From: Candidatus Bathyarchaeota archaeon
Lineage (GTDB): Archaea; Thermoproteota; Bathyarchaeia; Bathyarchaeales; Bathycorpusculaceae
NCBI GenBank assembly: GCA_003589585.1
Contig: QYYE01000008.1
Location: 1 to 32,359, forward strand
Direction of reading: 5' to 3'
DNA length: 32,359 nt
In this document: piece by piece, positions 1 through 32,359 of the stretch
Layout: each line of letters begins with the position of its first letter
Numbering within the stretch: position 1 is the stretch's first letter
Translations under genes and position numbers: made by a program
The notes under the pieces: generated by a model
Seen by the model: only the letters and a program-made list of their open reading frames with translations
Databases searched by the model: none
What the model was told of the DNA's origin: nothing

Positions 1-990
1 TATGTGGCAAAGTGGCAAGACAAGCTCACCGGCAAAATAAAGTACGTTTGGTTCTCTGACACAGCGTTCTTAAAGCAGAACCGCGAGAAAGAAAAATTCA
101 AGAAAGCCGAAACCTTGGACAAACAAATAGGCACCATCGAAAAGCACATACTCAAAAACCTCAACGACAAGGACGAGACAAGACGCAAAGTCGCCACCGT
201 TTCATGGCTGATTTTGGTGCCTAACATGAGGGTTGGCGATGAAAAGGACCCAGATGAAGCCGACACTGTAGGCGCCATAACCCTCAGAGCAGAGCACATA
301 ACAATAAAAGAACCAGGCGTTATCCGCTTTGATTTTTTGGGAAAAGACAGCGTCAGATGGATAAAGGAAGTACAGGCTCCACCACAAGTCATCAAAAACA
401 TCAAGGAATACATGAATGACAAAAGCAAAGAATACCTGTTCCAAGGCATCGACTCCAAAAAAGTCTCACGTTTCCTTTCCGAAAAAATGCCCAAGCTGAC
501 GGCTAAGGTTTTCCGTACTTGGCGTTGCACCAAAACTGTCAAGGAAGAGCTGGAGAAAAGCGGTGTAACCAAGAAGGACCCAGCTTACAAGAAGAATTTT
601 GCCGCGAAATTGGCTAACCTCAAAGTAGCTGAAGTAGCCAACCACAAACGCAAGATACCGCCAACATTTGACGAGCGCTTAGCCAAAAAAGAAGCCAACC
701 TCAAAAAACTTGAGGAACAACTGGAAGTCAAGAAAGCTGCGGGCAAAAAGACTGAGTCGCTTGAAGCCCGAATTGAAAAAGCCAAGCTTGACTTGGAACT
801 GACAAAGCTTACCCGCGAATACAACCTTGGCACCTCATTAAAGTCATACATTGACCCCACAGCCTACGTGAAATGGGCAAAGAAAGTCAAGTTCGACATA
901 GAAAAATTCTACCCTAAAACATTGCGCAGCAAGTTCAGCTGGGCACTGCAGAGCAAAAGCAAAGCAGAAGCCGAGTGCATACCTGCATGA
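1..990 (+). CDS. DNA topoisomerase IB, C-terminal part (5' end outside window)
   Basis: Eukaryote-type topoisomerase IB relaxes supercoils by a transient 3'-phosphotyrosine nick. The frame is open from base 1, so the N-terminal part lies upstream; the GTG at position 4 is not the real start. All five catalytic residues of the family can be placed (numbered from the Val at base 4): Arg95 in ADTVGAITLRAEHI, Lys114 in FDFLGKDS, Arg171 in TAKVFRTW, His214 in VANHKRKIPP and the nucleophile Tyr282 in LKSYIDP. A lysine-rich coiled-coil linker, about residues 225-275, separates the core from the tyrosine domain, as in human Top1. Among archaea this enzyme is known from Thaumarchaeota and relatives, which supports a TACK origin. 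The stop overlaps the next gene (ATGA), so the two are probably co-translated. Confidence 0.95.
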   Translation, partial: YVAKWQDKLTGKIKYVWFSDTAFLKQNREKEKFKKAETLDKQIGTIEKHILKNLNDKDETRRKVATVSWLILVPNMRVGDEKDPDEADTVGAITLRAEHITIKEPGVIRFDFLGKDSVRWIKEVQAPPQVIKNIKEYMNDKSKEYLFQGIDSKKVSRFLSEKMPKLTAKVFRTWRCTKTVKEELEKSGVTKKDPAYKKNFAAKLANLKVAEVANHKRKIPPTFDERLAKKEANLKKLEEQLEVKKAAGKKTESLEARIEKAKLDLELTKLTREYNLGTSLKSYIDPTAYVKWAKKVKFDIEKFYPKTLRSKFSWALQSKSKAEAECIPA

Positions 991-1262
991 GCATAGCCGA
1001 GACAAAAGACGGCGTAGTCATCACCGTTTTTGTTAAACCAAACTCTCCCAAATTCAGCATCAAGTGGGACGGCAACGAAATAGTTGTTTACTCCACGGAA
1101 GAACCGGTGAAGGGCAAGGTTAACAAGGAAATCATAAAACATTTTTCAAAACTTTTACATGCCCAGGTTGAGCTTGCCTCAGGAGCCACCTCAAGACAAA
1201 AACAACTATTTGTAAAAGGCATGGGCAAAAGTCAAGCGGAAGAACTCATAAAAAGTGCTTAA
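987..1262 (+). CDS. DUF167 (YggU) family protein
   Basis: Small protein of 91 residues with the DUF167 pattern: a VKPNSPKFSI-type strand near the N-terminus, GKVNKEIIKHFSKLL in the middle and a SGATSRQKQLFVKG-like segment near the end. The family is widespread in bacteria and archaea, folds as a small alpha/beta domain and has no firm biochemical role. I chose the ATG at 987 because it overlaps the topoisomerase stop codon by four bases, a common coupling arrangement. A GTG at 975 is in frame but lies deeper inside the upstream gene. Family confidence is high; function is unknown. Confidence 0.85.
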   Translation: MSIAETKDGVVITVFVKPNSPKFSIKWDGNEIVVYSTEEPVKGKVNKEIIKHFSKLLHAQVELASGATSRQKQLFVKGMGKSQAEELIKSA

Positions 1263-1402
1263 CTGGGCAAGTTTAATATTCATTCAAGCCCAAGGCTGCT
1301 TGTGGTCAACTTTATTGAAGGCAGACCTGACAGTTAACAGCGCAATCTCCACAAAAATGAAAGCAACTAGACCAAAAGTACCTTTAAAGAATTCTGCGAT
1401 AA

Positions 1403-1810
1403 TCTGACATTATAGTAACAGCCACAACTTCGAAAAACCCAGTCTTTGACCGTTCGCTACTAAGGGATGGCACTCACATTAACGCAATCGGCTCATTTAG
1501 GGATAATGAGCGTGAAATTGACGAGCAAACGGTAAAAAAAGCCAAAATTGTGGTGGACCAAAAAACAGCCGCACTGCAGGAAGCAGGAGACATCAATATA
1601 CCCATAAAAAAGGGTAGCATAACGCAGCAGCATATTCACGCTGAATTAGGAGAAATAGTGGCTGGATATAAGCAGGGAAGAACATCCGTGGCTGAAATAA
1701 CGCTTTTCAAATCTGTGGGGTTAGGCATACAGGACTGCGCTACAGCGTGGTTAGCATACTGTAAAGCTAAAGAAAAAGGAAACCAAACGGAAATTGACCT
1801 GCATAGCTAA
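1403..1810 (+). pseudogene. Ornithine cyclodeaminase / alanine dehydrogenase family, C-terminal remnant
   Basis: One open frame follows the TAA at 1400-1402 and encodes about 135 residues. It begins SDIIVTATTSKNPVF, continues with RDGTHINAIGSF and ends with GEIVAGYKQGR, EITLFKSVGLGIQD and a C-terminal EIDLHS. These are the Rossmann-domain and C-terminal motifs of the ornithine cyclodeaminase/mu-crystallin family, whose members are about 320 residues long. The N-terminal substrate-binding half is missing, and the 140 bases upstream carry stops in every frame. There is no convincing start; a GTG at 1550 gives only 86 residues. I read it as the decayed 3' end of a gene. A short expressed protein cannot be excluded. 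Confidence 0.75.
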
Positions 1811-1913
1811 AGACTTAATGCCTGATTTTTCCGTTTAGCGGACATATTACGAGAAACGTAACATCCCTTTTAAGCACAAAAACAGTACCAACTATCAATA
1901 AGAAGGAAAACAA

Positions 1914-1936
1914 GAGAGGTTTCGGTTTTACCTCTC
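1914..1936 (+). terminator. Possible hairpin in the spacer downstream of the cyclodeaminase remnant
   Basis: A perfect 7-bp inverted repeat (GAGAGGT / ACCTCTC) with a 9-base loop, followed about 25 bases on by a T-rich run near 1960-1971. It lies in the spacer between a plus-strand remnant and the 3' end of the minus-strand aRF1 gene, where a terminator is expected. Archaeal termination depends mainly on T-runs, so the hairpin itself may be incidental. Confidence 0.3.
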
Positions 1937-2046
1937 ACCTTACCCCAAATCAGTCCTTCTTTATTTTTTATAACTTTGAAAATCGGGCTGAATCTTTCAA
2001 GTTGCTTTAAGTAAGGGGAGGGGAGGTCGCATAGAGCACAAGAGGC

Positions 2047-3315
2047 TTATGCTTGCATTTTGAATCTCAGAATAGCCGCTATGCCGCCAAACGCGTTTTT
2101 AAGCATCTGCCCTTCTTCAGTTTCGGTTGATATAATTTCAACTTCAGTGTTTGAGGCTTCGGCAAGCTGCGCCAAATCATCAATAACATCCTGCTTATCC
2201 ACCACTGCCAGAGAAGGCGCACTGCACTTTGGACAAGGCTTCCCAGCTAAACCCTCTTCAAATTTGGGCACCTCCTGATTTTTAACGGTGTGCTGCTCTT
2301 CGTAGCCGCATGCACTGCATTTGACTGTTGCCCTGGTCATGTCAAGCTTTTCTGAAATCAGCAAGGTTCGAACTGCCCCCGATTGCAGCAGCGTTCTAAC
2401 TTCAGCTTCACCATACGTTATCATGCCCGTGTCATGGCCAACTTCGTAGAGGAATTTTTGCATGATTTGTTTTTCTTCAATGTAGCGGACTTTACGCATG
2501 ATTTCAGGCGCTTTGTCGACTACTTCTTTGACGCCTTGCTCTTCCACATACGCGGTGTCGACAACATCAAGGATTTTGTTTGCCAGCTGGTAGTGTAGAT
2601 ATCCTCCCTTCTGAAAATCGTACTTGGTAGGTCCTGGTCCGCCAAGAATAATGCCTTTCAAGTTTTCGATGGGAAGAAAAATGTCATTGGCATGACCCGC
2701 CACACGGTTATAGTACTCATTAAGCTGCATGTCCCTAAGACGCTCATAACGCCTAGCTGACTGACCGCCAGCACGGGTTTTACCAGTAACACCTGAATGC
2801 ATCTCCATAACAATATCCAACTTCTTGCCCTGAAGCGTCGCTATGGTAGCGTTAGAAGCATCCACAAGCAAAATGCCATAGGTTTCCTTTTCCCTCAGCA
2901 TCTCCTGCAAATGCTCGGTGTGAAAGCGAGAGTCACAGCGGTACAGGAAAATCCTAATTGGCTCAGGCGGGACAATAACGTAGGATTCCATGCGTTCGGT
3001 GCCTGGTCCACCGCCCTCTTGCGGAAGAGCCCCGGTGAAGATTACTATGCCTTTTTCTCCTGGGTCTTTGAAGAGCTTGAGTTTCTGCTGAGCCTTAACG
3101 ATGGCGTCAAGAACGTTTTTTCTTGTAACGTTTGATTTGATGTTGCTGGCGGTTCCGTATTCATTGCGTAGCAGGTTTAGGGCATCGCTAATTTGTTTAT
3201 CTGGTGGAACGTAGATGGTGATGAGTTCGGTGTGGCTGCCTTCCTTGTTGGCTAGAGTGTTGATTACTTTTTTCAATCTGAATAGTTCAAGGGATGATTT
3301 TTTTGCTGTACTCAA
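2047..3315 (-). CDS. prf1: Peptide chain release factor subunit 1 (aRF1)
   Basis: Archaeal class I release factor, which reads all three stop codons in the ribosomal A site and triggers peptide release. The 422-residue protein has the expected three domains. The N domain carries the codon-recognition motif NIKS at residues 58-61 and YRCDSRF near 125. The middle domain carries GGQ at 183-185 inside GKTRAGGQSARRYERLR, which reaches the peptidyl transferase centre. The C domain, which binds the translational GTPase, contains a zinc mini-domain with CSAC and CPKC pairs at about residues 333-370. The start is a TTG (MSTAKKSS), and no better upstream start is in frame. The gene is 81 bp downstream of ftr on the same strand. 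Confidence 0.97.
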   Translation of the reverse strand: MSTAKKSSLELFRLKKVINTLANKEGSHTELITIYVPPDKQISDALNLLRNEYGTASNIKSNVTRKNVLDAIVKAQQKLKLFKDPGEKGIVIFTGALPQEGGGPGTERMESYVIVPPEPIRIFLYRCDSRFHTEHLQEMLREKETYGILLVDASNATIATLQGKKLDIVMEMHSGVTGKTRAGGQSARRYERLRDMQLNEYYNRVAGHANDIFLPIENLKGIILGGPGPTKYDFQKGGYLHYQLANKILDVVDTAYVEEQGVKEVVDKAPEIMRKVRYIEEKQIMQKFLYEVGHDTGMITYGEAEVRTLLQSGAVRTLLISEKLDMTRATVKCSACGYEEQHTVKNQEVPKFEEGLAGKPCPKCSAPSLAVVDKQDVIDDLAQLAEASNTEVEIISTETEEGQMLKNAFGGIAAILRFKMQA

Positions 3316-3396
3316 ACAACTTCACTGGCGATTACATTAATCTCATAACTTACGTTAATAAGAATCAAATAAAAGTTCCGACTAAAAACGGAAGTT

Positions 3397-4413
3397 TCAC
3401 GCTTTTGCCTTGACTGGCGTAGCAGCGACTGGTTCAGGTGCCGGTGCACCTATCGCCTCTCGCAAGAACGCCTTGAATGGACCCAGCTTGCCGCCATAGT
3501 TGCCTGAGGAAATCTTTACTACGCCTGGAACATCGATGGCTGCAATTACGCCTTGCTTAATGGCATTCTTAACGGCGTCAAGCGATAAGCCGTTCATAAC
3601 TATCTCGTAAACGCTCTCAACGCCTTCTGGAACCACTGTGTCAGGAACAAGTGTGCGAAGTGTTGGGCAGTAGGGGTGGTTAGTTGAAGCTTTTAGCTTG
3701 TATTTGAGCGACCCTGCTTTGCTTCCTGCACGGCAAACTCCTCCTGGGAACGGCATAATTACGTCAGGTGCGTTTGCGCGAATTGCGTCTGCGGCTGCTT
3801 CTGCGGCTTTGAGCCCTGCTTCTTGGGTTTGGGCGAAAATCATAAAGTTGCCGCCTGCAACTGCCTCTTGAGCGCCAAAACCGTCTTCAACAATAAAGTT
3901 GCCCTCCATGACTGGGATTTTCCAGCATTTGCGTCCGCCGACCATGGCTTTCTTTTGGAAGCCGTCGCCGAAGTATCGGAGGCTGCTACCGACGTTTAGT
4001 GTGCGTTTGGTTTTGTCTAGGCCGTTGAAGGCTGCGGTAGTTGGGCAGGTCATGGTGCATTGTCCGATGCGTTCCATGAGCTGGTGTTTTAGTTCAAAGC
4101 GGTCCCGATTGTAAATTTGAATAAGAATTCCTGGGCGTTTGTCTGGTGTTTGGTCTGCCGGGACTGCTCGTTCGACGGCTGCTTCGGCTGAAGCGGCAAT
4201 TACGCTTGTGGCAAAGCCTGTGGTTATGCTTGCGGCGATTTGTGCCCATTTCTCGTTTTGAGCTGTAATTAAGACTCTTCCAGCCCAAAGCCCAAACATC
4301 TCTGCAAACGTGTCTTGGACCTTTACTATGTTGCCTGAGGGTGACTTGACAAGGAATGTTTTCTCTTTATCATCGTAGCTTTGGATTTCAAGCTTGTTAG
4401 TGTTGGATGACAT
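3397..4413 (-). CDS. ftr: Formylmethanofuran:tetrahydromethanopterin formyltransferase
   Basis: Ftr transfers the formyl group between formylmethanofuran and tetrahydromethanopterin in archaeal C1 metabolism, acting in the cytoplasm. The core matches the family closely: DTFAEMFGLWAGRVLITA, ERIGQCTMTCPTTAAF, FGDGFQKK, KIPVMEGNFIVEDGFG, AVAGGNF, PFPGGVCRAGSK, ASTNHPYCPT and PGVVKISSGNYGGKLG. The protein has 338 residues, about 40 more than methanogen enzymes. The extra length is an N-terminal extension of about 30 residues before the usual start and an Ala/Pro/Lys-rich C-terminal tail of about 16 residues. The minus strand has an A/T-rich TATA-like element near 4448-4458, giving a leader of about 15 bases. 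Confidence 0.96.
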   Translation of the reverse strand: MSSNTNKLEIQSYDDKEKTFLVKSPSGNIVKVQDTFAEMFGLWAGRVLITAQNEKWAQIAASITTGFATSVIAASAEAAVERAVPADQTPDKRPGILIQIYNRDRFELKHQLMERIGQCTMTCPTTAAFNGLDKTKRTLNVGSSLRYFGDGFQKKAMVGGRKCWKIPVMEGNFIVEDGFGAQEAVAGGNFMIFAQTQEAGLKAAEAAADAIRANAPDVIMPFPGGVCRAGSKAGSLKYKLKASTNHPYCPTLRTLVPDTVVPEGVESVYEIVMNGLSLDAVKNAIKQGVIAAIDVPGVVKISSGNYGGKLGPFKAFLREAIGAPAPEPVAATPVKAKA

Positions 4414-4559
4414 TGATGAAACCTAGCAGTTGTGTTGGGGATTGTATAATTTAAGAGTTTTCATGAACCACTGGGGTTTTACTCAATATTAACGCTGAAT
4501 TTTTGAAACCTAAAACGCCAAGGTTCGCCGAAGAATTGCCAGTTCAAGCGGTGATTTGG

Positions 4560-4853
4560 TTATTTTTCCTGTTTACGGTAGGTCTTTACAGGCGACAGCG
4601 GGATAGTTAAAGTCTCCAGCACCCCTTCTACTAGGCGAATTTTGTCAGAGACAAAATGCAGGGCTTTCTGGTTGCTATCAGCTTGGAACAGAATCGCGAA
4701 GTCCCATTGACCAAAAACTTGGTATGCCTCTTCAAGCACTACGCCTTCCATCGGGTTTTCTTCAAACTCCATCAACGGCTCATACAGTTTTGCCGCCATG
4801 TTGGGACTTAACTTAATCATAACAATGTACTTTTGAACTGTGCCAGCCAACAT
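4560..4853 (-). CDS. Stand-alone RAM (Lrp/AsnC ligand-binding) domain protein
   Basis: Small protein of 97 residues consisting only of the alpha-beta sandwich effector domain of Lrp/AsnC regulators, with no helix-turn-helix. Such proteins usually bind amino acids and oligomerise, and may modulate full-length Lrp proteins; the ligand here cannot be read from sequence. Visible features are an N-terminal strand VQKYIVMIKLS, the glycine-bearing turn VFGQWDFAILFQAD, and VEGVLETLTIPLSPVK at the end. The ATG at 4853 is preferred because an AGGTG ribosome-binding site precedes it. An in-frame GTG at 4871 would add six residues unlike the family. Confidence 0.82.
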   Translation of the reverse strand: MLAGTVQKYIVMIKLSPNMAAKLYEPLMEFEENPMEGVVLEEAYQVFGQWDFAILFQADSNQKALHFVSDKIRLVEGVLETLTIPLSPVKTYRKQEK

Positions 4854-4919
4854 CAAACACCTACCACACAAATATAAGAAACTTTAATCTTAAAAAACTA
4901 ACCGTTTCAAGCTCGGTTC

Positions 4920-4951
4920 TTGTTTGATAGCGGGAAGTAGATTTGAACTAC
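4920..4951 (-). repeat. Direct repeat copy of the initiator tRNA 3' end (distal copy)
   Basis: These 32 bases match 5801-5832 with only two mismatches, in the same orientation. That copy is the 3' end of tRNA-Met (T-arm, acceptor strand and CCA) plus five bases beyond it. The two copies lie 881 bp apart and enclose vapBC. The arrangement is that of attachment sites left by an element that integrated into the 3' end of a tRNA gene, with the intact tRNA at one end and the partial copy at the other. No integrase remains. Confidence 0.8.
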
Positions 4952-4994
4952 GTCACCAAGGCAGTTAATACCTTGATATTAACATGATATCGCT
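4928..4994 (-). pseudogene. tRNA-like sequence related to initiator tRNA-Met
   Basis: On the minus strand this ends with a T-arm (GTAG/CTAC stem, TTCAAAT loop) and an acceptor strand TCCCGCT-A nearly identical to the intact initiator tRNA. Its 5' end begins AGCG, which can pair with the terminal CGCT. The rest does not make a good tRNA: acceptor pairs 5 and 6 are mismatched, no D-arm consensus is present, and the middle forms a perfect 7-bp hairpin (4964-4983, GTTAATA/TATTAAC) instead of an anticodon arm. It is either a decayed tRNA duplicate or an att-site fragment whose resemblance beyond 4951 is accidental. Confidence 0.5.
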
Positions 4995-5076
4995 AAAAAC
5001 AAGGCATCATTCTGTGCTTTGACCATGGCAAACGCAAAAAGAGTGGTCTAAAATTCGGCAGAACGCCCGCAAATTG

Positions 5077-5493
5077 TTAAGGAGTGATGATGTTTAGCCC
5101 TTCAATTCTTTTGAAATGCTCATCATTCCGTGTGACCAAGCCAAAGCCTCTTGTCAAGGCAATAGCTCCTATGAGGGCATCCCCGATTCCGATGGATTGC
5201 CCCTTAGCATCTAGATTAGCGTGGATATGCCCTGCTTTCCGAGCTGACACTGAAGTAAGAGGTAAAATCGGAAGGCTTTTCAAAACGGTCTTGGTTGTTT
5301 GTAGACGTTTCTCGTTTTGTCCTGATTTATGTGCACCGTAATACAACTCAAAAACGGTTATTACAGTTGTCAACATTGCGAAACCTTTCTCTTCCAGTTC
5401 AGCAACCAGAACCTTTGCTTCCTTCTTGTTTCTCAGCAAGTCTACCAGTATGTCAGTGTCGAGTATTACTGTTGAATTCTCCATTTTTTCCAT
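5077..5493 (-). CDS. vapC: VapC-type PIN-domain toxin
   Basis: PIN-domain ribonuclease of 138 residues, the toxin half of a type II toxin-antitoxin pair. All acidic catalytic positions are present: Asp12 and Asp14 in ILDTDILVDLL, Glu49 in TVFELYYGA, Asp105 in IGIGDALIGA and Asp124 in TRNDEHFKRI. Family members cleave RNA, often tRNA or rRNA; the target here is unknown. The frame is intact. The ATG at 5493 or the in-frame ATG at 5484 could start it. Both lie inside the 3' end of the antitoxin gene, which is typical of vapBC operons. The pair sits between two copies of the initiator-tRNA 3' end. Confidence 0.93.
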   Translation of the reverse strand: MEKMENSTVILDTDILVDLLRNKKEAKVLVAELEEKGFAMLTTVITVFELYYGAHKSGQNEKRLQTTKTVLKSLPILPLTSVSARKAGHIHANLDAKGQSIGIGDALIGAIALTRGFGLVTRNDEHFKRIEGLNIITP

Positions 5494-5712
5494 GCTTGGT
5501 TAATTGCAGCCTCCATTTCTTCAGCTTCTTCGTCTGTCATGTCCTTCCATAAGCCAGCAAAATCGGATAACTTTGCTCCTCTTCTTCGCCGCTTCGTAAG
5601 GTGTTTAATCGCTTCCTCTATTGAAACAGGTCTTTTTAGCTTTACCTGAAGTTCGCCAGCAATTTCACTGAGTTCTGCGTATGTCTCCTTGCTAACTTTG
5701 ATAGATTTACAT
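5466..5712 (-). pseudogene. vapB: VapB-type antitoxin, frameshifted at its start
   Basis: The minus strand upstream of vapC encodes KSIKVSKETYAELSEIAGE and then a segment with KRRRRGAKLSDFAGLW, MTDEEAEEMEAA and AWKKWRIQQ. This is a typical VapB: an N-terminal DNA-binding strand region and a C-terminal toxin-wrapping tail with Trp residues. The frame has no ATG, GTG or TTG at its beginning. An ATG at 5712-5710 sits exactly where the start should be, but one extra T (5709) follows it. Without that base the protein would begin MKSIKVSKE. A TATA-like element (GTATAAAGT on the minus strand, about 5725-5733) lies just upstream. This is either a real inactivating insertion, a sequencing error or an unusual start. 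Confidence 0.7.
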
Positions 5713-5800
5713 TCTGTCGTACTTTATACACCAAGTGGTAAAAGTGGTTGTAAGACTTAATTAAATGTTCTGCAAAAACCGAAGAAATGCCAAACAAACA

Positions 5801-5832
5801 TTGTTTGGTAGCGGGGAGTAGATTTGAACTAC
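5801..5832 (-). repeat. Direct repeat copy of the initiator tRNA 3' end (tRNA-proximal copy)
   Basis: The partner of the repeat at 4920-4951, identical at 30 of 32 positions. It covers the 3' end of the intact tRNA from the T-arm through CCA and five bases beyond. It marks the tRNA side of the segment carrying vapBC. Confidence 0.8.
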
Positions 5833-5906
5833 TGATCTCTGGGTGTCTCACAGCCGATTTGGCGGTTATGAGCCCAGCGGGTTAATCCTGGCTACCCCAC
5901 CCCGCT
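5806..5906 (-). tRNA. Initiator tRNA-Met (CAU) with a 22-nt intron
   Basis: The minus strand folds as a tRNA. The acceptor stem is AGCGGGG/CCCCGCT with an A1:U72 pair; the D-stem is GGGT/ACCC, the anticodon stem CTGGG/CCCAG, and the T-stem AGTAG/CTACT with loop TTCAAAT. A discriminator A and an encoded CCA (5806-5808) follow. The anticodon CAT is at 5868-5870. The A1:U72 pair and three G:C pairs at the base of the anticodon stem mark it as initiator rather than elongator. The anticodon stem closes only if 5845-5866 is removed, leaving the 7-base loop CTCATAA. A T/A-rich element near 5920-5930 may be its promoter. Confidence 0.92.
5845..5866 (-). other. tRNA intron at position 37/38
   Basis: Twenty-two bases interrupt the anticodon loop at the canonical archaeal site. 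A 4-bp helix CTCA/TGAG is flanked by the 3-base bulges TAA and ACA. Cutting each bulge after its second base leaves the loop CTCATA+A. This is the bulge-helix-bulge signal of the archaeal splicing endonuclease. The inner helix of the intron is weak (three G:C pairs). Confidence 0.85.
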
Positions 5907-6036
5907 ATACGCTTTCATAAATAATTCTTTATGATGCAACCTATTACTCCATTTTCGAATATTAATAGTTTCTTTCTCAACTTCAGCAAAAACATTTTAG
6001 AGGCGACTCTAAATATCTTGCAAGGACTGATTCAGC

Positions 6037-6708
6037 ATGGATAAACCGTACTTGCGCAAACTTTCAGAGCCAAAACTTGAAAATCCAGTGTTTGTCATGG
6101 GGCTTCCAGGCTTTGGCAACGTGGGCAGGATAGCTGCGCATTTGCTGATAAAGTTCTGTGATGCTAAACCGTTTGCAGAGCTGTACTCGCCTTCTTTTCC
6201 AGATTACATTTCAGTCAGTTCCAAGGGGATTTGCCATTTGCCAAGATATGAGTTTTATTATGCGCCTATGGAGAAAAACAACTTGGTAATTATGACTGGC
6301 GAAATTCAGCCCTCATTTGACGACGTCGTTGCTCACTATCACGTCTGCGAAGAGGTTCTTGATTTTGCCGAATCATTGGGTTGCCACTTCATCATAACCA
6401 TGGGCGGCGTACCCATCACCGAAGACAAAACCCAAGTGTTCATTGCCGCGACTTCGCCGAGGTTGGCAACGGAGTTTATGGAGAAAGGCGCAGTCATTTA
6501 CAGCAAGGGCAGAATCGTCGGCGGAACAGGCTTAACTTTGGCTTTGGCAAAGGAGCGGAAGCTTGACGGCGTCAGCCTGCTGGGTACAACAATGGGTTTT
6601 AAGGCTGACCGTGGCGCTGGGTTTTTGGTTTTTAAGTTTTTGATGAAGTCTTTGGGAAAAGAGATAAAAGAAGGTTTAGGAGAGAACAATGCAACTGAAG
6701 AGCAGTAA
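6037..6708 (+). CDS. PAC2 family protein (proteasome assembly chaperone-like)
   Basis: Member of the archaeal PAC2 (DUF75) family, related to eukaryotic proteasome assembly chaperone 2. The 223-residue protein has the family's opening strand-glycine loop FVMGLPGFGNVGRIAAHLL, a central YYAPMEKNNLVIMTGEIQP, GCHFIITMGGV, and the GGTGLTLALAKERKLDGVSLLGTTMGF region. The precise role in archaea is not established. A TATA-like CTCTAAATATC near 6007-6017 lies about 25 bp before the ATG, so the transcript is probably leaderless or nearly so. The next small gene follows after 12 bp and is probably co-transcribed. Confidence 0.9.
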   Translation: MDKPYLRKLSEPKLENPVFVMGLPGFGNVGRIAAHLLIKFCDAKPFAELYSPSFPDYISVSSKGICHLPRYEFYYAPMEKNNLVIMTGEIQPSFDDVVAHYHVCEEVLDFAESLGCHFIITMGGVPITEDKTQVFIAATSPRLATEFMEKGAVIYSKGRIVGGTGLTLALAKERKLDGVSLLGTTMGFKADRGAGFLVFKFLMKSLGKEIKEGLGENNATEEQ

Positions 6709-6720
6709 GCTGGGTGTCGC

Positions 6721-6942
6721 ATGATAGAAAATCAAGGAATAGACTTAGAGTCAAAATTCACTAAAATTATCCTGATCGTTGTAACTGTGTTCTTAATTTT
6801 TGTAGGTCCAACTTACATACCGTTCTTGCTCTTTAACGTTCTAAACGTGGAGTACTTTGCTTCCATAGGCGTTGGTCTTGTCCTCTTGATTGTGGGCATA
6901 CTGATGATGCTGTTTCTTATCCGCAAAAGAGTCATAACGTAA
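6721..6942 (+). CDS. Small two-helix membrane protein
   Basis: I do not recognise this family. The 73-residue product has a short polar N-terminus (MIENQGIDLESKF), a first hydrophobic helix at about 14-38, a short turn NVEYFAS and a second helix at about 48-67, ending in RKRVIT. The positive C-terminus suggests both ends are cytoplasmic. It starts 12 bp after the PAC2 gene and is probably in the same transcript. Consistent hydrophobicity and operon position support it as real. Confidence 0.65.
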   Translation: MIENQGIDLESKFTKIILIVVTVFLIFVGPTYIPFLLFNVLNVEYFASIGVGLVLLIVGILMMLFLIRKRVIT

Positions 6943-7330
6943 GTTTTGCCTCAGATACCCCAGGGTGCATCATTCAATCAGCATTTTGGATTCTTCATTG
7001 GCAACTCTCCTATAGGCAGAACCTGTTTTATTAAGTATTCTTAGTTTTTCCCAAAATACAACCAGAGATGCCGCGTGTGCTTGTTGCTTTTCTGGGGGTT
7101 GAGTGCTTCTATGGTTTGCATATACAGCGGAAGAGCGCCTGTTTAAAGCGTTAAGGCATTTGATAATTGTTTAGGGGAAAATAGCTGAGCATTCCCTCAC
7201 AATTAGAAGAAGCTTAGTCAAGAAACTTTGACTAAACCTCGGCTGTGGTTAGTCAAGAAAGTTTGACAAAAATACTTTTATCACAAAATCTTTGCCTCTT
7301 TATTTTGCGGCACATGGAGAATTACCCTAA
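6943..7330. other. Intergenic region of 388 bp
   Basis: No convincing gene. A minus-strand frame ending near 6977 reads like a helical C-terminus (SAYRRVANEESKMLIE then stop), but it has no start and breaks upstream, so at most it is a relic. The right-hand end holds two near-identical palindromic boxes (7215-7235 and 7250-7270) and an A/T-rich stretch at 7267-7280 that may be the promoter of the downstream surface-protein gene. Confidence 0.6.
7215..7270. promoter_or_regulatory. Two tandem palindromic boxes, probable operator
   Basis: TAGTCAAGAAACTTTGACTAA (7215-7235) and a second copy at 7250-7270 share 18 of 21 bases and repeat every 35 bp. The first is an inverted repeat, AGTCAA-N6-TTGACT. 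They lie directly upstream of an A/T-rich TATA-like element and the start at 7331. This is the form expected of a dimeric regulator's binding sites; the regulator is unknown. Confidence 0.5.
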
Positions 7331-8437
7331 ATGAGAAAAATCCTTCTTTTACTGCTTGTGATATGCTTTGCTATGTCAACGATAGCCACCCAACTTACCA
7401 GTCCAACAAGAGCAAACCCTACGATACCTGAACCAATCCCAATGAAACAAGCCTACATCAAAAGCAATGGCGACGTAGACCCGGCGACGCTGCCGATTGA
7501 ACGTTCAGGCAACACCTATGTCCTCAAGAATAACATCGTTAACACTACAATTGAGATACAAAAAGACAATATAGTGCTTGATGGCAACGGGCATTCGCTT
7601 ACGTTGTCGCCGTCAACTGAACTTTGGTGGGAGACGAAAACTTCCCCGCCATGCATAGTTATCTCAAACAAAAATAACATTACAGTTAAAAATGTCAGCT
7701 TCCAAAACGGCTTTAGAGCACCCGAGTACTTCACCGCAATCAGCATAAAAAACTCTACAAACATTGTACTCCTCCAAAACATAATAGAAAAATACGGTAA
7801 TGGAATACAAATCACTGCATCCACCAGTTGCAGCATTATCGGTAACATATTAACCGATAACTTTGAAAGCGGATTTAGAATAGAGAATTCAACCCACATC
7901 TACATTGCATATAACAATATCTCAAGAGCATACTACGCCCATTTTGGGGGAAAAGTAGCAAATATCGATTTTTCAATTATTACCAGAAATAACATATCTT
8001 CCTTTGATTTGGTTGGAATTCGAGTAGCTGGTAACAATGCAGAGAACCAAATCTATGAAAATAACTTTATAAAAAACAGTATAGGGCTCATGTACGATGG
8101 GTATTTAGGAAATTTCCGTATGGAAAATATCTCAAGCGCTAAAAACGCTGTGTATAATAATTATTGGAATAATAACAGGCAAGTTATCATCAGATTTTTC
8201 AACAGTACCGCTGTTGACATCAGTGAAATAGACCAATCACCACTTACAGGACTCATCTCCACTTCCTTTGACTCATCACTTTTTCCTTTGGCAGTAAAAC
8301 CCGAGCAGACTTTTACCCCTATTTCGCAATCCAATTCTGAGCCTTTCCCAACCGTGCCTGTTGCCGTCGCTTCAGGAGCAACCGTTGCCATCGTCGTTGT
8401 GAGCTTAATTTTCTACTATAAGAGGCGTAAACACTAA
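7331..8437 (+). CDS. Secreted, membrane-anchored right-handed beta-helix protein
   Basis: Predicted surface protein of 368 residues. It opens with a signal peptide (MRKILLLLLVICFAMSTIATQ). Residues about 65-290 form a parallel beta-helix of the NosD/PbH1 type, visible as repeated short turns: NIVLDGNGHSL, NNITVKNVSF, NSTNIVLLQNII, CSIIGNILTDN, THIYIAYNNIS, NQIYENNF. Many N-x-S/T sites suit extracellular glycosylation. A Pro/Ser-rich spacer leads to one C-terminal transmembrane helix (about 343-362) and the basic tail YYKRRKH, anchoring it with the helix outside. Such folds bind or act on polysaccharides; no catalytic residues can be assigned. The paired boxes upstream suggest regulated expression. 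Confidence 0.85.
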   Translation: MRKILLLLLVICFAMSTIATQLTSPTRANPTIPEPIPMKQAYIKSNGDVDPATLPIERSGNTYVLKNNIVNTTIEIQKDNIVLDGNGHSLTLSPSTELWWETKTSPPCIVISNKNNITVKNVSFQNGFRAPEYFTAISIKNSTNIVLLQNIIEKYGNGIQITASTSCSIIGNILTDNFESGFRIENSTHIYIAYNNISRAYYAHFGGKVANIDFSIITRNNISSFDLVGIRVAGNNAENQIYENNFIKNSIGLMYDGYLGNFRMENISSAKNAVYNNYWNNNRQVIIRFFNSTAVDISEIDQSPLTGLISTSFDSSLFPLAVKPEQTFTPISQSNSEPFPTVPVAVASGATVAIVVVSLIFYYKRRKH

Positions 8438-8675
8438 TCAACGTTTATTCTGTCAGCCTTCAATTTGTCTGCTTGTGGCATCTTGTACAACCAGAGCAAA
8501 ACCCAAACCAAACCGTGAGGCAATAAAGCAGTTCTCTGCAAAGTCCGCTGGTTGTTGTGGAGGCGGGTCGGCAACAACTACTACTGAAACCTTCAGCAAT
8601 CCAAAAATTAGATGCAGCCCAGCCCAAAAAGCCTTATTTTGAATATACTTGCATAATACATAAGGCATATATGAT

Positions 8676-9287
8676 ATGACCAAAAGAATAAACGGTATGC
8701 AGCCAAGCAAACAAAACATCCCCGCCGAACTCGGCAAGCAAAGCGAAGAAGCCAAAAGAACAACCATCATTCTGGAAAAAAACGAGCGGGAATTCATCGA
8801 TTCACTGATAAAAGAAGGCAAAGAGCCAGGAATCAAACCTCTCATCTCAAAAATGTTAACAATCTACAAGAGCATGATGATTCATGACTGGCGCTACCCC
8901 GGCGAATACTACTGTGGAATAAGCCGCATGGCATTTGTCAATGTTGAACTGCTAAACATCCTCACTCAGCAAGTTCCCAAGGATAAGTGGCATGAGATTG
9001 GTGTAAAGATGGGTGATGCCCTAAAAGTCTCCATCCAGTCAACGCTTGGGCTTGAAGCAAGCCAGCAGGAAAACTGGGAGGTCATTTTTGAAAGGTTAAA
9101 AGTGCAGGGTTTTGGGAACTGCTATGTTAAAGACAAGTTTTTGCTCCTGAAAACGCCCTTCATTAACGATTGCGAAATCTGGCGGGGGATTCTGGAAGGC
9201 TTGCTTTCTCTTGAGTTGGTTACTAGAAATTGTGTGCCTCCGTTTGTGTTTCAAATAAAAAACAACCCGTCTGACCCTGTTGCTTAG
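8676..9287 (+). CDS. Putative ribbon-helix-helix regulator with unknown C-terminal domain
   Basis: I do not recognise the full-length family. Residues about 28-66 (RTTIILEKNEREFIDSLIKE and the following helix) resemble a ribbon-helix-helix DNA-binding region: one beta strand followed by two helices. The remaining 135 residues contain GEYYCGISRMAFVNVELLN, an amphipathic IGVKMGDALK helix, WEVIFERLKVQGFGNCYVKDKF and IWRGILEGLLSLEL. The pattern suggests a small sensor domain with a buried pocket, possibly like V4R or hydrocarbon-binding folds, but this is only inference. Starts at 8676 or 8697 are both possible. A TATA-like GAATATACTT near 8640-8650 favours 8676 with a very short leader. Confidence 0.6.
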   Translation: MTKRINGMQPSKQNIPAELGKQSEEAKRTTIILEKNEREFIDSLIKEGKEPGIKPLISKMLTIYKSMMIHDWRYPGEYYCGISRMAFVNVELLNILTQQVPKDKWHEIGVKMGDALKVSIQSTLGLEASQQENWEVIFERLKVQGFGNCYVKDKFLLLKTPFINDCEIWRGILEGLLSLELVTRNCVPPFVFQIKNNPSDPVA

Positions 9288-9542
9288 CGTGTTAGCCACT
9301 CGACAGTTAAATATTGTGGAAGCACGTTTATTAGGAAGACAGTAATTTAAGGTGTCTTTCAGTGGTAAATGATGAGGGATTGCGTTCATACAAGGCGATT
9401 GCATTCATCAGTAAAGGCAATCCAAAACGCACAAGTCTAAACACAAAAAACTACTTTACATTAGGCTTTCCCCGTCAAAAAACCGTTTTAACCAAACAAA
9501 AAACCCTTAGAGGATTCTCTATAAATTTAGGTGAAAAAAGTT

Positions 9543-10541
9543 ATGGATAAACTAAAATTTGCAATACCAAAAGGCTCTCTAGAAAAAGCAACCGCAGAGT
9601 TTTTCGCAAAATCCGGATTCAAAATCGGAGGAACCGAACGCACATACCGTCCCACCATAAACGACCCCCAAATAGAAATGAAAGTTCTAAGACCTCAAGA
9701 AATCCCAGTTTTTGTCAGCGAAGGCTTACAGGACCTTGGCATCACTGGGGAAGACTGGGTTAAAGAAAACCGAGCCGACGTTGAAATCCTGCAGAGTCTT
9801 GAATACGGAAAAATCAAGCTGGTCATAGCCGTGCCCAAAGATGTTGCCCAGAAAAACATGAATGATTACATGGAGGATGTTTGGAGTCAAGACAGAAACT
9901 TCCGCGTCAGCACCGAATACCTAAACATTGCCTCAGAATACCTAAAAAACCAACCTAACTACAAAAAACGCTTCGGCGACTCCGACCCCATGCTTGTCAC
10001 GCCCTGGTGGAGAAAAGGCGACAACCCGCGAGCCAAGATTTTCCTGTCCTTTGGCGCCACCGAAGCTAAGCCCCCGGAAAACTCTGACTGCATAATGGAC
10101 GTCACCGAAACAGGAACCACACTGGAGGCAAACAACCTCAAAATCATCGATACAGTGCTCAAATCATCCGCCACTTTAATCGCCAACAAGAAAGCCCTTG
10201 AAGACCCAGAGAAACGCGAAAAAATCTTTGACATAGTCGCTTTGCTTAAAGGTGTGGTGGACGGTTCAAAGAGAATCCACATATTTGTTAACGTTAAAAA
10301 GGAAAACCTGCAAACGCTCTTAACAGAGTTGCCAGCCCTAAAGAACCCGACAATTTCGCCGTTGGCAGACGACTCTTGGGTCAGCGTCAACACCGTCATC
10401 GAAAAAGACTGCCTAATTGAACTGTTGCCCAAAATACGTAAGATCGCTCAAGGCCTAGTCGTCTATGAACCGCGGCAGGTTTTGGCGTTGGATGAGATAG
10501 CACGGAGAAATCAAGACCGATGCAAAAAGGATTCACCGTAA
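9543..10541 (+). CDS. hisG: ATP phosphoribosyltransferase (long form)
   Basis: HisG joins ATP and PRPP in the first committed step of histidine synthesis. The N-terminus KLKFAIPKGSLEKATAEFF and the segments GITGEDW, KIKLVIAVPKD and the PRPP-binding DVTETGTTLEANNLKIID are clear. The C-terminal 95 residues form the regulatory ACT-like domain of the long form, which binds histidine for feedback inhibition and needs no HisZ. The start is set at the ATG at 9543, nine bases after an AGGTG; the GTG at 9531 is part of that site. CTATAAAT at 9519-9526 could be the operon's TATA box. It is the first gene of an eight-gene operon and overlaps hisD by 22 bp. Confidence 0.96.
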   Translation: MDKLKFAIPKGSLEKATAEFFAKSGFKIGGTERTYRPTINDPQIEMKVLRPQEIPVFVSEGLQDLGITGEDWVKENRADVEILQSLEYGKIKLVIAVPKDVAQKNMNDYMEDVWSQDRNFRVSTEYLNIASEYLKNQPNYKKRFGDSDPMLVTPWWRKGDNPRAKIFLSFGATEAKPPENSDCIMDVTETGTTLEANNLKIIDTVLKSSATLIANKKALEDPEKREKIFDIVALLKGVVDGSKRIHIFVNVKKENLQTLLTELPALKNPTISPLADDSWVSVNTVIEKDCLIELLPKIRKIAQGLVVYEPRQVLALDEIARRNQDRCKKDSP

Positions 10542-11821
10542 GAGTCTGGGATTCAAAACAGTTACCAGCCGACTGGTTCAAGCGCCAGCAAGCAGACCTA
10601 AAAGCCACTCTTGACCTTCAAGACAAAGTCCAAAGAATCATAAAAATAGTCAGAACTAAAGGAGATGAGGGACTACTTGGTTCCGCGCTTGAATTCGACA
10701 AAGTCAGCCTTACTTCCCAAACCCTTAAGGTTACACCAGATGAAATCAAAGAAGCCTACAGCAAAGTTACCAAAAAACAAATAGCCGCAATTCAGTTCAT
10801 GAAAGAAAGAGTGAGTGTATTCCAAAAACAACTTCTCAGCCAAACAGAAGTCAGGGCATTCAACGAGGGCATTATGGTTCAAACCGTGTTGCGCCCCATC
10901 GAAAGCGTCGGCTGCTATGTTCCAGGTGGACAGGCGGCTTACCCAAGTACCGTAGTTATGACTGCTTTGCCCGCGAAAATTGCAGGGGTACCGCGTACAG
11001 TAGTTTGTTCACCGTCTGACTCGAACGGCGCAGTGAATCCGCTGGTTCTTGTCGCTGCTGATATTTGCGGCGTAGACGAAGTTTACAAGGTTGGCGGAGC
11101 CCAAGCTATAGCCGCCCTCGCGTATGGAACAGAAACCATCAAGCCAGTTCGAAAAATTGTGGGACCAGGGAGCAAGTATGTGACTATGGCTAAGGTTTTA
11201 GCTTCTACAGATGTCGCGATTGACATGCCTGCTGGTCCAAGCGAAGTGCTTATTTTGGCTGACGAAAGGGCTGATGCCCGACTTATCGCAGCGGACATGA
11301 TATCGCAGGCTGAACATGGCACAGACAGTGTTGCAGCCCTCATAACAACCTCACAGAAACTAGCAAAAGAAGTTCAAGATAATCTTTCAAAACTGATTGA
11401 TTCTACACCGAGAGTTGAAAAAGTAGCCGATTCTCTATCTAAGTATGGATTCATAATTGTCTGCGACGGCCTTGAAGAAGCCATAGCTTTGACTAATCAA
11501 TTTGCCGCCGAACACTTAGAAGTCATGACTGCCAACGCCCAGAAGGTTGCAGAGAAACTTGTCGCAGGATTAATCCTCATTGGCCCATACAGCCCAGTGG
11601 CATTGAGTGATTACGCGAGTGGAACCAACCATGTGTTGCCCACAGGCGGTTTCGCACAGGCGTTTTCAGGCTTATCCGCAATCGACTTCATGCGTCGGGT
11701 TAGCATTGCTGAATGCTCCAAAGCTGGGTTGGAAAGGGTGAAAGCCGTCGTTAAGGTTTTGACTGACATGGAGAATCTGCCTAACCACTACAAGGCAGTA
11801 GAGGCGAGGTTTGAGAAATGA
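10520..11821 (+). CDS. hisD: Histidinol dehydrogenase
   Basis: HisD oxidises L-histidinol to L-histidine in two NAD-dependent steps at a zinc site. The 433-residue length is normal. The Glu-His catalytic pair is at 331-332 in FAAEHLEVMT. The zinc ligands match Gln263 and His266 in ISQAEHGTDS, Asp364 in LSDYASGTNH and His423 near the C-terminus. CYVPGGQAAYPST and KIVGPGSKYVTMAK are the expected substrate and NAD-binding segments. The start lies inside the 3' end of hisG, and the stop shares ATGA with hisC, so translation is probably coupled. Confidence 0.98.
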   Translation: MQKGFTVRVWDSKQLPADWFKRQQADLKATLDLQDKVQRIIKIVRTKGDEGLLGSALEFDKVSLTSQTLKVTPDEIKEAYSKVTKKQIAAIQFMKERVSVFQKQLLSQTEVRAFNEGIMVQTVLRPIESVGCYVPGGQAAYPSTVVMTALPAKIAGVPRTVVCSPSDSNGAVNPLVLVAADICGVDEVYKVGGAQAIAALAYGTETIKPVRKIVGPGSKYVTMAKVLASTDVAIDMPAGPSEVLILADERADARLIAADMISQAEHGTDSVAALITTSQKLAKEVQDNLSKLIDSTPRVEKVADSLSKYGFIIVCDGLEEAIALTNQFAAEHLEVMTANAQKVAEKLVAGLILIGPYSPVALSDYASGTNHVLPTGGFAQAFSGLSAIDFMRRVSIAECSKAGLERVKAVVKVLTDMENLPNHYKAVEARFEK

Positions 11822-12927
11822 GCAAGTCCTATCAGAAATGGATAGAGCAAAAGCTGGAGAAGCTTCAGGCAGTAGACTGCTACTCCGCTGGACTCACGCC
11901 TGAAACTGTAGCCAAGCAACTAGGCGTTGACCTCTCCCAAATAGTCAAGCTGAACTTTAACGAGAACCTCTTTGTAGACCGCTCTAGGCAGGCAGAGTTG
12001 ATTAAGGAGGTAGCTGGCGAAATTGATTTGCGCATGTATCCTGAAGATGAAGAAGTTAAGCTGCGAGAGAAGCTTACAGGTTACATGGGTGTCCCAAAGG
12101 AGTACCTGACAATTGGCAATGCAGGCGACGAGTTAATCGACCGCATAATCCGAATCTTCATCGAAAAAGGTGAAGCCGCAGTCTCGTTTACGCCGTCCTT
12201 TGCGATTCCGCGTCTTTGTGTTAAGCGTCAAGAAGGCGAATACATCACAGTGCCACTGAAAAGCGACTTTCAACTAGACGTGGAAGGCATGCTGTCTGAG
12301 TTCTCAGATAAAACCCGTTTACTCTACCTCTGCTCACCCAACAACCCAACTGCAAACCAAATGAGCCCCCAGGACATCGAAGCCTTAGTCAAAGCTTTCC
12401 CAGGCATAGTCATCCTAGATGAGGCTTACGGCGAATTCGCTGACTACTCATTCGTGCCAAGAATTCGAGAGTTCCCAAACATGATAATCCTGCGAACCTT
12501 CTCCAAAGCCTTCGGACTGGCAATGTTGCGCCTGGGTTACTCGGTTTCAAATCCCCAGTTAGCCAAGACCCTGACTGAAAAATCTCCCCTTCCATACCCA
12601 GTGAGCGGTTTCACAATACGCATGGGCATCAAAATGCTCCAAAACATGGACATCATGCGGACAGCAGTGTCGGCTCTGAAGGCTGAGCGGGGAAAATTCA
12701 TAAAGGCACTCAACGAAATAGAGGGCGTGCAAGCCTTTGACTCGCAAGCAGACTTCCTGCTGATAAACACCCAAAAGCCAGCCGACGAAGTCTACGAGAA
12801 ACTACTTCAGCAGGGCATTATGCTTAAGAAATGGGGCAGAATCCTCCAGTACGAGAACTGTTTCCGCGTGACGGTTGGCTTGCCGGAAATGAACGCTAAA
12901 CTAATTGAAGCATTAAAGGAAATTTAA
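11818..12927 (+). CDS. hisC: Histidinol-phosphate aminotransferase
   Basis: PLP-dependent fold-type I aminotransferase that makes histidinol phosphate from imidazole-acetol phosphate and glutamate. The 369-residue protein carries the PLP lysine Lys230 in RTFSKAFGLAMLRLGY, with Asp201 and Tyr204 in ILDEAYGEF and the CSPNNPTAN loop that contacts the cofactor. The N-terminus VKLNFNENLF is the usual substrate-binding start of the fold. It overlaps hisD by four bases. The order between hisD and hisB supports hisC over another class I or II aminotransferase. Confidence 0.96.
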   Translation: MSKSYQKWIEQKLEKLQAVDCYSAGLTPETVAKQLGVDLSQIVKLNFNENLFVDRSRQAELIKEVAGEIDLRMYPEDEEVKLREKLTGYMGVPKEYLTIGNAGDELIDRIIRIFIEKGEAAVSFTPSFAIPRLCVKRQEGEYITVPLKSDFQLDVEGMLSEFSDKTRLLYLCSPNNPTANQMSPQDIEALVKAFPGIVILDEAYGEFADYSFVPRIREFPNMIILRTFSKAFGLAMLRLGYSVSNPQLAKTLTEKSPLPYPVSGFTIRMGIKMLQNMDIMRTAVSALKAERGKFIKALNEIEGVQAFDSQADFLLINTQKPADEVYEKLLQQGIMLKKWGRILQYENCFRVTVGLPEMNAKLIEALKEI

Positions 12928-12939
12928 AGGTGAGATAAA

Positions 12940-13515
12940 GTGAGAAAGCAAGAAGTGTTCCGTAAAACCAAAGAAACCGAAGTTAAAGTGAACGTGAACC
13001 TTGACGGCGAAGGAAAAACCACAGTATGCACACCCGTGCCGTTCTTAGACCACATGATAACCTCACTTGCCACACATAGCCTAATCGACATCTCGGCTTC
13101 AGTGAAAGGCGACCTAGTCCACCACTCCGTAGAAGACATAGCAATCGGCCTGGGAGAAGCACTAAACAAAGCCCTGGGCGAACGCGAAGGCATCACACGC
13201 TTTGGCAACGCCGCCGCACCCATGGACTGCTCGTTGGCATTTGCCGCCGTTGACCTAGTCAAGCGCCCATACTTCAAAATCGACCTCAAACTCAGAGGCA
13301 AAAAAGTAGAGGACATGCCAACCGAAGACATCGTGCACTTCTTTGAATCCTTAGCCACCGCACTGCAAGCCAACGTACACATATTCGTTGAGTATGGCAG
13401 CAACGACCACCACAAAGCAGAAGCCGCAGTCAAAGCCCTCGCATTATCGCTTCGGCAAGCGGTAGCCATGGACCCCAGACGAAAAGGCGTGCCCAGCTCC
13501 AAGGGAGTCATCTGA
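12940..13515 (+). CDS. hisB: Imidazoleglycerol-phosphate dehydratase
   Basis: HisB dehydrates imidazole glycerol phosphate to the acetol phosphate at a dinuclear manganese site. The metal-binding histidine motifs are all visible: FLDHMI (37-39), HHSVED (61-66) and DHHKAEA (157-163). The protein is the monofunctional 191-residue form with no phosphatase domain. One position is unusual: the common PMDEAL reads PMDCSL here (95-99). Start is a GTG at 12940 preceded by AGGTGAG. The gap to hisC is 12 bp and to hisH 2 bp. Confidence 0.97.
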   Translation: MRKQEVFRKTKETEVKVNVNLDGEGKTTVCTPVPFLDHMITSLATHSLIDISASVKGDLVHHSVEDIAIGLGEALNKALGEREGITRFGNAAAPMDCSLAFAAVDLVKRPYFKIDLKLRGKKVEDMPTEDIVHFFESLATALQANVHIFVEYGSNDHHKAEAAVKALALSLRQAVAMDPRRKGVPSSKGVI

Positions 13516-13517
13516 CA

Positions 13518-14123
13518 GTGGCAAACGCAGTAATCTTCGACTATGGCATGGGCAACCTGTTGAGCCTGAAAACTGCCCTGGAAAAAGCAGGCTTAAACGC
13601 GTCAATCGGCACTACCGCAGAGGACATAGCCAAAGCTGACGCCATCGCGCTTCCCGGAGTTGGAAGTTTCACCGCGGCACTGGAGAGGCTTGACACTGTT
13701 AAAGAGACACTGCAGACAAAAGTGACGGATGGTACACCATTGCTTGGTATCTGTCTGGGGCTTCAACTGTTCTTTGAGAGCAGCGAGGAGGGACCAGGCG
13801 AGGGTTTAGCTTTTTTTGTGGGCAGAAACTACCAGTTGCCCAGCACCGTGAAAGTTCCACACATGGGCTGGAACACTCTGGATATCGTTAAGCCAAACGA
13901 GCTCTTCGACGGCGTCAAAGAGGACTCGTACGTGTACTTTGTGCACTCACTCTACCCCGTGCCAGAGGACAAAAGCATCGTCTGCACAACAACCGAGTAT
14001 GGAACCACATTCACTTCAGCGGTAGCCAGCAAAAATATCTACGGCACCCAGTTCCACCCAGAAAAATCAGGCGACATAGGAATAAAGATTCTTAAAAACT
14101 TTGCAAAGGCAGTTAAAAGGTGA
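13518..14123 (+). CDS. hisH: Imidazole glycerol phosphate synthase, glutaminase subunit
   Basis: Class I glutamine amidotransferase that supplies ammonia to HisF. The catalytic triad is present: Cys79 in LLGICLGLQLF, and His180 and Glu182 in TQFHPEKSG. The oxyanion-strand start IFDYGMGNLLSL and LPGVGSF are typical of HisH rather than other amidotransferases. Start is GTG, two bases after hisB. The stop overlaps the AAAAGGTGAT ribosome-binding site of hisA, so the two genes are tightly linked. Confidence 0.97.
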   Translation: MANAVIFDYGMGNLLSLKTALEKAGLNASIGTTAEDIAKADAIALPGVGSFTAALERLDTVKETLQTKVTDGTPLLGICLGLQLFFESSEEGPGEGLAFFVGRNYQLPSTVKVPHMGWNTLDIVKPNELFDGVKEDSYVYFVHSLYPVPEDKSIVCTTTEYGTTFTSAVASKNIYGTQFHPEKSGDIGIKILKNFAKAVKR

Positions 14124-14130
14124 TTTTGAA

Positions 14131-14856
14131 TTGCAGTTGATTCCAGCAATAGACTTAATGGGCGGCAAAATAGTCCGGTTAACCCGGGGCGAAGCCCAAA
14201 CCGCCAAAACCTACGAAAAACAGTTTGGCACTCCACTGGAAGCGGCAAAACGCTGGCGCGACGAAGGCGCAGGCAAACTGCACATCATCGATTTAGATGC
14301 GGCTTTCGGCATCGGTAACAACCATGTGGTCATTGCTGAGATTGCAAAGAACATTGCCTTACCAATCCAGGTCGGTGGCGGAATCCGCAGCTACGAAATC
14401 GGTGAAAAACTCTTCAAAACAGGCATAAGCCAAGTGATACTGGGCGCCTTAGCCTTTAGCGACCCCTCCGCCATCGGAAAAATCCAGCAGAAATTCGGCA
14501 GAGAATCAGTCATCGTTGCATTGGATAACAAGAATGGGCAAATCATGGTTGAGGGCTGGCGAACCAAAACTGCAATGGCCGTGGACGACGCACTTGACAA
14601 GTACACTGAACTTGGCGTCTCTCGTTTCTTGATAACCTCGATTGCCCAGGATGGAATGCTTACTGGCCCGGACTTGCAAACGTTAAGCTCTGCTGTGCTC
14701 TACCCGAACGCCAAAATCATCGCGGCTGGCGGCATCGGCAGCATTGGGGATTTGGCTGCTCTAAAAGAAATCGGCGTGGAAGGCGCCGTCATCGGCAAAG
14801 CCCTTTATGAAGGACGTTTCACTCTAAAAGAAGCCATAGAGAAGATAGGAGCCTAA
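14131..14856 (+). CDS. hisA: Phosphoribosylformimino-AICAR ribonucleotide isomerase
   Basis: HisA is a TIM barrel that performs an Amadori rearrangement of ProFAR to PRFAR. The start is a TTG at 14131, preceded by AAAAGGTGAT at 14116-14125; it gives MQLIPAIDLMGGKIVRL, the normal family N-terminus with catalytic Asp8. Reading further upstream would add ten residues overlapping hisH. Phosphate-binding VGGGIRSYE and AAGGIGSIGDL, and the second catalytic Asp in TSIAQDGMLTGPD, are in place. The protein is 241 residues, a normal size. The gap to hisF is 3 bp. Confidence 0.96.
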   Translation: MQLIPAIDLMGGKIVRLTRGEAQTAKTYEKQFGTPLEAAKRWRDEGAGKLHIIDLDAAFGIGNNHVVIAEIAKNIALPIQVGGGIRSYEIGEKLFKTGISQVILGALAFSDPSAIGKIQQKFGRESVIVALDNKNGQIMVEGWRTKTAMAVDDALDKYTELGVSRFLITSIAQDGMLTGPDLQTLSSAVLYPNAKIIAAGGIGSIGDLAALKEIGVEGAVIGKALYEGRFTLKEAIEKIGA

Positions 14857-14859
14857 ATT

Positions 14860-15663
14860 ATGACGCTTGCTAAACGCATCGTTCCCTGCCTCGATGTTGA
14901 CCATGGAAAAGTAGTTAAATGCATAAACTTTCTCAATCCGAAGCAGGCAGGCGACCCTGTTGAAATGGCTCAGCGGTACTCTGATGATGGCGCTGACGAG
15001 CTGGTTTTCCTAGACATCACCGCTTCCCATGAAAAACGCGACATTATGCGCAAGTACGTGGAAGGCGTCGCTAAAGCCATAAACATTCCTTTCACTGTCG
15101 GCGGAGGAATCCGTAACGTGTTGGATGCACGGCTGGTCTTGTGCAGCGGAGCTGATAAAGTGTCAGTTAACACTGCGGCGGTCGAAAAACCCAAATTAAT
15201 CACCGAGCTAGCTGACGTTTTTGGGCGACAATGCGTTGTTACAGCAATCGACGCCAAACGCAACCGCACACCCAGAGATGGCAAAATCATGGTTGACACG
15301 GCAGAGGGCAAGGTATGGTTTGAAGTTGTCACTTATGGAGGCAGAAAACCCACAGGTTTTGACGCCATTGCTTGGGCGCTTGAGGCGGAGCGGCTTGGGG
15401 CAGGTGAGTTCTTGGTAACTTCCATGGATAGGGATGGTACAAAAGACGGCTATGACATTGAACTAACCCGAGCCATCTCAGAACGCGTTAACGTTCCAGT
15501 GATTGCAAGTGGCGGCGCAGGCATCCCAAAACACCTCCTCGACGTGTTCACCGAGGGCAAGGCGGACGCGGCACTGGCAGCTTCCATTTTCCACTATAAC
15601 CAGTACCCTGTGCCTGTTGTAAAGGATTACTTGCGAAAGATGGGGGTGACTATTAGACCATGA
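14860..15663 (+). CDS. hisF: Imidazole glycerol phosphate synthase, cyclase subunit
   Basis: HisF uses HisH-derived ammonia to convert PRFAR to imidazole glycerol phosphate and AICAR. The TIM barrel starts [17 protein letters not shown] with catalytic Asp12 and continues [43 protein letters not shown] and [13 protein letters not shown], all standard HisF landmarks. At 267 residues it is slightly longer than average because of an insert near residues 135-150. It overlaps hisI by ATGA. Confidence 0.98.
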
Positions 15664-15989
15664 CCGAAGACTTGCTTAAGAAATTGGATTTTAAGAAGGG
15701 CAACGGGCTTATCCCCGTCATAGTCCAAGACGCAGATACAAAAGAAATCCTGATGCAGGCATACGCCAACAAAGAAGCAGTCGAACACACGCTGAAAACT
15801 AGGAAAGCCACCTACTGGAGCCGCAGCCGAAATGAACTGTGGGTTAAAGGCGAAACCTCAGGGCACACCCAAAAAATCGTCTCCGTCTCAGCCGACTGCG
15901 ACTACGACTCCCTATTGTACGTGGTTGAGCAGACTGGTCCAGCATGCCACGCAGGTCAATATAGCTGCTTCCACAACACAATACTCTAA
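15660..15989 (+). CDS. hisI: Phosphoribosyl-AMP cyclohydrolase
   Basis: HisI opens the adenine ring of phosphoribosyl-AMP, a zinc- and magnesium-dependent step. The 109-residue protein is monofunctional: it carries [17 protein letters not shown], the magnesium-binding DCDYD and the zinc cysteines in [21 protein letters not shown]. There is no HisE (phosphoribosyl-ATP pyrophosphatase) domain fused to it, and none elsewhere in the operon. It is the last gene of the operon; its stop codon lies within a palindromic terminator. Confidence 0.97.
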
Positions 15990-16003
15990 AAAAGCTTTTT
16001 TAG
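15986..16003. terminator. Bidirectional palindromic terminator
   Basis: CTAAAAAAGCTTTTTTAG is an 18-bp perfect palindrome. It contains the TAA stop of hisI on the plus strand and the TAA stop of the converging RHH gene on the minus strand, and it gives a run of six T's in both directions. T-runs are sufficient terminators in archaea, so this probably ends both transcripts. Confidence 0.7.
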
Positions 16004-16227
16004 CGTAAAGCAAATTTTTCTCTAAATTCTTTACTTGATTCCCGAATTGCTTCTATGTCCTCTTTAGAGAGAAGGCGTCTGAGTTCATCGAACGCTTCTT
16101 TACCTTTGAGCTGTTGCGAGTCGCTATATTTTTCTAATAGAAAGTCGCCCCATGTTTTGTTGCCCTTGATTATTTGCAGACGCTTCTTTACTTCAACGGG
16201 AACGCGGATTGTGGTATATTTTCGCAA
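16000..16227 (-). CDS. Orphan RHH antitoxin-like protein
   Basis: A 75-residue protein starting YTTIRVPVEVKKRLQIIKG, then a helix with KTWGDFLLEKY. This is the ribbon-helix-helix form common in archaeal VapB-type antitoxins. The C-terminal half (LRRLLSKEDIEAIRESSKEF) is the charged helix that would bind a toxin. No PIN or RelE toxin gene lies next to it: downstream is the 3' end of hisI, and upstream is mntA on the other strand. It starts at a TTG with no clear ribosome-binding site. It may be an orphan regulator or the survivor of a lost toxin-antitoxin pair. Confidence 0.65.
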   Translation of the reverse strand: MRKYTTIRVPVEVKKRLQIIKGNKTWGDFLLEKYSDSQQLKGKEAFDELRRLLSKEDIEAIRESSKEFREKFALR

Positions 16228-16335
16228 TTTAACATGCCTAGCAAAGAATCTATTGACTTATTGCTAAAATGTTTTGTCCAATTTACCTGTTGCATCCAAA
16301 AAAGCTTATGTCTTAATAACACGTAATCACTAACC

Positions 16336-16665
16336 ATGGAAATCCAGATCGAAAAGCTACCTGAACCATTAAGAACAAGCGGTTTAGAGAAAAAACTAGT
16401 TGCAATCTGTAGAAAAAATGATGTAATTTTTTTAGCAGTATTCGGTTCTTTTGTTAGAGGCGAACAGCACAGAGGAAGCGATGTTGATATTGCTATCGAA
16501 TTCGACCCAAACAAGGATAAAAGCCTCTTAGAACTAATTCACCTAGAACATGAACTGAGCAAAGTGTTCAAACGTAAAGTTGATCTTGGAATTTTCAGCA
16601 GTATTCACCCGTATGTCATTGATAACGTGAAAAAAGAGATGCTTATCATCTATGAGAGACAATAG
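16336..16665 (+). CDS. mntA: MNT-type nucleotidyltransferase antitoxin (MntA)
   Basis: Minimal nucleotidyltransferase of 109 residues. The catalytic signature GSFVRGEQHRGSDVDIAIEF places Gly37-Ser38 and the metal-binding Asp49 and Asp51; the third acid is Asp83 in KVDLGIF. In type VII toxin-antitoxin pairs MntA neutralises the HEPN toxin by adding AMP to its tyrosine. The next frame is exactly such a HEPN gene, overlapping this one by 14 bp. The MntA frame is intact, while its partner is interrupted. Confidence 0.9.
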   Translation: MEIQIEKLPEPLRTSGLEKKLVAICRKNDVIFLAVFGSFVRGEQHRGSDVDIAIEFDPNKDKSLLELIHLEHELSKVFKRKVDLGIFSSIHPYVIDNVKKEMLIIYERQ

Positions 16666-16990
16666 CACATATTTGAAACATATCTTAGACACAATTTTTG
16701 ATATTGAGCAATTCATGCAAGGGCTGTGAAAAGAGGATTTTTTTAGAAACAGAGAAAAGCAATATGCTGTCTTACGTGGATTGGAGATAATTGGTGAAGC
16801 AACAAAGAACTTAAGCCGCGAACTAAAGAAAGGATGCTCCGAAGTAAATTGGAGAGACATTGCTGGAATGCGCGATAAACTCATCCACGAATATTTCGGT
16901 GTCAATTTGCCGGTAGTCTGGAAAACCGTTAAAGAGGATCTGCCCAACCTAAAGAAACAAGTGCAAAAGTTGCTAACGAGTTCTGAATAA
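16652..16990 (+). pseudogene. hepT: HEPN toxin HepT (DUF86) with in-frame TGA
   Basis: One continuous frame from the ATG at 16652 encodes 112 residues of a HepT toxin, but codon 26 is TGA (16727-16729): FMQGL-stop-KEDFFRNREKQYAVLRGLEIIGEA. There is no frameshift and the rest of the family is well preserved, including the ribonuclease motif R-x4-H-x-Y at Arg74-His79-Tyr81 (RDKLIHEYF). The TGA stands where relatives usually have a small polar residue (from general knowledge of the family). A downstream TTG at 16781 would yield only the C-terminal part. Probably an inactivated toxin; recoding is possible but TGA ends other genes here. Confidence 0.85.
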
Positions 16991-17063
16991 GTATGAGAGC
17001 AAGCTCTTGTAGTTAATGCTTTTAAACAAAAAACCTTTCTATTTCTTGTGAGGGTTGAAGGAA

Positions 17064-18119
17064 ATGTCGTTACATGAAGCTATGCTCTATGAGAAACAAA
17101 AAGACAACAAAGTAAAATGCTGCTTATGCGCAAGGCGCTGCCTCATAAGCGACGGTTCACAAGGTTTCTGCTTGGTCAGGCAAAACAACGGTGGCACGCT
17201 TTACACATTAAATTATGGTAAAGCTGTCTCTGCAGGCGTTGACCCAATCAGCAAAAAGCCTCTTTCACACTTTAACCCAGGCTCGTTGGTGATGTCGGTT
17301 GCGGCTGCGGGCTGCAATTTCCGCTGCCAATTCTGCGACAATTGGATGATAAGCCAAGACCGCGAAGTTGCCGGCAAACCTTTTCCGCCTGAAGAAATTG
17401 TCAAGTCAGCCAAGGACAGCATGTGCCAGGGAATCAGCTACACCTACACTGAACCCACCATCTTCATGGAGTACGCTTACGAAACAGCCAAACTCGCCCA
17501 TAAAGAGGGGTTGTTTAACACGTTTGTCACCAACGGCTACATGACCCCTGAAGCCGTAAAAGCAATTGCGCCCTATCTGGATGCGGCAACAGTTGATTTC
17601 AAAGGCGGCGGCGACCCGGGCTTTTACAAGACGGTTTCAGCTGTGCCAAACGTTAAAGCCATTTACGAGGCGCTAAAAGAGCTTAAGCTAAACGGCGTGC
17701 ATATTGAGATTACTAATTTGATTGTTCCAAAAATAGGCGACTCCATGGAAAAAATAAAGACGATGGCTGTGTGGATTAAGAACTACTTAGGTGAGGACAC
17801 GCCGTTTCACCTGCTCCGTTTTCATCCAGACTATAAAATGACTACGCTGCCAGCCACAAGCGTTGAAGCCTTGGAAACGGCTTACATGACCGCTAAAAAT
17901 GAGGGCTTAAACTATGTTTACGTGGGAAACGTGCCTGGTCACCCAGCGGAGAACACTTACTGCCCAAACTGCAACGAAACCATAATCAAACGATACAGCT
18001 TCGACATCACCCTTTGGAACCTGACAAACGACATGCGATGCCCCGTCTGCGGACAACAAATCCCAATAAAAGGCAAAGTGTACCAGTCGAGCCTGCGTTT
18101 TCCTTACGCCCTGTTCTAG
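17064..18119 (+). CDS. amrS: AmmeMemoRadiSam-type radical SAM protein
   Basis: Radical SAM enzyme of the AmrS family, which occurs together with AMMECR1 and MEMO1-like proteins in many archaea and bacteria; its substrate is not established. The SAM-cluster cysteines are Cys84, Cys88 and Cys91 in AAGCNFRCQFCDNW. The N-terminus has the family's extra cysteine block KCCLCARRCLISDGSQGFC, and TYTEPTIFMEY and VTNGYMTPEA follow. The C-terminus carries two CPxC pairs (CPNC and CPVC) that may bind zinc or a second cluster. I chose the ATG at 17064, close behind GAGGGTTGAAGG; a TTG at 17055 is in frame. No AMMECR1 or MEMO1 gene is in the window. Confidence 0.9.
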   Translation: MSLHEAMLYEKQKDNKVKCCLCARRCLISDGSQGFCLVRQNNGGTLYTLNYGKAVSAGVDPISKKPLSHFNPGSLVMSVAAAGCNFRCQFCDNWMISQDREVAGKPFPPEEIVKSAKDSMCQGISYTYTEPTIFMEYAYETAKLAHKEGLFNTFVTNGYMTPEAVKAIAPYLDAATVDFKGGGDPGFYKTVSAVPNVKAIYEALKELKLNGVHIEITNLIVPKIGDSMEKIKTMAVWIKNYLGEDTPFHLLRFHPDYKMTTLPATSVEALETAYMTAKNEGLNYVYVGNVPGHPAENTYCPNCNETIIKRYSFDITLWNLTNDMRCPVCGQQIPIKGKVYQSSLRFPYALF

Positions 18120-18137
18120 GGTAAACCGGGAAGACAT

Positions 18138-19226
18138 ATGTGGAGAATCCTAAGACCCGAAGCTGAAGCCGTCCTCAACGATGAATTAGCAAAGAAGAGC
18201 CTATCAAGATACTTCTCCATAATCAAAAACCAAAAGCCCGCAAAGTTTCTTGTAGCCAAACGAGTCGAGGCTGAGTTTTCAAGAAACGACTCTTTAGAAG
18301 CGCTATGGAGCCAGCACACGCACGGCACACAGGAGTTTTTGAATCTTGAGCGCCAAATTGACAACGGCAAACCCCTTGACTCCATCCCTAAGCCAGAAGA
18401 ATCCTTCTTTGACCTAAAAAACGCAATCGCCATAAAGACTCTAGAGTGCTGCAACTTTTGCGCTCGCAAGTGTGGCGTAAACAGGTTAGCTGACAGGTTG
18501 GGGTTTTGCGGCTGCGGCAGAGCCATGAGTGTTTCCAGTATTTTCGTGCATATGGGTGAGGAGCCTGAGCTTGTGCCTTCAGGAACCATATTCACCATGG
18601 GCTGCACCATTAGGTGTCGACACTGCCAGAACTGGACCATATCGCAGTGGAAAGAAGCCCCAAAGGAGTACACACCCGAAGAGTTGGCAAAGGAAGTGGA
18701 AAACCTGCGTTTGGGAGGCTGCAGAAACGTGAATTTGGTGGGCGGGGAACCGACGCCTTGGCTTGCGCATTGGCTGGAAACCTTCCAATATGTGGACGTT
18801 AATGTGCCTGTGGTTTGGAACTCTAACTCGTATTACAGCGGGGAAACGGCACAGTTGCTGGCAGGCTTTGCAGACGTTTACCTTTTAGATTTCAAGTATG
18901 GACCAGGCGACTGCGCACAGAGGATTTCAGATGCACCGGACTACTGGGAAGTCTGCACCCATAACCATTTGGAAGCGAAGAAGTATGGTGAATTGATTGT
19001 GCGGGTGCTGGTTTTACCTGGCCACTTAGAGTGCTGTACTAAGCCGATTTTGCAGTGGATTGCCCGGAATTTGGGTGTTGAGACAAGGGTTAATTTGATG
19101 TTTCAGTACCGTCCTGAGTGGCGTGCACATGAGGTTCCTGAGTTGCGCCGAAGACTTACAAGAGCTGAGATTCAAAGGGCTGAAGAGTTGGCTGAGGAAG
19201 CAGGCTTAAAGAACCTGGCGACTTAG
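18138..19226 (+). CDS. Radical SAM protein, PflX / COG1313 type
   Basis: A second radical SAM protein begins 18 bp after the first, so the two are probably an operon. The 362-residue product has a long N-terminal region (1-100) without recognised domain, a cysteine block ECCNFCARKCGVN...GFCGCG at 103-126, and the cluster motif Cys156-Cys160-Cys163 in MGCTIRCRHCQNW. It continues NLVGGEPTPW, VWNSNSYYS and LLDFKYGPGDCAQ, the pattern of proteins annotated as putative pyruvate formate-lyase activating enzyme (PflX). There is no glycyl radical enzyme nearby, so the activator label is not supported; function is unknown. Confidence 0.85.
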   Translation: MWRILRPEAEAVLNDELAKKSLSRYFSIIKNQKPAKFLVAKRVEAEFSRNDSLEALWSQHTHGTQEFLNLERQIDNGKPLDSIPKPEESFFDLKNAIAIKTLECCNFCARKCGVNRLADRLGFCGCGRAMSVSSIFVHMGEEPELVPSGTIFTMGCTIRCRHCQNWTISQWKEAPKEYTPEELAKEVENLRLGGCRNVNLVGGEPTPWLAHWLETFQYVDVNVPVVWNSNSYYSGETAQLLAGFADVYLLDFKYGPGDCAQRISDAPDYWEVCTHNHLEAKKYGELIVRVLVLPGHLECCTKPILQWIARNLGVETRVNLMFQYRPEWRAHEVPELRRRLTRAEIQRAEELAEEAGLKNLAT

Positions 19227-19341
19227 CAACTCTGTTTAGAAAGCCCAAGTAGACTGCAAAAGCTCTGTTCCTATGGTGAATTACCCTTTTTTTCCATAAA
19301 CTTATATTAAATCACATGTTAATGTTACCTTGTGCGCAAGA

Positions 19342-20205
19342 ATGAAGGGGTATCTCGCAAAAAAAGAGGCAAAAACGTTAGCTACAGTGCTTGTCGCTAT
19401 CGTTCTTTTAGCATCCTTAGCTTCGGGACTCGTGCAAGCTAGCGGTGAACCTTCAGATTTAATGGCTAACGACATAGATGCGAACAACCAAGATAACGCA
19501 CAGGACTCTCTGCCTAGCTTAGTTGCGAATTATGACCCGACGGCTAAACAGATTTACGACTTTTTTTCAGCCATAGGCTCAGCCTTAGGAATTTCGTCTG
19601 ATTCATTTGTTAACGCAACAATAGGCATGTTAATGCTCCTGATAATTTTCACAGCAATATTGGCAGTCGCAACCGTGGGTGTACGCAAACGTAAGGTAAA
19701 AAGAAAGCAGAAAGAGCAAGCTAAAACGGAAGATCCTCAACCAACAAAAATAGAGCAGGTTGAAACTGTAACCACTCCAACCGTCAAGCCTGCAGAGATT
19801 CCGCCGACCGACATAAAACCAGAAGTCCAGCCAACTCCTGCCTCTAAACTAGCAAACGGCGGCACTCCAGCTTTACCCAGCGCCTTGAATTTGCAGGCAC
19901 AATGGACAGAAGGCAAAGTCACCCTAACTTGGGAAACCCCGCAAATCAACGCCAAAGGATACCGACTTGACGGATACCTCATTTCAGCGGTTCAGTATGG
20001 CCCCATGAGTATCTCGCCGGTTAAGGCGCCTATAGCTCATCTTCCGGTGAACGCTACGCAATGGTCCGAGGCTTTCACGCAGACTTACCGGTGGAACAGC
20101 AGAGGAGACACAGACGGCTACATCGTGGAAGCGATAGTGCGTTATACATCAAAGAGCGGATTTAAAGGGATTTTACGCATCGGTGCGATAATCTACGCTC
20201 CCTAA
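19342..20205 (+). CDS. Membrane protein with predicted cytoplasmic FN3-like domain
   Basis: I do not recognise a named family. The start at ATG 19342 gives a hydrophobic N-terminal signal or anchor (about 13-34), an exposed segment of about 60 polar residues, a second transmembrane helix near residues 90-112 (MLMLLIIFTAILAVATVGV) and then a strongly basic stretch RKRKVKRKQK. By the positive-inside rule the rest faces the cytoplasm. A Pro/Thr-rich linker (about 125-180) leads to a C-terminal beta-sandwich that looks like fibronectin type III: LNLQAQWTEGKVTLTWETP, GYRLDGYLISAVQYG, ATQWSEAFTQTYRW. A TATA-like TTATATTAAAT near 19302 precedes it. Confidence 0.6.
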   Translation: MKGYLAKKEAKTLATVLVAIVLLASLASGLVQASGEPSDLMANDIDANNQDNAQDSLPSLVANYDPTAKQIYDFFSAIGSALGISSDSFVNATIGMLMLLIIFTAILAVATVGVRKRKVKRKQKEQAKTEDPQPTKIEQVETVTTPTVKPAEIPPTDIKPEVQPTPASKLANGGTPALPSALNLQAQWTEGKVTLTWETPQINAKGYRLDGYLISAVQYGPMSISPVKAPIAHLPVNATQWSEAFTQTYRWNSRGDTDGYIVEAIVRYTSKSGFKGILRIGAIIYAP

Positions 20206-20305
20206 CCCAACAGGCACCGACTCAATTTCTTCTTAAAGAAAATGAACGCGAACTTAAGCCTTTATTAGGATAAAACCGAAAAGTGCAGGTGAAAGTGCTG
20301 ATTAG

Positions 20306-21148
20306 ATGGTTAAGTATAACGCGTTGGCAATCTCTACCGACTACTGGAAACCAGGCGACAACTATCTTGAAAAAATAGCCAACGCACTGCAAAACAAAGT
20401 GGAAAACGGCGACTTTGTGGTGGTTTCCGAGAAAGCCGTCTCCACAGCATTGGGCAACATCATAGACGAAAGCAGCGTTAAGCCCAGCCTAAACGCTAAA
20501 TTTTTAGCGCGGTTTTGGATGCGTCTTGTCTGGGGATACAGCCTTGGCATAATTTGCCGCTTTGGTCAAAGACTGATTCGCAGGCTCAGAGAGTACCCGC
20601 TGGAATCTGGTAGTCGCCACAAGCAAATAACCCTCCAACAGGCAGGACTGCTACAGGCGCTCATGTTCGGCTCTGAAGGTGCTATTGATGGCTCTAACCT
20701 GCCATACTCCTACGTGAGCCTACCGCTAAGAAACTCAGGCGAGCAGGCGGAAAAAATTCGAAGGCAAATCCTGAGTGAATTTGGGAAAAATATTTGCGTA
20801 ATAATTGCTGACACAGACAAGACCTACAAGTTCAGGAACTTTTTTTTCACCCCAAGACCAAGCCCTCTCAATGGCATACATTCCTTCGGAGGAACCGCCA
20901 CCTACATCATGGGCAGAGTGTTGAAACTCAAAAAAAGCTCCACCCCTCTGGCAGTGGCGGGATGCAGTCTCCAAGCGGCTTTAGCGCTGAAAATTACTAA
21001 TATTGCAGACAGAACGCGTGGTCCTGGTTCGGGAGCTACGGTTTGGGACATGGCGTCAAGGTTTGGGGTGGAAGTTAATGGGGTTAGCTGGGATATGCTG
21101 TCTAAAATCAAGCATAAACCTGTAGTCATCGTGCGGAAAGCGGAATAA
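20306..21148 (+). CDS. Coenzyme F420-0:gamma-glutamyl ligase-like protein
   Basis: Resembles the CofE/FbiB glutamyl ligase family, which adds glutamate to coenzyme F420-0. Matching landmarks are the N-terminal GDFVVVSEKAVSTALGNIID, the GAIDGSNLPYSYVSLPL segment, EKIRRQI, and VIIADTDKTYKFRNFF in place of the usual metal-binding VITDTFGR. At 280 residues it is longer than CofE (about 250) and the central part WGYSLGIICRFGQRL is divergent. It could be the functional F420 ligase or a paralogue acting on another substrate; an F420-type oxidoreductase is encoded at 28470. An upstream A/T-rich TTTATTAGGATAAAAC near 20260-20276 may be the promoter. Confidence 0.72.
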   Translation: MVKYNALAISTDYWKPGDNYLEKIANALQNKVENGDFVVVSEKAVSTALGNIIDESSVKPSLNAKFLARFWMRLVWGYSLGIICRFGQRLIRRLREYPLESGSRHKQITLQQAGLLQALMFGSEGAIDGSNLPYSYVSLPLRNSGEQAEKIRRQILSEFGKNICVIIADTDKTYKFRNFFFTPRPSPLNGIHSFGGTATYIMGRVLKLKKSSTPLAVAGCSLQAALALKITNIADRTRGPGSGATVWDMASRFGVEVNGVSWDMLSKIKHKPVVIVRKAE

Positions 21149-21248
21149 AAAGGCAAAAATATGGTTCTGTTGATTATTACTATAGCTGTTTTTCAAAGAC
21201 AACACATAAAAACAAGAGCTAAACTGTAAGGAAAATGCTGGGTTAACA

Positions 21249-22748
21249 ATGGAAGAAGCCATACGAAAATTAGACGCTTTCTTTAATCCTCGCTCCGTTG
21301 CAGTAATCGGCGCGACTAAAAAAATCGATAAAGCAGGCTACGTCATATTCAAAAACTTCTCAACCAACAAGATGCGCGGGGTTTTCAAGGGCGCCCTCTA
21401 CCCGGTTAACCCAAAGGAAGAGTCAATTTTAGGCTTCAAATGCTACCCCAACATAACCCAAATCCCAGACAAAGTCGAGTTAATCGTTGTTATTGTACCC
21501 GCCAAAGCCGTGCCCGCCATCATGGAGCAAGCCGCATCAAAAAAAGTTAAGGCTGCCATCATTATAAGCTCAGGCTTCAAAGAAGTTGGAAACAAAGAAC
21601 TCGAAGAACAAGTTGTCGAAGCCGCAAAGAAAGGCGGAATACGCATTTTGGGACCCAACTGCCTTGGAACTTATTACTCGAAAACTGGCGTGGACACGCT
21701 GTTCTTGCCTGAAACGAAAGTTCTTTCAACTGGGGATGATGTGGTTGCCACTCCCCGCCCCATGCCAGGCAACATTGCTATGATTACGCAGAGTGGAGCG
21801 TTCGGTGTTGCAGCCTTGGATTATTTGACGGGTCGCCAGATGGGCGTTAGCAAATTCGTCAGCTTCGGCAACAAAGCCGATGTCACCGAATCAGACATTC
21901 TCCACTATCTCCTGTATGATAAAGAAACTAAAGTCATCCTCGTCTACCTTGAAGATATTAAGGCTGGACGAGAATTTCTGCGGGTAGCCAAAAAAGTCAC
22001 AGCTAAAAAACCCGTCGTCGTTATCAAGTCAGGACGAAGCATCGCAGGAGCAAGAGCTGCCGCCTCCCACACGGGCGCCATTGCTGGTTCGGATAAAATT
22101 TATGATGCAGCTTTTGAGCAGGGCGGTGTGATTAGAGCCCGCGACATGGAAGAGTTCTTTGACATGGGCAAAGCGTTAGCGATGCAGCCGCCAGCTTTTG
22201 GCCGAAACATCGGCGTCTTAACAGATGCTGGTGGACCCGGAGTCATGACGGTTGATGAATGCGAAGCGCTGGGTTTAACGGTTGAACGTTTCACTGAGCA
22301 GACCCTGCAGAAATTCCAGGAGCTCAAGGACAAGGATGTCATACTGAAGATTGCCGCAACCTCAAACCCAGTAGACCTCACTGGCTCAGTCACTGATGAC
22401 ATGTTTGAAATCGCCGCTGAACTGATGTTTCAAGACCCAAATGTGCACGGCATAATCTTGCTCGGTCTGCACCACATGCCTGGGCTGCGAGAGAAATACA
22501 TCGATGGAATAGTGGAGATTGCCTCAAAATACAGCAAACCCATTGTGATGTGCGATATCGGCGAGACCGAAATGGCCCTCTACACGCGGTCGAGGTTTGA
22601 CAGGCTATGTGTTCCCTCTTTTGCTTCTCCTGAGGATGCTGCTCGGGCTATGAAGGCGCTGGTGACTTATGGTTTGTACTTGCAGAAGACTGGTGTTGCT
22701 GAGCAGTACATGGCTGAATGCATAAGAAAAGCTGAACTTAAACGGTAA
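21249..22748 (+). CDS. acdA: Acetate/acyl-CoA ligase (ADP-forming), alpha subunit
   Basis: Alpha subunit of the ADP-forming acyl-CoA synthetase, which makes ATP from acyl-CoA in many anaerobic archaea. It has a CoA-binding Rossmann domain (FFNPRSVAVIGATKK), then succinyl-CoA-synthetase-like domains with ITQSGAFG, SFGNKADV and the phosphorylated histidine His274 in AASHTGAIAGS. The third domain (NIGVLTDAGGPGVMTVDECE) is complete. The 499-residue length is a little over typical alpha subunits. The beta subunit (ATP-grasp) is not adjacent, so it is encoded elsewhere. The 3' end overlaps the converging ribK by 11 bp. Confidence 0.93.
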   Translation: MEEAIRKLDAFFNPRSVAVIGATKKIDKAGYVIFKNFSTNKMRGVFKGALYPVNPKEESILGFKCYPNITQIPDKVELIVVIVPAKAVPAIMEQAASKKVKAAIIISSGFKEVGNKELEEQVVEAAKKGGIRILGPNCLGTYYSKTGVDTLFLPETKVLSTGDDVVATPRPMPGNIAMITQSGAFGVAALDYLTGRQMGVSKFVSFGNKADVTESDILHYLLYDKETKVILVYLEDIKAGREFLRVAKKVTAKKPVVVIKSGRSIAGARAAASHTGAIAGSDKIYDAAFEQGGVIRARDMEEFFDMGKALAMQPPAFGRNIGVLTDAGGPGVMTVDECEALGLTVERFTEQTLQKFQELKDKDVILKIAATSNPVDLTGSVTDDMFEIAAELMFQDPNVHGIILLGLHHMPGLREKYIDGIVEIASKYSKPIVMCDIGETEMALYTRSRFDRLCVPSFASPEDAARAMKALVTYGLYLQKTGVAEQYMAECIRKAELKR

Positions 22749-23163
22749 CTTTAACGGTGACTTGGCTGCCGTCCTTCAGCTTGAACTGCCCACGCAGGTA
22801 CACTGGAGCGATGACTTCCAGAACGTCGCTTGGGTAGTTGGGAACCAATGGAAGAACAACTGCGCACACCAGAGAATTCATGTAGGCTCTAAACAGGGTG
22901 CCAGGATAGTAGCCTGCCTGAGGCTCCACCTCTAATCCTCCGGCTGCTTCAAGCAAGTTTCTCTTTTCTGTGCTTTCTTTTGTTAAGCGTATGTTGAGTG
23001 TTCCCGAGTAAGGTGAAAAACCCAGTTTTTCCTGTATCTGCCGCCTAACCCACGGCAAATCAACAAACCGTTTCCCATCGCCCTTGCCAGAAAAAACGGT
23101 GCCCTTGAAAACCAGTTTTTCCAAAGCGCAGCCTTCAGTGGCTATTTTTGCTCTTTTAGCCAA
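22738..23163 (-). CDS. ribK: CTP-dependent riboflavin kinase
   Basis: Archaeal riboflavin kinase (DUF120 family) makes FMN from riboflavin using CTP rather than ATP. The fold is a small cradle-loop barrel. Key segments are FKGTVFSGKGDGKRFVDLPWV (near 19-39), LGFSPYSGTLNIRL and the C-terminal DVLEVIAPVYLRGQFKLKDG. No separate HTH domain is present. The start shown is a TTG at 23163, which overlaps the upstream gene by 22 bp; an in-frame TTG at 23124 would give the shorter N-terminus common in relatives. It converges on acdA with an 11-bp overlap. Confidence 0.92.
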   Translation of the reverse strand: MAKRAKIATEGCALEKLVFKGTVFSGKGDGKRFVDLPWVRRQIQEKLGFSPYSGTLNIRLTKESTEKRNLLEAAGGLEVEPQAGYYPGTLFRAYMNSLVCAVVLPLVPNYPSDVLEVIAPVYLRGQFKLKDGSQVTVKVTV

Positions 23164-23510
23164 CTGGCAACTTTGCGCAGTATAGGGTCAGCTGAAATAT
23201 CGACCACTGGCACAATCATCTTTTCTTTGGTTTCAATGGTCTGAGCGTACTTTGGCATGAATGCATAGCCGACAAAGGTCCAGTAGACCCTGCGTGTCTC
23301 CAGCAAGGCTTTGGCTACCGCGGCGGTTGTAGCGGGCAGAGGAAAATACAAGAAGACCACGCCGTCAACCCAGTAGACCCCTGCAAGTTTGCCTCCTGCA
23401 ATCACTGAGGTGAATCGTGCTATTTCTTCAGGGGTGTTGAAGTGGGTTTTCTCCATGACTATAATTTCCTTGAAGGGCTCGTAGGTTATGGCGACATCGC
23501 TTGTGCTCAT
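23142..23510 (-). CDS. Conserved-looking protein of unknown function upstream of ribK
   Basis: I do not recognise this 122-residue protein. It is probably cytoplasmic: no signal or membrane segment. It has alternating strands and helices (KEIIVMEKTHFNTPEEIARFTS, VYWVDGVVFLYFPLP, AVAKALLETRRVYWTFVGYAF, KMIVPVVDISADPILRKVASWL). It overlaps ribK by 22 bp on the same strand, so the two are probably co-translated; that may mean a flavin-related role, but this is inference only. Two copies of TGTCGGCAGT sit upstream around its promoter. Confidence 0.7.
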   Translation of the reverse strand: MSTSDVAITYEPFKEIIVMEKTHFNTPEEIARFTSVIAGGKLAGVYWVDGVVFLYFPLPATTAAVAKALLETRRVYWTFVGYAFMPKYAQTIETKEKMIVPVVDISADPILRKVASWLKEQK

Positions 23511-23538
23511 CTGCTAACTTCTCCAGTCGGTAAGGGTA

Positions 23539-23730
23539 ATGTGTCGGCAGTCCCCTTTTAATTTTGCCATAAACGATATGTCGGCAGTATGGCTGATAGT
23601 GGAAATACCTCTGAAACAAGAGAACTTCACAAACACCACAGGCTTATTAAGCAGGCATAAAATCGACTGCAAAGATGCTCTACTCCTAGCTGCCGCAACA
23701 CGAGTCGGCGCCAAAGAAACAGGATTCTAA
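23539..23730 (+). pseudogene. Possible PIN-domain (VapC) C-terminal remnant
   Basis: A 63-codon frame ends KQENFTNTTGLLSRHKID, then CKDALLLAAATRVGAKETGF. The KIDCKDALLLAAATRVGAK part resembles the third acidic motif of PIN domains (D-A-L followed by an Ala-rich helix). The other acidic motifs and the usual C-terminal T-x-D are missing. If correct, it is a short relic of a toxin gene. The match is brief and could be chance. Confidence 0.3.
23542..23588. promoter_or_regulatory. Pair of TGTCGGCAGT direct repeats upstream of the unknown/ribK operon
   Basis: Identical 10-base copies at 23542-23551 and 23579-23588 are 37 bp apart, flanking an A/T-rich stretch on the minus-strand promoter side of the gene starting at 23510. 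Paired sites around a promoter suggest a regulator-binding site. Two short copies are weak evidence. Confidence 0.35.
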
Positions 23731-24305
23731 TAGCTCAAAAGGTTGCAGAGCTTGGGGAAAATGACTTTCACGGAAAACGCAAAAGACACCACGTAAACAC
23801 TGCTCTTGGGTGCGTTTTTCGCCGTCATAATAGGATGCAAATATCAAACGTATGCAAAAACCGATAGGGGGAGGGGATGCATGCGGCGCGAGTTTGCGTT
23901 TAGCGCAATCCAACACTTGCCCAGAAAACCCTAAGAGGGGTAGATCTGTATTGGCGAAAAGCAGCCGATTAGCATGTTGAAATTAATGCTTTATTAAGGA
24001 GGAGGGGGGTCGTGTGAGAGCAACAGCACCTTAAAAATAGCCAGCAATTCACACATTTCAACCCTTAGTAAAGAGGAGCTATAGTTTTTTCCAAGCGCCC
24101 AATTCTCAAGAAAACAGCTAAGAGCCAAAAATACATACACCAAGAGCCGCAAAAAACCACTCACCCCAAAAAAACAAGAACCAAACAAAATGAAACGTTC
24201 GGCAAACCTAAAAATACCTATTCGGCATGTATCACAACTGTTTCAAAGAATGTTTCACCAAACTATCTTACCATTCCAAGCCCAAGTATGTTTTGAGGTG
24301 AAAAA
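23731..24305. other. Gene-poor stretch of 575 bp
   Basis: I see no supported gene. The region contains two purine-rich runs, one at 23867-23878 and one at 23998-24009, which could form four-stranded G structures. From about 24100 the plus strand is very poor in G and rich in A and C. The right-hand end carries the probable promoter of the secreted-protein gene: CCTAAAAATACC near 24208-24219, bracketed by two TTCGGCA copies, and further down two TGTTTCA copies. Confidence 0.55.
24205..24259 (+). promoter_or_regulatory. Probable promoter and operator of the secreted-protein gene
   Basis: CCTAAAAATACC (about 24208-24219) fits an archaeal BRE/TATA element. TTCGGCA occurs on both sides of it, about 26 bp apart, and TGTTTCA occurs twice near 24239-24258. 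The start codon at 24306 is preceded by a strong GAGGTGA ribosome-binding site, so a leader of about 60 bases is expected. Confidence 0.45.
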
Positions 24306-24647
24306 ATGCAAAAGCCAAAAACCATCGCAATCCTCCTGGCAACATCCCTGCTAATCATAACAGCAATAGGCATCGCAGTCGCCCAAAGCGTCAGCGCACA
24401 AAACCAAACCAACCCATACATTAACCAACAACTACCGCCACCACAAGGATACCCCGCCACATGCCCAAACCCAACAGTTCTCTGCTACAACGGCAGCACA
24501 TACCTATGCCCAAACCAACCCTACCAAGGATGTTACACCACATGCAACACCTACGGACCAGCAGCCCAAGGATGCAACAATGCCTACCAACAAGGATGGG
24601 GAATGGGATATGGAATGCGAGGCGGAATGCACGGTTGGAACCGCTAA
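24306..24647 (+). CDS. Small secreted Cys-rich protein with Gly/Met tail
   Basis: I do not recognise a family. The 113-residue product begins with a clear signal peptide (KPKTIAILLATSLLIITAIG, cleavage probably after AQS or SAQ near 26-32). The mature part has six cysteines (53, 60, 68, 76, 80, 90), consistent with three disulfides or a metal site, within a Pro/Gln/Tyr/Asn-rich sequence. The C-terminus is GWGMGYGMRGGMHGWNR, with regularly spaced Met and a His, which might bind copper or another soft metal; this is inference. Translation signals are strong (GAGGTGAAAAAATG). It stands alone behind a long regulatory region. Confidence 0.75.
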   Translation: MQKPKTIAILLATSLLIITAIGIAVAQSVSAQNQTNPYINQQLPPPQGYPATCPNPTVLCYNGSTYLCPNQPYQGCYTTCNTYGPAAQGCNNAYQQGWGMGYGMRGGMHGWNR

Positions 24648-24698
24648 ACCAACCGGCAAACCCGTCCCCTTCTTCTTTTAATTTCTCTCTAGCCCTTT

Positions 24699-26327
24699 TT
24701 ACTCTATGGGTGTAGGGGCATACCTAGAAAGGTAACCCCGAGAAATTTTAGGCTCTCTAGGCTTCCAATCTGCCAACCGCACCTTCAACTCCTGCTCCGA
24801 CAACTCAACCCTCAAAACACGATTCGGAATATCAATCGTTAACACATCGCCATCCCTCAAAACCGCAATGGAGCCGCCGTCAAACGCTTCAGGAGCCACA
24901 TGGCCAATGCATGGCCCGCGAGTACCACCCGAAAACCTGCCATCCGTAACCAGCGCCACTGACTCACTCAAACCCATACCCGCAATAGTCGCCGTCGGCA
25001 AAAGCATTTCAGGCATACCCGGACCGCCTCTTGGTCCTTCATAACGGATAACCACAACATCGCCCGCTTGGATTTGGCGTTTTTTCATAGCTTCAACGGC
25101 TTGCTGTTCAGAGTCAAACACTCGTGCGGGTCCACTGTGCCTGAGCATGTTAGGTGAAACTGCAACTGTCTTCACCACTGCACCTTTGGGCGCAAGGTTA
25201 CCATACAAAATGGCGATTCCTCCCTCTATGTGCACGGGCTTGTCCAAGGGGCGAATAACCTCAGCATCCAGCACCATAGCGTCCGCGATGTTTTCTTTGA
25301 GGGTTTTTCCTGAAACCGTCAACGCGTCAACATGGAGAAACGGTGTGAGCTCTTTCATTAACGCTGGAATTCCGCCGGCGTTGCCGAGTTCTTCCATATC
25401 GTGAGGACCGCTTGGAACCATACTGCACAGGTGAGACACTTTCCGGCTGGTCTCGTCAAAGGTTGCCAGAGGCAGAGAAACGCCGGCTTCTTTGGCGATG
25501 GCGGAAAGGTGCAGAACGGTGTTTGTTGAGCCGCCAAGAGCCATGTCAACGGCGATGGCGTTTCCGAAGGCGTCTTTGGTTAGCACGCTTGAAGCTTTGA
25601 GGTTTTCGCGCACGAGTTCGACGATTTTTTCGCCTGATTCTTTGGCGATTCGTATTTTCAGGGCGCTGTTGGCTAGGGCGGTAGCGCAGTAAGGCAAGGA
25701 CATGCCGAGTGCTTCTGTGACGCATGCCATAGTGTTGGCAGTGAACATGCCGTTGCATGAGCCACATCCGGGGCAAGCCGTGTCTTCTAGGCGAGCTAGT
25801 TCTTTCTGGGTTATTTTTCCTGCGAAGGCTTTGCCCACTGCTTCGAAAACATCGATTACACCAACCTTTTTTCCATCCAAACAACCTGATTCCATTGCTC
25901 CGCCGGTGACAAAAATCGCTGGAATATCAAGTCGTGCAGCAGCCATTAACATCCCAGGTGTTACCTTGTCACAGTTCGTAATGAAAACAACGCCGTCAAG
26001 TCTGTGAGCTTGAACCATAAGCTCCACTGAATCAGCAATTAACTCGCGAGAAGGAAGTGAATAACGCATGCCTTGGTGTCCCATGGCTAAGCCGTCGCAA
26101 ATGGCGATAGTGTTAAATTCGAAGGGTACCGCTCCAGCCGCTATGACACCTTCTTTCACGGCATTGGCTACATCTTTTAAGTGAATGTGCCCTGGAACAA
26201 TGTTTGTATAACTATTTGCTATGCCAATAAATGGTTTAGTTATGTCTTTGTCGGTTAATCCGACGGCTTTTAGCAGAGCACGAGCATACGCTCTTTCCAC
26301 TCCACGCTTCATTTCCTCGCTTCTCAT
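24699..26327 (-). CDS. ilvD: Dihydroxy-acid dehydratase
   Basis: IlvD dehydrates dihydroxy-isovalerate and dihydroxy-methylvalerate in valine, leucine and isoleucine synthesis. It uses an iron-sulfur cluster. The 542-residue protein is full-length. Cluster cysteines are in [13 protein letters not shown] and [14 protein letters not shown], with a further one in the [21 protein letters not shown] block. [20 protein letters not shown] and [16 protein letters not shown] are diagnostic of the IlvD/Edd family. IlvD fits better than Edd because it is divergently paired with a leuA-type gene. The 75-bp spacer between them contains both promoters. Confidence 0.97.
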
Positions 26328-26402
26328 CTTACTTTCAACCGAATTAAGACACCAATAATTTTATATTTAAGGTTGACGCTCTGAAAAAGAGATGTGATTT
26401 AA
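26328..26402. promoter_or_regulatory. Divergent promoter region of ilvD and leuA/cimA
   Basis: Only 75 bp separates the two divergent biosynthetic starts. AATTTTATATTTAAGG near 26358-26373 is a good TATA-like element for the rightward gene, about 35 bases before its ATG at 26403. The same A/T-rich core may serve the leftward gene. Joint control by branched-chain amino acid supply is likely but no operator is evident. Confidence 0.5.
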
Positions 26403-27954
26403 ATGGGGTATTGCTTTATTTAACCGCTTCCCTAAACAAGTTAGATTTTTAGACACCACCCTTCGAGATGGAGAACAAACACCCGGAGTATCTCTTGTAC
26501 CTGAAAACAAACTGCGCATAGCCCAGCGCCTCGACGAACTCGGCGTAGACATAATCGAAGCCGGATTCGCCGCGGTTTCCGAGGGCGAAATGGAATCCGT
26601 AAGCCTCATCGCCAAGCAGGGTTTGAGGGCACAGGTTTTCAGCGCGGCAAGAGGCACCATCGGCGACATCGACGCAGTCCTAAAAAGCGGCGCTGCAGGC
26701 GTTAGCATGATTGTGCCCACCTCAGATTTGCACATAGAGGTTAAACTGCGCAAAACCCGCGAGCAGGTCCTAAAAGCCACCGAAGACTGCGTCAGGTACG
26801 CCAAAGACCACGGCTTAGCAGTGGAGTTTCTCGCCGAGGACGCGACCCGCTCCGACTTTGATTTCCTAACCAGAGCCTTCCAAACCGCCATTAACGCGGG
26901 AGTAGACAGGCTGATTGTATGCGACACCGTCGGCATCCTGACTCCTGAGCGCTCATCGGAACTTTTCTCAAAACTGCGCGAGAAAATCAACGTTCCAATC
27001 GGCGTGCACTGCCACAACGACTTCGGCATGGCAGTCGCCAACACAGTCGCCGCACTAGGCGCAGGAGCAGACGAAGCGCACGCCACCATAAACGGTCTTG
27101 GTGAGCGCGCTGGCAACGCCTCACTCGAAGAAATAGTAGTCACCCTAAAGGCACTCTACAAACTGGACCTCAAAATCAAGACTGAGCTGCTCTATGGCAC
27201 CTCGCAACTGGTGTCGCGGTTAACCGGGGTTTACGTGCAGCCAAACAAAGCCATCGTGGGCGAAAACGCTTTCACACACGAATCAGGCATCCACACCCAA
27301 GGCTTGCTCTCCAACCCATTAACTTACGAACCGATTGCCCCTGAACTGGTCGGCTCCAAACGCCGTATATCAGCAGGCAAACACTCAGGCTCCCACGCCA
27401 TACGCGCGGATCTAGCAAACATGGGACTCTCACCCAGCGAAGTACAGTTCAAAGAGATTTTCCAACGCATCAAGGAGCTCGGCGACAAAGGCAAAACCGT
27501 CATGGACGCGGATGTCTTGGCAATCGCCGAGAACGTTATGGGGCTGAGTCGAGCTAAGCCAATCCAGCTTGAAGAAATGGCATACGTGGGCGGCGACAAA
27601 GTCACCTCAACCGCTTCAGTGCGCCTCAAAGTGAACGAAAAATCCGTCTGGGGCTCAGCAGTCGGCGTAGGGCCAGTGGATGCAGCCATAAACGCAGTCA
27701 AAAATGCCATTGCAGAGGTTGAACCCATAACGCTGGAGCAGTACAATGTTAAGGCAATTACAGGCGGAACAGACGCCATGGTCGAAGTGGTCGTGCGCAT
27801 GCGTAAAGGCGACAGAACAGTAACAGCCATGGGTGTCAGAGAAGACATCGTTAAAGCCAGCATGGAAGCAGTGCTTAGCGGCATGAACGTGCTAATGACC
27901 GACTACAACGGCAAAGGCAAAAACGGAGCCGCTAGCGCTCAGAAAAAACCATAA
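26403..27954 (+). CDS. 2-isopropylmalate / citramalate synthase (5' frame anomaly)
   Basis: LeuA/CimA-type acyl-CoA condensing enzyme for leucine or isoleucine precursors. The TIM barrel has FLDTTLRDGEQTPGVSL (catalytic Arg-Asp), the metal-site HCHNDFGMAVAN, GLGERAGN and HESGIHTQGLL. A C-terminal LeuA dimer/regulatory domain (about residues 390-510) is present, which argues against homocitrate synthase AksA. The coding frame runs upstream of the first in-frame ATG (26590) to a TGA at 26395, with no ATG, GTG or TTG. An ATG at 26403 sits correctly placed but one base out of frame. Dropping one G from the GGGG at 26405-26408 would give MGIALFNRFPKQVRFLD. This is an indel, a sequencing error or a non-standard start. 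Confidence 0.85.
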
Positions 27955-28122
27955 CCACCCTTATTTGCTGCCCTTCTCAAGTTCGATGGGTTGGTTGTGG
28001 TAGTAACGTAACTACTGCAAACGCTTTTACACTAAAAACCCCTTGATTTTTGGTAGCACTTGCCTGTGTAACAGGTGCATTAGTTTTAGATTATCAGTTT
28101 CAAAAAGAATGGAGATTTTTGA

Positions 28123-28473
28123 ATGGTAATGCTCGAAGGCATCCAGATGAAAGCGCAACGCATTCCGAAAAAACAACTAGTCACCGTATGGAAAACTCTA
28201 AGCAACAAGCCCTTCCCCAAAGTCAAAGCCCTCAAACTCAGCGACGAAGACTTCAACCACGTAATCGAGCATAGGCGCTGCCCCGAAGATGACCTGAGGG
28301 AAATCGAAGAATGGGGCAGGCTTCTCTCAACCAAAGGTACAGACGCATGCGTCTTTAACGCTGACGATGAAGACAATGCCGACTACATCATGCTGGTAAG
28401 AGAGAACCCGTATCACACCTTAGACGAGATAATACACCACGAGTTAAACCACATCGCCAAAGGAGACCTCTAA
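28123..28473 (+). CDS. Small protein with C-terminal HExxH motif
   Basis: A 116-residue protein that I cannot assign to a named family. It is charged and lacks membrane segments. The last twelve residues are HHELNHIAKGDL, containing HELNH (106-110), the HExxH zinc-binding signature of metallopeptidases, preceded by PYHTLDEII as in the helix of minimal gluzincins. A third metal ligand would have to be the Asp at 115 or lie elsewhere. The middle holds KALKLSDEDFNHVIEHRRCPED. It may be a small zinc protease or a catalytically dead relative. The 3' end overlaps the converging F420 oxidoreductase gene by 4 bp. Confidence 0.65.
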   Translation: MVMLEGIQMKAQRIPKKQLVTVWKTLSNKPFPKVKALKLSDEDFNHVIEHRRCPEDDLREIEEWGRLLSTKGTDACVFNADDEDNADYIMLVRENPYHTLDEIIHHELNHIAKGDL

Positions 28474-29429
28474 CCCAACCCTCCAAGGACAGTTTGGGCA
28501 AACAACCGCAACCCATCCACACTCGGCAAATCTGCAAAGAAAAGCATAAAATGAGTCACACCCAAATTCACCCAAACCTGCAGGCGCTCAGGGCATTCTT
28601 CGGCAGTCCCCACCAAGTTAGCCCTGACGAAATCCTCAATCGAAACATTTGGGGGCTTGTGTTTGGAAATTTTTTCGTTTAGCTCTCGTTGGTTTTCGGC
28701 AATCAGAACTTGCCCGCCTGGCCAGCAGGACTTCTCTATTTCCCCAAAATCCCTGCCGGCACTCTTGCAATGGTTTTCTAAAACTTCAAGTTTACGCTTA
28801 TACGCCTCTAAGGTTGGCAGAAAACCCCAATCAAACCTGTCCGCATGCTTCGCCGTAACTATCTGCATCAGTTTTTCTCCGCTGCCACCAATCGTTATCG
28901 GCGGATGAGGCTTCTGCAACGGCTTGGGCAAACAAACGGCATCTTTCAAGCGGTAGTGCACTCCGCTGTAAGTAGCTTTTTCCTGTGTCCATAGCGCCTT
29001 TGCTATTTCCACTGCCTCTCTCAACCGCTGAATCCTAACACTCGGTTTAGGAAAACCCAAGTCATAAGCCGCATGCTCAGCCTCTTGGATGCCTGCACCA
29101 ATGCCAAACTCCAACCTGCCACCTGAAAGGACGTCAAGTGTAGCAGCCATCTTTGCCAGTAATGCCGGGTTTCTGTAGGTGTTGCAGGTAACCATGGTTC
29201 CCAACCGCACTTTTTTAGTTAGGGAAGAGAGGGCTGAGAGGGTGGTCCAGCACTCAAAAATCTGCCAGCCGTCAAACATTAGGTGGTCGTCAAGCCAGAC
29301 CGAATCATAGCCAAGTTTTTCGCATTCTAAAACGATGGTTTGGAGAAGGCTGAACCGGTCTGCTGATTGTTTGGTTTTGGTTTGGAATGAGTAGAAGGGT
29401 AGGAATACTCCGAATTTCAGTTTGACCAA
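28470..29429 (-). CDS. Luciferase-like F420-dependent oxidoreductase
   Basis: Luciferase-like monooxygenase (LLM) family TIM-barrel protein of 319 residues, close to archaeal F420-dependent enzymes. Landmarks are KFGVFLPFYSF, EKLGYDSVWLDDHLMFDGW, VRLGTMVTCNTYRNPALLAK, ATLDVLSGGRLEFGIGAG, the RIQRLREAVEIAKALW helix and PITIGGSGEKLMQIVTAKHAD, which together outline the flavin/F420 pocket. The substrate is unknown. No partner gene is adjacent; the CofE-like gene at 20306 is consistent with F420 being present in the cell. Confidence 0.88.
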   Translation of the reverse strand: MVKLKFGVFLPFYSFQTKTKQSADRFSLLQTIVLECEKLGYDSVWLDDHLMFDGWQIFECWTTLSALSSLTKKVRLGTMVTCNTYRNPALLAKMAATLDVLSGGRLEFGIGAGIQEAEHAAYDLGFPKPSVRIQRLREAVEIAKALWTQEKATYSGVHYRLKDAVCLPKPLQKPHPPITIGGSGEKLMQIVTAKHADRFDWGFLPTLEAYKRKLEVLENHCKSAGRDFGEIEKSCWPGGQVLIAENQRELNEKISKHKPPNVSIEDFVRANLVGTAEECPERLQVWVNLGVTHFMLFFADLPSVDGLRLFAQTVLGGLG

Positions 29430-29622
29430 GCCATATCTCCAACCATCTTAAGCTGTACTTTAGAGAATATCTGGCAGGGCAGTAATAGGTTTTGGCATTC
29501 ATGCATCGTTTAAAAATATGGTTGCTTGGGGTATGATGAAATTCGCTGTTTAGCTTAGATAAGTAATTATAATTCAAGAATGCTATAAGTTCTAAAACAA
29601 ACCAGATTAGCAGTGGTTCCAT

Positions 29623-30093
29623 ATGCCAGAGAAAAAAGCTTCTTCCATCGACATATTCGGCTTGCTCTCAGATGACACTGCTGAGGAGAAAAAGAAGAAG
29701 CGTAGAAAAGAGCTTTTGGAACCCACAGGCGTAAAAGAACTCTTCAAAGAAGGCAAAATCAGCATAAACAAGTTTACCTGTGAGGGTGGTCAATGCAAAC
29801 TCTGCATCAAGGCTTGCCCGACTAACGCTTTGTACTGGAGCAGCGGTGCGGTTGGAATCATCGAGGACTTGTGTGTTTACTGCGGCGCTTGCGTGTTAAA
29901 CTGCATGATTGACGACTGCATAAAAGTGGAACGCAAACGAGAAGACCGCAAAACCGAAAAATTCAGCAAACCCAGAGAAGTCATCATGCTTGAAGAGAAA
30001 CTTAATGGGCAGAAACGTTTAGAGCGGGTAAAGGCAATCTTGCCAACTGCTGACGACTACTGCGAAAAATACGGTTCTAAACCCCAAGCATGA
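29623..30093 (+). CDS. Ferredoxin-type protein with two [4Fe-4S] clusters
   Basis: Soluble 156-residue electron-transfer or assembly protein. The ferredoxin core, about residues 50-96, has two cluster motifs: Cys53-x4-Cys58-x2-Cys61-x3-Cys65-Pro and Cys84-x2-Cys87-x2-Cys90-x3-Cys94. The first has a four-residue spacing (CEGGQC) instead of two, which is a mild variation. Charged N- and C-terminal extensions (KEKKKKRRKE; KVERKREDRKTEKF) suggest a docking role with a larger redox partner. Partner and pathway cannot be named. It is followed by a converging histidine kinase gene after 10 bp. Confidence 0.88.
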   Translation: MPEKKASSIDIFGLLSDDTAEEKKKKRRKELLEPTGVKELFKEGKISINKFTCEGGQCKLCIKACPTNALYWSSGAVGIIEDLCVYCGACVLNCMIDDCIKVERKREDRKTEKFSKPREVIMLEEKLNGQKRLERVKAILPTADDYCEKYGSKPQA

Positions 30094-30103
30094 CAGTTAG
30101 CTT

Positions 30104-31468
30104 TTACCGTTTAACTAGATTTTCAATTGCTGGCTTTGTTTCCAAAGGGATCGAAAGCTGAAAAACTGAACCCTCACCTAACCTGCTTTTCGCCTCAATT
30201 TTTCCGCCGTGGGCTTCAACAATGCGTTTACATATAGCCAAACCAAAACCCATACCCTTCGCTTTCGTGGTGAACAAGGGCGTCCATAGTTTACTTAATG
30301 TTTCCTCACTCATCCCTATGCCAGTGTCTTCAAAGGTAAAGACTACATAGCCCTTTGCTTTTTTGCTTTTAATGGTTAGTTTTCCACCTTCTGGCATAGA
30401 GTCAAAAGCGTTCTTGATTATACTTTTGAAGGCACGCTTAATCTTACTGTTATCAGCCTTAAACAAGGGTTTAGTGTCTGTCTTATTCACAATTTCGATG
30501 TTTGTTGGAATCTGTAGCTGGCTTAGTGAACGCTTGGTTAACGATTTGGGGTCAGTTGGTGTGAGTTCTAAACTGATGACTTGGGAGTATTCAATTAAAT
30601 CATTAACTATTTTGTTTGAGTACTCAATACAAGCCTCGATGCTCTCAAGCATTTCTCTGCAAGTTTCGTTCTCTAAAATACAGCTGTGCGTTTTTATGTA
30701 ATAAGTCGCACCTGCAATACCCTGTAAAGGGTTACGTAAGTCATGACCAACCAAGCCTGCTAACTCTCCGATTGTAGCTAGCCTTTCAGCTTCATTCAGT
30801 TTCTTTTTCATGTCTTTTAGGTTTTGATTTGCTTCGCTTAGTTTCCTCTCTAAAACAACAAAGGACGCTATGCTGCTTGTATTCCCAGCTTTTGGGTCTT
30901 TAAACATGAGAGCAACAAATACCGCTCCAAATATGGCAAGCATTACAGGTATCACTCTGGAGTCTCCAAGGTCCATTACTAGACCCTGAAAGAGAAAGCA
31001 TAGTGTTGCAAGCAAGAAGTGAAGGTCTGCCGAGTCTCTGCTCTTCAATAAAAGGTAAATTAAAATGGGAACCGAGACGGTCATGAAAGCAACAGTTAAA
31101 CTTAAGCGTAAACTTATCAATGGAAACTGAACAAAGAATATAGCGAGAGAGATCAGAGTTCCAGTCATGAATAATATAAAAGGTATTTTGAAATTCTTTA
31201 TGTTAACAAGGCTAGAAATTGCTGCTATCAAAACCGCAAGCGCCATCGGCATAAACAACCACTCGTCAAACCGAAAAATCGGGGTTCCGCCTAAGGTTTC
31301 TAGCACTGGATTGTAAAACCCAAAAGCCGATACAAAAACCGCTATTGCAAAAACGAGTTTACGCTTGTTTCGGTCTTTAAAAAAAAGGTAGGTCAGGATG
31401 AAAGAAAGCACCAGCGAAGCAGCTAGTGGAATGCTAAAAAAGATGCTTTCCTTCAGCGCTTCATACAT
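30104..31468 (-). CDS. Membrane-bound sensor histidine kinase
   Basis: The first 190 residues contain about seven hydrophobic helices without a recognised extracellular sensor domain, then a coiled-coil SEANQNLKDMKKKLNEAERL. The HisKA domain has the phospho-acceptor His242 in VGHDLRNPLQGI. The ATP-binding domain shows the N box NAFDSMPEGG, G1 DTGIGMS and G2 GMGFGLAICKRIVEAHGG. The enzyme should autophosphorylate and pass the phosphate to a response regulator, but none is encoded nearby. The signal is unknown; the membrane part may sense an intramembrane or small-molecule cue. Confidence 0.92.
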   Translation of the reverse strand: MYEALKESIFFSIPLAASLVLSFILTYLFFKDRNKRKLVFAIAVFVSAFGFYNPVLETLGGTPIFRFDEWLFMPMALAVLIAAISSLVNIKNFKIPFILFMTGTLISLAIFFVQFPLISLRLSLTVAFMTVSVPILIYLLLKSRDSADLHFLLATLCFLFQGLVMDLGDSRVIPVMLAIFGAVFVALMFKDPKAGNTSSIASFVVLERKLSEANQNLKDMKKKLNEAERLATIGELAGLVGHDLRNPLQGIAGATYYIKTHSCILENETCREMLESIEACIEYSNKIVNDLIEYSQVISLELTPTDPKSLTKRSLSQLQIPTNIEIVNKTDTKPLFKADNSKIKRAFKSIIKNAFDSMPEGGKLTIKSKKAKGYVVFTFEDTGIGMSEETLSKLWTPLFTTKAKGMGFGLAICKRIVEAHGGKIEAKSRLGEGSVFQLSIPLETKPAIENLVKR

Positions 31469-31728
31469 TTAGTGTTCCGTTCCTGTTTACCCGTTTCTTC
31501 GCTTACGCGTTTATCTTGGTCAGAATTCCTCGGAAGCCAATTTGTAAATTTGTGCGTAGAACCACAAACAGCAGAAAAACGAAGAAAAAAACGCTGCTTT
31601 TACTGTTTTTTTGTCCAAAAAAGGTGGGGGACATCAACGACTAATTAATGAAAAATTTTAGAAACGTAACAGCAATGCTGATAAAGTAAAACTCATTTAC
31701 AAACTCAAAAACAAGAAGGCACTTTGAC

Positions 31729-32359
31729 ATGAATACAACTTACAATATTGCCGTTCTCAAAGGCGACGGCATAGGACCAGAAGTCACAGAGGCAACCGTA
31801 AAAGTCCTCGATGCCATCCAAGAAAAAGCTAATTTCAAACTCAACTATCTATACGGTGAGGCAGGATACCACTGTATAGCTCAATATCGTACGAACCTGC
31901 CCAAGCAAACCGTAGACATCATAAAACAAACTAGCGCTTGCCTTAAAGGTCCAATGACCACGCCTGAAGAACCGGGTGCACCGGTTAGTGTGGCTGTTAC
32001 GTTGAGGCGGATGTTTAATCTTTACGCTAATGTTCGTCCATGCAGAAGTTTTCCAAGCGTAGAAGCCCTAAAACCAAACATTGACCTGGTTGTGGTGCGA
32101 GAGAATACTGAAGGCATGTACTCGGGCGCAGAATCCCTGTTAGCTCCTGGAGTCGGAGTTGCATTGAGGATAATCACCCGAGAAGCTTCTCTGAAAATCG
32201 CCAACTTTGCCTTCAAACTAGCCAGCCAGCGCAAAAAACACTTAACCTACGTACACAAAGGCAACATTCTACGAATAACGGATGGCATATTCAAAGATGC
32301 GGTAAAAGAAGCACAGCAAAAATTCTCAGATGTCGAAGTTGACGATCTACACATTGACG
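31729..32359 (+). CDS. Isopropylmalate/isocitrate dehydrogenase family, N-terminal part (cut by window end)
   Basis: Metal-dependent beta-decarboxylating dehydrogenase, open to the end of the window (about 210 residues of some 330). It starts IAVLKGDGIGPEVTEATVKVL, then CLKGPMTTPEEPGAPVSVAVTLRR, NLYANVRPCRSFP, VVVRENTEGMYSG and YVHKGNILRITDGIF. The RENTEG loop occurs in archaeal LeuB, homoisocitrate and NAD-isocitrate dehydrogenases. HKGN leans toward isocitrate dehydrogenase, while the proximity of ilvD and leuA/cimA suggests LeuB; I leave it open. The ATG at 31729 has no strong ribosome-binding site upstream. Confidence 0.85.
   Translation, partial: MNTTYNIAVLKGDGIGPEVTEATVKVLDAIQEKANFKLNYLYGEAGYHCIAQYRTNLPKQTVDIIKQTSACLKGPMTTPEEPGAPVSVAVTLRRMFNLYANVRPCRSFPSVEALKPNIDLVVVRENTEGMYSGAESLLAPGVGVALRIITREASLKIANFAFKLASQRKKHLTYVHKGNILRITDGIFKDAVKEAQQKFSDVEVDDLHID

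What the first reader, a model, noticed from the sequence alone, without database searches (positions are those of the whole stretch)
16652..16990. HepT toxin interrupted by one in-frame TGA next to an intact MntA
The HEPN frame is perfect on both sides of a TGA at codon 26, including the R-x4-H-x-Y ribonuclease motif. A single nonsense change, without any other decay, suggests a recent inactivation, a sequencing error, or stop-codon readthrough. In the last case a low level of full toxin would be made by readthrough, a plausible way to limit dose.
Basis: partly seen in the sequence, partly recalled or inferred. Interest (0 to 1): 0.55.

Follow-up and report, generated by a model that had tools for sequence, protein, structure and literature searches.

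The report
Recently broken HepT toxin gene
An archaeal toxin gene carries one premature stop beside its intact antidote gene, most likely an early stage of the ordinary way such toxin-antidote pairs wear out, with the toxin going first.

Summary
In detail: the HepT frame 16652-16990 holds a single TGA at 16727-16729 (codon 26), is otherwise a full HepT with R-x4-H-x-Y, and follows an intact MntA. Relatives explain it better than readthrough does. The pair sits at a fixed place, hisI-mntA-hepT-radical SAM gene. Of 21 same-genus genomes with that neighbourhood, 8 carry mntA there: 3 intact pairs, 3 with intact mntA and lost hepT (this TGA and two hepT deletions), 2 with both genes hit. Across 30 HepT loci of the genus, 6 have a broken HepT frame with an intact MntA and none shows the reverse; one of the 6 is a second single in-frame stop, TAA. 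None of 99 homologues has a stop at this position. UGA decoding finds no support: no tRNA-Sec or SepSecS in 32 genus genomes, no UCA anticodon among 36 tRNAs, TGA used as an ordinary stop. All 27 conserved columns are kept, so the loss, if real, is recent. An orphan VapB without VapC beside it repeats the pattern. Verdict: a fresh loss-of-function allele in a decaying type VII toxin-antitoxin locus; a consensus error is unlikely but not excluded without reads.

The parts
16336..16665 (+). mntA, intact minimal nucleotidyltransferase antitoxin (109 aa)
   Evidence: PF01909 69.3 bits, PF18765 64.8 bits; open frame
16444..16488 (+). GSX10DXD adenylyltransferase motif of MntA
   Evidence: read from the translation; motif defined in PMC7641770 (passages)
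16652..16990 (+). hepT frame, interrupted (112 codons plus stop)
   Evidence: PF01934 97.7 bits with X at the stop
16727..16729 (+). in-frame TGA at codon 26
   Evidence: relatives have sense codons, mostly Ser or Thr
16871..16894 (+). R-x4-H-x-Y catalytic and AMPylation motif, downstream of the stop
   Evidence: invariant R74, H79, Y81 in alignment A1
16000..16227 (-). orphan VapB-type antitoxin (75 aa), no VapC beside it
   Evidence: PF02697 30.1 bits, cut-off 27.9; G011 has VapB with a VapC PIN protein at its version of the site
15660..15989 (+). hisI (PRA-CH), left anchor of the site
   Evidence: PF01502 121.4 bits; same neighbour in relatives
17055..18119 (+). radical SAM gene, right anchor of the site
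   Evidence: PF04055 69 bits; 31 of 32 genus genomes have it

Best explanation
The window carries a chromosomal MntA-HepT (type VII) toxin-antitoxin pair whose toxin gene was recently knocked out by a nonsense change; translation ends after a 25-residue piece (first helix and loop), so no HEPN ribonuclease is made, while the antitoxin stays intact because losing the toxin first is the harmless order. The allele is an early stage of a repeated course of decay at this site: toxin broken, toxin gene deleted, then the antitoxin lost. Shown: the stop, the intact antitoxin, the shared site, and the series of lesions in relatives. Inferred: absence of active HepT, the order of steps, and the reason for the order.
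For: Single TGA in an otherwise full HepT. Same site hisI-mntA-hepT-radical SAM in relatives; of 8 genomes with mntA there, 3 pairs are intact (G011, G017, G020), 3 have intact mntA and lost hepT (G000 by TGA; G007 and G008 by deletion with scars), 2 have both genes hit (G010, G019). In 30 of the 31 distinct HepT loci of the genus search: 18 both open, 6 HepT broken with MntA open and GSX10DXD kept, 4 both affected, 2 HepT broken with no MntA seen, 0 with intact HepT and broken MntA. G011:C28 is a second intact MntA with a HepT holding one in-frame stop, TAA. 27 of 27 conserved HepT columns kept; under neutral drift with a fixed stop that and no further stop has probability 0.065 at 0.04 and 0.032 at 0.05 substitutions per site, so the event is recent. 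Codon 26 lies in the loop between helix 2-21 and helix 27-32 of the modelled relative. TA decay by nonsense and deletion is known in E. coli (PMC7167474, passages).
Against: No reads, no strain-level alleles and no expression data. The genome is one incomplete assembly (82.9% complete, 227 contigs). Some lesions in relatives could be assembly errors in homopolymers (both mntA frameshifts of G010 and G019 lie in the same T-run). The HepT of the window still looks constrained on its own branch (omega 0.029 after the stop, bg 0.049), which is expected for a recent event but would also fit an allele that is still used.
Confidence: 0.82

Rival explanations
1. The stop is an error of the assembled consensus (or a minority variant taken into it) and the living population makes normal HepT.
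For: One metagenome-type assembly, incomplete; all conserved columns intact; no reads held.
Against: 38 of 38 radical-SAM and 24 of 24 ABC-domain matches in the same genome have no internal stop. Broken HepTs are frequent in the genus and one-sided towards the toxin (6 against 0; one-sided sign test 1/64, my own arithmetic), which random errors in two genes of like length would not give. The lesion is a substitution-type change: no length change against relatives.
Confidence: 0.1
2. UGA is read through (by a near-cognate tRNA, selenocysteine or a suppressor), giving a low dose of toxin.
For: The frame beyond the stop is perfect. Selenocysteine coding has been described in some Bathyarchaeota (PMC9499178, passages), so it had to be tested; I did not establish the taxon of this genome.
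Against: The stop is not conserved: 0 of 99 homologues. tRNA-Sec over cut-off in 0 of 32 genus genomes and SepSecS in 0 of 32. None of 36 tRNA matches has anticodon UCA. TGA ends 7 of 26 main window ORFs. No Rfam match at gathering scores in the window and no SECIS-like match near hepT even at E 5. No unusual fold downstream of the stop (z -0.96). tRNA-Trp and tRNA-Cys were not seen among the 36, so a changed tRNA in the missing part of the genome is not excluded.
Confidence: 0.04
3. A shortened HepT is made by reinitiation downstream of the stop (TTG at 16781, or a GTG that overlaps the TGA and would need a frame change in the T7 run) and has a role of its own.
For: A 69-codon frame from TTG 16781 contains R-x4-H-x-Y; GTG overlaps the TGA and a T7 run follows.
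Against: The fragment lacks the first helices of the bundle. Neither start nor run is conserved with the stop in relatives. The GTG frame ends after a few codons unless it shifts.
Confidence: 0.04

Closest known systems
HepT/MntA (HEPN-MNT, type VII) toxin-antitoxin pairs, e.g. SO_3166/SO_3165 of Shewanella oneidensis
   Same: Gene order MNT then HEPN, overlapping frames, PF01909 with GSX10DXD and PF01934 with R-x4-H-x-Y (motifs from PMC7641770, passages); the modelled relative's best PDB matches are HepT/HEPN toxins.
   Different: The toxin frame of the window is interrupted at codon 26; as it stands the pair is antitoxin only.
Decaying chromosomal toxin-antitoxin systems (ccdO157 and others in E. 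coli)
   Same: Conserved chromosomal location, inactivation by nonsense changes and deletions (PMC7167474 and PMC2654758, passages; the ccdO157 paper itself not read).
   Different: Here in archaeal genomes, in a type VII pair, with several independent lesions at one site.
Orphan (solo) antitoxins
   Same: Intact MntA with no usable HepT, intact VapB with no VapC. Solo toxins and antitoxins make over 50% of genes in the largest families according to PMC2701414 (passages); anti-addiction is the role often proposed (PMC7354431, passages).
   Different: In the window the dead toxin gene is still there, so the step between pair and orphan is seen.

Membership tests
HepT/MntA type VII TA pair | HEPN toxin family PF01934 with R-x4-H-x-Y | tested here: met
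   97.7 bits with X at the stop; motif. Met by the frame, not by the product as translated.
HepT/MntA type VII TA pair | adjacent MNT antitoxin PF01909 with GSX10DXD | tested here: met
HepT/MntA type VII TA pair | uninterrupted toxin open frame | tested here: not met
   TGA at 16727-16729. It is therefore filed as a broken copy, not as a working pair.
HepT/MntA type VII TA pair | HepT fold | tested here: met
   Tested on the intact relative L034 (62% identical): model pLDDT 93.4, top 20 PDB matches are HepT/HEPN chains, TMq 0.63-0.74, though E-values are 0.02-0.16.
HepT/MntA type VII TA pair | MntA AMPylates and neutralises HepT | not testable with these tools
   biochemistry
Decaying TA locus | intact orthologous pair at the same site in relatives | tested here: met
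   G011, G017, G020
Decaying TA locus | independent inactivating lesions in relatives | tested here: met
   G007, G008, G010, G019 at the site, G084 in another genus
UGA recoding (selenoprotein or reassigned code) | decoding machinery (tRNA-Sec, SepSecS, UCA anticodon) | tested here: not met
UGA recoding (selenoprotein or reassigned code) | UGA conserved at the position | tested here: not met
   0 of 99 homologues

The most novel reading that the evidence does not exclude
The hisI-radical SAM site is being turned into an antitoxin-only island: after toxin loss the antitoxins MntA and VapB are kept by selection, as standing protection against incoming HepT and VapC or for a new target of MntA's AMP transfer. 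MntA on the two branches that end in hepT-deleted genomes has omega 0.22, well below 1 (LRT 18.3) though above the rest (0.094); the time of hepT loss on those branches is unknown.
Probability: 0.2. Interest if true: 0.5.

Novelty: new member of a known kind. Interest (0 to 1): 0.25.

Why it matters
It shows step by step, at one chromosomal site in related archaea, how a type VII toxin-antitoxin pair wears out: toxin broken, toxin deleted, antitoxin lingering, then both gone. The one-sidedness (no intact toxin with a broken antitoxin in 30 loci) suggests, without any experiment, that these archaeal HepTs are harmful when unguarded. If the orphan antitoxins proved to be kept by selection, that would make the anti-addiction idea testable in archaea.

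Tried and rejected
Selenocysteine: tRNA-Sec matches in the own genome were 14, all below cut-off (best 40.1 bits against 47); the best is a tRNA-Ser(TGA) gene. SepSecS absent in own genome and in 0 of 32 genus genomes; tRNA-Sec in 0 of 32 (at E 1e-9, and for most genomes only the best 94 candidates were scored).

Code change: rejected; TGA ends 7 of 26 main window ORFs and 62 of 62 radical-SAM and ABC matches have no internal stop.

Structured readthrough signal: Rfam at E 5 on 16300-17100 gave one match only, snoR64 at 16611-16683, 24.5 bits against a gathering score of 45, treated as chance; fold downstream of the stop z -0.96.

PDB by sequence: HepT with X gave no match at 1e-3, MntA gave 1wot. 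PADLOC gave PDC-S09 models for MntA and nothing for the HepT part.

Pairwise dN/dS was saturated for most MntA pairs, so a codon branch model was used. The HepT branch model has very long branches and says little. My first tally counted only the hisI site; widening it to all HepT loci and checking seven broken ones in three frames kept the pattern. One of 31 distinct HepT loci, G011:C41, had no locus and was not examined.

Literature: six searches; passages read in PMC7641770, PMC7354431, PMC2654758, PMC7167474, PMC2701414, PMC8211752 and PMC9499178; no paper read whole. I make no claim that this decay series is not in print.

Full report
Observation. The frame 16652-16990 (+) reads as a 112-residue HepT with one internal TGA at 16727-16729, codon 26. 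With X at the stop Pfam gives HepT-like PF01934 97.7 bits; the part behind the stop alone gives 86.5 bits. The upstream gene 16336-16665 is an intact MntA: PF01909 69.3 bits, PF18765 64.8 bits, GSX10DXD at 16444-16488, overlapping the HepT start by 14 nt. The window is one whole contig, C206, of a 2.08 Mb, 227-contig assembly, 82.9% complete. Two more HepT loci lie in that genome (C58, C78), both intact with their own MntA. Their MntAs are only 29-34% identical to the one here, so cross-neutralisation is doubtful.

Is the frame otherwise intact? In 99 homologues that cover at least 90 query residues, 27 columns are conserved at 80% or more; the window keeps 27 of 27, while 79 of the 99 have at least one mismatch. 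At codon 26 the homologues have mainly Thr (26) and Ser (21), then Asp, Gly, Glu and others, two gaps and no stop; of the ten nearest, nine have Ser or Thr. If a stop were fixed and the rest drifted neutrally, the chance of no further stop and 27 unchanged columns is 0.49 at 0.01, 0.12 at 0.03, 0.065 at 0.04 and 0.032 at 0.05 substitutions per site (substitutions only). So a real inactivation would be recent. In a model of the intact relative L034 (pLDDT 93.4) residue 26 is in the loop between helix 2-21 and helix 27-32; a product ending there has one helix of the bundle. That no active ribonuclease is made is an inference from this.

The site. mntA-hepT lies between hisI and a radical SAM gene. 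In the genus search, 31 of 32 genomes have the radical SAM gene. I looked at the upstream stretch in 31 (30 loci, and G008 by its mntA locus). In 21 of the 31 hisI lies just upstream (G011's hisI was seen in L188, G008's in L186), and in 8 of those 21 mntA is between them. Three pairs are intact: G011, G017, G020. Three have an intact mntA and no working hepT: the window; G007, where hepT is gone but for a scar; and G008, where only the first and last codons of hepT remain around an internal deletion. Two have both genes hit: G010 has a frameshifted mntA and an open hepT whose catalytic His is Asn; G019 has frameshifts in both. In another genus of the family, G084 has a nearly complete mntA (last residues changed by a frameshift) and a hepT with a large internal deletion, at a different place.

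All HepT loci of the genus. One search lists 33 rows, 31 distinct loci; 30 had loci and were read, G011:C41 was not. 18 have both frames open. 6 have a broken HepT frame with an open MntA that keeps GSX10DXD: G000:C206, G009:C123, G009:C27, G011:C28, G010:C5, G021:C1. 4 have both affected: G009:C49 (first Asp of DXD replaced), G019:C15, G019:C13, G010:C61. 2 have a broken HepT and no MntA seen: G029:C26, G008:C12. None has an intact HepT with a broken MntA. Seven of the broken ones were read in three frames; frameshifts or truncations were visible. G011:C28 is a second HepT with a single in-frame stop, TAA, beside an intact MntA. A one-sided sign test of 6 against 0 gives 1/64 (own arithmetic). 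The search started from HepT, so genomes with mntA alone are under-counted: G007:C134 and G008:C8 are not among the 30.

A second pair at the same place. 16000-16227 (-) codes a VapB-type antitoxin (PF02697, 30.1 bits, cut-off 27.9) with no VapC: hisI ends 11 bases away. G011 has the same VapB followed by a VapC with a PIN domain (44.1 bits) at its version of the site. G008 keeps an open VapB without VapC; in G009 and G010 vapB is itself decayed. So two unrelated pairs at this place have lost the toxin and kept the antitoxin in the window's genome.

Readthrough. Against it: no conservation of the stop (0 of 99); TAA in the parallel case; no tRNA-Sec over cut-off and no SepSecS in own genome or in 32 genus genomes; no UCA anticodon among the 36 tRNA matches (the Tyr gene at 5806 was read as ATA, probably through an intron); TGA as ordinary stop in 7 of 26 main ORFs; no SECIS-like or other Rfam match and no unusual fold. 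tRNA-Trp and tRNA-Cys were not seen, and 17% of the genome may be missing, so a suppressor is not strictly excluded. Sec coding exists in some Bathyarchaeota (PMC9499178, passages), which is why the genus-wide search was made.

Error. Reads are not held. Against error: 38 of 38 radical-SAM matches and 24 of 24 ABC matches in this genome have no internal stop, and lesions in the genus are one-sided. For error: nothing but the lack of reads. Some lesions in relatives may be errors: the two mntA frameshifts (G010, G019) lie in the same T-run.

Is the orphan antitoxin kept? A codon branch model of MntA (10 sequences) gives omega 0.107 overall; on the G007 and G008 branches 0.22, against 0.094 elsewhere; omega 1 there is rejected (LRT 18.3), and the branches differ weakly from the rest (2 delta lnL 4.4). 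This fits slow relaxation or partial retention. When hepT was lost on those branches is unknown, so it does not prove selection after the loss.

What is known. MntA adenylylates Tyr of R-x4-H-x-Y with GSX10DXD and so silences HepT, also in an archaeon (PMC7641770, passages). Decay of chromosomal TA systems by deletion and nonsense changes is described in E. coli (PMC7167474; PMC2654758), and solo antitoxins are very common (PMC2701414; PMC7354431). The finding is therefore a good example of a known course, in archaea and in type VII.

Verdict. Observation confirmed; recent loss of function 0.82, consensus error 0.10, readthrough 0.04, shortened product 0.04. Interest 0.25.

Noticed in passing
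window 16000-16227 (-): Intact VapB-type antitoxin without VapC, between hisI and mntA; a full VapBC is at G011's version of the site.
   Followed up: partly
L190 and L191 (G010:C61, G019:C15), mntA T-run before GSX10DXD: Two mntA frameshifts of different length in the same T-run; slippage hot spot or homopolymer assembly error. The window has in-frame T7 runs in both mntA and hepT.
   Followed up: no
L005 (G010:C61): Open HepT with the catalytic His replaced by Asn next to a frameshifted MntA: the toxin seems disarmed where the antitoxin is broken.
   Followed up: partly
L189 229-660 (G084, another genus): MntA with a HepT scar of about 36 codons left by a large internal deletion, at a site not next to the radical SAM gene.
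   Followed up: partly
window 15660-18119 against G007:C134: Radical SAM protein 89% identical but hisI only 76% and MntA 70%: the left side of the site seems to have a different history, perhaps recombination.
   Followed up: no
L186 (G008:C8): The radical SAM gene is itself interrupted in this genome: match pieces cover residues 4-55 and 107-354 only.
   Followed up: no
window 5806-5906 (-): tRNA-Tyr gene, 101 bases, probably with an intron; ARAGORN reads the anticodon as ATA.
   Followed up: no
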